Assembly: GCF_000187995.2 (NCBI RefSeq)
Contig: NZ_AEUW02000001.1
Coordinates: forward strand, 1,116,001 to 1,180,000
Reading direction: 5' to 3'
DNA length: 64,000 nucleotides
Source of the DNA: Streptococcus macacae NCTC 11558
GTDB lineage: Bacteria; Bacillota; Bacilli; Lactobacillales; Streptococcaceae
This document shows positions 1 through 64,000 of the stretch, piece after piece. The stretch's first letter is position 1; every line of letters begins with the position of its first letter. The position numbers and the translations under genes are program-made. Under the pieces are notes generated by a model. The model saw nothing but the letters and a program-made list of their open reading frames with translations, did not search any database and was not told the DNA's origin.

Positions 1-331
1 CGCTGGGACAAGAACCAACCAGAATAACGCCTGCTGCTGTAGCTCCTTTTAAATGGAAAATAAGACAAAGCAGCCAAGCTAAGCCAGGCATAATAACATA
101 GTGAGCCACTGTCCCTAAAATAACCGGAATTGGCCGTTTGGAAATTCTGACAAAATCTTCTGTCTTCAAAGTTAAGCCCATTCCAAAAAGAATAAGACCT
201 AATAAATAAGAAGTATTAGGTATAACCCAAGTACTTGTTTGAGGAAAAAAGAAATTAAAAACGGCCCAGAGAATGACGACTAAGGTAAACCAATGACTAA
301 GTTTTTTATTAAAATTTTCAACTTTTTCCAT
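1..331 (-). CDS. BASS-family (bile acid:sodium symporter-like) transporter, 5' part
   Basis: The first 110 codons of a membrane transporter run off the left edge. The start is the ATG at 331 behind AGGAGAGC. The translation begins MEKVENFNKKLSHWFTLVVI and shows two hydrophobic segments, then LGLILFGMGLTLKTEDF, a signature of the BASS family (sodium-coupled uptake of organic acids; bacterial members include pantothenate and keto-acid carriers). The next segment, about residues 68-85, is again hydrophobic and ends near VGSCPS. Only the N-terminal third is present, so the substrate cannot be judged. It has its own promoter (440-467) and a leader of about 100 nt. Confidence 0.75.
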   Translation of the reverse strand, partial: MEKVENFNKKLSHWFTLVVILWAVFNFFFPQTSTWVIPNTSYLLGLILFGMGLTLKTEDFVRISKRPIPVILGTVAHYVIMPGLAWLLCLIFHLKGATAAGVILVGSCPS

Positions 332-439
332 AATAAGCTCTCCTTAAAGATAACATAAAAGAAGTATTGGCTCCCCAAAATCCTAACACAGACACAGGAA
401 ATATTAGGCAATCAAACTTATCTCTTATCTATTGCCCTT

Positions 440-467
440 ATTATACACCTAATTTTGAAATTTTCAA
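440..467 (-). promoter_or_regulatory. Promoter of the BASS-family gene with 100-nt leader
   Basis: On the minus strand TTGAAA (467-462), a 16-bp spacer and TATAAT (445-440) give a good sigma-A promoter. The leader from about 433 to 331 holds two small potential hairpins (a CCTAATA/TGTTAGG pair and a TTGG/CCAA pair). I could not match it to a known riboswitch. The remainder of the 332-677 gap shows no gene. Confidence 0.55.
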
Positions 468-677
468 ATAATTCTCAAAATTATTTTCTAAGTTTTCATA
501 CCGCTCCTTTTAATCTAAATAATAAAAAGAGTGATCAACACAGCTGCTGCCTTAAATGCACAGTTTGTTGCCACTCTTATAACATTTATCAATACTTAAA
601 ATAAAGTTTTTTCTAGTTTACGGCTATACTTCTATTAAAAAATTGCAGTGAAGCCAACAGCTTGTTGTTTAACTATT

Positions 678-1730
678 TTAAAGGAGATGATTTTCACGTT
701 CGTCAAATTTTTCTTTAGCTAACATGACTAATCTTTCAATTAAGTCTGAGTAGCTTAAGCCCATATTTTCCCATAATAAGGGATACATAGACCACTGTGT
801 AAAGCCAGGCATTGTATTGAGTTCATTCAAATAGATATGGCCATCTTCTGTCAGGAAGAAGTCACACCGTGATAAACCACAGCCTCCAAGCATCTGAAAA
901 GCTAATTTTGCATATTGGCGCATTTTGGCTGAAATCTCTTCGCTTACTTCTGCAGGAATAGCCATTTTGATCTGATTGTCAATATACTTAGCTTCATAAT
1001 CATAAAAAGCAACATTTTTGACAACTTCGCCCGGTAGAGTTGTTTTTATCTCTGTATTTCCTAAAATACCGACTTCAATTTCACGAGCCTTAACTCCCTC
1101 TTCAATGAGAATACGGCTATCATATTTTAAAGCAAGAGCAATTGCTGTTTTTAATTCTGTTTGATTCCTAGCTTTAGAAATACCAACACTTGAACCCATA
1201 TTCGCTGGTTTCACAAATACAGGATAAGTCAGTTTATTTTCGGCTTCAAAAACTGTCTGACTCAAATCTTCACCTTCAAAGTAAGTTATATAGGGCACTT
1301 GCGGAATCTGGTTCTGACTGCTCTCTAGAACTTGTTTGGTTGCAATCTTATCCATAGCAAGAGCTGAAGATAAGATATTGGTGCCGACATACGGCATTTT
1401 TAAAATTTCTAAAAAACCTTGAACGGAACCATCTTCTCCCATTGGCCCATGGAGAATGGGAAAAACAACAGCACCCTTTTCATAAATGTCACTTGGTTTT
1501 ATTTTTTGACTGGCAATGACTGTATCATTTGTCATCAATTTTTCTGTCTTTAAGGGCAGCTGGCTAAACTCCTGCGTCTTGATAAAATGGCCTGTCTGAG
1601 TAATAAAATAGGTTTTTACCAAAAATTTGTCATAATTGACTGCCTGTATTATACTTTCAGCTGAGAGAACCGAAACTTCTCTCTCGGCTGAACGTCCGCC
1701 ATAAAGTAAAATAAGGGTTTCTTTTTTCAT
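678..1730 (-). CDS. ddl: D-alanine--D-alanine ligase
   Basis: ATP-grasp ligase (350 aa, the family's usual length) that joins two D-alanines in the cytoplasm to supply the dipeptide for UDP-MurNAc-pentapeptide. The N-terminal [10 protein letters not shown] (residues 11-20) and HGPMGEDG motif belong to the D-Ala-binding domain. The C-terminal half has the ATP-grasp motifs [13 protein letters not shown] and [10 protein letters not shown], which hold Mg and the second substrate. The start ATG at 1730 follows AAGGA. It lies 50 bp after recR and is probably the last gene of pbp2b-recR-ddl. Only the gene for MurF, its usual partner, is missing from the window. Confidence 0.96.
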
Positions 1731-1780
1731 TATTTTTCCTTTTATAGTTCTTATATAAGAATAGAAAAAATCACATTAAC

Positions 1781-2380
1781 TTATAATTCTGTTCGATTCT
1801 CTATTGCTCTTAGTAAGGTTACTTCATCTGCATACTCAATATCAGAACCAACTGCCAGTCCCCGAGCAAGCCGAGTGACTTTGATACCAGCGGGTTTTAG
1901 AACTCTTGAAATATACATTGACGTCGCCTCTCCATCTGCTGTTGTATTGGTTGCAATAATAACTTCGTTAATATCGCTTTCTTCCTGCAGACGGGTTAAT
2001 AATTTTTTAAGGTTTATATCGTCTGGACCCACACCATTCATTGGTGAAATAAGCCCATGTAAAACATGATACAGTCCGTGATATTCCTGAATTTTTTCCA
2101 TAGCTGAGACATCTTTGCTGTCTTCAACCACTAAAATGATTGACTGATCTCGGCTGTCATCGCTGCAAATGTTACAAGGATCAACATCTGTCAGATTGCC
2201 GCAAATAGAACAGTAGGTCAATTCTCGCTTAGCCGCCAGAAGATTTTTGGCAAAATCATTGACCTCTTCATCCTTCATTCCAATCGTATAAAAAGCCAAT
2301 CGTGTTGCTGTTTTTATGCCAATTCCTGGCAATTTTGCAAAACTTTCAATCAATTTGGCAATAGGTGTTGGGTAAAGCAT
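1781..2380 (-). CDS. recR: Recombination protein RecR
   Basis: 199 aa, full length. RecR works with RecO and RecF to load RecA on gapped DNA. In order it shows a helix-hairpin-helix (LPGIGIKTA, residues 18-26), a four-cysteine zinc finger (C57, C60, C69, C72) and a Toprim domain starting at VVEDSKD near residue 84. The start ATG at 2380 is preceded by a strong GGAGGAGG. It begins only 12 bp after pbp2b ends and is followed by ddl, the same cell-wall/repair order as in other streptococci. Confidence 0.97.
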
Positions 2381-2392
2381 TCATCCTCCTCC

Positions 2393-4480
2393 TCACTCAT
2401 TTGCATTCATAGGATGCATTTGCTGGTAAAGATTGATGATATCTCTTGTTATAGCATGGCTCGTTGTTCCATGTAAATCCGTTTCGTGAGGCAGCACAAC
2501 AGCTACTGCAATCTGTGGATTATTGCTTGGTGCATAGGCAACAACATTTAAATTTGAAGCATCAATAGATTTGCCATCACTGCCTTTTACATAAGTTTCA
2601 GCTGTCCCTGTTTTAGCTGAAATAGGGACGCTTGCGCCATTAGCCAAGGTCTTACCTGTCGAATAAGCCCCTTTACCGTTAACAACATTATAAAAACCAT
2701 CTTTGATAATAGAGAGATTCTCATTGGATATAGAAACATTGTTTAAGACTTTTGTGTCAATTGTTTTCACACGATTGCCCAATCCCCCTGTTTTATCATT
2801 GTCATAAATACCTTCTACTATGTGAGGAGCAACACGCTTTCCTCCATTAGCAACTGCAGCAACATACTGAGCCAGCTGCATTGTTGTATAGTTATCAAAT
2901 TGTCCAAATGATTCTGTTAAAACATTTGCAGGATCATATTTCTCTGAAACATAACCCTTTGATTCACCTGGAAGGTCAATACCTGTTGAAACACCTAAGC
3001 CATACTGCGCATAAGTCGCTCTTAACTTTTTCATCGCATCCTTGTAACCTTCGGTTGATAAAGCCATTCCAGAATGATAATCCTGTCCCATCAATTTCAA
3101 AGCTAACTGTACCATATAAGTATTTGAAGAATACTCAAGAGATTGGCTAGCTGTAATAGGGAGAGAGCCATTTGTAAACCAAGAGTTGATAGGATTTGAG
3201 CCTGCAAACTGGATTGGCTGATCATTTAATATCTGATTGCCAAATAAAACATTATTAGCCCAGCCAGCTGTCAAAGTTGCTCCTTTCACAACAGAGCCTG
3301 GTGTGAAAACTTCTGTAACGGTACCAAGAGCATTTGAAGAAGTATCTCCTGTCTTAAGATCATGATCTAAACCAGCCATGGACAGGATGGCTCCTGTATT
3401 TGGATTTAAAGCAACAGCATATACACCTTCTGAATACTTTGTATTTCCCTTGCCTAATTCAGATTTGAAATAGCGGTTGAGAATATCTTCAACTCCCTTT
3501 TGAAATTTCAAATCCAGTGTTAATTTTAGGTTTTTGCCTTTAGTTCCTTTAGCAGTTATTTTATCACTGATGATCTTACCTTCTTTATTCACCTTAATAG
3601 ACTGAATGGTTCGGCTGCCCTGAAGGTCATTTTCATATTCTTTTTCCAGATAAGAAGTCCCTACACGGTCATTTAGGGAATAGCCCTTCTTCACATAATT
3701 CTTTGCTTCCTCAGCAGGCAAACCTGTCTTTTGGCTGGAAACTTTACCAATAACAGATGTGATTGAATTCTTGACGGATTTTCGTTCCCAATCTGTCTTT
3801 ACAGAAATACCTTTTAAATTTGATTTACTGGTTGCTAAAACAGCAATCTGCTCAGAAGTCAAATCACCCGTTGTCAAGGAGGCTGTATTAAAAACAGAAG
3901 TCGCATTCATCTGACTAAAAATATAAATTATCTTTTTTTCATCTTCAGAATAATCAATAACACTGTCAGGAACTGCCTTAACAGCATTGGCATAAATATC
4001 CGATTCTTTTAGATTATTTCCAAATTGGTCATATTTTTTTCGATGAGGTAATTTTTTGACAACCTTTTGATAATTCTTAGGATCAGCAAGGTAGTAATCC
4101 TTCTTTTGACGCTTAGTTACCTTGCTTTCTGTCAAAGTTACGATATTAGCCAATTTCTTAGCGTTTTCTTTAATGTCTTTGGCATCCATATGATTACTTC
4201 TTGTAAAAGCAACAACTTCTTTAACCTCATTTTCAACTAAAGGTACTCCTTGAGAGTCGTAAATTTGACCCCGAGGACTGGACGTTTTGATCGTATAAGT
4301 TGTTGATTCCGTCAGCTTCTTTTTATAAAATTTTTCATCATAGATCTGCATTTGTACTAATCGTAACAGTAATATCGTAAATAAAGTAACAATAAGAAAA
4401 AATAGGAGATTGATTCTGTTAGAAATCAAGATAAATTTTTCAGATTGTTTCTTTTTACTGCTCTTCTTTTTTCGAAACAT
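2393..4480 (-). CDS. pbp2b: Penicillin-binding protein 2b (class B transpeptidase)
   Basis: 695 aa. This membrane-anchored transpeptidase crosslinks peptidoglycan during elongation in ovococci and is a main beta-lactam target. A basic N-terminus precedes one transmembrane helix (about residues 24-45), then the PBP dimerisation domain. The transpeptidase domain carries the SVVK tetrad near residue 395, SSN in EYSSNTYM and the KTG triad in SAKTGTAET, so the enzyme should be active. The start ATG follows AGGAGG. The gene is first in the recR-ddl unit, with an extended -10 promoter upstream. Confidence 0.95.
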   Translation of the reverse strand: MFRKKKSSKKKQSEKFILISNRINLLFFLIVTLFTILLLRLVQMQIYDEKFYKKKLTESTTYTIKTSSPRGQIYDSQGVPLVENEVKEVVAFTRSNHMDAKDIKENAKKLANIVTLTESKVTKRQKKDYYLADPKNYQKVVKKLPHRKKYDQFGNNLKESDIYANAVKAVPDSVIDYSEDEKKIIYIFSQMNATSVFNTASLTTGDLTSEQIAVLATSKSNLKGISVKTDWERKSVKNSITSVIGKVSSQKTGLPAEEAKNYVKKGYSLNDRVGTSYLEKEYENDLQGSRTIQSIKVNKEGKIISDKITAKGTKGKNLKLTLDLKFQKGVEDILNRYFKSELGKGNTKYSEGVYAVALNPNTGAILSMAGLDHDLKTGDTSSNALGTVTEVFTPGSVVKGATLTAGWANNVLFGNQILNDQPIQFAGSNPINSWFTNGSLPITASQSLEYSSNTYMVQLALKLMGQDYHSGMALSTEGYKDAMKKLRATYAQYGLGVSTGIDLPGESKGYVSEKYDPANVLTESFGQFDNYTTMQLAQYVAAVANGGKRVAPHIVEGIYDNDKTGGLGNRVKTIDTKVLNNVSISNENLSIIKDGFYNVVNGKGAYSTGKTLANGASVPISAKTGTAETYVKGSDGKSIDASNLNVVAYAPSNNPQIAVAVVLPHETDLHGTTSHAITRDIINLYQQMHPMNANE

Positions 4481-4514
4481 TTTTCCTCCTATTTTTTATA
4501 AAACTATGCTTTAT

Positions 4515-4523
4515 ATTTTAACA
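4515..4523 (-). promoter_or_regulatory. Extended -10 promoter of pbp2b
   Basis: TGTTAAAAT on the minus strand is a TGn extended -10 element about 35 bp upstream of the pbp2b start. No convincing -35 hexamer is visible, as is common for extended -10 promoters. Confidence 0.45.
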
Positions 4524-4586
4524 TAATTTGAAAAAACATATGACATTTTCACCAAAAATTTCTAGTCCTTTAAGCTAGCTGTTCAG

Positions 4587-4613
4587 CAAAAAAGAGAACC
4601 TTCGGATTCTCTT
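4587..4613 (-). terminator. Intrinsic terminator downstream of gpmA
   Basis: A 7-bp stem (AAGAGAA/TTCTCTT) with a short loop is followed on the minus strand by six T residues. It stands between gpmA and the pbp2b promoter. The stem with its A/T flanks could also work in the plus direction. Confidence 0.7.
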
Positions 4614-4649
4614 AAATTTTTTAGCTTTCTAAGAGTAAAAGAAAAGACA

Positions 4650-4745
4650 GCCCCACTTCTGTGATATACTCCTCTTACAGTAGGCAGCGAAAAAACAAAA
4701 ATTCACTGTAAATACGAAGAGATTGGAACTTTTCAGCCCAATCTC
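4650..4745. repeat. Hairpin-rich intergenic repeat, possible copy 1
   Basis: The spacer downstream of gpmA has an 8-bp stem (GAGATTGG 4719-4726 with CCAATCTC 4738-4745), a 7-bp stem (TTACAGT/ACTGTAA) and, on the minus strand, an AGAAGTGGGG segment that resembles the copy at 29745. It may belong to the dispersed element also seen at 7564, 29745 and 53131. Similarity here is short, so this assignment is weak. Confidence 0.35.
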
Positions 4746-4803
4746 CTACACATTTTTAAACTTTTTATGTTTCAGTTTCTTTCTAAAAAATCAGAAAAGA
4801 ACT

Positions 4804-5496
4804 TTACTCACCAAGATAGTATTCATTTGTAACATTCAAGTCTTTGTCAAATTCAAAAACAAGCGGTGGGAAGTTAGGAATTTCCACATCCATGATTTCA
4901 TCATCTGACAATTGTTTAATATGTTTTACCAAGGCACGGATAGAGTTACCATGAGCACCCACAAAGACATTTTTACCATCTTTAAGAGCAGGCGCAATTT
5001 TATCTTCCCAAAACGGAAGAGCACGTTCTAAAGTTACTTTTAAGTTTTCAGCATCTGGAATAACTGAATCATCAAGGTTAGCATAACGACGGTCAGTGTG
5101 TGCTGAATATTGATCATCTTTAGCCATAGCTGGTGGCAGCACATCATATGAACGACGCCAGATATGAACTTGTTCGTCACCCCATTTTTCAGCAGCTTCT
5201 GCTTTATTTTGACCAGTTAAACCACCATAGTGACGTTCATTTAAGCGCCAAGATTTTTCAACGGGAACCCAAAGTTGTCCTGCTGCTTCAAGAGCAAGAT
5301 TTGTGGTTTTAATAGCACGTGTCAAAACAGATGTGTAAGCTTGGTCAAACTCAATGCCTGCATCCTTAATTAATTTACCAGCATCAATAGCTTGCTGTGT
5401 TCCTTTTTCTGAAAGATCAACGTCAGCCCAGCCAGTAAAAAGATTGGCTTTGTTCCATTCTGACTCACCGTGGCGAGCAAAAACTAATTTTACCAT
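4804..5496 (-). CDS. gpmA: 2,3-bisphosphoglycerate-dependent phosphoglycerate mutase
   Basis: 230 aa glycolytic enzyme that interconverts 3- and 2-phosphoglycerate. The RHGESEWN motif at residues 8-15 contains the phosphorylated His9. The second catalytic histidine sits in [11 protein letters not shown], and the substrate-binding segment is YADLDDS-like ([12 protein letters not shown]). Length is that of the dPGM family. The start ATG at 5496 follows AAGGAGA. It is a single-gene unit between pbp2b and the divergent pyrD. A TTTGAC/GTCAAA inverted repeat (5515-5531) lies in its leader. Confidence 0.96.
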
Positions 5497-5514
5497 TACT
5501 ATTCTCCTTTTATT

Positions 5515-5531
5515 TTTGACGAAATGTCAAA
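5515..5531 (-). promoter_or_regulatory. Inverted repeat in the gpmA leader
   Basis: TTTGAC, five bases and GTCAAA form a perfect 6-bp inverted repeat just upstream of the gpmA ribosome-binding site. It could be an RNA hairpin or an operator. Nothing else in the window shares it, so its role is unknown. Confidence 0.35.
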
Positions 5532-5642
5532 TGTTTTACTGTTTTATTTTACAAAAATATCAGAAAAAAATCTACTACATTTATCAAAAATTAAAAAGAG
5601 CAATGTTTTCTTTCATCCAAAGCTAAAGCATACAAAACAAAC

Positions 5643-5671
5643 TTGCAGCACATTTTATCTAGTGTTACAAT
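5643..5671 (+). promoter_or_regulatory. Promoter of pyrD
   Basis: TTGCAG (5643-5648), a 17-bp spacer and TGTTACAAT, a TGn extended -10 with TACAAT at 5666-5671. Transcription should start near 5678, giving a leader of about 22 nt. Confidence 0.7.
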
Positions 5672-5699
5672 AAATAAAATGTATTATTTTGGAGGTCAT

Positions 5700-6635
5700 A
5701 TGGTTTCAACTCGTACAACAATTGGTTCTTTTCAGTTTGATAATTGTCTTATGAATGCTGCAGGTGTTTATTGCATGACACGCGAAGAATTAGCGGCTAT
5801 TGATCAGTCTGCTGCGGGATCCTTTGTGACAAAAACAGGAACGCTTAAAGAACGCCCAGGCAATCCAGAGCCGCGTTATGCTGATACAGCTCTTGGCAGC
5901 ATTAACTCTATGGGACTGCCTAACCTAGGCTATCATTATTACTTAGACTATGTTATGGAATTACAGGATAGACCAAAAAGCAAAAATCATTTTCTCTCAC
6001 TTGTTGGTATGTCTCCAGAAGAAACACATACTATTCTTAAGTCTGTTGAAGCCAGTGACTATAAAGGTTTAGTAGAACTCAATCTTTCTTGCCCCAATGT
6101 TCCTGGAAAACCGCAGATTGCCTATGATTTTGAAACGACAGACCAAATCCTTTCTGAAGTTTTCTCCTACTTCACCAAACCACTTGGCATTAAGCTGCCG
6201 CCTTATTTTGATATTGTACATTTTGATCAAGCAGCTGCTATTTTCAATAAATATCCCTTAGCCTTTGTCAATTGTGTTAATTCTATCGGAAATGGTTTAG
6301 TTGTTGAAGATGAAACAGTCCTTATTAAGCCTAAAAATGGTTTTGGGGGTATCGGAGGTGACTATATCAAACCAACAGCTTTAGCTAATGTTCATGCTTT
6401 TTATAAACGCCTCAATCCTTCTATCCAGATTATAGGAACTGGCGGTGTTAAAACAGGCCGTGATGCTTTTGAACATATACTCTGCGGAGCCAGCATGGTA
6501 CAGATTGGAACAGCCCTGCATCAAGAAGGGCCTCAAATCTTCGAGCGCATCACTAAAGAATTAGAAGAAATCATGACAGAAAAAGGTTATGAAAGCTTGG
6601 AAGACTTCCGCGGCAAGCTCAATTATAAGGCTTAA
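5700..6635 (+). CDS. pyrD: Dihydroorotate dehydrogenase, class 1A (fumarate type)
   Basis: 311 aa from the ATG at 5700, chosen because it follows GGAGG at the right distance; the frame is open 19 codons further up, but that stretch holds the promoter. The enzyme oxidises dihydroorotate to orotate in pyrimidine synthesis, in the cytosol with fumarate as acceptor. Visible motifs are NAAGVYCM (FMN/substrate), [14 protein letters not shown] with the catalytic Cys, and [17 protein letters not shown] (FMN phosphate). Length and motifs match class 1A rather than 1B, and no pyrK is next to it. Monocistronic, with its own promoter and terminator. Confidence 0.95.
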
Positions 6636-6683
6636 ATCATTTTAAAGCTAAGAAGCATTTGATAGCAATTTAAGATGAAATAG

Positions 6684-6725
6684 AAAAAGCCTGACTGAAA
6701 TTTTGGATCTCAGTCAGGCTTTTTC
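6684..6725. terminator. Bidirectional terminator between pyrD and the small membrane protein gene
   Basis: A 10-bp perfect stem (AGCCTGACTG 6688-6697 with CAGTCAGGCT 6711-6720) is flanked by A-runs on the left and T-runs on the right. It therefore ends the convergent pyrD (+) and the 50-residue ORF (-). Confidence 0.9.
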
Positions 6726-6746
6726 TGATGACTTTAAAAAATAAAG

Positions 6747-6899
6747 TTACTCTTTTTGTACCTTCTTTTGTTCAGGAATTTTTGCCTGTTTTGATTTTTC
6801 AGAATTTGCTGCTTCTGGCTTAAATGCTTTGCTGACAAAAAAAATACCGATTACTTTAACGATAGAAAAGATCATTAAAATGATAATGATAAATTTCAT
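6747..6899 (-). CDS. Small single-pass membrane protein, 50 aa
   Basis: This short frame begins MKFIIIILMIFSIVKVIGIF, one hydrophobic helix over residues 3-22. A polar lysine-rich tail of 28 residues follows and ends KKVQKE. I do not recognise a family. It is probably real: a clean promoter (TTGCTC, 17 bp, TATAAT) lies 26 nt upstream and the shared terminator follows within 25 bp. Its ribosome-binding site is weak. A hypothetical gene sits at the same place between perR and pyrD in S. mutans, as I recall. The charge pattern suggests the tail faces the cytoplasm. Function is unknown. Confidence 0.7.
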   Translation of the reverse strand: MKFIIIILMIFSIVKVIGIFFVSKAFKPEAANSEKSKQAKIPEQKKVQKE

Positions 6900-6930
6900 T
6901 TTAGCTATCTACTTTCTTGCTTTTTCACAC

Positions 6931-6959
6931 ATTATAACTTTTTCTTCTGCAATGAGCAA
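6931..6959 (-). promoter_or_regulatory. Promoter of the 50-residue membrane protein gene
   Basis: Minus-strand TTGCTC (6959-6954), a 17-bp spacer and a perfect TATAAT (6936-6931). Predicted start near 6925. Confidence 0.65.
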
Positions 6960-7001
6960 GTAAAGAGTAAAACATATATACAGCAGATAGGATTAATACG
7001 A

Positions 7002-7478
7002 CTAACCAATCTTTTGCCTATTTTTTTCCTGACACTTTGGACAAATACCATAAATTAACAGCTGTGCTCTGGTAATCTTATATCCTGTTTGTTCATGCGC
7101 TTCTTCTTTAATACGAGAAACATCAACATCTACAAAATCTGTAATCTTACCACAAGACTCACAAACAACATGCAAGTGCTGATGCCCCATAAAATCAAAA
7201 TAAGCTGTATTGTCATTGCTTACTTTTAATTCAACAACAAATCCTTCATCAATCAAAACTTTTAAATTATTATAGACCGTAGCCAGGCTCATACTTGGAT
7301 GCTGAGGAAGAAGATCATTATATATTTGTTCTGCACTTGGATGATGGTGAGCATTGATAATATAAAAAATAATAGCCTTTCGTGTTTCCGTAAGGCGGAT
7401 ATGTTTTTCTTTCAAATGTTCCAAGACATCATTATAAACATTTTGATTAATTTCTGTGTTATGAGAATACTGCTCCAT
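7002..7478 (-). CDS. perR: Peroxide-responsive repressor PerR (Fur family)
   Basis: 158 aa Fur-family regulator. The N-terminal winged helix spans about residues 17-85 (helix near SLATVYNNLKVL). The structural zinc site is CESCG (C106, C109) plus CPKCQ (C146, C149). The His/Asp cluster D95, H99, H101, H103 fits the regulatory metal site whose histidines are oxidised by peroxide in PerR proteins. An N-terminal extension of about 10 residues is present. The gene has its own TATAAT (7510-7515) and stands alone. A PerR box occurs in the dpr promoter of this window, which supports PerR over Fur or Zur. Confidence 0.9.
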   Translation of the reverse strand: MEQYSHNTEINQNVYNDVLEHLKEKHIRLTETRKAIIFYIINAHHHPSAEQIYNDLLPQHPSMSLATVYNNLKVLIDEGFVVELKVSNDNTAYFDFMGHQHLHVVCESCGKITDFVDVDVSRIKEEAHEQTGYKITRAQLLIYGICPKCQEKNRQKIG

Positions 7479-7509
7479 CCTTAGCTCCCTTCCCTGCTTC
7501 TTTTCTTTT

Positions 7510-7515
7510 ATTATA
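7510..7515 (-). promoter_or_regulatory. -10 box of perR
   Basis: A perfect TATAAT lies about 30 bp upstream of the perR start. The -35 position reads TTCTTC, a poor match, so only the -10 is called. Confidence 0.4.
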
Positions 7516-7563
7516 CACTATTTTATCTAAAAGAAGAATGAATAGGTCTTATATAAATTAAAA

Positions 7564-7760
7564 GAGAGTGGGACAGAACATCAATAATTCGAAGAATTTG
7601 ATTTCGCCGTCCCACCTCCTAACAGTTGGTTAGGATAGCTGCTATCACTTATACAGCAAGGGATAAGGATATCCAGCCACTGCGTCTTGCAAGTAAAACG
7701 ACAAAACAGCATGGGGCTGGGAGCTTTTGGCTCAGCTTCCTTACCATAATAGATAAAATA
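7564..7760. repeat. Hairpin-rich intergenic repeat, copy 2
   Basis: The 300-bp gap between perR and dhaM holds GTGGGAC (7568-7574) paired with GTCCCAC (7609-7615), a GATAGC/GCTATC hairpin (7634-7646) and a GC-rich hairpin near 7713-7740 with GAGC/GCTC at its top. The GTGGG...CCCAC start followed by a second hairpin is shared with copies at 29745 and 53131. The last hairpin is placed where the dha operon should end, on the minus strand. No coding frame is apparent. Confidence 0.5.
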
Positions 7761-7778
7761 AGGCAGTCAGCTTGCTGC

Positions 7779-8153
7779 TTACTTATTGATTTTTAACATT
7801 TCTAATTGTGATAGAATTTCCTCCAAAGAAACACCTGCTTGTATCAAAGCTGCAGCAGAATAGGCACCTTCAACAATTGGAACATTCATCATCACAATAT
7901 CTTTGTCTGATAAATCAGCCGCTATCTCTAAATTCATTCTTGCTGAGCCTAAATCAAAAAACGTCAACAAGACCGTTTGAGCGTTTTGTTCGATAGCTTC
8001 CTCAATCTGCTCAAAACTTGTTCCTATCTCACCATCTTTTGTGCCGCCAATATAAGTCACGGAGACATCTTTAGCGACTTCTTCAATTAAATCATATAGG
8101 CCCTGTGCGAGATTTTTAGAATGCGACACAATCACAATTCCAATTCCTGACAT
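7779..8153 (-). CDS. dhaM: PTS-dependent dihydroxyacetone kinase, phosphotransferase subunit DhaM
   Basis: 124 aa, only the EIIA(Man)-like domain, as in Gram-positive DhaM (the E. coli protein adds HPr and EI parts). It receives phosphate from HPr on His11 in the VSHS motif and passes it to ADP bound on DhaL. The G-[GST] loop typical of the fold is seen at IGGTKDGEIGTS. Its ATG shares a base with the dhaL stop (TAATG), so the two are translationally coupled. Last gene of dhaK-dhaL-dhaM. Confidence 0.92.
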   Translation of the reverse strand: MSGIGIVIVSHSKNLAQGLYDLIEEVAKDVSVTYIGGTKDGEIGTSFEQIEEAIEQNAQTVLLTFFDLGSARMNLEIAADLSDKDIVMMNVPIVEGAYSAAALIQAGVSLEEILSQLEMLKINK

Positions 8154-8731
8154 TATAAATCCTCCGCTTCAATTAAAGCTTCAAATAGTAAACCAGATGA
8201 ATAAGAACCTGGATCAATATGACCTGCCGAACGTTCACCAACATAAGAAGCACGGCCCTTAGTAGCTTTCATCTCTTTGGTTTCTTCGACCATTTTTTTG
8301 ATAGCAGGAGCCGTTAAAGTATTTGTTTCTAAATCAGCAAGTGCACAAGCCCATACATCTACCATTGTTTTTTCATTAATGTTGGCCTTCCCGCGTTTTT
8401 TGATCATGTCTAATCCTGCTTTAATGTCATCTATAATATCGCCTCCTGCCTGTTCAGAATCCATCATCCCCATAAATGCTGAGGCATACAGCGGCCCGGA
8501 TGCTCCGCCGACCGTGCGCAATAGCTGCATAGCTGTCGCTTTAAAGACATCAGCTGCTGTTGTTAATTCTTGTGTTGACATAGCTTCCATAACAGCAGTC
8601 ATGCCGCGTGCCATATTGCTGCCATGGTCTCCATCTCCTATAGGAGTATCTAATTCTGAAAGGTAGTCTTTATTAGCTTGAATTTTGTCATTAAATAAAG
8701 ACATCCACCGTTTTGCTACTGTAACTTCCAT
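8153..8731 (-). CDS. dhaL: Dihydroxyacetone kinase, ADP-binding subunit DhaL
   Basis: 192 aa from the ATG at 8731, selected because AAAGGAAAT lies 7 nt upstream; a longer frame would overlap dhaK. DhaL holds ADP as a cofactor that is rephosphorylated by DhaM and then phosphorylates DhaK-bound dihydroxyacetone. The Mg/ADP motif DTPIGDGDHGSNM (residues 28-40; Asp28, Asp33, Asp35) and the GGASGPLY segment are intact. It starts 21 bp after dhaK. No dha regulator (DhaS, DhaQ) or glycerol dehydrogenase lies alongside. Confidence 0.93.
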   Translation of the reverse strand: MEVTVAKRWMSLFNDKIQANKDYLSELDTPIGDGDHGSNMARGMTAVMEAMSTQELTTAADVFKATAMQLLRTVGGASGPLYASAFMGMMDSEQAGGDIIDDIKAGLDMIKKRGKANINEKTMVDVWACALADLETNTLTAPAIKKMVEETKEMKATKGRASYVGERSAGHIDPGSYSSGLLFEALIEAEDL

Positions 8732-8751
8732 CTCAATTTCCTTTCTTACTC

Positions 8752-9741
8752 TTACCAAGCAGCTGTTGTAACAGGACTGTTCAAAGCTTCTATCCACGCT
8801 TTATCTTTGAATTTAATTAAAGTCAGTGAAATACCTGCCATATCAATAGAAGTCATTATATTGCCTAATTTTTTATAAACAATAGCGATATTTTGTTTCT
8901 CTAGGAGCTTTCTAGTATCATTAGCAAAGACATATTGCTCCATCAAAGGAGTGGCCCCCATTCCATTGATCAAGATGCCAAATGAGTCTGTTTCCTTAAT
9001 ATCAAAAGATTGTATTAATTTTTCTACTAATTCCTGTGATAGTTTTTGTGACTCCTGCATTTTTTCACGACGGTAACCTGGTTCACCGTGAATACCAATG
9101 CCAAACTCAATTTCATCACTGGCTAAAACAAAGCCAGCTTTTCCTAGTTCAGGAACAGTTGCACCGCTTAGAGCTAAGCCTATCGTATGAATATTAGGTA
9201 CCAGTTCATCTGCTATCCTTTTAATTTCTTTTAAAGATTTCCCCAAACGTGCTGCGTCTCCTAAGATTTTATGAACAAGGACTGTCCCGGCTACTCCGCG
9301 TCTTCCTTGTGTGTAAAGACTATCCTCAACCGCAATATCATCATCAACGACAACACTAGCAACTTCAATGCCTTCCATTTCTGCCAAATCCTGAGCCATT
9401 TCAAAATTCATTACATCACCTGAATAATTTTTAATAACCATAAAAACTCCCGCACCTTCATCGGCTTCCTTAATGGCTTTTAATACTTGATCGGGAGTAG
9501 GTGAAGTAAACACGGCACCGCAGACTGCAGCTGACAGCATACCCTCTCCAACAAAGCCAGCATGCGATGGTTCATGCCCGCTGCCTCCACCGGAGATAAT
9601 AGCAACCTTCCCAGTCTTCTTGGCCCTTCGAGCTATAATGTCATATCCTTCAAGGCGGTAAATGATATCTGAATGAATATACGAAAAACCGTCAAGCATT
9701 TCATCAACTACTTGAGCTGGCTGATTTATTATTTTTTTCAT
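8752..9741 (-). CDS. dhaK: Dihydroxyacetone kinase, substrate-binding subunit DhaK
   Basis: 329 aa. The ATG at 9741 is taken as start because AAAGGAG stands 8 nt upstream; an in-frame GTG three codons earlier touches the Shine-Dalgarno. DhaK binds dihydroxyacetone as a hemiaminal on His218, seen in GIGIHGEPGYR, and yields dihydroxyacetone phosphate for glycolysis. The N-terminal SGGGSGHEPSHAGF loop binds the substrate phosphate region. It is first in the three-gene operon, which links the PTS phosphate flux to triose use. The promoter is not obvious; a terminator of the preceding hup gene stands upstream. Confidence 0.94.
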   Translation of the reverse strand: MKKIINQPAQVVDEMLDGFSYIHSDIIYRLEGYDIIARRAKKTGKVAIISGGGSGHEPSHAGFVGEGMLSAAVCGAVFTSPTPDQVLKAIKEADEGAGVFMVIKNYSGDVMNFEMAQDLAEMEGIEVASVVVDDDIAVEDSLYTQGRRGVAGTVLVHKILGDAARLGKSLKEIKRIADELVPNIHTIGLALSGATVPELGKAGFVLASDEIEFGIGIHGEPGYRREKMQESQKLSQELVEKLIQSFDIKETDSFGILINGMGATPLMEQYVFANDTRKLLEKQNIAIVYKKLGNIMTSIDMAGISLTLIKFKDKAWIEALNSPVTTAAW

Positions 9742-9832
9742 AAAAGACACTCCTTTGCTCTTTTGTTTTTTATTTTATACCTTGTTTTATCGCGGCTAAA
9801 TCGGGCAATATAGCACTCAGAGATTATATAGA

Positions 9833-9866
9833 AAAAAGCCATAGAAATTCTATAGCTTTTTTATTG
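9833..9866 (-). terminator. Terminator of hup
   Basis: A stem of GC plus ATAG paired with CTAT plus GC, with one mismatch and loop AAATT, is flanked by A6 and T6. It separates hup from the dhaK operon. The symmetry would allow use in both directions. Confidence 0.75.
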
Positions 9867-9916
9867 AAACATTTGTATATCCTAAAATTACGTTCTAGAT
9901 ATACATCGCTGAAATC

Positions 9917-10192
9917 TTATTTTACAGCGTCTTTAAGAGCTTTACCAGCTTTGAATGCTGGAACTTTAGAAGCTTTGATTTTGATTTCTTCACCTGTTTG
10001 AGGGTTGCGACCTTTGCGTGCTGCACGTTCGCGAACTTCGAAGTTACCAAAACCAATAAGTTGTACTTTTTCACCTTTTGCAAGGTAACCTGATACTGCA
10101 GCGAAGACAGCATCTACTGCTGCAGCTGAATCTTTCTTAGTCAATTCAGTAGCTTCTGCTACTTTTGCAATCAAATCTTGTTTGTTAGCCAT
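9917..10192 (-). CDS. hup: Histone-like DNA-binding protein HU
   Basis: 91 aa, the full length of streptococcal HlpA/HU. This small dimeric protein bends and compacts DNA and is usually the only nucleoid protein of streptococci and essential. The signature [18 protein letters not shown] (residues about 47-64), the beta-arm that inserts in the minor groove, is present. The start ATG follows a strong GGAGG. It has its own promoter just after ypmS and its own terminator. Codon use is strongly biased, as expected for an abundant protein. Confidence 0.97.
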
Positions 10193-10217
10193 TTAACAAA
10201 TCCTCCAATAAATTTAT

Positions 10218-10232
10218 AAGCTCAATGAGCTT
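10218..10232 (-). promoter_or_regulatory. Hairpin in the hup mRNA leader
   Basis: AAGCTCA and TGAGCTT, perfect 7-bp arms around one base, lie between the hup start point and its ribosome-binding site. Either a leader hairpin or an operator. Confidence 0.4.
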
Positions 10233-10243
10233 TAACAAACACT

Positions 10244-10272
10244 ATCATACCTGAAAAACTTTATCAGGTCAA
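10244..10272 (-). promoter_or_regulatory. Promoter of hup with a palindromic spacer
   Basis: TTGACC (10272-10267), 17 bp and TATGAT (10249-10244). The 19 bp from 10250 to 10268 form a near-perfect palindrome: CCTGA and TCAGG at the ends, AAA and TTT inside, one mismatched pair. It fills the whole spacer, so a bound protein would block RNA polymerase. Confidence 0.75.
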
Positions 10273-10288
10273 GTGTTTAGTGTTTATT

Positions 10289-10888
10289 TTAACGATTTTT
10301 CTTTAAAATGTCAAAGCTTATCTCGTCATTTACTAAATTAAGGGCTGTTGATTTTAGATAGATCCCATACTGATTGTCTATCTTTTGTAAATTAATGTTA
10401 ACAACAGATTTTTGCGGAAGTATCTCGACAAAATTCGGAAGTTTATAACTAGATCTTAGATAGCTAAGTATCTCTGATTCTGGTAAAGAAAGCGACCCTA
10501 CTGAAAAAGACGTCACTTTAAGCTGAATAGCTCCATTAGCCAAATTGTAAGGCTCAAAATAAATATGAAGCGGAATATTGTAGCCTAATAATTTGTAAGT
10601 ACTCTGAAATTCAATATCTGTATCATTGAGGCGAACACTGTACTGCATTTTCTTTGATTGATAGTCATTCAGATAACTTGTTAGTACTTGATTAAGCTGC
10701 TCCTTGTTTGTGGTAATGCTACCAACTTTAATAGGATTTTTATCAGCTTGTATTTTTTCTATTTTAGGATGAGAGCCACTCACTATTTTAACAGCAATAA
10801 CGCTCCAAAAAGCAACATTAATAGCTAATAGCAGTAGGAAGGCCCATTTCCACCAATTCTTGTTATTTCCAATTCTTTTTTGTTTCAC
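10289..10888 (-). CDS. ypmS: YpmS-family (DUF2140) membrane-anchored protein
   Basis: 199 aa. A GTG start at 10888 is chosen because GGAG stands 7-8 nt upstream. A basic N-terminus ([14 protein letters not shown]) precedes one transmembrane helix at about residues 14-34, then an extracellular domain of the DUF2140/YpmS type. Function is unknown; the conserved neighbour is a GDSL hydrolase (ypmR) that it overlaps by 26 bp, so they are likely co-translated and may work together at the cell surface. Third gene of degV-ypmR-ypmS. Confidence 0.8.
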   Translation of the reverse strand: MKQKRIGNNKNWWKWAFLLLLAINVAFWSVIAVKIVSGSHPKIEKIQADKNPIKVGSITTNKEQLNQVLTSYLNDYQSKKMQYSVRLNDTDIEFQSTYKLLGYNIPLHIYFEPYNLANGAIQLKVTSFSVGSLSLPESEILSYLRSSYKLPNFVEILPQKSVVNINLQKIDNQYGIYLKSTALNLVNDEISFDILKKNR

Positions 10889-11726
10889 TGATTTTCTCCA
10901 TTACTGCTTTTGACATAATTTGATAGCCGATATTATTTGGGTGGAAATGATCGCCATCATAAAGGGCATTATTTTCTACGGTACCTGAACTGTTTGCACT
11001 GCTTGGTGCTTCTACCGCTTTTCCTTGACCATCAACACCTTTATAAAGTAAATCATTGATAGGAACAAAATAAACATTGTCATACTTTTCAGCAATTTCC
11101 TGACTTCCTTTATTCCAGTTATCAATAACATCCTGCATCTGTGTTAAATCAGGAAAATTCAGATAATAAGGGTTATAAATCCCTAAAATGTAAATAGGTA
11201 AATTTTTATTCTGACTTCTAGCTGATGAAATAATTTCTTCCAGATTTTTTTGATAAGTTCTTGCAGGTTTTTTAAAAGAAGATACCTTTAAATTTGACAG
11301 CTTTTTTCGGATAACCGTCATGACATCGTTCCCACCGACTGTTAAAGTCATCATATCTGCTTTTTTTAAGCTCTTTTGAATATCTTTCTTTTTATCTATA
11401 CGCGTTAAAATCTGCTGGCTTGTATTACCTGAAACACCATAATTACTGCTTTTGACAGTATACCGATAGTTGGTTTTCAGCCCTTGGGCTACCAAGGGAA
11501 CAAAGCCGCCTTGTCCTGTAGTATCACCGATTCCTTCTGTCAAAGAGTCGCCAATAGCAATATAGTTAAAGGCCTTCTCTTTTTTGACAGTCGAAGTTCT
11601 CAGCTCTTCTGAGCGCCTCAAACGAGAATGAGATCCTCTTGTCGGAAATAAAATATAAAATAGGACTGCAAAAATGAGAAGACTTGCGATAAAAAAAGTC
11701 AGTTCTTTAGGAATTTTTTTATTCAT
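10863..11726 (-). CDS. ypmR: SGNH/GDSL-family hydrolase (YpmR-like)
   Basis: 287 aa with an N-terminal signal-anchor helix (about residues 9-27) and an extracellular SGNH hydrolase domain. Block I is [11 protein letters not shown] (nucleophile Ser), block III is VGGNDV, and the catalytic pair appears as [12 protein letters not shown] near the C-terminus. These enzymes remove acyl groups from lipids or cell-wall glycans; the substrate here is unknown. It overlaps degV by 8 bp and ypmS by 26 bp, so tight coupling is likely. The same trio occurs in many streptococci and bacilli. Confidence 0.88.
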
Positions 11727-12558
11727 AATGTACCATTACTGCAAAAGCACCCTCTCCCGTATGTGTCTGAATCGTTGAGCCCGTCTCTAAAACAGAGATC
11801 TCTTTTTCAACATAAGTTTGTAATTTTTCTTTCAAAACATTAGCAAAATTAGCTGTCCCTGCATAAGAAATAGCAATTTCAGCTATTTGGCGATTCTTTA
11901 AGTCAGCTGTAAGTGAATCCAGCCACTTATAAAATGTCTTGGCCCCGCGTCCTTTAGCAATAGGATACAGCTCATGATTTTTTAGCTCCATGACAACTTT
12001 AATATTTAACAGAGAACTTAGAAGACCCGTTACACGGCCAATCCGTCCTCCCTTAACTAGATTTTCTAAAGTTGAAACACCAATAAACAGCTTGGTTTTT
12101 TCTTTGACTTCTTCAATTGTTGAGAGTACATCTTGAAGACTGCCGCCATTTTTAGCAACTCTAGCTGCTGCCACAACCTGAAACTTCATTCCTTGATCCG
12201 TGAAAGAAGAATCTACGACAGTAACATCTGCTCCAGCAATATTAGCCCCCTGCCTGGAAGCTTCAACTGTTCCTGATAAGGTGTGCGTAATATGGATGGC
12301 AACGATCTTCTCAGCGCCTTCTTTTACCAGCTTTTCATAGGTATCGGCAAAAAGTCCCACAGGGGGCTGACTGGTTTTGGGAAGTTCTTTTGAATTCCTC
12401 ATAAGAGAAAGAAATTTTCCTTCTGTTTTTAGGTTATCATCAGAATAAATAACACCGTCAACCATTACGGTTAAAGGAATAACTGTAATATCCAGTTCCT
12501 TCACTAATTCAGGTTCAATGGTAATAGAAGAATCGGTTACAATTTTAATTTTAGTCAT
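11719..12558 (-). CDS. DegV-family fatty-acid-binding protein
   Basis: 279 aa. The fold binds a fatty acid between two domains; in Firmicutes DegV/FakB proteins present the acid to the kinase FakA. Typical elements are [13 protein letters not shown] at the N-terminus, TSQPP in [10 protein letters not shown] and HITHTLSGT, the serine-containing lipid-head loop. FakA (DAK-domain protein) is not adjacent, and the nearby DhaK/DhaL are true sugar kinases. Whether this is a FakB isoform is inferred from family only. First gene of degV-ypmR-ypmS, with an extended -10 promoter. Confidence 0.88.
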
Positions 12559-12597
12559 TTTCTATCCCGCTCATTTAATTTTTCGATTATCATTGCT

Positions 12598-12606
12598 ATT
12601 ATAACA
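12598..12606 (-). promoter_or_regulatory. Extended -10 promoter of degV-ypmR-ypmS
   Basis: TGTTATAAT on the minus strand, a perfect TGn-TATAAT, 40 bp before the degV start. No good -35 match. The rest of the 12559-12834 gap holds a weak AAAGCA/TGCTTT hairpin that might end recN transcripts, and nothing else I can name. Confidence 0.6.
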
Positions 12607-12834
12607 AATAATTAGCTTTTAGGGGAGTTTTACAAGCAAAAAAAGCAAGACCCTTGTCAAATAAGGTCAAATAATCTTCCCCACTTTTTAAAATCGAAAG
12701 CAGCTGTAAAAGAATCTTTGCTTTCATTATCAACTCAATTAAATTTTCATTAATAATGGTATCAGTTACAAAATATAATGCCGCTAATGCTTTTATAACA
12801 ACTATATCTCATTAATCCTGCTTTTCAAATTCGC

Positions 12835-14493
12835 TCACTGCCTCAGTAATTCTCTGGCTTGCTGGCGAGCTGCAGGTGTAACATCATCACCAGCCAGCAT
12901 TTTAGCAATTTCTTCAACCCTTTCTTCTGGCTTTAATAGACGGACAGTTGAAACTGTTGAATCTTTATGACTTTGCTTTTCAATGAAATATTGGTAATCA
13001 CTGACGGCAATAACCTGAGGTAAATGTGAAATGGCTAGAACCTGCCCATTGCTGCCAATTTTATGAATTTTTTGAGCAATAGCTTGTGCCACCCGGCCAG
13101 ATACCCCTGTATCCACTTCGTCAAAGACAATACTGGTCTTATCATCACGCCGTGACAGAGCTGCTTTAATAGCCAGCATCAGTCGCGACAGTTCCCCGCC
13201 TGATGCTACTTTAACAAGAGGCTTAAAGTCCTCACCTGGATTGGCTGCTATATAAAATTCTACAGCTTCATTGCCTTCACGATTGAATTTCCCCTTTGAA
13301 AAAACAACCTTAAAAGCAGCCTTATCCATATAAAGATCTTTTAATTCCTGCTTAATCTCCTTGGTTAGAAGATCAGCAAGCTTGTGACGCTCTTGACTTA
13401 ATTCAGAAGCTGTCTCTAACAGCTCTCTTTCTAAGGATTTAAGATCCTGCTCCATATCATCAAAAGACAAGTCATTTCCTGTCAAAAGATTGTATTCTTT
13501 CGTAATATTGGCTAAATAAGCCAAGACATCATCAACAGAACCGCCGTATTTGCGGGTTATAGAATTAACTAAATCAAGCCGTGTATCTAGATTGACCAAA
13601 GCATTAGCATCGAAATCTAAGTTTTCCAATAAATCCCCCAAACGTTTGGTGACATCTTCTAAGATATAGTAAGATTCGCTGAGATCAGAAGACAAAGTTT
13701 TATAATCAGCATCATAGTCTTCCAAAGACTGCAAATCATTCATGGCTGAACGTACATTAGCTAAACTTGAATAGTCTTCATTATCCAAGACCGTATAAGC
13801 ATTTGTTAAAGTATCAACAATAAGTTTATGATTCAATAATTTATGGCGTTTTTTTAAGAGTTTTTGATCTTCACCTGATTTAAGGTCTGCCGCTTCAATT
13901 TCGGCTATCTGATACTCCAGCATTTCGATACGGGCCTGATGTTCTTGCTCATTTTTCTTCTTATCAAGGACTCGTTTGCGGAGCTTTTTATAATGGTCAA
14001 ATACGCTTTGATAGTTTGTCTTTACCTCTTGAAAATGGCCGTCTCCAAAGCCATCCAATAAGTGAATATGATTTTGAGAACGCATTAGCTCTTCTTGATC
14101 ATGCTGGCCGTGAATATCAACTAAATGCTGGCCAATAGAGCGCAGAACAGCTAAATTAACCATTTGCCCATTAAGACGACTGACACTGCGGCCGTTTTGA
14201 AAAATCTCGCGGCGAATAATCAATTCATCCGAAAATTCAATACCATTTTCTTTTAAGATCTGTTTTAAAGGCGAGTTTGCATCCAGAGAAAAAAATCCTT
14301 CGATCTCTGCTTTAGAAGAGCCGTGGCGAATGACATCTGTATTAGCTCTGCTTCCTAACATCATATTCATAGCATCAATAATAATTGATTTTCCAGCCCC
14401 TGTTTCACCTGTTAAGACAGTCATACCATTTTCAAAGTTTAATGATATTTCTTTAATAATAGCAAAATTTTTTATAGCAATTTCTAAAAGCAT
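12835..14493 (-). CDS. recN: DNA repair protein RecN
   Basis: 552 aa SMC-like ATPase for double-strand-break repair; in streptococci it also helps natural transformation. Start set at the ATG at 14493 (MLLEIAIKNFAII, the family's N-terminus) behind AAAGG; a GTG two codons upstream is possible. Walker A is TGETGAGKS (about residues 30-38), the central part (about 150-370) is helical coiled coil, the signature is VASGGELSRLMLA and Walker B is SIVFDEVDTGVSG. Last gene of the xseA-to-recN operon, beginning after argR with a 17-bp gap. Confidence 0.96.
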   Translation of the reverse strand: MLLEIAIKNFAIIKEISLNFENGMTVLTGETGAGKSIIIDAMNMMLGSRANTDVIRHGSSKAEIEGFFSLDANSPLKQILKENGIEFSDELIIRREIFQNGRSVSRLNGQMVNLAVLRSIGQHLVDIHGQHDQEELMRSQNHIHLLDGFGDGHFQEVKTNYQSVFDHYKKLRKRVLDKKKNEQEHQARIEMLEYQIAEIEAADLKSGEDQKLLKKRHKLLNHKLIVDTLTNAYTVLDNEDYSSLANVRSAMNDLQSLEDYDADYKTLSSDLSESYYILEDVTKRLGDLLENLDFDANALVNLDTRLDLVNSITRKYGGSVDDVLAYLANITKEYNLLTGNDLSFDDMEQDLKSLERELLETASELSQERHKLADLLTKEIKQELKDLYMDKAAFKVVFSKGKFNREGNEAVEFYIAANPGEDFKPLVKVASGGELSRLMLAIKAALSRRDDKTSIVFDEVDTGVSGRVAQAIAQKIHKIGSNGQVLAISHLPQVIAVSDYQYFIEKQSHKDSTVSTVRLLKPEERVEEIAKMLAGDDVTPAARQQARELLRQ

Positions 14494-14510
14494 AGTCACC
14501 TTTTACTCCT

Positions 14511-14975
14511 TCAATCTGCTAGCAAGGATTTTATTTCTTGGCGGATTTGCTCACTGTCTTTTGGATCTTTTAGAATTAAAAGAAGGCTGTCATCATCTGC
14601 TATGAGACTGAAGATAAGCTGTCCAAACCTTTCTAATAAGAAACGCTTTATCAAATAACTATTTCCCGGTATAACATCAATATGGAGCAAATGTTCTAAT
14701 CCAGCAGTATTTTCAGAAACGGACTTAACAGCATTCTCTGCCCGTCTAAAACTGTCTTGTTCTTGTGTTGCCTTTTCTTTGGACAGTCCATAAATATAAC
14801 GGCCATCTGAAGCCGGCACTTTAACAATACCGATTTCATTAATATCACGGGAAATAGTCGCCTGAGTGGCTTTCAAACCTTCATTTTCTAAAAGCTTTAC
14901 TAAATCATTTTGCGTCTCAATCGCATTTTCTAAAACAATTGTTTTAATTAATTCTAAGCGTTCACGTTTTTTCAT
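14511..14975 (-). CDS. argR: Arginine repressor ArgR/AhrC
   Basis: 154 aa from the ATG at 14975 (MKKRERLELIKTIV), the usual ArgR start, with AGGA upstream; the gene overlaps tlyA by 14 bp. The winged helix (about 1-70) includes the recognition segment ATQATISRDINEIGI. The C-terminal hexamerisation and arginine-binding domain contains DDDSLLLIL, the acidic motif that binds arginine. The location inside the xse-recN operon is conserved in Firmicutes and is where AhrC is found. ARG-like boxes in front of argF in this window are probable targets. Confidence 0.94.
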   Translation of the reverse strand: MKKRERLELIKTIVLENAIETQNDLVKLLENEGLKATQATISRDINEIGIVKVPASDGRYIYGLSKEKATQEQDSFRRAENAVKSVSENTAGLEHLLHIDVIPGNSYLIKRFLLERFGQLIFSLIADDDSLLLILKDPKDSEQIRQEIKSLLAD

Positions 14976-15789
14976 TCTTTTTAAATTCCTCATGTGCTGA
15001 TTTAACAACAGTTTTAATGTCTTTCAAAATCTGATTTTCTGGTGAATTGGATTTTTGCAGATAAGCTAAAAATTCAATATTGCCGTGACCACCTTGAATA
15101 GGAGAAAAATCAAGCTGCTTCACCGTAAAACCAAAATCTGCTGCAAAGTTTGTAACGGTCTCTAAAACCTTTTCATGGGTGGATGCATCTTTAATAATGC
15201 CATTTTTTCCTATTTGTTCGCGCCCTGCTTCAAATTGTGGCTTGATTAAAGCAAGGACCTGACCGGAATCAGCTAAAATTTTGTTCAATGCCGGTAAAAT
15301 TAAGGCAAGTGAGATAAAACTGACATCAATCGAGGCAAAAACAGGCTGACCCTCTGTAAAATCTTTGAGTTCTGCATAACGAAAGTTATATTGCTCCATA
15401 GAACAGACACGTTTATCCTGGCGCAGTTTCCAGACTAATTGATTGGTTCCGACATCCACTGCATAAACTAGCTTCGCACCATTTTGCAGCAGAACATCTG
15501 TAAAGCCACCTGTTGAAGCCCCAATATCAAGCGTTATCAAGCCATTCACAGAAATGTCAAAAACTTGCAGTGCCTTCTCCAATTTTAAGCCGCCGCGGCT
15601 GACATACTTTAGTTTTTCACCCTTTAATTTTAATTCAGTCGCCTCATCAACTTTCTCACCAGGCTTATCATAACGTTCTCCATTGATAACATTAACAACT
15701 AAGCCTGCCATAACACCCCGCTTAGCCTGCTCCCTTGTTTCAAAAAGCCCCTGTTTATAAGCCAGAACATCTACTCTTTCCTTAGGCAT
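14962..15789 (-). CDS. tlyA: TlyA-family rRNA 2'-O-methyltransferase (haemolysin A family)
   Basis: 275 aa. An S4 RNA-binding domain at the N-terminus ([20 protein letters not shown], about residues 3-63) is joined to an FtsJ-type methyltransferase domain with the SAM motif LDIGASTGGFTDVLLQ and the K-D-K-E set (VDVGTNQL, IDVSFISL, LIKPQFEAG). Family members 2'-O-methylate rRNA cytidines; the haemolysin name is historical. The start ATG overlaps the ispA stop by 8 bp, and GAGG precedes it. It sits between ispA and argR in the conserved operon. Confidence 0.92.
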   Translation of the reverse strand: MPKERVDVLAYKQGLFETREQAKRGVMAGLVVNVINGERYDKPGEKVDEATELKLKGEKLKYVSRGGLKLEKALQVFDISVNGLITLDIGASTGGFTDVLLQNGAKLVYAVDVGTNQLVWKLRQDKRVCSMEQYNFRYAELKDFTEGQPVFASIDVSFISLALILPALNKILADSGQVLALIKPQFEAGREQIGKNGIIKDASTHEKVLETVTNFAADFGFTVKQLDFSPIQGGHGNIEFLAYLQKSNSPENQILKDIKTVVKSAHEEFKKNEKT

Positions 15790-16651
15790 GAAGACGCAAC
15801 CTCTCTAGCATTTTATCAATTTTAGTTTTATCAAATTCTTCTTCTGTAGATAATTTTTGAAAAATAGACTGGGCTTGATCCAGAGAATCCTCCAAGACAG
15901 CATAAGATTCATTCAAACCCAGAAGACTAGGATAGGTTGATTTAAAGGTCTTCTGATCTTTTTGAGGAGTCTTGCCAAGTTCAGCAAAACTAGCTGTCAC
16001 ATCCAAAATATCATCACGCACTTGGAAAGCTAAACCAACCAGTGCACCTGCTTGACGAAGCTTAGCAAGGGAAAGGTCTGAAAGTTCAGCTATGATCCCA
16101 GCAGCCACAAATGGAAAAGTTAATAGTCTGCCTGTTTTATTAGCGTGAATCTTAGCAATATCTGTTAAACTTAACAAACTTTTTTCCCCTTTAATATCTA
16201 GCATTTGCCCAGCAACCATGCCATAGCTTCCTGAAGCAGCTGATAATTCTGCTATTAATCTTACCTTTATATCAGCCGCTAAATCAGCATTAGCTAATAA
16301 AGTAAAGGGGTCTAAAAAAAGGCTGTCTCCAGCTAAAATAGCTGTTGCTTCATCAAACTTTTTATGATTGGTCAGCTGACCCCGTCTATAGTCATCATCA
16401 TCCATAGCAGGCAGATCATCATGAATAAGACTGCCAGTATGAATCATCTCTAAACCAGCTGCCACTTGATAGTGAGCTTCTGTAAGCATCAAGCCAAATC
16501 CCTGCAGCATTTCCAGCAGTAAGAGGGGGCGAATCCGTTTGCCGCCGGCATCAACAGAATACAAAATTGCCTCAACTAGATCCTTAGATACCTTATTTTG
16601 TGCATAATAATGCTTGATGGCCTGATTAATATGTTCAATCTTATTTTTCAC
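15782..16651 (-). CDS. ispA: Polyprenyl (farnesyl/geranyl) diphosphate synthase
   Basis: 289 aa short-chain trans-prenyltransferase that condenses isopentenyl diphosphate with allylic diphosphates, giving precursors for undecaprenyl phosphate and quinones. The first aspartate motif is [14 protein letters not shown] (about residues 84-97) and the second is QVRDDILD. The start is a GTG at 16651 whose GTGA overlaps the xseB stop, a coupled start without a strong Shine-Dalgarno. Gene order xseA-xseB-ispA is that of B. subtilis and streptococci. Chain length (C10, C15 or C20) cannot be read from the sequence. Confidence 0.92.
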
Positions 16652-16869
16652 AACGCATCCATTTCGGCTTCACTGCCGTCATCCTGCATGACTTTGACCA
16701 AAGTCTTTTCAGCTGATTCCAACGTTTTTTGTAAGTCTTTAGAAAGTACCATTCCCTTTTGAAATTGGGCAATAGCCTCTTCAAGAGGAACCTCGCCATT
16801 TTCCAATTGACTCACAATTCCTTCTAAATCCTGTAAATTTTCTTCAAATGTTTTTTTCTTGTTTGACAT
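16648..16869 (-). CDS. xseB: Exodeoxyribonuclease VII small subunit
   Basis: 73 aa, the whole family length. The subunit forms helical pairs that bind the C-terminal part of XseA in exonuclease VII, which degrades single-stranded DNA. The fold's signature [19 protein letters not shown] and [12 protein letters not shown], typical of XseB, is plain. The start ATG is preceded by GGAGG and lies 26 bp inside xseA, so the subunits are made in a coupled way. Confidence 0.95.
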
Positions 16870-18187
16870 TTTCTACCTCCACTTGAACATAGCCATCTTT
16901 CAATTCAAGATTCAAGTGATCTCCCTTTTTGATTTGCTGGCTTGATTGAATAATGTGATTATCCTTTTGAATAATAGCATAGCCACGCGCAACAATCCGA
17001 TTTGTATCTAATGACAGCAGCGCATCCTGTGCTTTTTCAAAACGCGCTAGCTTAGTGTCATACTGACTCGTCATATTGCTTAAAAGCAGGCGCTGATTCT
17101 GCTTTAATCGTTCTTGATATCGCTGAATGCGCTCGGACAAATTAACGGACATTAGTCTTTGCCTTACGATATTTGCCTTGCGATCATAAACATCATAAGT
17201 CTGCCTTGTTTTAGCCACTAAACGCATCTTTAAGTGATCCAGCTTTTGAACATAAGCATCATAGAGCCTTTCAGGCTGTCTAAAAATAACTGAATTTTGC
17301 AGTTTGTTAACTTGTTCCTCTTTTTGCCTGATCAGGCGCATAACAGCCTGATAAGAGCGCATTTGTTTTTCTTGGAGAAAGGCCAATACATCAGCCTTAG
17401 TCACAGGCGTTGCCAATTCAGCTGCTGCTGTTGGAGTTGCTGCCCTGCGATCTGCCGCAAAATCAGCTAAGGTTGTATCTGTCTCATGTCCGACACTGGA
17501 AATAAGAGGCAGGTGCGATTCAAAAATAGCCTGCACTACAACTTCCTCATTAAAAGCCCAAAGGTCCTCAATAGATCCTCCGCCGCGACCAACAATGAGA
17601 AGGTCTAAATCATCGCGTTCATTAGCTAAACGAATATTAGCAGCCACTTCTTGCGCTGCTCCCTCACCTTGAACCTTAGTCGGAAACAGTAAAAGATGGA
17701 CGCCTGGAAACCGGCGTGAGACTGTGGTAATAATATCTCTGATAACCGCACCGCTAGGACTGGTGACAACACCAATCTTTTTAACAAACTGCGGCAGTTT
17801 TTGCTTGTGCTTATCGTCAAAATAACCGGCCTCAGCTAACTTTTTCTTGACTTGTTCAAATTGAATAGCTAGGGCACCGATACCGTCTGGCTCTGCTTTT
17901 TCAATGATAATGGAATAAGAGCCGCTGGGCTCATACAGCTGTACGCGCCCAATAACATTAATTTTCATGCCTTCTTCAAGTTCAAAACCCAGTTTCTTAT
18001 AAATACCGCCCCACATGGTGGCCTGAATAACAGCCTTGTCATCTTTAAGTGAAAAATACTGATGATGAGGACGCCGTCTAAAATTAGAGACCTGACCAGT
18101 CAAATAAACCCGTTCCAAATAAGGATCACGATCAAATTTTAGTTTTAAATATTTGGTCAAAATAGACACCGATAAATAATCTGGCAT
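16844..18187 (-). CDS. xseA: Exodeoxyribonuclease VII large subunit
   Basis: 447 aa from the ATG at 18187 ([19 protein letters not shown]), the family's usual start; a longer frame would need a TTG. The N-terminal OB-fold spans about 1-100 ([23 protein letters not shown]). The catalytic domain has [15 protein letters not shown] and [20 protein letters not shown], motifs of XseA. A long helical region follows (about 290-390). It leads the operon xseA-xseB-ispA-tlyA-argR-recN from the promoter at 18326. No clear Shine-Dalgarno precedes the start. Confidence 0.95.
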
Positions 18188-18253
18188 AAATTTGATATGA
18201 GAACCACGCAAAAAACAGTCCAATCAATTAAAAAAACTGATTTAAAGACGCAC

Positions 18254-18276
18254 TTAGAACAAGCGGCTTATTCTAA
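18254..18276 (-). promoter_or_regulatory. Leader hairpin in front of xseA
   Basis: A 10-bp stem (TTAGAATAAG with CTTGTTCTAA, one G-U pair) and a three-base loop lie in the 135-nt leader. It is too far from the next T-run (17 nt) for a standard terminator. It may control translation or stability of the xse operon mRNA. Confidence 0.5.
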
Positions 18277-18325
18277 ATGACTCATTTGCAGAAGTCGGCT
18301 CCTTTCATTGTGTATAGATATAGCC

Positions 18326-18334
18326 ATTATATCA
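18326..18334 (-). promoter_or_regulatory. Extended -10 promoter of the xseA-recN operon
   Basis: TGATATAAT on the minus strand, perfect TGn-TATAAT preceded by T-runs. The leader to xseA is about 135 nt. The region up to the tetR stop at 18482 holds nothing else obvious. Confidence 0.6.
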
Positions 18335-18481
18335 AAAAATGAAAATTTATACTGTCTTTAAAATGAAAAAACAAAAAAACCTGCTAATATTTTAATGGAT
18401 TTTAAATTTTTGATAGAAACTATAATTACTGATCTCAAAAGCTGATTTACTTGTAGCTGCTTATCGGAAATCGGACAGCCT

Positions 18482-19027
18482 TTATTCGGTTCTTTTAGGA
18501 ATAATCTTTACAATGATGTCTGTAATTTCCTGTGGACTTTCGTGCATATCCTCGCTGATCCAATTAGAAATAATAGCTTCTAAAGAGGAAATATAAATAA
18601 GACGCGCATATTTTTCCGGAATACCATACACTTGACCTAAAATAGAATTGACATTAGGAATCAGATCAATAACAGCAGAAACGAAATGTCGAATAGACTG
18701 GGGCAGATTAACATAAGTAGAATCAGCAAGAACCATAAAAAACTCATGATCGCTATAAATATAATCCAAAGATGCTTTAATAAGCTCTGGAGAGAGCTCT
18801 GTCATATCCTCAGTAATAATATTAAAAAGTTCAGATATGGTCTCATTCTTAAGCTTATCCATCATATCATATTTATCCAAATAATGAAGATAGAAAGTTC
18901 CTCTATTAATACCTGCTTCTCTGCAGATAGCTGTTACCGAAATCTCCTCAAAAGTCTTTCTTTTTAATAGATGGATAAGTGCTCGCTTAATGTAATTCTT
19001 TGTTTCTGTTTGCCGTGTATTTGCCAT
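18482..19027 (-). CDS. TetR/AcrR-family repressor
   Basis: 181 aa. The N-terminal helix-turn-helix (about residues 10-55) reads EEISVTAICREAGINRGTFYLHY, a typical TetR recognition unit. The C-terminal half is helical, of the TetR_C type found in streptococcal repressors that sit beside ABC exporters. It is divergent from the two-gene exporter at 19198-22602. Two 21-bp operators in the shared 170-bp spacer support control of that exporter and of itself. The inducer is unknown; I infer a toxic compound such as a peptide or drug that the exporter senses or removes. Confidence 0.85.
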   Translation of the reverse strand: MANTRQTETKNYIKRALIHLLKRKTFEEISVTAICREAGINRGTFYLHYLDKYDMMDKLKNETISELFNIITEDMTELSPELIKASLDYIYSDHEFFMVLADSTYVNLPQSIRHFVSAVIDLIPNVNSILGQVYGIPEKYARLIYISSLEAIISNWISEDMHESPQEITDIIVKIIPKRTE

Positions 19028-19045
19028 GATAAATAGGTAGTCCTT

Positions 19046-19066
19046 AAATCAACACTTTGTTAATTT
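19046..19066. promoter_or_regulatory. TetR operator copy 1
   Basis: AAATCAACA, three bases and TGTTAATTT. Same 9-3-9 design as copy 2, with a single mismatch in the right arm. It lies 19 bp upstream of the tetR start codon, so it probably blocks tetR transcription or its early leader. Confidence 0.7.
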
Positions 19067-19073
19067 TTGATTA

Positions 19074-19153
19074 TTGCCTTTCGCTCAATTCTGTGTATAC
19101 TAGAATACATACAAAATCAACATGTTGTTGATTTAATTTAATTTTATTATACT
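19074..19153 (+). promoter_or_regulatory. Candidate promoters of the TetR-controlled ABC operon
   Basis: Two choices are visible: TTGCCT (19074-19079), 16 bp, TATACT (19096-19101), and TTGTTG (19125-19130), 17 bp, TATACT (19148-19153). The second overlaps operator copy 2, so I favour it as the repressed promoter; the first would place that operator just after its start point. Confidence 0.5.
19114..19134. promoter_or_regulatory. TetR operator copy 2
   Basis: AAATCAACA, three bases and TGTTGATTT, a perfect 9-bp inverted repeat. It covers the -35 hexamer of a candidate promoter (TTGTTG 19125-19130, 17 bp, TATACT 19148-19153) for the ABC genes. Centre-to-centre distance to copy 1 is 68 bp. Confidence 0.78.
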
Positions 19154-19197
19154 GCTTTGCCTATAAATGTCAACAGCTTATGAAAGGAAGGAAATCT

Positions 19198-19899
19198 ATG
19201 TCTTATATCCAAGTCAAAAATTCAACAAAACGTTATCAAGTTGGCGAATCAGAAATCATTGCCAATAAAGATGTTAATTTTAAAATCGAAAAAGGGGAAT
19301 TAGTGATTATTCTTGGTTCATCAGGAGCAGGAAAATCAACACTGCTGAATATCCTAGGCGGTATGGATACAAATGATGAGGGGCAGGTTATTATTGATGG
19401 AGTTGACATCGCTCAATTTAATTCACACCAAAGAACCAATTACCGCCGAGATGACGTTGGCTTTGTCTTTCAGTTTTACAATTTAGTGGCCAATTTGACT
19501 GCTAAGGAAAATGTCGAGCTAGCTTCTGAAATTGTCAAAGATGCTATGGATCCTGCTGAGATTTTAACTAAAGTCGGTCTTGAAAAGCGTATCGATAATT
19601 TTCCAGCTCAGCTTTCAGGCGGTGAACAGCAGCGTGTTTCCATTGCGCGTGCTGTAGCCAAAAAACCAAAAATACTGCTTTGTGACGAACCAACAGGAGC
19701 CTTGGATTACAATACCGGAAAACAAGTGCTCCAAATTCTTCAGGACATGTCCCGCAATGAAGGGGCAACTGTTATTATCGTTACACACAATTCCGCTTTA
19801 GCTCCTATTGCAGACCGGGTCATCCATATGCGTGATGCCACTGTCAAATCCATTAAGATAAATGAACAACCGCAAGATATTGCAACCTTAGAATATTAG
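19198..19899 (+). CDS. ABC transporter ATP-binding protein (MacB/LolD type)
   Basis: 233 aa from the ATG at 19198 with GGAAGGAAA just upstream. Walker A is GSSGAGKST (residues about 39-47), the signature is [14 protein letters not shown], Walker B is [12 protein letters not shown] and the H-loop is VTHN. The LSGGEQQR and PTGALD sequences are those of ATPases that power FtsX-type permeases (MacB, LolD, BceA). The permease gene follows 9 bp later. Repressed, I infer, by the divergent TetR protein. No two-component system of the Bce type is near. Confidence 0.93.
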
Positions 19900-19908
19900 G
19901 AGGTACTT

Positions 19909-22602
19909 ATGTCCAAGAAAATATATTGGAAAGATATCAGGCAGTCTTTTTCTTCTTCTAAGGGGCGTTTCTTTTCTATTTTCAGCCTAATGGCTATTGG
20001 GGCTCTAGCCTTAATTGGTTTGAAAGTGACTCCTCCCAATATGCAAAATACTGCTCAAGATTTTATTGATAAATATCATACGATGGACTTGGCTGTCCTA
20101 TCAGATTATGGTTTTAGTAAAGACGACAAAAAAGAACTCAGCAGTATCAAAAATGCCAGAATTGAATATGGACGTTTGAGTGATGTCACTATTGGCAAAG
20201 GAAAAAAGGCTGTTCGTATTTTTTCAGCCCCTAACAAAATTTCCAACTATAAATTAGTCTCAGGCAAAATGCCTAAATCAGACAAGGAAATTGCTCTTGC
20301 TTCAAGTATGAAGAAGAATTATAAGATCGGTGATTATATCACATTTACACAGTCATCTGAGCAAAAACTGCTTAAGACTAACCGCTATAAAATTGTTGGC
20401 TTTGTTGATTCTTCAGAGATCTGGGACAAAGATACAATAGGAAGTTCCTCAGTAGGATATGGGGAGCTGACAGGCTATGCTGTTGTCAGGCCAAAAGCTT
20501 TTAAGTCAAAAAATGACATGATTGCCCGTATCCGCTATAATGATACGAAGAATCTGCATTATGATACAAACAGTTATAAGAAAAAAGTTGCTCAGCATCA
20601 AGAGAAATTAGAAAAGCTCGTATCTGATAATGGAAAAAAACGTCTGCAAACCATTAAATCCCAAGCTCAAGAAAAAATCAATAAAGCTAAAACTAGGGTA
20701 GCAGCTTCCGAAAAAGAATTAGAAGATGCCCAAGCTAAAATTGATCAACAAACTGCTCAGCTTCAGGCAGCAGGACTGCCAGCTACTAGTCCTCAAGGTC
20801 AGGCTATTGCTCAAGCACAAGCTCTTTTGAATCAGCAAAAAGCACAGGCTCTCCCCAAGCTGGCTCAAACCAAAGCAGATCTTAGTCGATCACAAAGAAA
20901 CTTAGATCACTTAGAAAGTCCATCTTACACAGTATACAGCCGTTCAACTTTCCCTGGCGGAGAAGGCTATCAAAATTATCTAAACTCAACACACAGTATA
21001 TCTGCTATCGGAAATATTTTCCCTGTTGTCCTTTATCTGGTAGCTGCCATGGTCACCTTGACAACAATGACACGTTTTGTTGATGAAGAACGCACTAATG
21101 CAGGTATTTTTAAAGCATTAGGCTATACAGATAAACAAATCGTTGCTAAATTTGTTATTTATGGTTTAGTAGCCGGAGTGTCTGGTACTGTCATCGGTAT
21201 CTTATTAGGAAATTTCGTTCTTTCTCCTCGTATCGGCAATATCACAACCGGAACAAGTGTCATTGGCAAGTCTACTATTTATTTCCATCCTTACTATACA
21301 GTCCTAGCTCTTGTCTTGGTCTTAGTATTTGCTGTCCTTCCAGCTTATCTTGTTGCTAAAAGAGAATTGGTCGAAAAACCTGCGCAGCTTTTATTGCCAA
21401 AACCACCTGTTTCTGGCTCTAAAATTTTCTTAGAGCGCCTGACTTTTATTTGGAACCGTTTAACCTTCACCCATAAAGTAACAGCTCGCAATATCTTCCG
21501 CTACAAACAGCGTATGTTGATGACTATTTTTGGTGTAGCAGGTTCTGTAGCTTTACTTTTTGCAGGGCTTGGTATTCAATCCTCAATCAACGGTATAGCC
21601 ACTAAACAGTTTGGTAATATACTGCGGTATGATATGATTGTTGCTGACAACAATCAAGCAAGTGCTAAACAAAAAGCAGAGGTGAACTCTCTGCTTAAGA
21701 ATACTAAAATTAATGATTTTAGCAGTGTGGAATATGAATCTAACCAACAAAAGATCAAAGGCCGGGCAGAAAGAGAAGAGGTAACCACCTTGATATCGGA
21801 TCCGAAAAAACTTTCCCGATTCGTCCATCTTCAAGAGCGCAGCTCTGGAAAAAGACTAAAATTAAATCAGTCAGGTGTTATCATCACAGAAAAGTTAGCT
21901 AAACTTTACAAGGTTAAGCCGGGGGGCTATATCTCTATTCGTTTGGATGAAAAAAATTATAAAGTAAAAGTTTCAGCTATTTCTGAATTGTATGCCGGTC
22001 ATTTCGTTTTTATGTCTACTGATTATTATCATACATTGACGCATCAAAGCTATCAGGCTAACGCTCATTTTGTTAGCTTGAAAACAAATTCTACTTCAAA
22101 TATCCAAGATATGTCTGCTCAGTTTATGAAATTAGACGGTGTCAAAGGTGTCGTTCAAAATAATAGCCTCATTGGCCGAATTAATACTGTTTCACGTTCG
22201 CTGCAGTCTGTCATGCTGATTTTAATTATCTTATCTGTTTTATTAGCAGTTGTTATCCTTTATAATTTAACTAACATCAATGTTGCCGAGCGTATTCGTG
22301 AATTATCAACAATTAAAGTTCTTGGCTTCCACAATAAAGAAGTCACCTTATATATATATCGAGAAACAATTATCCTCTCTCTGATTGGTATTATAACAGG
22401 ACTTATTGGAGGCTTTGCCCTTCATCGCCTTATCCTTAGCCTTATGGGAGGTAACTCTATTATGTTTAATCCCAGTGTCCAAATATATGTTTATTGGGTA
22501 CCCGTCATAGCTATTATCCTTATTTTAGCTGTACTTGGCTGGGTTGTTAACCACCGTTTACGTCAAGTAGATATGCTGGAGGCCTTGAAATCAGTCGAAT
22601 AA
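19909..22602 (+). CDS. FtsX-domain ABC permease with large extracellular coiled coil
   Basis: 897 aa, far longer than simple FtsX proteins. A first membrane helix (about residues 22-40) is followed by a large extracellular part. That part includes a coiled coil at about 210-345, rich in Ala, Gln and Lys. FtsX membrane blocks lie at about 365-490 (VVLYLVAAMVTLTTMTRF) and 770-890 (MLILIILSVLLAVVILYN), with a transmembrane helix near 545. The start ATG follows GGAGG. It forms a mechanotransmission-type complex with the ATPase before it. The cargo is unknown. The periplasm-spanning style of helix is like that of exporters of peptides or lipids. Ends at a strong terminator. Confidence 0.88.
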   Translation: MSKKIYWKDIRQSFSSSKGRFFSIFSLMAIGALALIGLKVTPPNMQNTAQDFIDKYHTMDLAVLSDYGFSKDDKKELSSIKNARIEYGRLSDVTIGKGKKAVRIFSAPNKISNYKLVSGKMPKSDKEIALASSMKKNYKIGDYITFTQSSEQKLLKTNRYKIVGFVDSSEIWDKDTIGSSSVGYGELTGYAVVRPKAFKSKNDMIARIRYNDTKNLHYDTNSYKKKVAQHQEKLEKLVSDNGKKRLQTIKSQAQEKINKAKTRVAASEKELEDAQAKIDQQTAQLQAAGLPATSPQGQAIAQAQALLNQQKAQALPKLAQTKADLSRSQRNLDHLESPSYTVYSRSTFPGGEGYQNYLNSTHSISAIGNIFPVVLYLVAAMVTLTTMTRFVDEERTNAGIFKALGYTDKQIVAKFVIYGLVAGVSGTVIGILLGNFVLSPRIGNITTGTSVIGKSTIYFHPYYTVLALVLVLVFAVLPAYLVAKRELVEKPAQLLLPKPPVSGSKIFLERLTFIWNRLTFTHKVTARNIFRYKQRMLMTIFGVAGSVALLFAGLGIQSSINGIATKQFGNILRYDMIVADNNQASAKQKAEVNSLLKNTKINDFSSVEYESNQQKIKGRAEREEVTTLISDPKKLSRFVHLQERSSGKRLKLNQSGVIITEKLAKLYKVKPGGYISIRLDEKNYKVKVSAISELYAGHFVFMSTDYYHTLTHQSYQANAHFVSLKTNSTSNIQDMSAQFMKLDGVKGVVQNNSLIGRINTVSRSLQSVMLILIILSVLLAVVILYNLTNINVAERIRELSTIKVLGFHNKEVTLYIYRETIILSLIGIITGLIGGFALHRLILSLMGGNSIMFNPSVQIYVYWVPVIAIILILAVLGWVVNHRLRQVDMLEALKSVE

Positions 22603-22610
22603 AAAATAGA

Positions 22611-22667
22611 AAGCACCTCAAGAATGAGATTCTCAGATCACTAATCTCATTCCCAAGGTGTTTTTTT
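22611..22667 (+). terminator. Terminator of the TetR-controlled ABC operon
   Basis: A long stem: GAATGAGATT with AATCTCATTC (perfect 10 bp) plus an outer CACCT/AGGTG, followed by seven T residues. No function is seen in 22668-22881 apart from a weak AAGAC/GTCTT hairpin that might end gap transcripts. Confidence 0.9.
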
Positions 22668-22881
22668 ATTTCATCTCTATCTATAAGGGCCTATAGGAAA
22701 AAGCAAAAAATATTATTAGAAAGAAGAAAAACTCTATTAAGACTAATTTTGTCTTTTCTGCAATCAAACTCATATTGAGATACAGGCTAAGCTGAATTAC
22801 CAGATATCTGCCTACTTTATTTGCTAACGTCCATTATCATGTAAAAGTTTTCCCATAATAATAAACTAGAATTTTCAGTAT

Positions 22882-23895
22882 CTATTGAGCGATCTTAGCA
22901 AAATATTCCAATGTACGAATAAGTTGAGCTGTAAAACTCATTTCATTATCATACCATGCTACTGTCTTAACAAGATAAACATCACCATCAGTTGTTACTT
23001 CAGTCTGCGTTGCATCAAAAACAGAACCATGTGTATCACCAATAATATCTGTCGAAACAATTTGATCTTCATTATAAGCAAAGCTTTCAGTTGCAGCAGC
23101 TTTCATTGCAGCATTGACCTCTTCAACAGTCACGGGCTGTTTGACCACACTGACCAACTCTGTCAGGGAGCCTGTTGGAGTAGCTACGCGTTGAGCATGG
23201 CCTTTTAAAAGACCATCAAGCTCTGGAATAACCAATCCAATTGCTTTTGCAGCACCAGAAGAAGTTGGAACAGTGTTAACGGCGGCTGCACGCGCACGGC
23301 GAAGATCCCCTTTGCGATGAGGACCATCCAAAATCATTTGATCACCAGTATAACTGTGGATTGTTGTCATTGTACCAACAGCGATACCAAAAGCCTTATT
23401 CAAAGCATCCGCCATTGGTGCTAAACAATTTGTCGTACAAGAACCTGGAGAAATAACTGTCTCTTCACCTGTTAATGTTTCATGATTCACATTATAAACA
23501 ACAGTTTTCACATCGTTGCCGCCTGGTGCTGTAATAATCACTTTTTTAGCTCCGCCATTTACATGCAAATGTTTTTCAGCTTTTTTTCTAGTAGCAAAGA
23601 ATCCTGTAGCCTCCAATACAATGTCAACACCTGATGAAGCCCAATCAATCTTTTCTGGGTCAGACTCTTGTGTTACTTTAACAAATTTTCCATTAACAAG
23701 AAAACCATCTTCTTTAACTTCCACTGATCCATCAAACTTCCCTTGTGTACTATCATATTTCAATAAATGAGCCAGCATTTCAGGATCTGTCAAATCATTT
23801 ACATGAGTAATTTCAACTCCCTCAACATTTTGAGCTCGGCGCAAGGCCAAACGTCCAATACGACCAAAACCATTAATACCAATTTTTACAACCAT
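22882..23895 (-). CDS. Glyceraldehyde-3-phosphate dehydrogenase, atypical paralogue
   Basis: 337 aa type I GAPDH. The N-terminal [11 protein letters not shown] binds NAD, VNDLTDP after strand 2 fits NAD rather than NADP, and SCTTNCLAP holds the catalytic Cys, with His in [10 protein letters not shown]. It should oxidise glyceraldehyde 3-phosphate to 1,3-bisphosphoglycerate. From memory, the main streptococcal GAPDH reads ISGASCTTN, VPNSTGAAKAIG and RVPVPTGSVTEL here; this protein reads [21 protein letters not shown] and [12 protein letters not shown], so it looks like a second, divergent copy. Divergent from an Rrf2 regulator, with overlapping promoters and a 185-nt leader. The role may be redox or anaerobic tuning (inference). 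Confidence 0.85.
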
Positions 23896-24080
23896 TTTAC
23901 GAACCTCCTACACAAAATATTAAAATTAAACAATTTGACGACTGAATCGTTCTGAACAAATCTTCTCTTGCAATAACTTATCTTGTTCATTCTTTTGCAG
24001 TGAATAATCTCAATAATGATCACACTCCCTTTCAGCTACTTCAGAAACATCTTTCTAAGTAAATGATCTTCAAGCCAGTT
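23896..24080 (-). promoter_or_regulatory. Long mRNA leader of the gap paralogue
   Basis: Transcription from the promoter at 24087 would leave about 185 nt ahead of gap. The leader holds a 7-bp helix (TGAACAA with TTGTTCA) around a 23-nt internal segment and a small CGA/TCG hairpin near 23940. It has no T-box motif and I recognise no riboswitch class. Confidence 0.35.
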
Positions 24081-24086
24081 TATTTT

Positions 24087-24136
24087 ATCATAGCTCTTCT
24101 TAATTACTTTACAAAGCAACCAAAAAAAGTTATAAT
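24087..24136. promoter_or_regulatory. Overlapping divergent promoters of gap and the rrf2 regulator gene
   Basis: Plus strand: TTTACA (24108-24113), 17 bp, TATAAT (24131-24136). Minus strand: TTGTAA (24114-24109), 16 bp, TATGAT (24092-24087). The two -35 hexamers occupy the same bases, so both promoters cannot be bound by RNA polymerase together. Confidence 0.6.
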
Positions 24137-24141
24137 AATAC

Positions 24142-24172
24142 GACAAAAAATATAATAGAGATATTTTTTGTC
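24142..24172. promoter_or_regulatory. Perfect 12-bp inverted repeat at the rrf2 start site
   Basis: GACAAAAAATAT, a 7-base loop and ATATTTTTTGTC begin right at the predicted start point of the regulator gene. It could be its own operator or a hairpin at the very 5' end of the mRNA. Confidence 0.6.
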
Positions 24173-24212
24173 CCTATTAGGAATTATAAAACTTTTTTTG
24201 GAGAATGTCAAT

Positions 24213-24686
24213 ATGAAATTATCATCCGGTTGGGAACAATCTGTTTATGTTTTGCTAATACTATCACAACTTCCTAAAAATAAGACAATGAATTCACAAT
24301 CTTTAAGTGAGCGTTTAGGTACTTCTCACTCTTATCTAAAGAAAATCATTAAATTGCTGGTTAATGAGGGGTTAATCCTATCAACACCAGGAAAATATGG
24401 AGGTTTTTCATTAGCTAGATCTTTAGAAGATATTACTTTTTATGACATATTTACTGCTATTGAGGGAAGAGGAAAAATTTTTGCCAGCCAGCGGCTACTT
24501 AAAAAATTTCTAGGTGATAAGGAAGGCAAAAAAGCTAAACAATGCGCCGTTACAGACTCATTAGATATCATTGAAAAGACTCTAGTTTCTACACTATCAG
24601 CAATTACATTGTCAGATGTACTTACTCAAATAAAATCTAATTATAGTTTAGAAGAACTTAATAAATGGGTAGAAAAAAACGTATAA
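24213..24686 (+). CDS. Rrf2-family transcriptional regulator without cluster cysteines
   Basis: 157 aa from the ATG at 24213, behind GGAGA. The winged helix covers about residues 1-75, with SLSERLGTSHSYLKKIIKLLVNEG and the wing GKYGGFSLAR typical of the Rrf2 family, and the dimerisation helix follows (about 85-105 and 125-145). NsrR and IscR ligate an Fe-S cluster with three cysteines; here there is only one cysteine (in KQCAV), so that mode is unlikely and a CymR/YwnA-like, protein- or thiol-controlled mode is more probable. It is divergent from the gap paralogue, its likely target besides itself. Confidence 0.85.
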   Translation: MKLSSGWEQSVYVLLILSQLPKNKTMNSQSLSERLGTSHSYLKKIIKLLVNEGLILSTPGKYGGFSLARSLEDITFYDIFTAIEGRGKIFASQRLLKKFLGDKEGKKAKQCAVTDSLDIIEKTLVSTLSAITLSDVLTQIKSNYSLEELNKWVEKNV

Positions 24687-24762
24687 CTATAAGTTATTAA
24701 TCAAGACAGATGAATACTTGTTTACTTATAATTAATATACACAGTATGATCGAAGAATAAAA

Positions 24763-24826
24763 AGTTCATAAGCTTGCCTTTTGTAAGATAACTCTTTCAA
24801 TTTTTTTACTGGAAAGCTTATGAACT
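24763..24826. repeat. 13-bp perfect inverted repeat with a 38-nt loop
   Basis: AGTTCATAAGCTT (24763-24775) and its exact complement (24814-24826) flank 38 bp. It sits between the convergent rrf2 and nnrD genes, so it may be a long-loop terminator or a remnant of a small mobile element. The remainder of the 24687-24932 gap holds no gene. Confidence 0.5.
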
Positions 24827-24932
24827 ATTATTATAATGCTATTATAGAAAAATAAAGTTAGTCTTACTGTTTGCCATACAAATAGACTGTCTGTCGTCCT
24901 AATGATATTGTTAGTGTCCTTTATGGCTCTCT

Positions 24933-25766
24933 TTAATCACTCATTTCCTTCATCACTCTTGCGATTTCTGTGCTGATCCTTGTTGGCAAAACGACATAGG
25001 CTTGCTTACTTAGTTGTTCTGCAATATAGGAATGGAGAAAAACAGCAGCGGCGGTAACATCAAAGCGATCGAGATGGAATTGGGCAACAAAACCTGCAAT
25101 CATACCTGCCAAGGTATCTCCCATACCGCCTGTTGCTTGATAGGGACCGCCAACGCAGATCTTTCCGACCTTGCTGTTCTGATACAGCTTAGTCTGATGA
25201 GATTTTGCGACCAGCACTGTCCCCTTTGGAAATGCGGCTAACGCCGTTTGTGTGGCTTCTTCTGTCTGCTTGGAAATCGCCAGTCCAGACAGTCTTTCCC
25301 ATTCTTTTTGATGAGGAGTGAGAATGATCTGCTCACTTGGCCAGCCAGCTGATTTTCTTTTAGCTAACAAATTAAGAGCAGAACCATCTATTACTAAAAT
25401 CTGCTGTGCTGTGATAGACTGCCAAAGCAAGTCAAAGGTTTGTCGAGCCAAATCATCTTCAGCCAAACCCGGTCCTATAAGAATCACATCTGCTGCGGCT
25501 ATTTGTTCTGTTAAGCGATCTTTTTCTGCCATATCAAAGGCCATAGACTCAGGTAAACGGCTGTGGAGAGCCGTGATATTGTCTTTATGGGTAGCGACTG
25601 TCACCAAACCCGCTCCGCTATTAACACAAGCCGAAGCCGCCATGATGATAGCACCGCCGTAAGGATAGTTGCCGCCAATCAAAAGGACACGGCCAAAAGT
25701 CCCCTTGTGACTGTCAAGAGGACGCGGCTGAATAATCTTTTTTACTAAGACTTTATCAATAATCAT
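24933..25766 (-). CDS. nnrD: ADP-dependent (S)-NAD(P)H-hydrate dehydratase
   Basis: 277 aa, the kinase-like YjeF C-terminal domain as a free-standing protein (the epimerase NnrE half is absent). It repairs hydrated NADH and NADPH using ADP. Visible motifs are [22 protein letters not shown] near the middle and [14 protein letters not shown], the nucleotide-binding and catalytic Asp loop. The start ATG overlaps the folD stop (ATGA), so the two are coupled. folD-nnrD neighbours are common in streptococci, linking one-carbon and cofactor metabolism. Confidence 0.92.
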
Positions 25767-26617
25767 TTGGTCACACTTCTTAAGGCTGCTTGATAGGTTT
25801 GTTCTAAAAGCATGGTGATAGTCATAGGACCAACCCCTCCTGGAACAGGAGTAATCAAGCTGGCTGCCTCAGCAACTTCATCAAACTTAACATCTCCAAT
25901 CAATTTGCCATTTTTATCACGGTTCATGCCGACATCAATAACTACAGCTCCATCTTTAACTAATTCTTTAGTTACAAAATTTCCCTGACCAATAGCAACA
26001 ATAAGCACATCAGCACTCTTTGTTATTTCTGATAGATTTTTTGTGCGAGAATGCGTCAAGGTAACTGTGGCATTTTTATCCAAAAGCAGTTGCGCCATAG
26101 GTTTTCCCACAATATTTGAGCGGCCGATAATGACAGCATGCTTTCCTTCAAGATCCACCTGATAAGCCCTAAGTATTTCCATAATACCAGCTGGTGTACA
26201 AGGCACCATTTGCGGGCGGCCATTCCATAGATGCCCCGTATTTACTGGATGAAAGCCATCTACATCCTTTTTAGGATCAATAGCTAAAAGGATACGCTTG
26301 TCATTAATATGGCTAGGCAATGGCAGCTGAACCAAAATACCATGTATAGACGAATCCTGATTGTATTTTTCAATAATGGCAATCAGCTCTTCTTCACTAG
26401 TAGCATCTGATAGACGAACCGTTTCACTTTTAAATCCTGCCTTGCTAGCTGAACGCTCTTTATTGCGCACATAAACCTGGCTGGCAGGATTATCGCCTAC
26501 TAAAATCACCACAAGACCTGGAACAATACCATATCTTTCTTTCATCTGCTTAACTTTATCTGCTAAATTAGTTTGTATTTTCTGAGCTAAAGCTTTACCA
26601 TCAATAATTTCTGTCAT
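25763..26617 (-). CDS. folD: Bifunctional methylenetetrahydrofolate dehydrogenase/cyclohydrolase FolD
   Basis: 284 aa. It converts 5,10-methylene-THF to 10-formyl-THF through two steps, feeding purine and formyl-Met synthesis. The substrate motif [13 protein letters not shown] has the catalytic Lys (about residue 56), LPLPSHIN follows, and the NADP loop is [14 protein letters not shown]. The C-terminal [11 protein letters not shown] is the family signature. The start ATG follows AGGAGA, from an extended -10 promoter 30 bp upstream. Confidence 0.96.
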
Positions 26618-26646
26618 TCTAATCTCCTGAAAAAACTGCTGTTTTT

Positions 26647-26655
26647 ATTATATCA
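26647..26655 (-). promoter_or_regulatory. Extended -10 promoter of folD-nnrD
   Basis: Minus-strand TGATATAAT, identical in form to the xseA promoter element (T-run then TGATATAAT), 31 bp before the folD start. Confidence 0.6.
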
Positions 26656-26732
26656 AAAAAGGAGCTAAGACAGAAGCCTAAGTAAACTATTTACCGATTA
26701 TATAAAATAGAAAATGGGGAAGGCAGTAAAGA

Positions 26733-26888
26733 TTACTTCCCATGTTTCATTTGTGAAGATTTATGCATTTCATCCTTTACAGGACAGGCACAATCACAGT
26801 CACCACAAGAACCTTTTTGTTTGATGTAATGGTGAATGCCTAAAAAACCTAAAAAGATAATGACAGCTGCAATAATAATTGTGGACAT
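26733..26888 (-). CDS. FeoB-associated Cys-rich membrane protein
   Basis: 51 aa, too short for most gene finders. One transmembrane helix (residues 3-18: TIIIAAVIIFLGFLGI) is followed by a Cys cluster CGDCDCACP (29-37) and a polar C-terminal tail with His residues. This matches the small FeoB-associated Cys-rich proteins found behind feoB in Firmicutes. The start ATG has AAGGAG upstream and lies 22 bp after feoB. I infer that the cysteines bind iron or act in redox or docking steps during ferrous iron uptake; this is not shown for the family in detail. Confidence 0.85.
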   Translation of the reverse strand: MSTIIIAAVIIFLGFLGIHHYIKQKGSCGDCDCACPVKDEMHKSSQMKHGK

Positions 26889-26909
26889 ATGATCTCCTTT
26901 CTTGCCTAT

Positions 26910-29060
26910 CTAGTGATGAGCTAATCCCAAATTATCAAGTGTAAAGATTTTTTCTTTTGGTTTGCGAGGTTTTCTTACAATGAAGTAAATCATAACAAAG
27001 AATATTAAGCCTGCTATTAGAGTCCAAACCGTTATAGGTTTACCATAGATAAAGACTAAGCCCAGCTGATAAATCATCAAGCTCACAAAATAAGCGAGAC
27101 CTGTTTGATAACTAATTGCGATTAGAGTCCATTTTAAATTACCCATCTCACGTTTAATAGCACCAATTGAAGCAAAACAAGGAGCACAAAGGAGATTAAA
27201 GGTCAAGAAAGAATAGGCAGATAAGGCTGTATAATCTCCTTGAAGACTGGCCCATAGCGAATGCGTTGTCTCTGTCGCGTTAGGATTATTATAAAGAATA
27301 CCAAAAGTAGCAACCACCGTTTCTTTAGCAGCAAGACCCGTAATGGCTGCAACAGTTGCCTTCCAATTCCCAAAACCAAGCGGCGTAAAAATCCAGGATA
27401 AAAGACGGCCAAGACCAGCTAAGATACTATTTTCAGTCTCCACGGACTGAAGAGTGAAATTATAAGAACTCATAAACCAAATGAGAATCGTTAAACTAAA
27501 AATAATCGTTCCTGCCCGTTTAACAAAACTCATTGCTTTTCCAAATGCGTAACGAAGAACAGCACTGAATTTAGGGAGATGATAATTAGGCAATTCCATA
27601 ATAAAGGGACTCGTGTAACCGCCTAAGAAAGCTGTTTTTTTCAAGGCTATTCCAGATAAAATAATTGCAATAAAACCTAAGAAATAAGCACTGGGAGCAA
27701 TCCATGGATTATGCGGAAAAAAAGCACCAGCAATAAGAGCAATAATAGACAGTTTGGCCGAACAAGGCATAAAAGTCGCTGTCATAATGGTAATCCTGCG
27801 ATCCCGTTCATTTTTGATGGTACGGCTGGCCATAATACCAGGAACCCCACATCCTGTCGAGATTAACATGGGAATAAAGGATTTACCTGAAAGTCCAAAG
27901 CGCCTGAAAATGCGATCCATAACAAAAGCAATACGGCTCATATAGCCAACATCTTCTAATATCCCCAGACAAATAAAAAGTACAAAGATTTGAGGCAGAA
28001 AACCAAGAACCGTCCCAACACCTGCAATAATCCCATCAATGATCAAAGACTGCAGCCAGGGCTGAACTTTTAAAGTTTCAAGAATCCCTTTTACAAAATC
28101 TGGAACATATTTTCCAAAAAGAACATCATTAACCCAATCAGTTCCCATAGTCCCAACAGTTTGTATGGAGAGATAGTAAACCAAAAACATAACAGCAGCA
28201 AATATAGGCAAGGCCAAAAGACGGTTCGTTACAACTTTATCAATTTTATCTGACACAGTCATCTTGAAACTATCTGCCTGATTTTGAGCCATTTGACTGA
28301 CACGCTCAATAAAGGCATAGCGCTGATTAACGACAATAGACTCTGAATCTTCTGTAAAAATTTCTTCTGTAATCTGGATAATATTAGCAATCTCTTTTTG
28401 TTGAAAGGAAGAAAGATTCAATTCCTCTTCAACCAAAGGATCGCGCTCAAACAGTTTTATAGCATAAAAACGACTGGAAGCTTCTGGAACTGTTTGTCCT
28501 AAAACCTCAATAATTTGGGCAATAGCAGCTTCAAATTTTGCATCATAAGTTGGATACTGAATGCTATCAACACTTGCTTTTGTCGTTTGACTCGCTTTTT
28601 GGATTGCTTTGTTAACACCTGTATTTTTTAAAGCACTGGTGGCAACAACTGGCGTTCCCATTAAATAGGCCAATTTCTCACTGTCAATAGTTTTGCCCTG
28701 GCTCTTTAGAACATCACTCATATTTAAAGCAATGGTTACTGGAATACCAATTTCAATCAGCTGAGTAGTCAGATACAGATTTCTCTCTAAATTGGAAGCA
28801 TCTACAACATTTAAGACAGCATCTGCATGATTGCTTAACAAATAGTCTCTAGCAACCTTTTCTTCTGGACTGTAAGGAGACATTGAGTAAATACCAGGTA
28901 AATCCTGAACATTGAGATTCTTAATTTTTTTAATACTGCCACTCTTGCGTTCAACCGTAACTCCAGGCCAATTCCCAACATGCTGGCGCGTTCCTGTTAA
29001 AAGATTGAATAAACTCGTTTTACCGCTGTTAGGATTTCCAATCAAGGCAACTTCTGTCAT
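26910..29060 (-). CDS. feoB: Ferrous iron transporter FeoB
   Basis: 716 aa. A G-domain at the N-terminus has GNPNSGKTSLFN (8-19, P-loop), DLPGIYSM (G3) and NMSDV (G4), followed by the GDI-like helical domain (about 180-280). The rest is a membrane part with two Gate modules. It moves Fe2+ into the cell. The start ATG overlaps the feoA stop (ATGA), and GAGG precedes it. Gene order feoA-feoB-small Cys-rich gene is one of the usual Firmicutes arrangements. There is no feoC. Confidence 0.95.
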   Translation of the reverse strand: MTEVALIGNPNSGKTSLFNLLTGTRQHVGNWPGVTVERKSGSIKKIKNLNVQDLPGIYSMSPYSPEEKVARDYLLSNHADAVLNVVDASNLERNLYLTTQLIEIGIPVTIALNMSDVLKSQGKTIDSEKLAYLMGTPVVATSALKNTGVNKAIQKASQTTKASVDSIQYPTYDAKFEAAIAQIIEVLGQTVPEASSRFYAIKLFERDPLVEEELNLSSFQQKEIANIIQITEEIFTEDSESIVVNQRYAFIERVSQMAQNQADSFKMTVSDKIDKVVTNRLLALPIFAAVMFLVYYLSIQTVGTMGTDWVNDVLFGKYVPDFVKGILETLKVQPWLQSLIIDGIIAGVGTVLGFLPQIFVLFICLGILEDVGYMSRIAFVMDRIFRRFGLSGKSFIPMLISTGCGVPGIMASRTIKNERDRRITIMTATFMPCSAKLSIIALIAGAFFPHNPWIAPSAYFLGFIAIILSGIALKKTAFLGGYTSPFIMELPNYHLPKFSAVLRYAFGKAMSFVKRAGTIIFSLTILIWFMSSYNFTLQSVETENSILAGLGRLLSWIFTPLGFGNWKATVAAITGLAAKETVVATFGILYNNPNATETTHSLWASLQGDYTALSAYSFLTFNLLCAPCFASIGAIKREMGNLKWTLIAISYQTGLAYFVSLMIYQLGLVFIYGKPITVWTLIAGLIFFVMIYFIVRKPRKPKEKIFTLDNLGLAHH

Positions 29061-29533
29061 TTTTTCTCCTCTTCCTGTATTTTCACAACACTGATCATCT
29101 GTGCTTCAGATTTCCTCAAAGTCAGCTCATAACCTCGCAGGCTGATTTCAATAGGATCTCCCAAGGGAGCAACTTTCCTCAGATAAATCTTCGTATGGCG
29201 TGTTAATCCCATATCCATCAAACGACGTTTCGCTTCATTGAGAGCAAAGATATTGTCAATATAAGCAAATCGTCCGACTTCAAGCTCAGATAAAGGAAGT
29301 GTTTCAACAGTTTCCTGACTTTCACTGACATCAATTTTTGTAAGAATAGAGTCATCAAAAGCTAAGCGGCTGGATTTCAGCATCAAAATAGCACTAGCTT
29401 TCGTTTTAGAAATCAACTCAATACGACTGCCAACCTTTAATCCAAGATTAGATAAGTGTCTGATACTATCTTCTGGCAAGTTAATACTGACTATTGTATA
29501 AGGGACATTGACTTTGGCATCTTGTAAAATCAA
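29057..29533 (-). CDS. feoA: FeoA protein with two FeoA domains
   Basis: 158 aa, about twice the length of a single FeoA (about 75 aa). The first SH3-like FeoA domain covers about residues 4-75 (VNVPYTIVSINLPE...LGLKVGSRIELI), the second about 85-155 (LSELEVGRFAYID...RRLMDMGLTRHTKIYL). The likely start is a TTG at 29533, nine nt after GAGGAGG; no ATG lies at a suitable distance. FeoA stimulates or scaffolds FeoB in iron uptake. It leads feoA-feoB from an extended -10 promoter. Confidence 0.88.
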   Translation of the reverse strand: MILQDAKVNVPYTIVSINLPEDSIRHLSNLGLKVGSRIELISKTKASAILMLKSSRLAFDDSILTKIDVSESQETVETLPLSELEVGRFAYIDNIFALNEAKRRLMDMGLTRHTKIYLRKVAPLGDPIEISLRGYELTLRKSEAQMISVVKIQEEEKK

Positions 29534-29580
29534 ATAACTTGACCTCCTCACCAATTTTTGGTATGGCTGTATTTATGTTT

Positions 29581-29589
29581 AGTATAACA
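29581..29589 (-). promoter_or_regulatory. Extended -10 promoter of feoAB
   Basis: Minus-strand TGTTATACT about 50 bp before the TTG start of feoA. No obvious metal-regulator box of Fur or SloR type was found next to it. Confidence 0.5.
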
Positions 29590-29676
29590 TATTCATCAAA
29601 CCTTTAAAATGCTTTTTTAGTTAAGCTACAGAAAAAAAGCTCTGCACTATCTATCAGGGTAAAACCATTTTGGATA

Positions 29677-29712
29677 TTAAAAAAGACAAACCTTGAAAAA
29701 GAAGTTTGTCTT
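29677..29712 (-). terminator. Terminator of the amino-acid ABC operon
   Basis: Stem AAGACAAAC (29683-29691) with GTTTGTCTT (29704-29712), followed on the minus strand by a T-run. Located downstream of repeat copy 3. Confidence 0.8.
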
Positions 29713-29744
29713 CAGTCTGAGATCAACACTGTTGACCTCACTTT

Positions 29745-29816
29745 TCAGTAACTCTGTAGAAGTGGGATGGCAAAATCGTCTTCTGCTAAATCACGATTGA
29801 ATCCCTCTCTTTTTTT
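29745..29816 (-). repeat. Hairpin-rich intergenic repeat, copy 3
   Basis: Minus strand: GGGAT...ATCCC pairing with CAATCG/CGATTTTG inside, then a TGAGGTCAACA/TGATCTCA hairpin. It shares CGTGATTTAGCA exactly with copy 4 at 53131. Placed between the ABC genes and their terminator. Confidence 0.55.
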
Positions 29817-29823
29817 GAAATAA

Positions 29824-30558
29824 CTATAAAACCTTACTTAAGAAATCTTTAGTTCTTTCTTCCTTGGTATTTTCAAAAATATCTGTAGGTGTTCCCTGCT
29901 CCACAATAACCCCTTCATCCATAAAAATGACTTGATCTGCTACTTCTCGCGCAAATCCCATTTCATGTGTAACTATGGCCATTGTCATACCTGATTTGGC
30001 AAGATCCTGTATAACAGCTAAAACTTCACCAACCATTTCTGGATCAAGGGCTGAAGTTGGCTCATCAAACAAAAGGACATCCGGATCCATAGCTAAGCCG
30101 CGTGCAATTGCAATACGCTGCTGCTGTCCTCCAGATAAACTTGAAGGATAAGCATCTGCTTTATCACGCAGTCCCACTTTATCTAATAATTGATATGCTT
30201 TCTCTTCAGCCTCCTGTTTACTCATACCCTTGGTTTTAATCGGAGAAAGTGTAATGTTATCTAAGACCGTCATATTTGGAAAGAGGTTAAATTGTTGAAA
30301 GACCATCCCCATTTTTTCACGCATCTTAAAAATATCATTAGACTTATCCGTAATATCAACATCCTCAAAAGTAACAGTCCCCTTTGTCGGAGTCTCAAGA
30401 AGATTCATTGTCCTTAGAAAAGTAGATTTTCCAGATCCTGATGGACCGATAATAACGAGAACTTCACCATGTTTGATCTCTAGATCAATTCCTTTTAAAA
30501 CTTCATTTTTCCCAAAATATTTATGTAAATTTTTAATACTGATAACTGTTTCTGACAT
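29824..30558 (-). CDS. Amino-acid ABC transporter ATP-binding protein (GlnQ type)
   Basis: 244 aa. Walker A is GPSGSGKST, the signature is [16 protein letters not shown], Walker B is [16 protein letters not shown] and VTHEMGF the H-loop, all typical of polar amino-acid importers. The start is coupled to the permease stop (TAATG). A matching permease precedes it, but no extracellular binding protein lies in this unit, so one is expected elsewhere. The substrate is probably glutamine or a related polar amino acid, inferred only from the family. Confidence 0.92.
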
Positions 30559-31244
30559 TAATTAGTGTCTCCTTTACCAAAGCGGTTTTCAAGTGTTTTA
30601 ACCAGAGCTGACATTACTGTCGTCACCATCAAGTAATAAAAAGCTGCAAATAATAAAGGTTCCAAAGGAATATAGGTTGCTGTTACGACAGACTGTGCTC
30701 CATTCCATAATTCCATGACACCAATTGTTTGTAAAAGAGAGCTGTCTTTAATAATGGTAATAAATTCATTTCCCAAAGCCGGCAGAATATTTTTAAAAGC
30801 TTGAGGTAAAATAACATAGCGCATAGCATTAACTGGCCTAATTCCTAAAGAGAAAGCAGCTTCCAGCTGCCCTTTAGGCACAGCTTCAATTCCAGCGCGG
30901 ACAATTTCAGAAATATATGCTCCACTGTTTAATGACAGTACAATGATCCCTGGTAAAAGTCTTGAAAAGTCTAAATCCAGGACACCAAATTTAAGGATAG
31001 GCATATTGGTAAACCGCAAAATAACAAATGAAATCATAATCTGCACAACCATAGGAGTGCCGCGAAAGATCCAAACATAAAAAGAAACAAGCCAGTTTAA
31101 AATCTTAATATTAGTGCGTTTAACAAGAGCTACAAGTACGCCGATGATTGTCCCGAAAAAGACGACACAAGCAGATATCATAATGGTTACAAGTACACCA
31201 TAATTAAAATAAGCCCAATATTTAGGCAAAAACGAAAAATCCAT
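30558..31244 (-). CDS. Amino-acid ABC transporter permease
   Basis: 228 aa, single permease domain of the HisM/GlnP kind with five or so membrane helices. The [15 protein letters not shown] segment and the EAAxxxG loop [22 protein letters not shown], which docks the ATPase, are clear. GTG-free start ATG at 31244 behind AGAGGAG. It starts the two-gene unit from a strong promoter. The lack of a fused binding domain means the substrate-binding protein is separate. Confidence 0.92.
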
Positions 31245-31277
31245 AATTACTCCTCTAAGCTAATATGACATAGTCAC

Positions 31278-31306
31278 ATTATAGTATAATTTGTATAAAA
31301 ATACAA
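31278..31306 (-). promoter_or_regulatory. Promoter of the amino-acid ABC operon
   Basis: TTGTAT (31306-31301), 17 bp, perfect TATAAT (31283-31278) on the minus strand. Confidence 0.7.
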
Positions 31307-31319
31307 GTTTCTATTTTAT

Positions 31320-31354
31320 AAAAAAAGACCAGAACCTTCATGAACCAGCCTTTT
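31320..31354 (-). terminator. Terminator of ykuJ
   Basis: On the minus strand an AAAAGGCTGG arm pairs with a CTGGTCTTTT arm, partly by G-U, ahead of a T7 run. It ends the 76-residue gene before the ABC promoter. Confidence 0.55.
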
Positions 31355-31361
31355 TATCTCA

Positions 31362-31592
31362 TTAATAAAGTAAATCGTAGATTTCCATGGCAATTAAATC
31401 AATGCTATCAAAGGTATAAGTTTCTCGTGCAATAACATCGCGCAATGTGAATACAGGACCATTCTCTGGGTCATTATTAAATGAAACCTCTGCAACAACA
31501 GCACCGTCACGTTCAAAATGACGTTTCAAATTACTACTATCTGCCGTCATCTGCTCTAAGCGGTTAATAATTCTCACTAAATGTGATTCCAT
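31362..31592 (-). CDS. YkuJ-like protein (DUF1797)
   Basis: 76 aa, close to the 79 aa of B. subtilis YkuJ. Helix LVRIINRLEQM, the strand FERDGAVVAEVSF and the end FDSIDLIAMEIYDLLY match the DUF1797 family. The start ATG follows AGGAGAATATC. The biochemical role is unknown. It sits between argF and the ABC operon as a single gene with its own terminator. Confidence 0.85.
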   Translation of the reverse strand: MESHLVRIINRLEQMTADSSNLKRHFERDGAVVAEVSFNNDPENGPVFTLRDVIARETYTFDSIDLIAMEIYDLLY

Positions 31593-31666
31593 GATATTCT
31601 CCTATCCGTTTTTAACTCTCCTTATTCTATCATAAATAAACTAAAAAAACAGTAAAATAGTCCATT

Positions 31667-32647
31667 TTAAAGATTTTTTAGAGAATGATACATAATGGCC
31701 TTGATAGAATGCAAGCGATTCTCCGCTTCCTGAAAGATACTGCTGCTGTGCTGCTGAAAGACTTCATCTGTAATTTCCAATTCTTTATAGCCATATTGAT
31801 CGTAAATTTGCTTACCAATTTCAGTATTTGTATCATGAAAGGCAGGTAAACAGTGAAGAACCACAGCATTAGGATTCGTTACCTGGGCAAGCAAGTTAGA
31901 ATTGATTTGATAGGGCAAAAGCAGATCAATTCTATCTTTAAAATCAACTTTCTCACCCATTGACACCCAGACGTCAGTATAGAGGATATCCGCATTTTTT
32001 ACGGCTGATACATCATCTGTAATATAAATACTCCCCCCAGTCTGATGTTCTTTTGCGATGCGGACAATTGATCTTGCAGGCTGCAGTTCTTCAGGAGCAA
32101 TTATCATAACATTAATTCCCAAAATTGCTGAAGTCACTAATAAAGAACTAGCTACATTATTGCGCCCATCACCAAGGTAAACAAGAGTCAATCCTTCAAG
32201 CCTGCCAAAAAGTTCTTTGATTGTCATAAAATCAGCAATCATCTGCGTTGGATGCCAATCATCTGTTAAACCATTCCATACAGGGACACCAGAATAAGCG
32301 GCTAAAAATTCTGCACTCTCCTGCTTAAAGCCTCGGTATTCGATACCATCAAACATAGAGCCTAATACTTTTGCCGTATCAATCACAGACTCTTTCTTTC
32401 CTAATTGAATATCATCGCTAGCCAGATAAGTAACATTCATTCCTAAGTCCTGTCCAGCAACAGTAAATGCACTTCTTGTCCTAGTAGACGTTTTTTCAAA
32501 AATTAAGGCAATATTCAACCCTTCTAAATAGTTATGTTTGGTTCTTTCTTTTTTTAATTTTTTAAACCAAAGAGCTTGTTCGATCAATTCTAATAAGTCG
32601 TCTTTGCTATGGTCAATTTCTTTTAAAAAAGATTTATTTCTTGTCAT
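31667..32647 (-). CDS. argF: Ornithine carbamoyltransferase
   Basis: 326 aa from the ATG at 32647, behind GGAAGG; the longer open frame lacks a site. The carbamoyl-phosphate motif STRTRSAF and HPTQ, the ornithine SMG loop in [12 protein letters not shown], and [12 protein letters not shown] (catalytic Cys) are all present, so it should be an active OTCase. It converts ornithine plus carbamoyl phosphate to citrulline. The SMG loop favours ornithine over putrescine. Solitary rather than in an arg or arc operon. Two ARG-like boxes overlap its promoter, so ArgR control is likely. Confidence 0.9.
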
Positions 32648-32658
32648 TGCTAACCTTC

Positions 32659-32695
32659 CTGAATTTTTATACTTTATTTTTACATTTTTATTCAT
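32659..32695 (-). promoter_or_regulatory. Tandem ARG-box-like sequences at the argF promoter
   Basis: Minus strand: ATGAATAAAAATGTAAA (32695-32679) and AGTATAAAAATTCAG (32673-32659). The first is close to the B. subtilis ARG box (known consensus ATGAATAAAAATKCAA) and lies in the promoter spacer; the second resembles the other half-type ARG box. ArgR is encoded at 14511. Confidence 0.6.
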
Positions 32696-32704
32696 CTATG
32701 TCAA
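32677..32704 (-). promoter_or_regulatory. Promoter of argF
   Basis: TTGACA (32704-32699), 16 bp, TAAAAA (32682-32677). The ARG box covers the -10 and its upstream spacer. Confidence 0.5.
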
Positions 32705-32789
32705 GAAGTTTTCGAAAAATCGTGCAGAAAGTATCTCAATTGGGTTTTAAAATCCTTTGCTGCAAATTGATTACTTCCAATCTTTTTAC

Positions 32790-32817
32790 TTGATTTCTAA
32801 ACAAATGATGTTATAAT
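32790..32817 (+). promoter_or_regulatory. Promoter of clpE
   Basis: TTGATT (32790-32795), 16 bp, TGTTATAAT with TATAAT at 32812-32817, an extended -10. The predicted start is near 32824. Confidence 0.7.
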
Positions 32818-32830
32818 ATAGCATATAAAG

Positions 32831-32847
32831 TTTGACCTTTATTGACC
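32831..32847 (+). promoter_or_regulatory. CtsR operator of clpE
   Basis: Read on the minus strand: GGTCAATAAAGGTCAAA, which fits the CtsR consensus of two GGTCAAA heptads in direct orientation. It sits 14 bp downstream of the clpE -10, so CtsR bound here would block transcription. Confidence 0.85.
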
Positions 32848-32899
32848 AAATAATTAAAGGTTAATTCTTGTATTTTATGACGAAAGGGGATTTATTGAT

Positions 32900-35170
32900 A
32901 TGCTCTGTCAAAATTGTAATTTGAACGAATCAACCATACACCTTTATACTAACGTTAATGGAAAACAAAAGCAAATTGATCTTTGTCAAAACTGCTACCA
33001 AATCATGAAAACAGATCCTGAAAACGGATTTTTAAACCATCTATCACAGCAAAATAATAATAGTCCTATTAATCCTTTCTTTGATGATTTCTTCGGAGAT
33101 CTTAATAACTTCCGAGCTTTCAATCAAGATTTACCTAATTCTCCTAAGACACAATCCGGCGGGAATATTGGGAATGGCGGTAACAACAACGGCCACCCGG
33201 GAGGACCTGGAGGCCCTCGACAAAATCCACAGCAGCCCAACGGACTTTTGGAAGAATTTGGTATTAATCTAACGGATATTGCTCGTAAAGGCGAAATTGA
33301 TCCTGTTATTGGACGCGATGATGAAATCAAGCGGGTCATCGAAATTTTAAACCGGCGAACCAAAAACAATCCTGTGTTAATCGGAGAACCTGGGGTTGGT
33401 AAAACCGCTGTTGTTGAAGGCTTAGCTCAAAAAATTGTTGACGGTGACGTTCCCCAAAAGCTGCAGGGACGAAATGTGATTCGCCTTGATGTTGTCAGTC
33501 TTGTTCAAGGTACCGGTATCCGCGGACAGTTTGAAGAACGTATGCAAAAGCTAATGGAAGAAATTCGTCAGCGTCAAGACGTTATTCTTTTCATTGATGA
33601 AATCCATGAAATTGTCGGAGCTGGCTCTGCTGGCGATGGCAATATGGATGCTGGAAATATTTTAAAACCAGCTCTGGCTCGTGGTGAGCTTCAGTTAGTC
33701 GGCGCAACAACGCTGAATGAATATCGTACCATTGAAAAAGATGCTGCTTTAGAGCGCCGCATGCAACCGGTTCAAGTTGATGAACCTAGCGTAGAAGAAA
33801 CGATTACTATTCTAAAAGGAATTCAGCCAAAATACGAAGATTACCATCATGTAAAATATACAGATGAAGCTATTACCGCTGCCGCAAATCTTTCTAACCG
33901 TTATATTCAAGATCGCTTTTTACCAGACAAAGCTATTGATCTTCTAGACGAATCTGGTTCTAAGATGAATTTAACTCTCAATTTTATTGATCCTAAAGAA
34001 ATTGATCATCGTTTAGTGGAGGCTGAAAATCTTAAAGCTCAGGCAACACGCGATGAAGACTTTGAAAAAGCAGCCTATTTCCGTGATCAAATAGCTAAAT
34101 ATAAAGAAATGCAAGCTGCAAAGCTTGATGCGGAAAACACTCCTGTTATTACTGAAAAAAATATTGAAGCGATTGTTGAAGAAAAGACTAATATTCCAGT
34201 AGGTGAACTGAAAGAAAAAGAACAGTCTCAGCTCATTAATCTCGCCGATGATTTAAAAGCTCATGTTATCGGTCAGGATGATGCGGTTAATAAGATTGCT
34301 AAAGCTATCCGACGCAACCGTGTCGGCCTTGGAACTCCAAACCGTCCAATTGGCAGTTTTCTCTTCGTTGGACCTACTGGAGTTGGTAAAACGGAACTTT
34401 CAAAGCAGTTAGCTATCGAATTATTCGGTTCAGCCGACAGTATGATTCGCTTTGATATGAGTGAATATATGGAAAAACATGCCGTTGCTAAATTGGTCGG
34501 AGCTCCTCCAGGCTACGTTGGTTACGAAGAAGCTGGACAATTGACAGAAAAAGTCCGTCGCAATCCATACTCACTTATCCTACTTGATGAAATTGAAAAA
34601 GCACATCCTGATGTGATGCATATGTTCTTACAAGTTTTAGATGATGGACGTTTGACTGATGGTCAAGGACGAACAGTTAGCTTTAAAGATACTATTATCA
34701 TCATGACCTCAAATGCTGGTACCGGAAATACTGAAGCTAATGTAGGATTTGGAGCTAGCCGAGAAGGACGGACAAACTCTGTTCTTGGAGAGCTTCATCA
34801 TTTCTTTAGTCCTGAATTTATGAACCGATTTGATGGCATTATTGAATTTCAGTCTCTTAATAAGGACAATCTGCTTCAAATTATTGATTTAATGCTTCAA
34901 GATGTTAATGATCGTTTGGCCTATAATGGCATTCACTTAGAAGTTACAAATAAAGTGAAAGAAAAATTGGTAGATCTTGGTTATGATCCAAAGATGGGAG
35001 CTCGGCCACTTCGCCGAACTATTCAGGACCATATTGAAGATGCTATTACAGATTTCTATCTTGAACATCCTGATCAAAAAGAACTAAAAGCCGTTATGTC
35101 AGGCAATGGTAAAATTAATATCAAATCAGCTAAAAAATCTGAACCCGTGACAAAAACAGCAGAAAAATGA
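32900..35170 (+). CDS. clpE: ATP-dependent Clp protease ATP-binding subunit ClpE
   Basis: 756 aa Hsp100 unfoldase that works with ClpP. The N-terminal zinc finger (CQNC at 3-6 and CQNC at 29-32) marks ClpE. The first AAA+ domain has [15 protein letters not shown] and the second [19 protein letters not shown]-like segment sits between them ([17 protein letters not shown]). A Gly-rich linker follows the finger (residues about 90-110). CtsR box and its own promoter and terminator make it a heat- or stress-induced single gene. Divergent from argF. Confidence 0.96.
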
Positions 35171-35217
35171 TTTCTAAATTAAGAGAAGATTGAAATCATA
35201 AAAAATCTACTAATGAA

Positions 35218-35263
35218 AACAGGCTGACTTCTTTAAAACTTAGAAGTCAGCCTGTTCTTTTTA
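35218..35263 (+). terminator. Terminator of clpE
   Basis: Perfect 15-bp stem (AACAGGCTGACTTCT and complement) with a 9-base loop, then a T-run. Confidence 0.92.
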
Positions 35264-35374
35264 TAGTAAGAATTAACAACTTTTATTATGGCATTTTTTC
35301 ATTTAAGTGCAGATGAATTTATCTTAGCCTGCTCATTTAAAGAAATTTTAGTATAATAGAACAAAGGAGAAAAT

Positions 35375-35827
35375 ATGTCAGTAAAAATTTTCGGTGAAAA
35401 GAAACCAAATATCGATTATGTCAGCCGTTATGGGGTCTATGCAGTTATACCTGATAAAAGACATCAAAAAATTATTTTAGTTCAAGCACCAAATGGAGCA
35501 TGGTTTTTGCCAGGAGGAGAGATTGAAAAGAAAGAGAATCATCTTCAGGCCTTAGAACGTGAGCTCATTGAAGAATTGGGCTTTACTGTGACGATTGGAA
35601 AATATTACGGACAGGCAGATGAATACTTCTACTCAAGCCATCGCCATACCTATTTTCATAATCCAGCTCATATTTATCAGGCAACAGCATTTCAAAAAGT
35701 TGGAAAACCACTAGAAGACTTTAATCATTTAAAATGGTTTCCTATCACAGAAGCAAAAGAGAAATTAAAACGAGGAAGTCATAAATGGGGTGTTGAATGT
35801 TGGCAAAAAGACCAACAGAAAAAATAA
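35375..35827 (+). CDS. NUDIX hydrolase
   Basis: 150 aa. The Nudix box is GGEIEKKENHLQALEREL with EELGF after it, complete for metal binding (Glu residues in REL.EE). It should hydrolyse a nucleoside diphosphate-linked compound; the substrate is not evident. The start ATG follows AAAGGAG. A TATAAT (35352-35357) is 20 bp upstream without a good -35. The next gene, DUF1827, has its own -10 after a 70-bp gap. Confidence 0.88.
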   Translation: MSVKIFGEKKPNIDYVSRYGVYAVIPDKRHQKIILVQAPNGAWFLPGGEIEKKENHLQALERELIEELGFTVTIGKYYGQADEYFYSSHRHTYFHNPAHIYQATAFQKVGKPLEDFNHLKWFPITEAKEKLKRGSHKWGVECWQKDQQKK

Positions 35828-35857
35828 ATAAAAGCAACATTTTAGCCTAATTCATGC

Positions 35858-35863
35858 TATAAT
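35858..35863 (+). promoter_or_regulatory. Extended -10 of the DUF1827 gene
   Basis: TGCTATAAT, a TGn extended -10, 34 bp before the start codon. Confidence 0.5.
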
Positions 35864-35896
35864 GTTACTATAAGAAGCAATGGCAGGAGGAAAACC

Positions 35897-36196
35897 ATGA
35901 GACTAATTAATACAACAAGCAGCAACCAACGATTAGTTAAAAGCCAGTTGCAAAACACTGATGCTGTTTTAGTTGAAACCTATTCAGCTGGTAATACAGA
36001 TGTTGTCTTTACACAAGCACCGAAACACTATGAAATTTTAATTTCCAATAAACATCGTGCCATTAAAGACAGCGAAATTGAAGCCATTCGTGAATTTTTT
36101 CTCAAACGAAAAATTGATCCCAAAATTATTCTATCAGATCAATTAAAAACACTCCATACTGCAAATTTAATTGAAATTTCAATTCCTATAGTTTAA
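35897..36196 (+). CDS. DUF1827 family protein
   Basis: 99 aa, the family's usual length. The N-terminus MRLINTTSSNQRLVKSQL and the middle TYSAGNTDVVFTQAPKHYEILISNKHR are characteristic of this small cytoplasmic family of lactic acid bacteria. The start ATG has AGGAGG upstream. No function is known. It is followed by a strong terminator and lies tail-to-tail with ileS. Confidence 0.82.
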   Translation: MRLINTTSSNQRLVKSQLQNTDAVLVETYSAGNTDVVFTQAPKHYEILISNKHRAIKDSEIEAIREFFLKRKIDPKIILSDQLKTLHTANLIEISIPIV

Positions 36197-36227
36197 AAAC
36201 GCAATTACTACCTTGCGTTTTTATTTT
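36195..36227 (+). terminator. Terminator of the DUF1827 gene
   Basis: AAAACGCAA with TTGCGTTTT, 9-bp stem and 8-base loop, followed by T residues. It begins at the stop codon. Confidence 0.85.
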
Positions 36228-36236
36228 TTGCCAAGA

Positions 36237-36295
36237 TAAAAAAGACTTGGTTTATCACATCAAACGTAAGGTAAACATGTAATAACCAAAGTCTC
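36237..36295 (-). terminator. Terminator of ileS
   Basis: On the minus strand an AGACTT..GGTT arm pairs with AACC.AAGTCT (one bulged base) across a 35-nt loop, followed by T6. Confidence 0.6.
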
Positions 36296-36308
36296 TTTTC
36301 TCTTTTCT

Positions 36309-39101
36309 TTATTTATCTTCAAATCCTTCTGCAGTCGCTACTGAGAAATTATTTTCCAGTATCTTTGCACAATGATCACATACCCTAGCATTATAAGGGC
36401 GTTCTTTCACTGTTGGATCAACACGGCGACAGCGTTCACAGACCTCTCCATCAGCGCGTTCGACCATAAAAGCAACATCCTCAAAAGCAAGAGCATTTTC
36501 AGGTGCTTTTTCTTCTGTCACTGTCAATTGCGAAACAATAAGAAGCTGAGCAATGTCACTGTCCAGTGTTGCCAACAACGTTTTAATTTCCTCACCAGCA
36601 TAAATCGTCAGATGGGCTTCCAAAGATCTACCAATAATTTTTTCATTACGTGCTTCTTCCAAAGCCTTTTGTGCTTGTGTTCGAAGCGCCATAAAGGCCT
36701 CCCATTCCTCAAGAATGGCCTCTTGATCAGCAAATTCTTTCGCTTCTGGCATTTCAGAAAGCTGTACAAAATCTTCGGATTCAAATTCAAGATAAGACCA
36801 AATTTCTTCGGACGTATGAGGAATAATCGGTGTTAATAATTTTGTGATATTAAGCAGGATATTATAAAAAACTGTCTGCATTTGGCGGCGAGCAAGACTA
36901 TCTTCTGCTTCAATATAAACCACATCTTTAGCAAAATCTAAGTAAAAAGCAGATAAATCAACGGTAATGAAATGAACAACAGACTTATAGATACTAAGAA
37001 AATCATAATTTTCATAAGAATTGCGGATACTTGCTACCAATTGATTAAATTTGATTGTCATATATTTATCAACAGGCCGCAAATCTTCATAAGGAAGCTT
37101 ATGGACATGAGGATTGAAATCTGCTGTATTGGCTACTAAGAAACGTAGAGTATTGCGAATTTTACGATAAGTTTCTGAAACTTGTGCTAAAATTTCCATA
37201 GAAACACGAACATCACTATTAGTATCAACAGAAGCTACCCAAAGACGCAATATTTCAGCACCATATTGTTTCGCAACATCATTTGGTGAAATAATATTGC
37301 CTTTGGATTTAGACATCTTCTCACCTTTACCATCAAGTACAAATCCTTGTGACAAGACGGTTTTATATGGAGCATGTCCATTTACAGCAACAGAAGTAAT
37401 TAATGAAGAATTAAACCAGCCGCGGTATTGGTCTGATCCTTCAAGATAAAGATCAGCTGGATAACCAAGTTCTTGCCGTGCATTCATAACCCCATTCCAT
37501 GACGAACCTGAATCAAACCAAACATCCATAATATCTGTTTCTTTAGTAAATTTCCCATTTGGAGACCCTGGATGACTGAAACCTTCCGGAAGAAGATCTT
37601 TAGCTTCACGTTCCCACCAGACAACAGAACCATGTTTTTCAAAGAGCTTCGCCACATGATCTATTACTTCCTTAGTCATAATAGCAGTCCCATCTTCTGC
37701 GTAGAATATAGGAAGAGGAACTCCCCAAATACGCTGACGAGAGATAACCCAATCTCCACGGTCACGGATCATATTGTAAAGACGGGTACGGCCCCATTCT
37801 GGATAAAAACCTGTACGTTCAATTTCATCAAGAATATCTTGACGGAATTTAGAAACTGAAGCAAACCATTGCGGTACTGCTCTCCAAATAATTGGTTTTT
37901 TAGTCCGCCAGTCAAAAGGATAGGAGTGAGTTATGACCTCAGAAGCTAGTAGTAAATCACCAAGTTTTTCTTTAACTGTTGGCAGCACTTTATCATAAAA
38001 CTGCCCTTGAAAATCTGCCCCAGCATTTTCCATCATGATGCCACGCTCATTGACAGTTACAACTACTTCTAATCCATATTTCATACTAACATTGTAGTCA
38101 TCCTCACCAAATCCAGGAGCTGTATGAACAATTCCAGTACCTGAATCAAGGGTTACATGGTCACCATTCATAACCAACTCTTCTACTTCCTCGTCCCAAG
38201 GATGAGCTGTTACAATACGATCAAGTTCAATTCCTTTATGCTGCGAAAGAACTTCAGGATTTTCCCAAGCAAACCGCTCAGTCAATTCTGGAAGCAAAGC
38301 TTTGGCAACAACAAATTTACGACTATCATTATTGGGTTTTACAACGACATAATCAAGATCGGGACCAACAGTTAAGCCGCGTGAAGCTGTAATAGTAAAA
38401 GGGGTAGTTGTCCAGACTACAATATAAGTCTCTTGATCTAGAACTCCCTTACCATCTTTAACTTGATTGGCATAAAAAAGTGAAGTTGAATCAATATCAT
38501 GATATTCAATTTCTGCTTCAGCCAAGGCTGATTCCGATGACCATGACCAATACACAGGCTTCGCACCGCGGTAAATATAGCCTTTATCTGCCATAGCTCC
38601 AAAAACACGAAGCTGAGCAGCCTCATAAGCTGGAACCAAAGTTATATAAGGATTCTTCCAGTCTGCAGAAACACCTAGACGCTTAAAGTCTTCACGCTGT
38701 TTATCAACTTGGCTGAGCGCATAATCATGGCACATTTTTAAATATTCTGAACGATCCAGTTCTTTACGCTTAACGCCTTTTTTAGCTAAGACCTGCTCAA
38801 TCGGCAGACCATGTGTATCCCAACCAGGAACATAGGGAGCTCTGAAACCTGACATTGACTTTGAACGAACTATAATATCCTTGGAAATTTTATTAAGTGC
38901 ATGCCCTACATGGATATTTCCATTCGCATAAGGAGGTCCGTCATGCAAGAAGAAAGTCGGTTTATTAGCATTTAATTCCTGACGTCTGGTATAAACATCT
39001 GCCTCATCCCATTCCTTTTGCCATTGTGGCTCTTTATTAGGAAGACCTGCACGCATAGGAAATGCTGTTTTTCCAAGATTCAAAGTTTCTTTTAATTTCA
39101 T
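36309..39101 (-). CDS. ileS: Isoleucyl-tRNA synthetase
   Basis: 930 aa from the ATG at 39101 ([20 protein letters not shown]) behind GAGG. Class I synthetase: HVGH near residue 59, the editing domain in the middle, KMSKSKGN, anticodon-binding helices and a C-terminal zinc finger (CERC and CDHC). It charges tRNA-Ile. The open frame reads 14 codons further upstream into the leader, but that portion belongs to the T-box terminator region. Expression is under T-box control. Confidence 0.97.
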
Positions 39102-39124
39102 AATAACCTCATCAATAAAATAAT

Positions 39125-39340
39125 AAAAAAGAACCTTCATCAAAGGACGAAAGCTCGTGGTACCACCTTGGTTTAGATAAATACAGTATACTATATTTAT
39201 CCCTCTTTGCTTGTAAGGTAAGCTTACCTCCTATCCTATAAATCATTTCAGATAGGAATAAACAAAAGGATAGGTCTTAATGAAGGGAGCGTAGATCTTC
39301 CACTGCCATCTACTCGCTGGATCTATTCATTAAACCTGTG
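39125..39340 (-). promoter_or_regulatory. T-box leader of ileS
   Basis: T-box motif AAGGTGGTACCACG (39169-39156), an 8-bp terminator stem (39156-39149 with 39138-39131) and T6 (39130-39125) come at the 3' end. Upstream, a stem I with GAGTAGAT/ATCTAC and TTTAATGAA/TTCATTAA arms is visible. Isoleucine is inferred from the downstream gene; I could not settle the specifier codon. The element begins only about 10 nt after divIVA, so its promoter must overlap that gene or transcripts read through. Confidence 0.85.
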
Positions 39341-39346
39341 TTTTTG

Positions 39347-40129
39347 TTAATCATTAATATTCAATTTAAAAGTTTGAGTTTCATTTAAATTAGGCTCATC
39401 AGAAGTTGTTTCATCGTCTGCTTCAATAATAATAGGCTGCTGATCAGTCTGAGTTTCTTCCAATTCTTTGTTACTTTCAGCAACACGACGATTCAGCTCT
39501 TCCATTTCCTCTGGAGTAAACTGATGTGTCACATCAATAGGTTCTGTTGATGAAGCTTCTGGGACATGTTCATCAAGAACTTTTTCAACAACTTCTTTAA
39601 AAGCAGCATCTGAATTTTGAAGATAAACAGCCGTAGGCTGTAAAAGATCTGTCCACTCAGGAGAATTTGCAAGGGTCAATTGCCCTTCAACAACTGATAA
39701 GAGGTGCTGATGGAAAACACGGCTTTGCCGTTTTAATTCTTCTGTTTCTACAGCAATACGTTTGGCTTCATCTGTTGAATCACGGAGAATTTGATTAGCT
39801 TTAGCTTTGGCTTCATCAATTAATTGCTGTGCCTCATAAGTCGCTTTATTAAGAATATTCGTTGATTCTGTGTTGGCTGAAATCTTAACTTTTTCAGCTG
39901 TTTCTTGAGCTAAAATAACGGATTGACTAAGAGATTCTTTCATCTCATCAAAGTATCCCAACTTATCTTCTAACTCTTTGATACGATTATCTTTTTCTCG
40001 ATTTGTACGCACCAACTCTTCATAATCATCAACAACAATATCCAAGAACTCTTCTACTTCTTGAGTATTGTATCCAAACATTTTTGTACCAAAGGTTTTA
40101 TCTTTGATTTCAAGTGCCGTAATTGCCAT
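39347..40129 (-). CDS. divIVA: Cell division protein DivIVA
   Basis: 260 aa from the ATG at 40129 (MAITALEIKDKTFGTKMFGY) behind AAGGAG. DivIVA coats the negatively curved membrane at the septum and poles and recruits division proteins. The N-terminal lipid-binding domain (about 1-60, including FGYNTQEVEEFLD) is followed by coiled coil (about 45-165) and an acidic C-terminal tail of about 90 residues. Last gene of the division cluster and just upstream of the ileS T-box. Confidence 0.95.
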   Translation of the reverse strand: MAITALEIKDKTFGTKMFGYNTQEVEEFLDIVVDDYEELVRTNREKDNRIKELEDKLGYFDEMKESLSQSVILAQETAEKVKISANTESTNILNKATYEAQQLIDEAKAKANQILRDSTDEAKRIAVETEELKRQSRVFHQHLLSVVEGQLTLANSPEWTDLLQPTAVYLQNSDAAFKEVVEKVLDEHVPEASSTEPIDVTHQFTPEEMEELNRRVAESNKELEETQTDQQPIIIEADDETTSDEPNLNETQTFKLNIND

Positions 40130-40139
40130 TTTTTTCTCC

Positions 40140-40934
40140 TTATTTATGTTTATATGTGATGCGATCAATTGTTAACTTATATTTTCCACTTTTTGAAAAA
40201 CCATTGTCTCTTTTTAGGATAAACCTGCCATAACCTCTTATGCTAACTAAATCACCTACTTCAACCAAACAAGAAATTTTAGATTGAACTAGGTAATTCA
40301 GCTTGACTTTTTCACCTTCAATTAATTTACTTGCGGTTCCCCTGGAAACTTTTAAAACAGACGATATTACTTTATCCAAACGCATACTGGAAACCAAAAT
40401 ATCTACTTCTGTATAGTCCGAGGGATTTTCTAACTGCTCATTTAGTTCTAGTTTTTTAAAACTAACAGCAGCTTTACCTATTTTCGAAACCTGAGCTGTT
40501 AAATAAGAGACCATTGAGCTTTCAATAAAAAATTGTGCTCTTCTTTCTTGAACAATAATATCTCCAAGTATCTGCCGTTTAACACCAAGCTTATTGAGCA
40601 AAGTTCCTAATATCTGTGCATGTGTTAAACGATTAAACTTATTATTATAATTAATTTCAAGTAGACTTATCTCAAAATCTGCTATATCCAGCTCATAATA
40701 AACTGGAGCAATTAATAATCTAGCATATTCAGAAGGAATATAATCAGAACTAAGATAGACTTGTAAATCTGTCTGGCTGATAATCGTCTGCATCACTTTA
40801 ACCTGTCTGGGGTTAATAAAATCTGTTACATAATGAGTATAGCTATCTTCTACCTGTTTGATTATATCATAAGTTTTTTCAATTAAGTCATGCTCTTCTA
40901 TATTAAAATGCTGATAAATATTTTGTTTTGCCAT
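40140..40934 (-). CDS. ylmH: YlmH, S4-domain RNA-binding protein
   Basis: 264 aa. It lies between ylmG and divIVA as in other ovococci. The S4 RNA-binding domain is at about residues 180-245 (LDKVISSVLKVSRGTASKLIEGEKVKLN). Recent work on B. subtilis links YlmH to rescue of stalled ribosomes, and it is also associated with division. The start ATG is coupled to the ylmG stop (TAATATG) and shows no strong Shine-Dalgarno. Confidence 0.9.
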   Translation of the reverse strand: MAKQNIYQHFNIEEHDLIEKTYDIIKQVEDSYTHYVTDFINPRQVKVMQTIISQTDLQVYLSSDYIPSEYARLLIAPVYYELDIADFEISLLEINYNNKFNRLTHAQILGTLLNKLGVKRQILGDIIVQERRAQFFIESSMVSYLTAQVSKIGKAAVSFKKLELNEQLENPSDYTEVDILVSSMRLDKVISSVLKVSRGTASKLIEGEKVKLNYLVQSKISCLVEVGDLVSIRGYGRFILKRDNGFSKSGKYKLTIDRITYKHK

Positions 40935-40935
40935 A

Positions 40936-41196
40936 TTAAACAAGTAACATCATTAGAAGACGTGTTAAACCATTTAAGACTATTATGACAAATATAATCG
41001 TAAAATCTAAACCAGCAAATTGAAGATTTAAACGTTCAAACGGTTTTAACACAGGTTCTACGATATCTCTTAATAATCTGCCCAAGAACGTATCGTAAGC
41101 ATTAGGAAACCAAGACAAAAGAGCATAAAGAGCCAATAAAACAGAATAAATTTCTGTCACCCTTGCCAGAACAAATATGATATAAGCTGAAATCAT
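40936..41196 (-). CDS. ylmG: YggT-family membrane protein YlmG
   Basis: 86 aa with two membrane helices (about residues 8-28 and 66-84) flanking a short loop that has the PF..RLNLQFAGLDFT YggT signature. Family members help nucleoid and division-site organisation. It sits 1 bp after sepF (TAATATG) in the conserved sepF-ylmG-ylmH-divIVA order. Confidence 0.92.
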   Translation of the reverse strand: MISAYIIFVLARVTEIYSVLLALYALLSWFPNAYDTFLGRLLRDIVEPVLKPFERLNLQFAGLDFTIIFVIIVLNGLTRLLMMLLV

Positions 41197-41197
41197 A

Positions 41198-41764
41198 TTA
41201 ACGTCTCTTCATATCATAGTTAAAGTTAACATCTTGTCCATTTGCTGCTAAATTCATCTCTTCAATGTCAACAATAACGTTAATTGGAGTTAGAAGATAC
41301 ATAGAAGGTCCAACCTTCTGAAGGTTTCCTGCCAATACCTTACCAGCACCATCAATAAAATCCAAACAACGACGTGCTTGTGCTTCAAGCATATATTGGA
41401 AATCAATAAGAACACATTCATTTCTGATCAATAAATCAACAATCTCTTCCGCATCTTCATATTTACGTGGATACTTAAGGGCAATCGTTGTTTTTTCTTG
41501 AGCAGACTGCTGATTATTATTGACACGACGTGATGTAGGCAGAGGATGGATTGTCTCCTCACTCGGCCGACGCATTTGCGGTGCTGGCTGTTCTCCTTTT
41601 GAAGTTTGCCGAGACTGAGGCATGGGTGCCTGTCTCTGGGTAACAGGACGCTGTTTTGGAGCCTCTTGCTGTCGATTAGAAGAAGCTGCAGGCTCTTCTA
41701 CTTCGCTAACTTCATCAGTATCAAAGTAAGAAATAATTTTGTTAAAGCTGTCTCTAAGTGCCAT
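41198..41764 (-). CDS. sepF: Cell division protein SepF
   Basis: 188 aa. The N-terminal amphipathic helix ([13 protein letters not shown]) anchors it to the membrane. A Gln/Pro/Arg-rich linker (about 20-85) precedes the SepF core (about 90-180, with [15 protein letters not shown] and [10 protein letters not shown]). SepF polymerises and ties FtsZ to the membrane along with FtsA. The start ATG has GGAGAG upstream. Next to yggS and ylmG. Confidence 0.95.
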
Positions 41765-41777
41765 TGATCTCTCCGTT

Positions 41778-42451
41778 TCATTTAAAGAATGCGCTGCCTA
41801 TTCTGACAAAAGTAGCACCATTTTGGATAGCGATTGGATAATCGCGGCTCATCCCTATGCTCAACTCAGTAAATGGCATATTCTTCAAATTTTTTTCTTT
41901 TAAGTTATTCTTTAATTTATTGGCTTTGCTGAAAATATCATCTAAATCTGCTTCTTGAGCATCTATGGGAGCCATAGTCATTAAGCCAACAAGTTCAATT
42001 TTATCAAATTGCTGAATTTCTTCAAGCACTTTGCTTATTTCAGATGGTTTAAAACCATGTTTGCTTTCTTCGCCAGAAATATTAACTTGAAGAAAGCATT
42101 TAATCTTATGTTGAGCACGTTTTTGAATCTCAGCTGCCAATTTTACAGAATCCAGAGCATGGAAATAATCAACAAGATTAATCACGTCCTTTACCTTTCG
42201 GCGCTGCAAACTCCCAATCAAATGCCAGGTTAAATCATAGTCAGTCAATGCTTGGTATTTATCAAGAAACTTATCTACACGATTTTCAGCAATATGCTTA
42301 ACGCCGGTTTTGACAAGCTCCTCAGCTGTATGACTATCAACATACTTTGTCACAGCAATAATAGTCACCTCATCTTTATGACGGCCTGCTGCCTGAGTAT
42401 GTGCAGAAACGTCCTGATAAATACGTTCTTTATTATGTTTTAGATCCATCA

Positions 42452-42452
<1 letters not shown>
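41778..42452 (-). CDS. yggS: YggS-family pyridoxal phosphate homeostasis protein
   Basis: 224 aa alanine-racemase-fold PLP-binding protein with no known catalytic reaction; it buffers PLP. The PLP lysine is in IIAVTKYVD (about residue 36), and [10 protein letters not shown] and GLMTMAP also fit. The ATG at 42452 overlaps the ftsZ stop (TAATG); a second ATG follows directly. No Shine-Dalgarno, so translation is coupled to ftsZ. Confidence 0.93.
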
Positions 42453-45153
<2,701 letters not shown>

Positions 45154-45223
45154 TTACTCGACCTCTCTATCTTTCCAATCTATTACTATTCAAAACTGTC
45201 CTAAACAGAATTATTCAGAAAAT

Positions 45224-45253
45224 ATTATACCATAAAAAAAGGTAAAATGTTAA
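45224..45253 (-). promoter_or_regulatory. Promoter of ftsA-ftsZ
   Basis: Minus-strand TTAACA (45253-45248), 18 bp, TGGTATAAT (TATAAT 45229-45224), an extended -10. The -35 overlaps the stem of the divIB terminator. Confidence 0.6.
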
Positions 45254-45270
45254 GCATTTTACTCTTTTTG
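45234..45270 (-). terminator. Terminator of murD-murG-divIB
   Basis: AGGTAAAATG with CATTTTACTCT around a short loop; T7 on the minus strand. Confidence 0.75.
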
Positions 45271-45303
45271 TTATATAAACTTAATTTCTTGTGCTCTATG
45301 GCA

Positions 45304-46455
45304 TTACTGAGAAGTCGTGGCTTCCGTTACTGCATCAGAACTGCTTTGTGAACTATCAGCATCAGATGATGTATTTTCTTTGTCAGGAGTTGTCGAATTA
45401 TTGGATGATTCTGAGTTGGCTTTAGATCTGTTATCATCAAGTTTCGCCTCAATTTCAGGTGATGTGCTATAAAGCCCAACTTCCATGTCAATAATACTGC
45501 CGTCTGCTTTATCCTTTTTAATCTTTGGATAGTAAGGCAGCTTGGTGTCAATATCAGACAGAGGAACTCGGATCGTGTAGCCATCCTTCATTTCTAACAA
45601 AAGCAAATCTTTTGTTGAGCGAGAATTAGCTGATGAAATTGTCTTAATTTGCTCAACAATCGCTTTATCCACCTTAGCCAACTTTTGAACAAGCCTACGA
45701 ACAGCTTCCTTATCATCCAAGTTAATCTTTAAAAATGACTCCGGCAGTTCTGAAGCATTGACTGTATCAACCCGGGTGCCATTTTCTAAAATAGGAATAT
45801 AGCCTTTATCGGTCTGTGTATAGGCCAAAATATTATATTCCTTTACTTTTATGGTAAATTTATTAGGAAAACGATAATCTATTCTGGCTTTTTTTATCCA
45901 GTTATCCTTTTGTTCAATGGCCTTTTCATAGTGTTTCCTATTAAAGATTAGATGAGTTAAATAATCGGACTTCTTTATACCAGACTTTTCAATAATCTCT
46001 GCTTCAATAGCATTCTTACTGCCAGAAACGCTTACTGTTTTTTGACGGCTGAAAGGACTGATCATAAATAAGGAAGCCATTAAAACAAAAGAGGAAATTA
46101 TAATAATCAGCAGAGCCTGCCACAATTCTTTTCGAGGAATGACAGGAGCCTTTTTCTTTTTTTTAACTTTCTTCTTTTTGGTCTGAGCTATAGACTTGAA
46201 AGATTCCTCTTTAGCTTCCTTGGCGGATTTTTCATCTGTAGTCTCAGTTACCTTTTTAACAGGCTTATCTGTTTCTTTCTCAGCTTGAAACTGGGCCTTT
46301 TTTTCAGCCATGCGCTGTTCCTCTTTTTTTTCTTTTTCAAGTTTTTCTTCTTGTCTTTTTTTGAGGAACTCTAAATTACGCTGCTGCCATTGCGTTAAGG
46401 AAGCTGTTTCCTTATTTTCTTGTTTTTCCTTATCTCTATCTTTGTCTTTTGCCAT
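45304..46455 (-). CDS. divIB: Cell division protein DivIB/FtsQ
   Basis: 383 aa. A long charged cytoplasmic N-terminus rich in Lys and Glu (about 1-110) comes before one transmembrane helix (about 112-133), then the POTRA domain (about 135-205, VSGSKNAIEAEI) and the beta domain. The C-terminal tail is Ser/Asp-rich. DivIB works with DivIC and FtsL at the septum. The ATG overlaps the murG stop. The streptococcal long N-terminus explains the length. Confidence 0.92.
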   Translation of the reverse strand: MAKDKDRDKEKQENKETASLTQWQQRNLEFLKKRQEEKLEKEKKEEQRMAEKKAQFQAEKETDKPVKKVTETTDEKSAKEAKEESFKSIAQTKKKKVKKKKKAPVIPRKELWQALLIIIISSFVLMASLFMISPFSRQKTVSVSGSKNAIEAEIIEKSGIKKSDYLTHLIFNRKHYEKAIEQKDNWIKKARIDYRFPNKFTIKVKEYNILAYTQTDKGYIPILENGTRVDTVNASELPESFLKINLDDKEAVRRLVQKLAKVDKAIVEQIKTISSANSRSTKDLLLLEMKDGYTIRVPLSDIDTKLPYYPKIKKDKADGSIIDMEVGLYSTSPEIEAKLDDNRSKANSESSNNSTTPDKENTSSDADSSQSSSDAVTEATTSQ

Positions 46456-47537
46456 TATTTTCCTTTACTTTGCTCTTTTATATCCTGCACTAAAAGAGCA
46501 TAAAATTCATCAGGTGATTTTACTTCATTTGATAATTTCATAGCCTGCTTAAAACTCTCTTGCTGCATTAGCAAATCTTCTACCTTTGCATGGAGTGCTT
46601 CAAAGGTCAAGTCTTTTTCAGATAATTGCTGAGCATAGCCTTGTTTTTCAAAATACAAAGCATTTTCCAATTGATCTCCCCGACTAGCTTCTTTTCCTAA
46701 GGGAATGATTAAATGAAGTTTATGCATTGCTAAAAGTTCAAACAAAGTATTGGAACCGCCACGTGTTACAACAAGGTCTGCCATATCCATCAAAGGCTGA
46801 TAAAGATCTGTAACATAATTCACACGATATAAATGTTTACTTAAACCATTTAAAGCTTGATCCCCAGAAATATTGATAATATTATAGTGCTGCATTAGTT
46901 CTGGAGATTCAGAAATAAAACGATTGAATACTTTTGCACCTGCTGAACCTCCAATAAAAAGCAATGTTTTTAAGCTGGGATCAAACTGTTTTTTTATTTC
47001 AGCAAGTTGTTTAGCATTAGGCGTTTTTTCAGAATTTTCAATTTTAGTAACAGCACCCACATGTTTTGTTTTATTTAAACTAGAAGCCTGTTTAAAAGTC
47101 GTATACATGGTTGTTGCAAACTTATAAGCAATTCTATTAGCTAATCCCATAGATAAGTCCGATTCATGAACAAATACCGGAACTTTTAAAAATCTTGCAG
47201 CAATGACTGGAGGAACCGAAACAAATCCTCCTTTAGAAAAAAGAACTTGCGGCCGGAGCCTTGCTATAATCACAAAGGATTGTAGAATTCCCCAACCAAC
47301 TTTAAAAACGTCCAACATATTCTGCCAGGAAAAATAACGCCTCAACTTTCCTGTTGCAATAGAATGAAAAGTAACATCAAACCCAGACGCTTTAATCTGT
47401 TCATATTCAATACCATCTTTAGCGCCAATATAGTGTACCTCCCAGCCATCTTTTAAAAAACGGGGAATTAAAAGGAGATTTAGGGTTACATGCCCCACTG
47501 TTCCTCCTCCTGTAAAGACAATCTTCTTATTTGCCAT
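46455..47537 (-). CDS. murG: UDP-GlcNAc:lipid I transferase MurG
   Basis: 360 aa from the ATG at 47537 behind AAGGGAGA. It adds GlcNAc to lipid I, giving lipid II, at the inner membrane face. [12 protein letters not shown] near residue 10 is the streptococcal form of the MurG G-loop; [14 protein letters not shown] and [13 protein letters not shown] complete the GT-B fold. It lies 1 bp after murD and is coupled to divIB. Confidence 0.96.
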
Positions 47538-47538
47538 T

Positions 47539-48894
47539 TTATTCTCCCTTAATTGCTTCAAAAGCTGCAATGAATTCATCACCACGTACTTCGAAATTTT
47601 TATACATATCCCAACTTGCATTGGCTGGGCTTAGAAGAATAATGTCACCTGGATTTGCTTCCTCAAAAGCTATGTGTGCTGCATCTGCGACATTTCCAGC
47701 ATCTTTGTAGCTAACACCTGCCTTATCAGCAGCACGTTTAAGACGCGGAGCCGATTCTCCTAAAATAACCATCTTCTTCACCCCTCTAATATCTGGGATG
47801 AGTTCATCAAATTCATTACCACGATCAAGCCCTCCGGCAATTAAAATAACCTTATTTTTGTCAAAACCTGACAAAGCTTTCTGAGTGGCTAAAATATTGG
47901 TGGATTTGCTATCATTGTAAAATTGCACGCCTTTTACTTTTCCAAGAAATTGTAAACGATGTTTAACACCGCTAAAATGAGAAAGCGCTGCTGCAATGGC
48001 TTCATTTTCTACACCAGAAATTTTAGCTGCCGCAATTGCTGCTAAAGCATTTTCGATATTATGTTCTCCTGGCACACCAATTTCTTCAGCCTTCATGATT
48101 ACTTGACCTTTAAAGCAGAGCTGATCACCATCCAGATAAGCACCATCAACTTTTTCTTTGGTTGAAAAAGGAATAATAGCCGCTTTTGTTTTTGCAGCCA
48201 ATTCTTTTGCTAAATCTTGATTGAAGTTAAGAATGACAAAATCTTTTGATGTCATCTTTTTTTGAATATTCCATTTAGCTGCCACATAATTTTCAAAACT
48301 TCCATGATAGTCAATATGTGTTGGCATTAAATTGGTTATTAAAGCAATATGTGGATGGAAAGTTTCTGTTCCCATTAATTGAAATGAAGACAGTTCCATG
48401 ACTAAAGTATCATTGGCTTTTGCCTTTTGTGCTACCTCGCTGGCAGGAAAGCCAATGTTACCAGACAGCAAGGCTGTCTGACCTGCTTGGTTTAATATAT
48501 TGGCGATCATGGTTGTCGTTGTTGTTTTACCATTTGAACCTGTAATCCCAATGATTGGGGCCTCAGAAATTAAGTAGGCCAACTCAATTTCAGTAATAAT
48601 CGGTATCCCTTTTTCAGCTGCTCGGACAACCATAGGATTACTGTAGGGAATTCCTGGGTTTTTAACCATGTAAGAAAATTCTTCATCAAGAAGCTCTAAA
48701 GGATGGCTGCCGCAGATAACCTTGATGCCTTCTTCCAATAATGTCTGAGCTGATGGATTTTCATCAAAAGCCCTACTATCATTTACGGTTACAATAGCCC
48801 CCAGCTCTGCCAGTAAGCGTGCTGCTGCTTCGCCTGAACGCGCCAAACCCAAAACAAGAATCTTTTTATTGTTAAATTGAGTCACATCTTTCAT
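47539..48894 (-). CDS. murD: UDP-MurNAc-L-alanine--D-glutamate ligase MurD
   Basis: 451 aa from the ATG at 48894 behind AAGGGAATT. The P-loop [14 protein letters not shown] (about residues 115-128), AGGLDRG and [11 protein letters not shown] are typical Mur ligase motifs; the N-terminal [13 protein letters not shown] binds UDP. First in murD-murG-divIB. Confidence 0.97.
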
Positions 48895-48928
48895 TTTAAT
48901 TCCCTTCTTGTACAGTACATTCTTTATT

Positions 48929-48957
48929 ATTCTACCTTTAATGGGTAAGTTTTTCAA
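48929..48957 (-). promoter_or_regulatory. Promoter of murD-murG-divIB
   Basis: TTGAAA (48957-48952), 17 bp, TAGAAT (48934-48929), minus strand. Confidence 0.65.
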
Positions 48958-49016
48958 GATTTAAAAGCAGAAAGAGATCTTCTATTGATTTATTTCCTAA
49001 TGGCAGCTAAAGGTAT

Positions 49017-49061
49017 TGAAAAAGCACCTCTGATACAGATAATCAGAAAAAAGGTGCTTTC
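49017..49061 (-). terminator. Terminator after typA and the DUF3165 gene
   Basis: AAAGCACCT (49021-49029) with AGGTGCTTT (49052-49060), a 22-nt loop that itself has a CTGAT/ATCAG pair, and a T-run on the minus strand. Confidence 0.8.
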
Positions 49062-49076
49062 ATTATTAATTACTTT

Positions 49077-49343
49077 TTAATATTTTTCTCTTTTAGATTT
49101 TTTGGGCTTTGTACTTAATTTCATAACGTCATTAAGACTATAATACCCCACAGCTGACATACCAATTCCTACAAATATTTCAGGAGGTGATTGGATAAGG
49201 CGCATGAGGGCCATTCCTGTTAAAACCAAGAGAAGAGCAATAATGCCTACAAGAGAAATCATATTCATTGTGCTCTTGACTGTCTTAGGAGCGATAAAAA
49301 TGTAATACATAAGAATTAAAATAGCAATGATAGCATAAAACAT
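49077..49343 (-). CDS. DUF3165 family membrane protein
   Basis: 88 aa with three hydrophobic stretches (about 2-17, 28-50, 57-70) and a lysine-rich end KPKKSKREKY on the inside. It fits the streptococcal DUF3165 family, of unknown function. The start ATG has GGAGGAAGG upstream. It lies 30 bp after typA and shares its terminator. Confidence 0.75.
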   Translation of the reverse strand: MFYAIIAILILMYYIFIAPKTVKSTMNMISLVGIIALLLVLTGMALMRLIQSPPEIFVGIGMSAVGYYSLNDVMKLSTKPKKSKREKY

Positions 49344-49373
49344 TTTTCCTTCCTCCTAGACCGGCCTCTTATC

Positions 49374-51218
49374 CTATTCTTCAGACGATTTCTTCTTTTT
49401 AGCCGCCTTAGCACGCTGGTTTTTATCTAAAATTTGCTTACGCAAACGAATAGATTCTGGTGTTACTTCCATATATTCATCATCATTAAGAAATTCAAGA
49501 GATTCTTCAAGCGTCAGAATACGCGGTGTTTTTATAACAGCTGTCTGATCTTTCGTTGCTGAGCGTACATTGGTCATCTGTTTTGCCTTAGTAATATTAA
49601 CGGTTAAATCGTTATCCCGCGCATTTTCACCAATAATCATCCCTTCATAGACCTCAGTTCCGGGATTAACAAAAATAGTCCCACGCTCTTCAATAGACAT
49701 GATTGAATAGGTCGTTGCTTTCCCTGTATCGATCGAAACTAAGGCTCCACGGTGGCGGCCGCCAATTTCACTTGGCACAACCGGCATATACTGATCAAAA
49801 GTATGATTCATAATACCATAACCATGTGTCATGGAGAGAAATTCTGTAGAATAACCAATAAGCCCGCGTGCAGGAACAAGAAAAACAAGACGTGTCTGTC
49901 CATTGCCAGTTGCCTGCATATCTAACATATCACCCTTGCGCTCTGATAAGGACTGAATGACTGAACCTTGATACTCTTCTGGTGTATCAATCTGAACACG
50001 TTCAAATGGTTCCATCTTGACGCCGTCAACTTCTTTAATAATCACTTCTGGACGTGATACCTGCAGTTCATAACCTTCTCGGCGCATTGTTTCAATGAGA
50101 ATAGACAAATGCAGTTCCCCGCGTCCCGAAACAGTCCACTTATCTGGAGAATCTGTCGGATCAACGCGAAGGGAGACATCTGTTTGCAACTCCGCCAAAA
50201 GACGTTCTTCAACTTTACGCGAAGTAACCCATTTACCTTCGCGGCCTGCAAAAGGAGAATTATTGACCAAGAAAGTCATTTGGAGGGTCGGTTCGTCAAT
50301 ATGAAGAATTGGGAGCGGTTCTATAGCGTCGGTCGGTGTGATTGTTTCTCCCACAAAAATATCTTCCATACCTGAAACAGCAATCAAGTCACCGGCCTTA
50401 GCTTCCTTGATCTCACGGCGTTCCAGTCCGAAAAAGCCAAAAAGCTTGGTCACACGGAAATTTTTAGTCGAACCATCAAGTTTAGAAAGAGTGACTTGAT
50501 CGCCAACCTTGATATTGCCGCGAAAAACACGTCCAATACCAATTCTTCCGACAAAATCATTATAGTCAAGAAGCGACACCTGGAACTGTAAAGGTTCCTC
50601 AGAATTATCTACCGGAGCCGGAATATGCTCAATAATGGTATCAAAGATAGGAGCCATTGTCGGTTCTTGGTCAGCTGGATTATCAGATAAAGATGATGTT
50701 CCATTAATAGCAGAGGTATAAACAACAGGAAATTCCAATTGATCGTCATCTGCACCCAGTTCAATAAAAAGCTCCAGCACTTCATCAACAACTTCCTCTG
50801 GACGAGCTGATGGTTTATCAATTTTATTAACCACAACAATCGGCGTTAAATTTTGTTCAAGTGCTTTTTTCAAAACAAAACGGGTTTGTGGCATCGTCCC
50901 TTCATAGGCATCAACAACAAGTACAACACCATCTACCATTTTCATAATCCGCTCAACTTCTCCCCCAAAGTCCGCATGTCCTGGGGTATCCATGATATTA
51001 ATACGAACATCATTGTAAGCCACAGCAGTGTTTTTAGCTAAGATGGTAATTCCGCGTTCTTTTTCAAGATCGTTAGAATCCATAGCTCTTTCTTCTAATT
51101 CTTTATGTGCATCAAGTGTATGTGATTGCTTTAAAAGCTCATCTACTAAAGTTGTCTTACCATGATCGACGTGAGCAATGATAGCAATATTTCTAATGTC
51201 TTCTCTTAATTTCGTCAT
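49374..51218 (-). CDS. typA: Translational GTPase TypA/BipA
   Basis: 614 aa. G1 AHVDHGKT (15-22), G2 near RGITI, G3 DTPGHADF, G4 NKID, G5 in SAI, then the EF-G-like domains and BipA C-terminal domain ([24 protein letters not shown]). It acts on ribosomes in stress and assembly. Start behind AGAGGAAAT. The G-motifs are complete. Confidence 0.96.
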
Positions 51219-51256
51219 ATTTCCTCTTATATATTTAAATTTATTTCAACTTTTCA

Positions 51257-51265
51257 ATTATACCA
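51257..51265 (-). promoter_or_regulatory. Extended -10 promoter of typA
   Basis: TGGTATAAT on the minus strand, about 40 bp before typA. It has the same TGGTATAAT form as the ftsA promoter. Confidence 0.6.
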
Positions 51266-51413
51266 TAAAATATTTAAAAAATCAGGTCCCATCATCAGAG
51301 AATCTTGCTAAAAGAGAATACTTTCAGTTTACGATAAAAAGAAAATTCGATAGATTTTCAGTTTTTTCATTAAAGACTTCTGATATACTGCTTTCTTTAA
51401 GTTTTTTATAAAT

Positions 51414-51463
51414 AATAAAAAAACAATTGTAAACAACCCCAACCAAGTTACATACAATTGTTT
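51414..51463 (-). terminator. Terminator of the glcK/rhodanese unit
   Basis: Perfect 11-bp stem (AAACAATTGTA and TACAATTGTTT) with a 21-nt loop and T7 on the minus strand. Confidence 0.85.
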
Positions 51464-51486
51464 CTATCACATCAAATACTTTATCA

Positions 51487-51876
51487 TCAAGAACGTTCTT
51501 TAACTTTCCCGTTCCAATAATCTAAACCATTTTTTAGGACATAAAGGTCTTTATAACCAGCTTTTTTTAACATAACAACAGAACGTGCAACTGCCTGTCC
51601 TCGTGTATTATCATAAAGCAAGATGGGCTTATCCTTTCGAAGAGCAGATAATGAATTTGAAAGCTGTTCAAAAGGGATATTGCGCGCTCCTAAAATATGC
51701 TTCTGGCGAAAAGCACTAGCTGAACGAAGATCGACAATCTGTGCGCCTCGCATCATACTTTCGAACTCAGCATTGGGAATATATTTGGCAGACCTGCGGA
51801 CACGAAAGTAATTCCAAGCAAGCCATCCTAAAAAGCCAAGGATAATGGCCCAGGAAATAATATTAACAATTAACAT
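51487..51876 (-). CDS. Membrane-anchored rhodanese-like protein, apparently without catalytic Cys
   Basis: 129 aa. One N-terminal transmembrane helix (about 4-22) and a rhodanese domain from about 36 (IVDLRSASAFRQKHILGARNIP). At the active loop, where sulfurtransferases have C-x5-R, the sequence reads LLYDNTRGQAVARS: Asp stands in the Cys place, and the protein has no cysteine. So sulfurtransferase activity is unlikely; it may be a protein-binding module. The start ATG has AAAGGG upstream. It follows glcK by 10 bp. Confidence 0.82.
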   Translation of the reverse strand: MLIVNIISWAIILGFLGWLAWNYFRVRRSAKYIPNAEFESMMRGAQIVDLRSASAFRQKHILGARNIPFEQLSNSLSALRKDKPILLYDNTRGQAVARSVVMLKKAGYKDLYVLKNGLDYWNGKVKERS

Positions 51877-51886
51877 AATACCCTTT

Positions 51887-52858
51887 CTATTTTTCTGAAA
51901 ACTGACGGGCTAAACTGGCTGCTCCAATAATACCAGCATCATTTCCCAACTCTGCTATTTTAATCTTGGTTGATTGTTTTACTTGCGGAAAAGCAAACTC
52001 CTCAAAGTATTTTTCAATACGTGAACGCAGAAATTCACCAGATGCAGATACACCTCCGCCAACAACAACTGAGTCCGGATTAAGAATATTACTAATATTA
52101 GCAGTTGCCAAGCCCAAATAGAAACTCACTTTTTCTACAACAGAATCTGCAAACTTATCTCCGGCTGCTGCAGCCACAAAAATATCCTTACTTGTAACAG
52201 CATCACCATTATCAACTGCTGCCTTAATTTCTGAACTTCCTTCATAAGCTTCTGCTAACTGGCGGGCAAGTCTAACAACACCCGTTGCAGAAGCGACAGT
52301 CTCTAAACAGCCTTTATTTCCGCAAGTACATTCAAAACCATCTTTCGTCTCTACGATGATATGGCCGATTTCACCACCGGCTCCTGCAACACCATGAATA
52401 AGATTGCCATCAGCAATGATTCCACCGCCAACTCCTGTTCCCAATGTCATAAAAACAACATCTGGCTGATTATCTCCGGCTCCTACCCAGCGTTCTCCAA
52501 GAGCTGCAACATTAGCATCATTATCAATAGCAAAAGGGATATTCAGCTCTTCTTCAATGGCAGCTCCGACATCTTGTGTTTCATCCCAATTGAGATTATA
52601 AGCTCCTGTTACCGTTTTATTGTCACGATTAACAACACCAGGAGATCCCATACCAATACCAATAAAATCTGATTTAGGCAGGCGATACAGCTCCAAACGG
52701 TGCTTAATAGAAGCAATAATATCTGGAACAATGTGCTTTCCGCCTTCTAAAATATTGGTTTCAATAGCCCATTTTTCCTGAACTTCGCCATTTTCAGTAA
52801 GAATGCCAAATTTAATACTTGTTCCGCCTAAATCAATCCCTAAAAGTTTTTTGCTCAT
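51887..52858 (-). CDS. glcK: Glucokinase (ROK family)
   Basis: 323 aa. ATP-dependent glucose phosphorylation of non-PTS glucose. N-terminal GIDLGGTSIKFG, IDNDANVAALGE (catalytic Asp), and the zinc motif CTCGNKGCLE of ROK proteins are complete. Start behind AAGGAAAAAG. It overlaps yqgQ by 26 bp, the same pairing as in B. subtilis (yqgQ-glcK). Confidence 0.95.
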   Translation of the reverse strand: MSKKLLGIDLGGTSIKFGILTENGEVQEKWAIETNILEGGKHIVPDIIASIKHRLELYRLPKSDFIGIGMGSPGVVNRDNKTVTGAYNLNWDETQDVGAAIEEELNIPFAIDNDANVAALGERWVGAGDNQPDVVFMTLGTGVGGGIIADGNLIHGVAGAGGEIGHIIVETKDGFECTCGNKGCLETVASATGVVRLARQLAEAYEGSSEIKAAVDNGDAVTSKDIFVAAAAGDKFADSVVEKVSFYLGLATANISNILNPDSVVVGGGVSASGEFLRSRIEKYFEEFAFPQVKQSTKIKIAELGNDAGIIGAASLARQFSEK

Positions 52859-53057
52859 CTTCTTTTTCCTTTTCTATTTTGTGCTCCCTGCGTAAAACGA
52901 ATTCAGCCTGCAGATAGACCTCTTTGGAAAGCAAACCGTTTTTATAGAGTTCTTCAAGCTCAATCTTCATCATTTCGATATCATAAAGCCGTTTACCCAA
53001 ATAAACATAAACACCGAATTGCTTTAGCAGCTGCTGCACATCATATAATGTTTTCAT
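52833..53057 (-). CDS. yqgQ: YqgQ-like protein (DUF910)
   Basis: 74 aa from the ATG at 53057 (MKTLYDVQQLLKQFGVYVYL), matching the B. subtilis YqgQ N-terminus. Helical three-helix fold, function unknown; it precedes glcK in Firmicutes. A GGAG directly abuts the ATG with no spacing, so it cannot work as a normal Shine-Dalgarno. The promoter's -10 ends 7 nt before the ATG, so the mRNA is predicted to be leaderless. Later Met codons (EMM) would cut away a third of the protein. Confidence 0.8.
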   Translation of the reverse strand: MKTLYDVQQLLKQFGVYVYLGKRLYDIEMMKIELEELYKNGLLSKEVYLQAEFVLRREHKIEKEKEDEQKTFRD

Positions 53058-53064
53058 CTCCAAA

Positions 53065-53093
53065 ATTTTATCAAAAATAATAGTAATTTTCAA
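53065..53093 (-). promoter_or_regulatory. Promoter of yqgQ-glcK
   Basis: TTGAAA (53093-53088), 17 bp, TGATAAAAT with TAAAAT at 53070-53065, both -35 and extended -10 good. The start point is expected at 53057-53059, within or next to the ATG at 53057. Confidence 0.7.
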
Positions 53094-53130
53094 GATTTTT
53101 TGCAAGCGTTTGCTTCCTATTTTAAAAGAA

Positions 53131-53203
53131 AAAGAAAGTGGGGTTCAAGCGTGATTTAGCAAAAATCAATTTTGTCTCCCTGCATCCTCCTAATTGCTTA
53201 GCG
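53131..53203 (+). repeat. Hairpin-rich intergenic repeat, copy 4
   Basis: GTGGGG...TCCC, then GTGATTTAGCA and an AGGTGAT/ATCACCT hairpin further on (near 53216-53237). It shares CGTGATTTAGCA with copy 3. The total gap 53058-53349 has no gene. Confidence 0.55.
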
Positions 53204-53291
53204 TTAAGGTCAGCACAGGTGATCTTATTTATCACCTCCAACAGTCCAATCTTTAAAGGTTTGACCCTAACCACTGATGATAGGACTGCTA

Positions 53292-53330
53292 AATAAAAGG
53301 AGCTTGGGACCATTTCTTGTCCCAAGCTCC
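53292..53330 (-). terminator. Terminator of dpr
   Basis: Perfect 12-bp GC-rich stem (GGAGCTTGGGAC 53299-53310 and its complement) with an 8-base loop, then TTTTATTT on the minus strand. Confidence 0.92.
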
Positions 53331-53349
53331 TTATGACGCTATTATTATT

Positions 53350-53877
53350 TTAAATTTCAGGGGATTGACCAAGTTCTGCTTGCAGCATCCAAATTGTTTT
53401 TTGAGCAGATGTTTGAGCTGCAGTAAAGATATCATTAGAAACATCATCGCCCTCTTCATCTGTCACATCAAGTCCAACTTTATAGAGGCTTGAGAGATAA
53501 TGATAAACTTCTGATAAGCGTGTCAGATGTTCACTCATTGATTTATTAAAAGTGCCAGCAGTCTCATCAAGCTTGGAATTTTCATCAAATTCTTTCAGAG
53601 TTGAAAACGGAGCCCCTCCAATTGTAATTAAACGCTCGCTGATAACATCTAAATGTTCATTGAGATCATCCATAAGTTCATCCATCTTAGGATGCAGATA
53701 CAAAAAACCTGTCCCGCGCATATACCAATGTACTTGATGAACAATAGAAGCTGCTTTTGAAATATCAGCTACTGCTTGATTAAGTACTGCTTTGGTTTTT
53801 TCGTTTCCTGAATCACCCTTTTTTTCAACTTGATGAACAATAGAAGCATATATGCTCTCAACAATTGTATTTACCAT
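53350..53877 (-). CDS. dpr: Dps-like peroxide resistance protein Dpr
   Basis: 175 aa ferritin-like protein, forming a 12-mer that stores iron and prevents Fenton chemistry in catalase-negative streptococci. The ferroxidase motif [20 protein letters not shown] with ...[13 protein letters not shown] has the His/Asp/Glu set at subunit contacts. Start ATG behind AAGGAGG. A PerR box lies within its promoter, and perR is encoded at 7002. Divergent from the prepilin peptidase gene. Confidence 0.95.
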
Positions 53878-53920
53878 TATAAAAGTCCTCCTTAAAGTAA
53901 AATCTTTTATTTATGTTTAT

Positions 53921-53949
53921 ATTTTATAATGATTCTAAATAAAAAGCAA
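53921..53949 (-). promoter_or_regulatory. Promoter of dpr
   Basis: TTGCTT (53949-53944), 17 bp, TAAAAT (53926-53921), minus strand. Confidence 0.65.
53924..53938 (-). promoter_or_regulatory. PerR box in the dpr promoter
   Basis: TTAGAATCATTATAA (minus strand) matches the known PerR box TTAGAATCATTCTAA at 14 of 15 positions. It overlaps the spacer and -10, so PerR would repress dpr until peroxide inactivates it. Confidence 0.85.
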
Positions 53950-53957
53950 ATATTTTA

Positions 53958-53972
53958 TTTTTTATACGAATA
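53958..53972 (+). promoter_or_regulatory. cin-box (ComX/SigX promoter) of the prepilin peptidase gene
   Basis: TACGAATA at 53965-53972 after a T-rich stretch, the streptococcal competence-induced promoter core. It ends 7 nt before the ATG at 53980, so the transcript is predicted to start at or next to the start codon. Confidence 0.8.
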
Positions 53973-53979
53973 AAAAAGT

Positions 53980-54630
53980 ATGAAATTCTTTTTATTTTTT
54001 TGTCTAGGAAGTTCCCTTGGCTCTTTTATTGGTTTGATTATTGATCGTTTTCCTGAAAAATCAATTATCTTCCCAAACAGTTACTGCAATTACTGTAAAC
54101 ATTCTTTAGCTCCAAGAGATCTGATTCCAATACTGTCACAAATAATCAATAAAAACCGCTGCCGCTTTTGCGGATACCCCATCCCTTTTCATTATTTACT
54201 GTTAGAATTGTTTTGCGGCTCTATTTGCCTCCTGTATGCAAATGGCTGCTTTTCCTTTTCACAACTGATTTTGCTTTTTATGGGGATTCTCTTATCTCTC
54301 TATGATTTGAAAGATCATTCCTATCCTATCATTTTCTGGCTTGCTTTTACTTTCTTTTTAATGGTTTTCTATCCTTTAAATCTTATCAGCCTTTTTCTTT
54401 TCTTTCTAGGTCTTTATGCTGCTCTTAAAAATATTCAAATCGGCAGCGGAGACTTACTTTATTTATCGACTCTAGCTCTTTCTCTTAATTTTCAGGAAAT
54501 ATTATGGGTTGTTCAGATAGCAAGTCTACTAGGCATTGTTTATTACCTTTTCTGCAAAAAAGAAGAAAGTCCCATCGCCTTTGTTCCTTTTTTATTTTCT
54601 GGCTATATTGCTGTCCTTTTCTTTTTATAA
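53980..54630 (+). CDS. comC: Competence prepilin leader peptidase (type IV, PilD-like)
   Basis: 216 aa polytopic aspartyl protease with at least six membrane helices. It cuts and may methylate the pseudopilins of the DNA-uptake pilus. It has the four-cysteine motif (CNYC and CRFC, residues about 36-62) and both catalytic aspartates, in LYDLKDHSYP and in GSGDLLYL. The only sensible start is ATG at 53980, 8 nt from the cin-box. In other streptococci the gene is called cilC. No Shine-Dalgarno is visible. Confidence 0.9.
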   Translation: MKFFLFFCLGSSLGSFIGLIIDRFPEKSIIFPNSYCNYCKHSLAPRDLIPILSQIINKNRCRFCGYPIPFHYLLLELFCGSICLLYANGCFSFSQLILLFMGILLSLYDLKDHSYPIIFWLAFTFFLMVFYPLNLISLFLFFLGLYAALKNIQIGSGDLLYLSTLALSLNFQEILWVVQIASLLGIVYYLFCKKEESPIAFVPFLFSGYIAVLFFL

Positions 54631-54656
54631 TTAAAATATAGAATTCCAAAGTTATT

Positions 54657-55439
54657 TTACTTTTGATAGTAACTGCCGGATCGAATAAAATCTGCTATTT
54701 CTTTTTGTTGGTTTTTGTGCAAGTCCCTAACAATTTTTGAGCCTACAATAACGCCATCTGAAACTTTATTAAAGCGCTCAATATCCGCTAAAGTAGAAAC
54801 ACCAAATCCAGTCAAAACTGGAATGGAGGCAAGTTCCGTCAAATGCTTTAAGTGTTTATCTAAGTCATCACGATAGCTATTTGCTTTGCCTGTTACACCA
54901 TTAATGGCTACGGCATAAATAAAACCTTGAGCATCTTTAATCAGTTTTTCTTGCCTATCAAGACCTGTTGTTAGACTAACTAAAGGAATTAAAGCAAGAT
55001 CTGAATTTTCTAAGTATGGTTTAATAAAGTCTTCTTGTTCATGCGGTAAGTCCGGGATAATTATCCCCTTAACGGAAGTTTCTTTAAGATCTTTAATAAA
55101 ATTTTCAATCCCATATTGAAAAATAGGATTAAAATAAGTCATGATAACCAGCGGCACTCGTGTATTTTTCTTTTGCAACTCAGTAATAATTCCCGTCAAT
55201 GTCGTCCCTTTGGCTAGACTGCGCTGACCGGCAAGTTCAATAATCGGCCCATCAGCTACAGGATCTGACCAAGGAACACCAATTTCAATTGCCGATACTC
55301 CCTGATCTTCTAAAAATGAAATGGTATCAAAGAGGCCATCCAAACCTTTATCATGATCTCCTGCCATAATATAAGGAATAAAAAGACCCTTTCTTGCTGC
55401 TTTAATTGCTTGTAAATGTTTTGTCAGTGTTTTGGCCAT
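54657..55439 (-). CDS. trpA: Tryptophan synthase alpha subunit
   Basis: 260 aa TIM barrel. It cleaves indole-3-glycerol phosphate to indole, which is channelled to Trp[16 protein letters not shown] carries the catalytic Glu and Asp; [12 protein letters not shown] and GFGVS complete the fold. Start ATG behind GGAAGG. Last gene of trpEGDCFBA. No strong terminator was found in the 26 bp to the convergent prepilin peptidase gene. Confidence 0.97.
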
Positions 55440-55443
55440 GATT

Positions 55444-56652
55444 TTACTTTCCTTCCTTTACTTCTGCCAAACGTTCCTTGACCTGTGCTACATCTTTATC
55501 GCCTCGCCCTGATAAACAAACAATAATAGATTTATCTGTCCCTAATTTTTGAGCAACTTTTTGCGTCAAAGCAATAGCATGGCTAGATTCAAGCGCTGGG
55601 ATAATGCCTTCTAAGCGAGACAGGAGTTTAAATGCTTCCAGGGCTTCCTCATCTGTGATGGAATCGTAAGTAGCACGGCCAATTTCATTAAAGTAGCAAT
55701 GCTCAGGACCGACACCAGGATAATCCAGTCCAGCTGAAATAGAAAAAGCTTCCATAATTTGACCATGTTCATCTTGGAGGACATCCATAAGAGCTCCATG
55801 TAAGACACCGGGATGACCTTTTGCAAACGTGGCTGCATGTTTATCTGTGTCAAGTCCTAATCCCGAAGCTTCAGCACCATACATAGCAACTGTTTCATCA
55901 TTAACAAAGGGATAAAAAAGACCAATAGCATTAGAACCGCCGCCTATACAAGCTAATACAGCATCAGGCAAGCCACCATCGCTAAGATCAGCAAACTGGC
56001 GTTTAGCTTCTTTACCAATAACTGACTGAAAATCGCGGACGATTTCTGGAAAAGGTGCAGGCCCAAGCGCAGATCCCATGACGTAATGTGTGTCCTCAAT
56101 ATTAGCTACCCAGGCACGCAAAGCTGCATTTACAGCATCCTTGAGCACACGCGATCCATCTGTAACAGAGTGCACCTTAGCCCCCAAAAGCTCCATCCGA
56201 AAGACATTTAATGCCTGACGTTTAACATCCTCTTCCCCCATATAGATGGTACAATCCATGTCAAAGAGAGCCGCAGCGGTGGCTGTCGCAACACCATGCT
56301 GTCCCGCACCTGTTTCAGCAATAATCTTATTTTTCCCCATGCGCTTAGCTAAAAGAACTTGTCCCAGCGCATTATTAATTTTATGCGCACCTGTGTGATT
56401 AAGATCTTCACGTTTAAGATAAATTTTAGCTCCGCCAATATAATCAGTCAGACGTTTGGCAAAATACAAAGGGGTCTCACGGCCAACATAATCTTTTAAG
56501 AGTCCATCTAATTCTTTCTGAAAATGAGGATCTTCTTTAGCTTCACGATAAGCTTGGTCAAGCTCAATAACGGCTGTCATCAGTGTTTCGGGAATGAATT
56601 GTCCGCCAAAACTGCCATAAAATCCCTTTTTATTAGGTTGTTTATATGTCAT
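55444..56652 (-). CDS. trpB: Tryptophan synthase beta subunit
   Basis: 402 aa PLP enzyme that joins indole and serine. The PLP lysine is in [13 protein letters not shown], and GGGSNAIG binds the PLP phosphate. ATG overlaps the trpF stop by 4 bp. The DGAL-like region ends complete, no truncation. Confidence 0.97.
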
Positions 56653-57230
56653 TTTTTCACACTTTCTATAAATTTTTTAATTTTCACTACATCTTTTTGT
56701 CCATCTGTTTCAACACCAGATGAAACATCAAGAGCATAAGGTTCAAAATATTCAATACATTTTTTAACATTATCAGCCGTCAGACCGCCAGCTATAAAAT
56801 AGGGCTGTTTAAAGGAAAGTTTGTCCAAAAGCTGCCAGTCAAATGTTTGCCCGCTCCCAGCTATAGGAGCATCAAAAAGCAGATAGTCAGCCTTACTTGT
56901 CACATTTTTCTTGCCTTTTTCAATTTGAACAGCCCGAATAAGTGGAACTGGAAGAGAAGTTTGCAAATTTTCATCATAATCACCATGAATCTGTACCAAA
57001 TCAAGAGGAACTGTCTCTATGGCAATTTCTAATTCTTCCAAAGTTGGACTGACAAAAACACCAACCTTTTTGACCTTTTCAGGAATAGCTTTAGCTAGTT
57101 TTTGAGCTTGTTTTAGACTGACCTGACGTTTACTTTTAGCAAAAACAAAACCAATATAATCTGCTCCATTATTGACAGCTGCTGCAATTGCTTCTTGCGT
57201 TGATAAACCGCAAATTTTAACTTTTGTCAA
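56649..57230 (-). CDS. trpF: Phosphoribosylanthranilate isomerase
   Basis: 193 aa TIM barrel. [12 protein letters not shown] holds the catalytic Cys, and VQIHGDYD and LDVSSGVE(TDGQKD) its Asp. The start is a TTG at 57230: AAGGAG stands 7 nt upstream and no ATG fits. It overlaps the trpC stop. A separate gene rather than a TrpC-TrpF fusion. Confidence 0.94.
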
Positions 57231-57984
57231 TAGCCAGCTCCTTTATTTTATCAGCAGCATTATCTGCCTGCATGAGGGCTGTCCCTACCAGAATAGCATT
57301 AAAGTAAGGAGCGATAATTTGACTGTCTTGTCTGTTGAAAATACCTGATTCAGAAATATAAACCTTATCATCCCGGAAATAGGCAGATAGCTCTAAGCTA
57401 GTATTGATATCGACTTCAAAAGTAACAAGATTGCGATTATTAACACCAATAATTTGTGCTCCAATACGATGGGCTATTTCCAATTCAGCTAAATTATGAA
57501 TTTCTACTAGAACCTCTAAGCCTAGACCAAGGGCAAAATCATAAAGTTCTTTCAGCCTCTTCTCCGGCAAGGCAGCTACAATGAGTAAAATCACAGTTGC
57601 ACCTGCATTGCGGCTGCGGACAATCTGCTTCTCATCAATAATGAAATCTTTAGCCAAGGTTGGAATGGATACACTAGTAGATATTTCTGTTAGAAAATCA
57701 ATTTTCCCTTTAAAAAAAATTTCATCCGTCAAAACAGAAATCATAGCAGCTCCAGCCCTTTCATAAATTTGAGCTTGTTTAACAACATCAATATCTAACT
57801 TGATATCTCCCATACTAGGACTAGCTTTTTTTACTTCCGCAATAATCTGCAGCTGGTTTTGATGTTTTTGTAAAAAATCAAAAAGACGATAGCTTAAGCG
57901 AAGCGGCTTAAGCTCTTCCATAGTAAGACCAGCTACTTCTTCTTGCTTTTGTTTTAAAATAGTAGGTAAAAATTCTTTAGTCAA
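57217..57984 (-). CDS. trpC: Indole-3-glycerol-phosphate synthase
   Basis: 255 aa from a TTG start at 57984, six bases after AGGAGG; the longer frame into trpD has no site. [13 protein letters not shown] carries the catalytic Lys, LTDEIFFKG the second, and [12 protein letters not shown] and ISESGIFN the substrate contacts. It overlaps trpD by 8 bp and trpF by 14 bp. Confidence 0.94.
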
Positions 57985-58987
57985 TTTGTTCCTCCTGTAA
58001 TGCCTGTAATTTGGCATAAGCTTTTCCTGATGCAATAACTTCACGTGCCAAATCAACACCCTCTTTGATAGAATTCACCTTACCATTAGCATAAAAGCCA
58101 AGGCCAGCATTTAAAAGAGTTGTCTCTAGGTAAGGACTAGGTTCATTTTTAAGAACACTGACAAGGATTTGGGCATTTTCTTTGGCATCGCCCCCTTTAA
58201 TATCAGCAAGATCCACTTCTGGCATATCCAAATCTTCAAAAGTGAAGCTGCCTTGTGAAATTTGGCCTTTATCCAATAAAGTATAATAATTTCTGCCATA
58301 AAGGGCTGCTTCATCCATATTATCCGGTCCAGTAATAATAACGGCACGCTTGCGGCCAAGGAGCTTTAATACTTGAGCTAAATCATCTTGTAAATCTGCT
58401 TGATAAAGGCCTAATAACTGTGTTTCCAAGTTCATAGGGTGCGTTAGCGGCCCAATGAGATTCATAATTGTTGGAATCCCTAAGGCTTGCCTAGCAGGTG
58501 AAATGTAACGCATGGCTGGGTGCATCTTTTGGGCAAAGAGAAAAGCAATACCTGCTTTATCTAAAACCTGTGCTAATTTTTCAGGAGCTAAGCTAACGCT
58601 GATTCCTAATTCTTCAAGAACATCGGCTGATCCTGATTTTGAAGAAATAGAGCGATTCCCATGCTTAGCAACATGAACACCACCACCAGCAAGAACAAAG
58701 CTGCAAGTCGTGGAGATGTTAAAAGAAAATGATTTATCACCACCTGTGCCACAATTGTCCATTGCATCAGTTGTTTGGCTAGGAATAACAGCTGCATTTT
58801 TTTTAATTGTTTTAACGAGACCTAAAATTTCCTCTGGTGTCTCACCTTTGATTTTTAAAGCCATCAAAAAGGCTGCTATTTGTGCTTCTGACAGCTCTCC
58901 TTTAAAAATTTGTTCTGCAACCGCAGTCATTTCTTTCTCACTTAAGTTCTCACACACTGCCAGTTTTTCAAAAATGTCTTTCATCAT
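57977..58987 (-). CDS. trpD: Anthranilate phosphoribosyltransferase
   Basis: 336 aa. The PRPP loop [14 protein letters not shown] and [16 protein letters not shown] are the family signature. The first of two tandem ATGs (58987) is chosen because GAGGA stands 7 nt upstream. It adds phosphoribose to anthranilate. Nineteen bp separate it from trpG. Confidence 0.95.
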
Positions 58988-59006
58988 TTATTTGTCCTCT
59001 TCTAAT

Positions 59007-59570
59007 CTAACCAACCGTTTTTATAAAATTCTCAATCATTTTTAGGCCTTCAGGTGTGCCGATAGATTCTGGATGATATTGTAAACCATAGATAGGGAGC
59101 GTCTTATGCTGAATAGCCATAATTTCATGATCATCAACGGTTCTGGCTATGACTTCAAAATCTTCTGGCAGCTCATCAACTACGATTGAATGATACCGCA
59201 TGATTTCAAGTTCTTCAGCCATATCCTCAAAAAGCGGAGAAGCCGTTATAAGAGTCATTCGGCTTTGTTTGCCATGCATAACCTGAGAGGCCAGACTAAG
59301 CCTACCGCCAAAACTCTCTGCAATCGCTTGATGTCCCAAGCAAATTCCTAAAATAGGCTTTTTCCAAGCAAAGTCTTTAATGAGTTTCTCCATCTTACCA
59401 GCAGCTGACGGCCAACCAGGACCAGGGGAAAAAATAAGACCATCAGCTTTTTCTGCTGCTTTATAAAGCTCATCAGCATCATTTCTCAGCACTTTAACAT
59501 CAGTGAACTGACCAATGAACTGTGCTAAATTATAAGTAAACGAATCATAATTATCAATCAATAATATCAT
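59007..59570 (-). CDS. trpG: Anthranilate synthase glutamine amidotransferase subunit
   Basis: 187 aa class I amidotransferase. ILGICLGHQAIAESFGG holds the nucleophile Cys and YHPESIGT the His and Glu. It feeds ammonia to TrpE. ATG overlaps the trpE stop (ATGA). Not fused to TrpD, unlike enteric bacteria. Confidence 0.95.
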   Translation of the reverse strand: MILLIDNYDSFTYNLAQFIGQFTDVKVLRNDADELYKAAEKADGLIFSPGPGWPSAAGKMEKLIKDFAWKKPILGICLGHQAIAESFGGRLSLASQVMHGKQSRMTLITASPLFEDMAEELEIMRYHSIVVDELPEDFEVIARTVDDHEIMAIQHKTLPIYGLQYHPESIGTPEGLKMIENFIKTVG

Positions 59571-60925
59571 TGTACTTCTCCTATTTTAGTCATAGCCTTT
59601 GCTTTATTAATCGTTTCATAATATTCATTCTCAGGAACACTGTCATAAACTATCCCTGCGCCAGCCTGAACATAAGCTTTTTGATTTTTAATAACCATGG
59701 TTCGAATAGCGATAGCAAAATCTATATCTCCATTTGACGAAAGATAGCCAATAGCTCCTGCATAGACACCGCGTTTTTCTTTTTCCAGCTCATAAATTCG
59801 CTTCATAGCACGAATTTTAGGCGCTCCTGATACAGTACCTGCTGGCAGAGTTGATTTAAGAGCATCCATGCCTGTTAAGCCTTCTAAAAGCTGACCTTTA
59901 ACAAGACTGGTTAGATGCATAACATAACGAAAAAGTTCAACTTCCATATATTTGGTTAGCTGGACAGTCCCAATCTCAGCAATTTTTCCAATATCATTGC
60001 GGCCTAAATCAACCAGCATACGATGTTCAGCTACTTCCTTAACATCTGACAACAAATCCTCGGCTAAGAGTTTATCTTCTTGCTCTGTTTTACCACGAGG
60101 GCGTGTCCCTGCTATAGGATTTGTAACCACCTCACCATTTTTAAGAGATACTAAACTTTCTGGACTGGCTCCAAGGATCTGATAATTTCCAAAATCATAG
60201 AAATAGAGATAATTGGAAGGATTAGTAACACGCAGATTACGATAAAAGTCAAAAGGATCTCCGGTGATATCTGCTGAAAAACGCTGACTGAGCACACATT
60301 GAAACATATCTCCCTGACGAATCAGCTCTTTTGCCTTGGCAACCATATCTTTAAATTCTCTTTCTTGCAAATGATTTGTAAAAGTCAGAGAATGTAAACG
60401 ACGACTAGAAAATTCACGATCAGATTGTTTTTTTAAATCCGCTAAAACTTTTTGCAAGGCCTTCTTTTGCTCTGCTTCACTTCTATCGCTGTAGATATTA
60501 TCTTCGACAATCATAATTTTTTCCTTTTTATGATCAAATACTAAGTAGGATTCATAAACAAAAAAATGCAAATCAGGCAATCCAATCGTATCTTTAGGGA
60601 TAGAGCCAATATTTTCATAGAGGCCAATCATATCATAGCCTACAAAGCCAATAGCACCGCCATTAAATGGCAAATCTTGATTCTTCTGCTTTTTTACAGT
60701 TAACTGACTGAGGTAATCCAGCGGATCGCTTTCAATAATCTCGTCATTCTTCTTTAAAATACCATTTTCAAAGACAAGTTCAAAGACAGGATTGTAAGCA
60801 ATAATTGAAAAACGTGCATTTTCCTTCTCACGCGGAATAGATTCAAGAATCATTTTATGCTGGCCTTGAAGACGCATATAAGCTAAAATTGGAGTAAGTA
60901 TATCAGCAGGAAGAACTTTTCTCAT
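59567..60925 (-). CDS. trpE: Anthranilate synthase component I
   Basis: 452 aa chorismate-using enzyme. The C-terminal half has DMFQCVLSQRF, PIAGTRPRGKTEQED, HRMLVDLGRND and SGAPKIRAM, all TrpE motifs. The N-terminal part (LESIPREKENARFSIIAYNP) contains the tryptophan-feedback region. Start ATG behind weak GAAAG. First gene of the operon, about 190 nt after the T-box terminator. Confidence 0.95.
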   Translation of the reverse strand: MRKVLPADILTPILAYMRLQGQHKMILESIPREKENARFSIIAYNPVFELVFENGILKKNDEIIESDPLDYLSQLTVKKQKNQDLPFNGGAIGFVGYDMIGLYENIGSIPKDTIGLPDLHFFVYESYLVFDHKKEKIMIVEDNIYSDRSEAEQKKALQKVLADLKKQSDREFSSRRLHSLTFTNHLQEREFKDMVAKAKELIRQGDMFQCVLSQRFSADITGDPFDFYRNLRVTNPSNYLYFYDFGNYQILGASPESLVSLKNGEVVTNPIAGTRPRGKTEQEDKLLAEDLLSDVKEVAEHRMLVDLGRNDIGKIAEIGTVQLTKYMEVELFRYVMHLTSLVKGQLLEGLTGMDALKSTLPAGTVSGAPKIRAMKRIYELEKEKRGVYAGAIGYLSSNGDIDFAIAIRTMVIKNQKAYVQAGAGIVYDSVPENEYYETINKAKAMTKIGEVQ

Positions 60926-61008
60926 TTGATTTTTCTACTTTCTATTTTATTTGTTCGTTACAGTGATTAGAAAAAGCTGCAAAAATAAGGTTATTAAGCT
61001 GTCTGCTT

Positions 61009-61080
61009 TCAACCAAAAATAAGCTTATCCTTGTCAAACTTAGCCAATTGACAAAATACTTTAGACAAGCCTATTGCCAT
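61009..61080 (-). CDS. Possible 23-codon leader ORF before trpE
   Basis: Between the T-box terminator and trpE a frame ATG (61080) to TGA (61009) encodes 23 residues (MAIGLSKVFCQLAKFDKDKL plus IFG). It has no Trp codon and only a weak Shine-Dalgarno, so it is not an attenuation peptide of the classical kind and may be chance. A TTGTCAA/TTGACAA hairpin lies in it. Confidence 0.2.
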   Translation of the reverse strand: MAIGLSKVFCQLAKFDKDKLIFG

Positions 61081-61122
61081 TAGTTTTTAGACCTATTAGC
61101 CTTTTCTCAAAAGACAGAGCAA

Positions 61123-61154
61123 TAAAAAACCTCACACAGAAATTCTGTGTGAGG
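61123..61154 (-). terminator. Terminator part of the trp T-box
   Basis: 12-bp perfect GC-rich stem with almost no loop, then T6. It is the regulated terminator of the T-box; the antiterminator would form with the T-box sequence at 61172-61183. Confidence 0.88.
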
Positions 61155-61393
61155 GCGTTACATTCAGCTAACACGGTGCCACCTCAATTAACGGAAAAAT
61201 AGAAATAAAACAGTCCTTCTTCCGTTATCTTAATCTCCTCTAACAAGGAGCTGCACGATAAGGGGTGCCCACCGGAAGAATATTGTTTATCTTCCCTTTA
61301 TTGAAAACCAGCCCATTTCCTAATAATTCGCTATCTGTTCACAATGACCACAGACTCCCTGAAAACGAAATTACTGCTACTTTTTCTGATTTG
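61123..61393 (-). promoter_or_regulatory. T-box leader of the trp operon
   Basis: T-box motif GGTGGCACCGTG (61183-61172), terminator CCTCACACAGAA with its complement (61154-61130) and T6, all on the minus strand. Upstream the leader has a stem I region including a TGG triplet at 61315-61313 that is a candidate Trp specifier. It should read through when uncharged tRNA-Trp binds. Confidence 0.9.
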
Positions 61394-61399
61394 CCTATG

Positions 61400-61428
61400 A
61401 TTATACACTTTCTAAAAAAGAATTGCAA
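61400..61428 (-). promoter_or_regulatory. Promoter of the trp operon
   Basis: TTGCAA (61428-61423), 17 bp, perfect TATAAT (61405-61400), minus strand. It is one of the strongest in the window. Confidence 0.8.
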
Positions 61429-61558
61429 GCCTTACTTTAGCTCCTATTGATAATAATGATAGAAAGTCAGGTTAACAAAAGGTAATTTGATTACTGCCTC
61501 ATCACCAGAAAGGACAGAATTGAGGAAGATTATCTCTAAAAACGGCTCCCAATTAACA

Positions 61559-61587
61559 TTGTTTTTTTCTTCTGATTATGCTATAGT
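61559..61587 (+). promoter_or_regulatory. Promoter of the DUF975 gene
   Basis: TTGTTT (61559-61564), 17 bp, TGCTATAGT (TATAGT 61582-61587), extended -10. Confidence 0.55.
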
Positions 61588-61632
61588 TAGAAAGGTTTTA
61601 TTTATAAAATTATTAAGGAGAATTTATCACTG

Positions 61633-62319
61633 ATGTTAAAAACAAGAGCCGAACTCAAAACAGAAGCTAAAGCACGCCTGAAAGGAAATTGGGCTTATGC
61701 TGTTGGCCTATCGGCCTTGCCGTATTTAACCATGCTAGCGATCGGACTGGCTTGTGCTATCGTATGCAGTGTCTTAGCTGCATCACTGTTTATGTCTTTA
61801 ACTCCTCTAGTAGCTTCTTTGATTTTTGTACCTCCCCTTATTATAATATATCTTGCGCTTTTAGTAATGATGTTTACGGTTGAAATGGGTATTTCTCTTG
61901 GTTTTTTAGATTTTTTCAGAGGCAGTAAACCAACTTATACCAGCGCTAGCACTTATATCCTCAGAAAAAATCGCTTTTGGAAATTTTTCTGGACAAATAT
62001 CATTATGGCTATCTTTTTATATCTGTGGACTATACTTTTTATTGTTCCTGGAATAATTAAAGGTTATGGTTATGTGATGACAAACTATATTCTCAAAGAC
62101 AAACTAGAAAGAGGAGAAGAAGTAACAGTCACTCAAGCGATCACAGAAAGCCGCCGATTAATGCAGGGACACAAATGGGAATACTTTGTTCTTCAATTAA
62201 GTTTCCTTGGCTGGATGATTTTAGCCCTTCTTACCTTTAATATTGGCTTTCTCTGGTTAGTTCCTTATATGCAAACAACAAATAGTGCTTTCTATCAAAA
62301 TTTACGTGACAATAGCTAA
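61633..62319 (+). CDS. DUF975 family membrane protein
   Basis: 228 aa. The cytoplasmic start MLKTRAELKTEAKARLKGNW is characteristic of DUF975. About five hydrophobic segments follow (20-45, 58-82, 118-140, 190-215), with SRRLMQGHKWEYF between. Function unknown; family members occur widely in Firmicutes. Start ATG with AAGGAG 12 nt away. It is divergent from the trp leader and not operonic. Confidence 0.82.
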   Translation: MLKTRAELKTEAKARLKGNWAYAVGLSALPYLTMLAIGLACAIVCSVLAASLFMSLTPLVASLIFVPPLIIIYLALLVMMFTVEMGISLGFLDFFRGSKPTYTSASTYILRKNRFWKFFWTNIIMAIFLYLWTILFIVPGIIKGYGYVMTNYILKDKLERGEEVTVTQAITESRRLMQGHKWEYFVLQLSFLGWMILALLTFNIGFLWLVPYMQTTNSAFYQNLRDNS

Positions 62320-62469
62320 ATCGCCAATTCTAAATTTTGACTAATAAAAATTCAACTAATCCTGCTTGTTGGATTACTAAAAAGAGAAGTAAAGACAATA
62401 AATTGATGGCATAAGAGACGTAGAAATCTATGACCTGCACTAACTATTAAATGATATTAAGAAGAGGCT

Positions 62470-62590
62470 AGAAAATGATTTGCACCCCCAAAAGTTAGAC
62501 CAAAACTCTAACATTGGAGGTGCTTTTCTTATGGAGATAAGTCTAAACTATATGGACGGAAAAAAATCAGGTATTCCATAGTCTGAACGG
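62470..62590 (+). mobile_element. IS3-family left-end remnant
   Basis: The sequence TGCACCCCCAAAAGTTAGAC (from 62483), then GGAGGTGC and an ATG at 62532 that opens a 16-codon frame ending in TAG, looks like the left end and orfA start of an IS150/IS861-like element. No transposase domain or matching right end is present. The rest of 62320-62696 has an AATCC/GGATT hairpin and no gene. Confidence 0.45.
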
Positions 62591-62696
62591 CACTTTTTTT
62601 GTTTCTGCTCATGGATAAATAGGGTGTCAAAAATCATTCAAAAGACTAAAATAACGAATATTTCTCCAAACTCTTATTCGTTTACAATTGATTTCA

Positions 62697-64000
62697 TCAG
62701 GAATCCATTATACCTGCCTGCAACTGATACATCTTGTAATAGCTGCCTTTTTTTGCCAGTAACTCTTCATGCGTTCCTGACTCAACAATTTTTCCTTTAT
62801 CTAAAACGTATATACAATCAGCATCTTGAATAGTCGATAAGCGATGGGCAATAGCAATGGTCGTTCGGCCCTGACGCATTTTTGCCAGAGAATTTTGAAC
62901 CATTTGTTCAGTCTCTGAATCAATATTAGCGGTTGCTTCATCAAGTATTAAAATTTTGGGTTCCGTGGCAATAGTTCTGGCAAAAGCTAAGAGCTGACGC
63001 TGACCTGTTGAAAAACTAGAGCCTCTTTCACTGACGGGTTCATCATATTTTTGCGGCAGTTTTTGAATAAACAAATCTGCATCCACAAATTCTGCAGCAG
63101 CCTGAATCGCTTCATCTGTTAAATTCTGATACATTTTAATGTTTGATTTTACTGAGCCATGATAAAGAAAAGGTTCTTGCAGGACCAAGCCGATATTCTG
63201 ACGAAGCTCTTTGCGCTTATACTGACGAATATCCACACCGTCAATAGTCACTTGCCCCTTTTGAAACTCATAAAAACGCATAAAGACATTAATAATAGAT
63301 GACTTGCCTGAACCCGTCGGACCTACGAAAGCGATCGTTTCTCCCTTATTCACTTTAAAGGAAATATGATCTAAAATAGGATGCTTTCCATCATAAGAAA
63401 ATGAAACATCTTTAAATGCAATAGCACCATCTGTTATTTTAACATTCTTATTTTCCTGAGAAGGTTCATAGGCCCTTTCATCGATTAAATCAAAGACGCG
63501 GCCAGCTGATACCATCGAAGTTTGCAGCGTTGAAAAGTTTTGAGTCACTTCAATCAAGGGATCAAAAAGACGGTTAACATATTGAATAAAAGCATACATA
63601 AGACCTGCTGAAATTCCAATGGTTTGCCAGCTAAATCCAAAGTAAGCCATTAAAAGAGCATAGGCCAGCAGTTTTAATAAGGACATAGCTGGACGCAAAA
63701 AGAGACTGTCTAAAGCCATTGAACGGTTAGCATAGCGGACATGTTCTTCATTAATTGCTTCAAATTCAGCTTTCAAACGCTCCTCTTGGCCAAAAGCCTG
63801 AATAATCTTTATTCCTTCAATACTTTCGGATAAATTGGCATTAATATCACTTAATAGACTTCTTGTTTTAGCAATAACAGTCATTGATTTTTTACGGTAG
63901 AGATTGACTAAAATAAAAATAAAAGGCAAAAAAAGCATGACAAGTAAAGTTAAACGATAATTCAGCATAAACATCGTGTAAAGCGTAACACTGAAAATAA
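62697..64000 (-). CDS. ABC exporter, half-transporter, C-terminal part (runs off the edge)
   Basis: The last 434 or so codons of a multidrug-type ABC half-transporter; the frame is still open at the right edge, so the start lies outside. The visible part has the last membrane helices (LTLLVMLFLPFIFILVNL, LLKLLAYALLMAYFGF) and the nucleotide-binding domain: Walker A GPTGSGKSS, SFSTGQRQLLAFAR signature, LDEATANIDSETE. The signature has STGQ in place of LSGGQ, as in some heterodimeric exporters with one degenerate half. A partner half-gene is expected upstream. Substrate unknown. Confidence 0.9.
   Translation of the reverse strand, partial: IFSVTLYTMFMLNYRLTLLVMLFLPFIFILVNLYRKKSMTVIAKTRSLLSDINANLSESIEGIKIIQAFGQEERLKAEFEAINEEHVRYANRSMALDSLFLRPAMSLLKLLAYALLMAYFGFSWQTIGISAGLMYAFIQYVNRLFDPLIEVTQNFSTLQTSMVSAGRVFDLIDERAYEPSQENKNVKITDGAIAFKDVSFSYDGKHPILDHISFKVNKGETIAFVGPTGSGKSSIINVFMRFYEFQKGQVTIDGVDIRQYKRKELRQNIGLVLQEPFLYHGSVKSNIKMYQNLTDEAIQAAAEFVDADLFIQKLPQKYDEPVSERGSSFSTGQRQLLAFARTIATEPKILILDEATANIDSETEQMVQNSLAKMRQGRTTIAIAHRLSTIQDADCIYVLDKGKIVESGTHEELLAKKGSYYKMYQLQAGIMDS

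Follow-up and report, generated by a model that had tools for sequence, protein, structure and literature searches.

A predicted Rrf2 operator between a second GAPDH gene and a divergent one-cysteine regulator in Streptococcus macacae

Thiol-reactive poisons are well known to hit GAPDH, and for a bacterium a separately regulated spare GAPDH would be a direct means to keep glycolysis running. In ArsJ systems, a GAPDH makes an unstable acyl-arsenate, which is removed by an exporter; both the exporter and the regulator of these systems belong to families other than EamA and Rrf2. Among Rrf2 proteins, the Fe-S members IscR and NsrR carry three cluster-binding cysteines, while HypR uses two cysteines. 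SifR of Streptococcus pneumoniae is a monothiol Rrf2 protein that recognizes an N9 dyad and is displaced from DNA when quinones act at its sensing cysteine, according to an excerpt of PMC9218516. For Lactococcus lactis GapA, PMC8551700 reports a low level in static culture and a higher one with aeration and respiration; it also cites Willemoes 2002 for GapA as an auxiliary GAPDH, Solem 2003 for its expression under stress, and Rochat 2012 for the H2O2 resistance conferred by its overproduction. No description of an Rrf2 protein beside lactococcal gapA, or of any regulator of GapA stress expression, was found in the open-access literature searched.

The window, by which we mean the whole 64,000-nucleotide stretch of DNA analyzed, comes from a 1.92-Mb genome that carries a GAPDH paralogue gene, gap2 (22882–23895, minus strand), linked to a divergent rrf2 gene (24213–24686, plus strand), just as the first-pass annotation had described. 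The product of gap2 is a type-I GAPDH scoring above the cut-off of TIGR01534, and it is 75% identical to the housekeeping copy located at G000:C1:1867928. The 157-residue product of rrf2 was assigned to the Rrf2 superfamily by PF02082 (98.2 bits versus a cut-off of 30, E = 5e-28) and TIGR00738 (91.6 versus 73.3), and it contains a single cysteine, C111. This residue is invariant among 10 aligned orthologues, and its equivalent is present in all of the 23 named loci that we treat as close Rrf2 relatives, a set from which the matches of E = 1e-23 and weaker (L088–L144) were left out. A second cysteine occurs elsewhere in nine of the 23 relatives, with two as the maximum per protein, so that the clade as a whole cannot be called "monothiol". 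The IscR and NsrR models scored the window protein far below their cut-offs, which together with the single cysteine places it outside the Fe-S class, as had been claimed. A lone cysteine speaks against Fe-S sensing and is in line with a monothiol sensor of the SifR kind.

A promoter scan of positions 22800–25200 gave 14 sites with matches of at least 9/12, where 8.5 ± 2.8 were expected from shuffled sequences. The rrf2 gene is preceded by TTTACA-17-TATAAT (24108–24136, plus strand; 11/12), of which the hexamers and spacing are the same in G036, Streptococcus sp. ZJ373, and a Streptococcaceae MAG. For gap2, a leftward TTGACA-17-TATAAT was located at 24183–24211 on the minus strand, with TTGACA at 24211–24206 and TATAAT at 24188–24183. 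It is the only 12/12 site in the scanned region, covers the rrf2 ribosome site, and stops one base short of the rrf2 ATG. The first-pass annotation had drawn a different picture, in which the −35 hexamers of gap (TTGTAA) and rrf2 (TTTACA) occupy the same bases on opposite strands and thereby let the polymerase serve one gene at a time. These hexamers are indeed present and overlap, but the leftward TTGTAA/TATGAT pair (24114–24087) matches at only 9/12, which is the level of noise, and it was rejected as the gap promoter in view of the 12/12 site on the same strand. That layout is probably wrong, and a toggle through shared −35 hexamers falls with it, as the likely promoters have −35 boxes that are separate from each other. 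The arrangement suggested by the sequence is that the rrf2 and gap2 promoters likely face each other, with the predicted operator between their −10 boxes. Judging from the usual spacing, transcription would start near 24176 (minus strand) and 24143 (plus strand), and the gap2 and rrf2 transcripts would therefore overlap. Mutual interference of the two promoters is still likely, though not by way of shared −35 boxes.

The regions upstream of rrf2 in the relatives have in common a 27-bp dyad, TATTAGAGA-N9-TCTCTAATA, whose consensus is TATTAGAGA-N9-TCTCTAATT with A about equally common at the last position. Its counterpart in the window, TAATAGAGA-N9-TCCCTATTA at 24153–24179, is the likely Rrf2 operator. 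By using a matrix trained on 19 regions that exclude the window, this place was scored at 29.9 bits, while the next best place in the 64 kb reached 6.1 and the best places in 60 random 64-kb sequences averaged 9.2 with a maximum of 19.2. Leave-one-out recovered 19 of 19 training sites with scores from 15.3 to 35.2, of which the weakest two (15.3 and 17.6) lie below the random maximum. Each of the 23 named loci, 18 of which belong to the training set, has a site above 15 bits next to rrf2; leave-one-out is the fairer test, because the other five are S. mitis-type relatives almost identical to one in the set. All hits above 15 bits in these loci lie between rrf2 and its divergent neighbor, except one in S. 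peroris (L075:7546–9670), where a second predicted operator of 23.1 bits is found between rrf2 and the lacA-lacB-gap2 genes; gap2 may therefore be under Rrf2 there although it is not divergent. Two predicted operators between rrf2 and the divergent neighbor were observed in Lentilactobacillus dabitei (L087:6875 and 6935), Lactococcus nasutitermitis, and L. hircilactis (L068, L069). The −10 box of the leftward gap2 promoter ends 3 bp before the 27-bp operator, and exactly this distance recurs in 11 of 17 regions, window included. The remaining distances are 2 (one region), −3 (two), 10 (one), 16 (one), and that of L. nasutitermitis, measured to its second site. These 17 were taken from 27 distinct regions, omitting three from Staphylococcus and those of S. 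mitis type that are nearly identical.

Attention had earlier been drawn to a perfect 12-bp inverted repeat at 24142–24172 (arms 24142–24153 and 24161–24172), which overlaps this operator. The repeat exists and exceeds chance, as four perfect repeats of this kind occur in the window (at three separate places) versus none in each of eight Markov sequences. It is not the conserved element, however: its left arm finds no 12/12 match in the regions of 19 relatives (8 to 11/12 at any position), whereas the 27-bp dyad, centered 9 bp to the right of the repeat center, recurs in relatives. The repeat was hence rejected as the operator. Since it is more symmetrical than the imperfect window dyad (24 of 31 positions self-complementary versus 18 of 27), Rrf2 may bind to both elements. 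A search of the whole genome with the operator pattern gave one match with 0 mismatches, at 24153–24179, which is no independent test because the pattern had been widened to fit that site. Four further matches had 3 mismatches, against five matches for the reversed-pattern control, and an operator regulon elsewhere in the genome was rejected.

Because one predicted operator lies just past both −10 boxes, Rrf2 very likely controls both gap2 and rrf2 itself. This much of the original proposal, a regulator toggling gap together with itself in response to a signal other than a cluster, is in keeping with the sequence once the shared −35 boxes are set aside. We give somewhat better than even credence to a model in which a thiol-sensing Rrf2 protein keeps a spare GAPDH repressed, and an electrophile or other toxicant lifts the repression. 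An Rrf2 dimer bound to 24153–24179, past the −10 boxes of the facing promoters, would repress rrf2 and gap2 together. A thiol-reactive or otherwise toxic small molecule would then act on Rrf2, probably at C111, and free the operator; we infer this release by an electrophile because SifR works so. The inducer would be the kind of compound that the relatives would expel through an EamA or MFS-type exporter controlled by the same operator, and gap2 would keep GAPDH activity going as long as the housekeeping enzyme is blocked. Deletion of the exporter and of most of luxS would have left the window genome with the repressor, the operator, and the spare enzyme.

The distribution of the genes bears on the inducer. 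A close Rrf2 protein was detected in 10 of the 197 genomes of the genus and a close gap2 in four, all of them among those 10; the probability of this co-occurrence is 3.45e-6 by counting, with phylogeny ignored. The EamA exporter (E up to 1e-40) was found in nine of the 197, and these coincide with the nine Rrf2 carriers other than the window genome. As the divergent neighbor of rrf2, the 23 named loci have EamA in 16 cases, gap in five (L068, L069, L081, L085, and L083, whose contig ends inside gap), and an MFS-type transporter in two. The MFS-type calls were made by inspection, and in a plasmid relative that place is taken by an annotated MFS gene; the best Rrf2 copy on plasmids, 49% identical, adjoins an annotated MFS transporter. 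A gap gene occurs within the locus in eight of the 23, and together with an exporter in three (L065, L066, and L075); 13 have EamA but no gap, and five have gap but no EamA. Counterparts of the rrf2 locus, bearing either exporter or enzyme, were found in Streptococcus, Lactococcus, Staphylococcus, Bacillus, and Lentilactobacillus. The exchange of exporter and GAPDH isozyme behind one operator suggests that the inducer damages GAPDH and can also be exported. The first-pass annotation knew of no described system with this pair, and no description of it was found in the open-access literature searched; the pair itself is not unique, being present in eight of the 23 loci, including the presumed lactococcal gapA. 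In an empty-site comparison, the neighboring gene matched 16 of 21 genomes, and the nearest other was 59% identical and thus too distant.

The fullest set of genes was observed in Streptococcus sp. ZJ373 (L065, genome G073) and in G036, where the order is rrf2, divergent EamA, a luxS paralogue, gap2, a cmoA-like gene, and a methyltransferase gene. A luxS paralogue between EamA and gap2 was located at L034:10981–11472 and L033:9204–9635, and a cmoA-like gene with a class I methyltransferase gene behind it, next to EamA or gap2, at L034:12528–13920, L038:7471–8875, and L033:6695–8099. The S. mitis-type loci that were read have neither luxS nor gap2; here cmoA-like and methyltransferase genes, or what remains of them, come after EamA, beside lac genes. 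In L035 and L037–L041 of this type, lacA/lacB-like genes come after the rrf2/EamA unit and adjoin further lac (tagatose) genes, so that the unit looks inserted there. The cmoA-like product is about 30% identical to annotated CmoA and was placed outside that family by TIGR00740 (122.5 versus a cut-off of 193.3). It has Gln aligned with a CmoA arginine, which we take to be the carboxylate-binding R199.

The window retains a trace of this cassette. A decayed 3′ end of a luxS paralogue, from codon 112 to the stop, lies at 23926–24063 on the minus strand inside the gap2 leader, with two in-frame stops, a 2-codon gap, and small deletions. It matched the luxS paralogue of G073 at E = 5.6e-7 in tblastn (a small subject), and its DNA alignment scored 52.5, while 200 shuffles reached 27 at most. 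The relic is just upstream of gap2, where the intact luxS of ZJ373 ends as well. Searches that detect EamA and the cmoA-like gene in other carriers gave no close copy of either in the window genome. From the position of the decayed luxS end, the window locus is apparently a deletion remnant of an EamA-luxS-gap2-cmoA-like-methyltransferase cassette. The long leader with its luxS relic could lower gap2 translation; an Rfam scan of 23700–24900 for structured RNA gave no match up to E = 0.1.

Such a cassette invites a different explanation, in which gap2 is the self-resistance gene, encoding an insensitive target, of a small cassette that makes and exports a GAPDH-inhibiting metabolite. The cmoA-like protein and the methyltransferase would make the metabolite, luxS would recycle the methyl-donor by-product, EamA would export the product, and gap2 would replace the poisoned enzyme, leaving the window genome as an immune non-producer. 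The full gene set of ZJ373 speaks for it, as does that of G036 with its broken cmoA-like gene, and so does the alternation of exporter and spare GAPDH under one operator across genera. The state of the frames points the same way: cmoA-like is open in three of eight close carriers of the genus (G073, G106, and G108) and contains stops or is split or truncated in five (G036, G065, G095, G129, and G137), while EamA and Rrf2 are open in all eight. Against it, the Staphylococcus, Bacillus, and Lactococcus loci examined lack cmoA-like, methyltransferase, and luxS genes of the cassette type, and in S. mitis-type genomes cmoA-like genes or remnants occur without gap2. Beyond the genus, a sample of 395 genomes of the order gave only weak matches to cmoA-like (E = 7e-6 and weaker). 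No GAPDH self-resistance of this kind, and no paper uniting luxS, cmoA, GAPDH, and EamA in Streptococcus, was found in the open-access literature searched. We regard this explanation as unlikely. On plasmids, the three regions viewed around cmoA-like relatives differ in context; on a Burkholderia stagnalis plasmid (L192:5084–10944), a relative (42%) lies in line with a DUF692 gene, a radical SAM gene, and a further methyltransferase gene, an arrangement reminiscent of a biosynthetic cluster.

A wider and equally doubtful idea is that the Rrf2 clade defines a mobile resistance regulon, spread across genera and directed at a GAPDH-poisoning natural compound not yet described. The answer to the compound would be either export (EamA or MFS) or a spare GAPDH, with one operator for both; some streptococci would make it by means of cmoA-like, methyltransferase, and luxS, and the window genome would again be an immune non-producer.

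In an unrooted FastTree phylogeny, nine Rrf2-linked GAPDHs including gap2 clustered apart from 18 others with a local support of 0.952. These 18 non-linked copies came from the loci at hand and are no sample; the housekeeping copy of G036 and the partial linked copy of L083 were left out. The sequences thus place gap2 in common ancestry with the Rrf2-linked lactococcal GAPDHs. Two substitutions, T213S and Y321F, are fixed in all nine linked enzymes and occur in none of the 18 others; T213 is presumably the phosphate-site threonine and Y321 the tyrosine near the nicotinamide (Bacillus T208 and Y317). Loss of the proton relay was considered as the reason for a second GAPDH and rejected, as the relay residue is the tyrosine of WYDNE (human Y314) rather than Y321, and the WYDNE tyrosine is kept. 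The phage-protein family phrog_21942, whose function is unassigned, matches gap2 at 22885–23895 with E = 6.7e-149, and GAPDH genes are therefore present in some phage or prophage records.

These enzyme features also bear on the reading of gap2 as a peroxide-resistant GAPDH for oxidative stress, under an Rrf2 protein that senses oxidants. The H2O2 resistance reported in connection with L. lactis GapA (cited in PMC8551700) and the conserved C111 agree with it, and the linked enzymes of L. hircilactis, L. taiwanensis, and L. cremoris contain CTTNS, with Ser replacing the second active-site cysteine. S. aureus GAPDH has the same Ser and is reported in PMC5504048 as more sensitive than the C. diphtheriae enzyme, with another residue compensating. 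In human GAPDH, passages of PMC6325607 and PMC10132988 name T153, C156, T177, and Y314, the proton-relay residues, as those behind oxidation sensitivity. Their equivalents T154, C157, T178, and Y315 are all kept in gap2, which sets it apart from oxidation-insensitive enzymes, so that H2O2 resistance by the known route is not predicted. An exporter as the commonest partner of rrf2 (16 of 23) does not fit peroxide either. We consider this reading quite improbable.

The gap2/rrf2 pair could also be a decaying leftover without present function, as its neighbor genes are gone and the luxS relic lies upstream. However, the two reading frames are whole, as are the two promoter-like sites and the operator, and dN is far below dS, at 0.07–0.09 versus 1.6–2.2 for gap2 (against three orthologues) and 0.15–0.31 versus 1.6 or saturation for rrf2, which makes decay very unlikely. 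Least credible of all is arsenate efflux of the ArsJ type, in which GAPDH would make the unstable acyl-arsenate and the exporter remove it: GAPDH and exporter do occur together in three of 23 loci, and EamA shows a sub-threshold match to triose-phosphate transporters (20.9 bits versus 30), but gap2 scores below the cut-off of the ArsJ-associated GAPDH model NF033735 (304.6 versus 450), most loci have one gene without the other (13 and five of 23), and the window genome lacks a close EamA.

Returning to the model of a thiol-sensing repressor and a spare GAPDH, comparison with the described systems shows both likeness and difference. Like gap2 in the cassette, the ArsJ-associated GAPDH is an isozyme able to stand beside an exporter, but gap2 falls below the cut-off of its family model. 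HypR of Staphylococcus aureus is an Rrf2 repressor of thiol stress, as proposed for the window protein, with TGTAA-N9-TTACA as its own dyad (PMC9218516, in excerpt); the NCBIfam HypR model gave the window protein 27 bits versus a cut-off of 180. SifR, with C102 as its sensing cysteine, and the window protein, with C111 as its one cysteine, may be alike in this respect, and the N9 spacing of the dyad is the same. The half-sites differ, however, between TGTAA-N9-TTACA for SifR and TATTAGAGA-N9-TCTCTAATA for the window clade, which distinguishes this operator from that of SifR, and the target genes of SifR differ from those predicted here.

The nearest counterpart is lactococcal. In L. cremoris, the Rrf2-linked gap adjoins a gene that we take for clpE and two zinc-ribbon genes that we take for Llmg_0524/0526, and by this gene order it is apparently gapA. 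Llmg_0524/0526 are named in the title of PMC4628341. The lactococcal linked gap and gap2 belong to the same clade, and each faces a related rrf2 across the same operator with a similar promoter layout. The linked enzymes of L. cremoris, L. taiwanensis, and L. hircilactis, with CTTNS, are 77–78% identical to gap2, while that of L. nasutitermitis, with CTTNC, is 89% identical. If the model holds, Rrf2 would be the regulator for the stress expression of lactococcal GapA.
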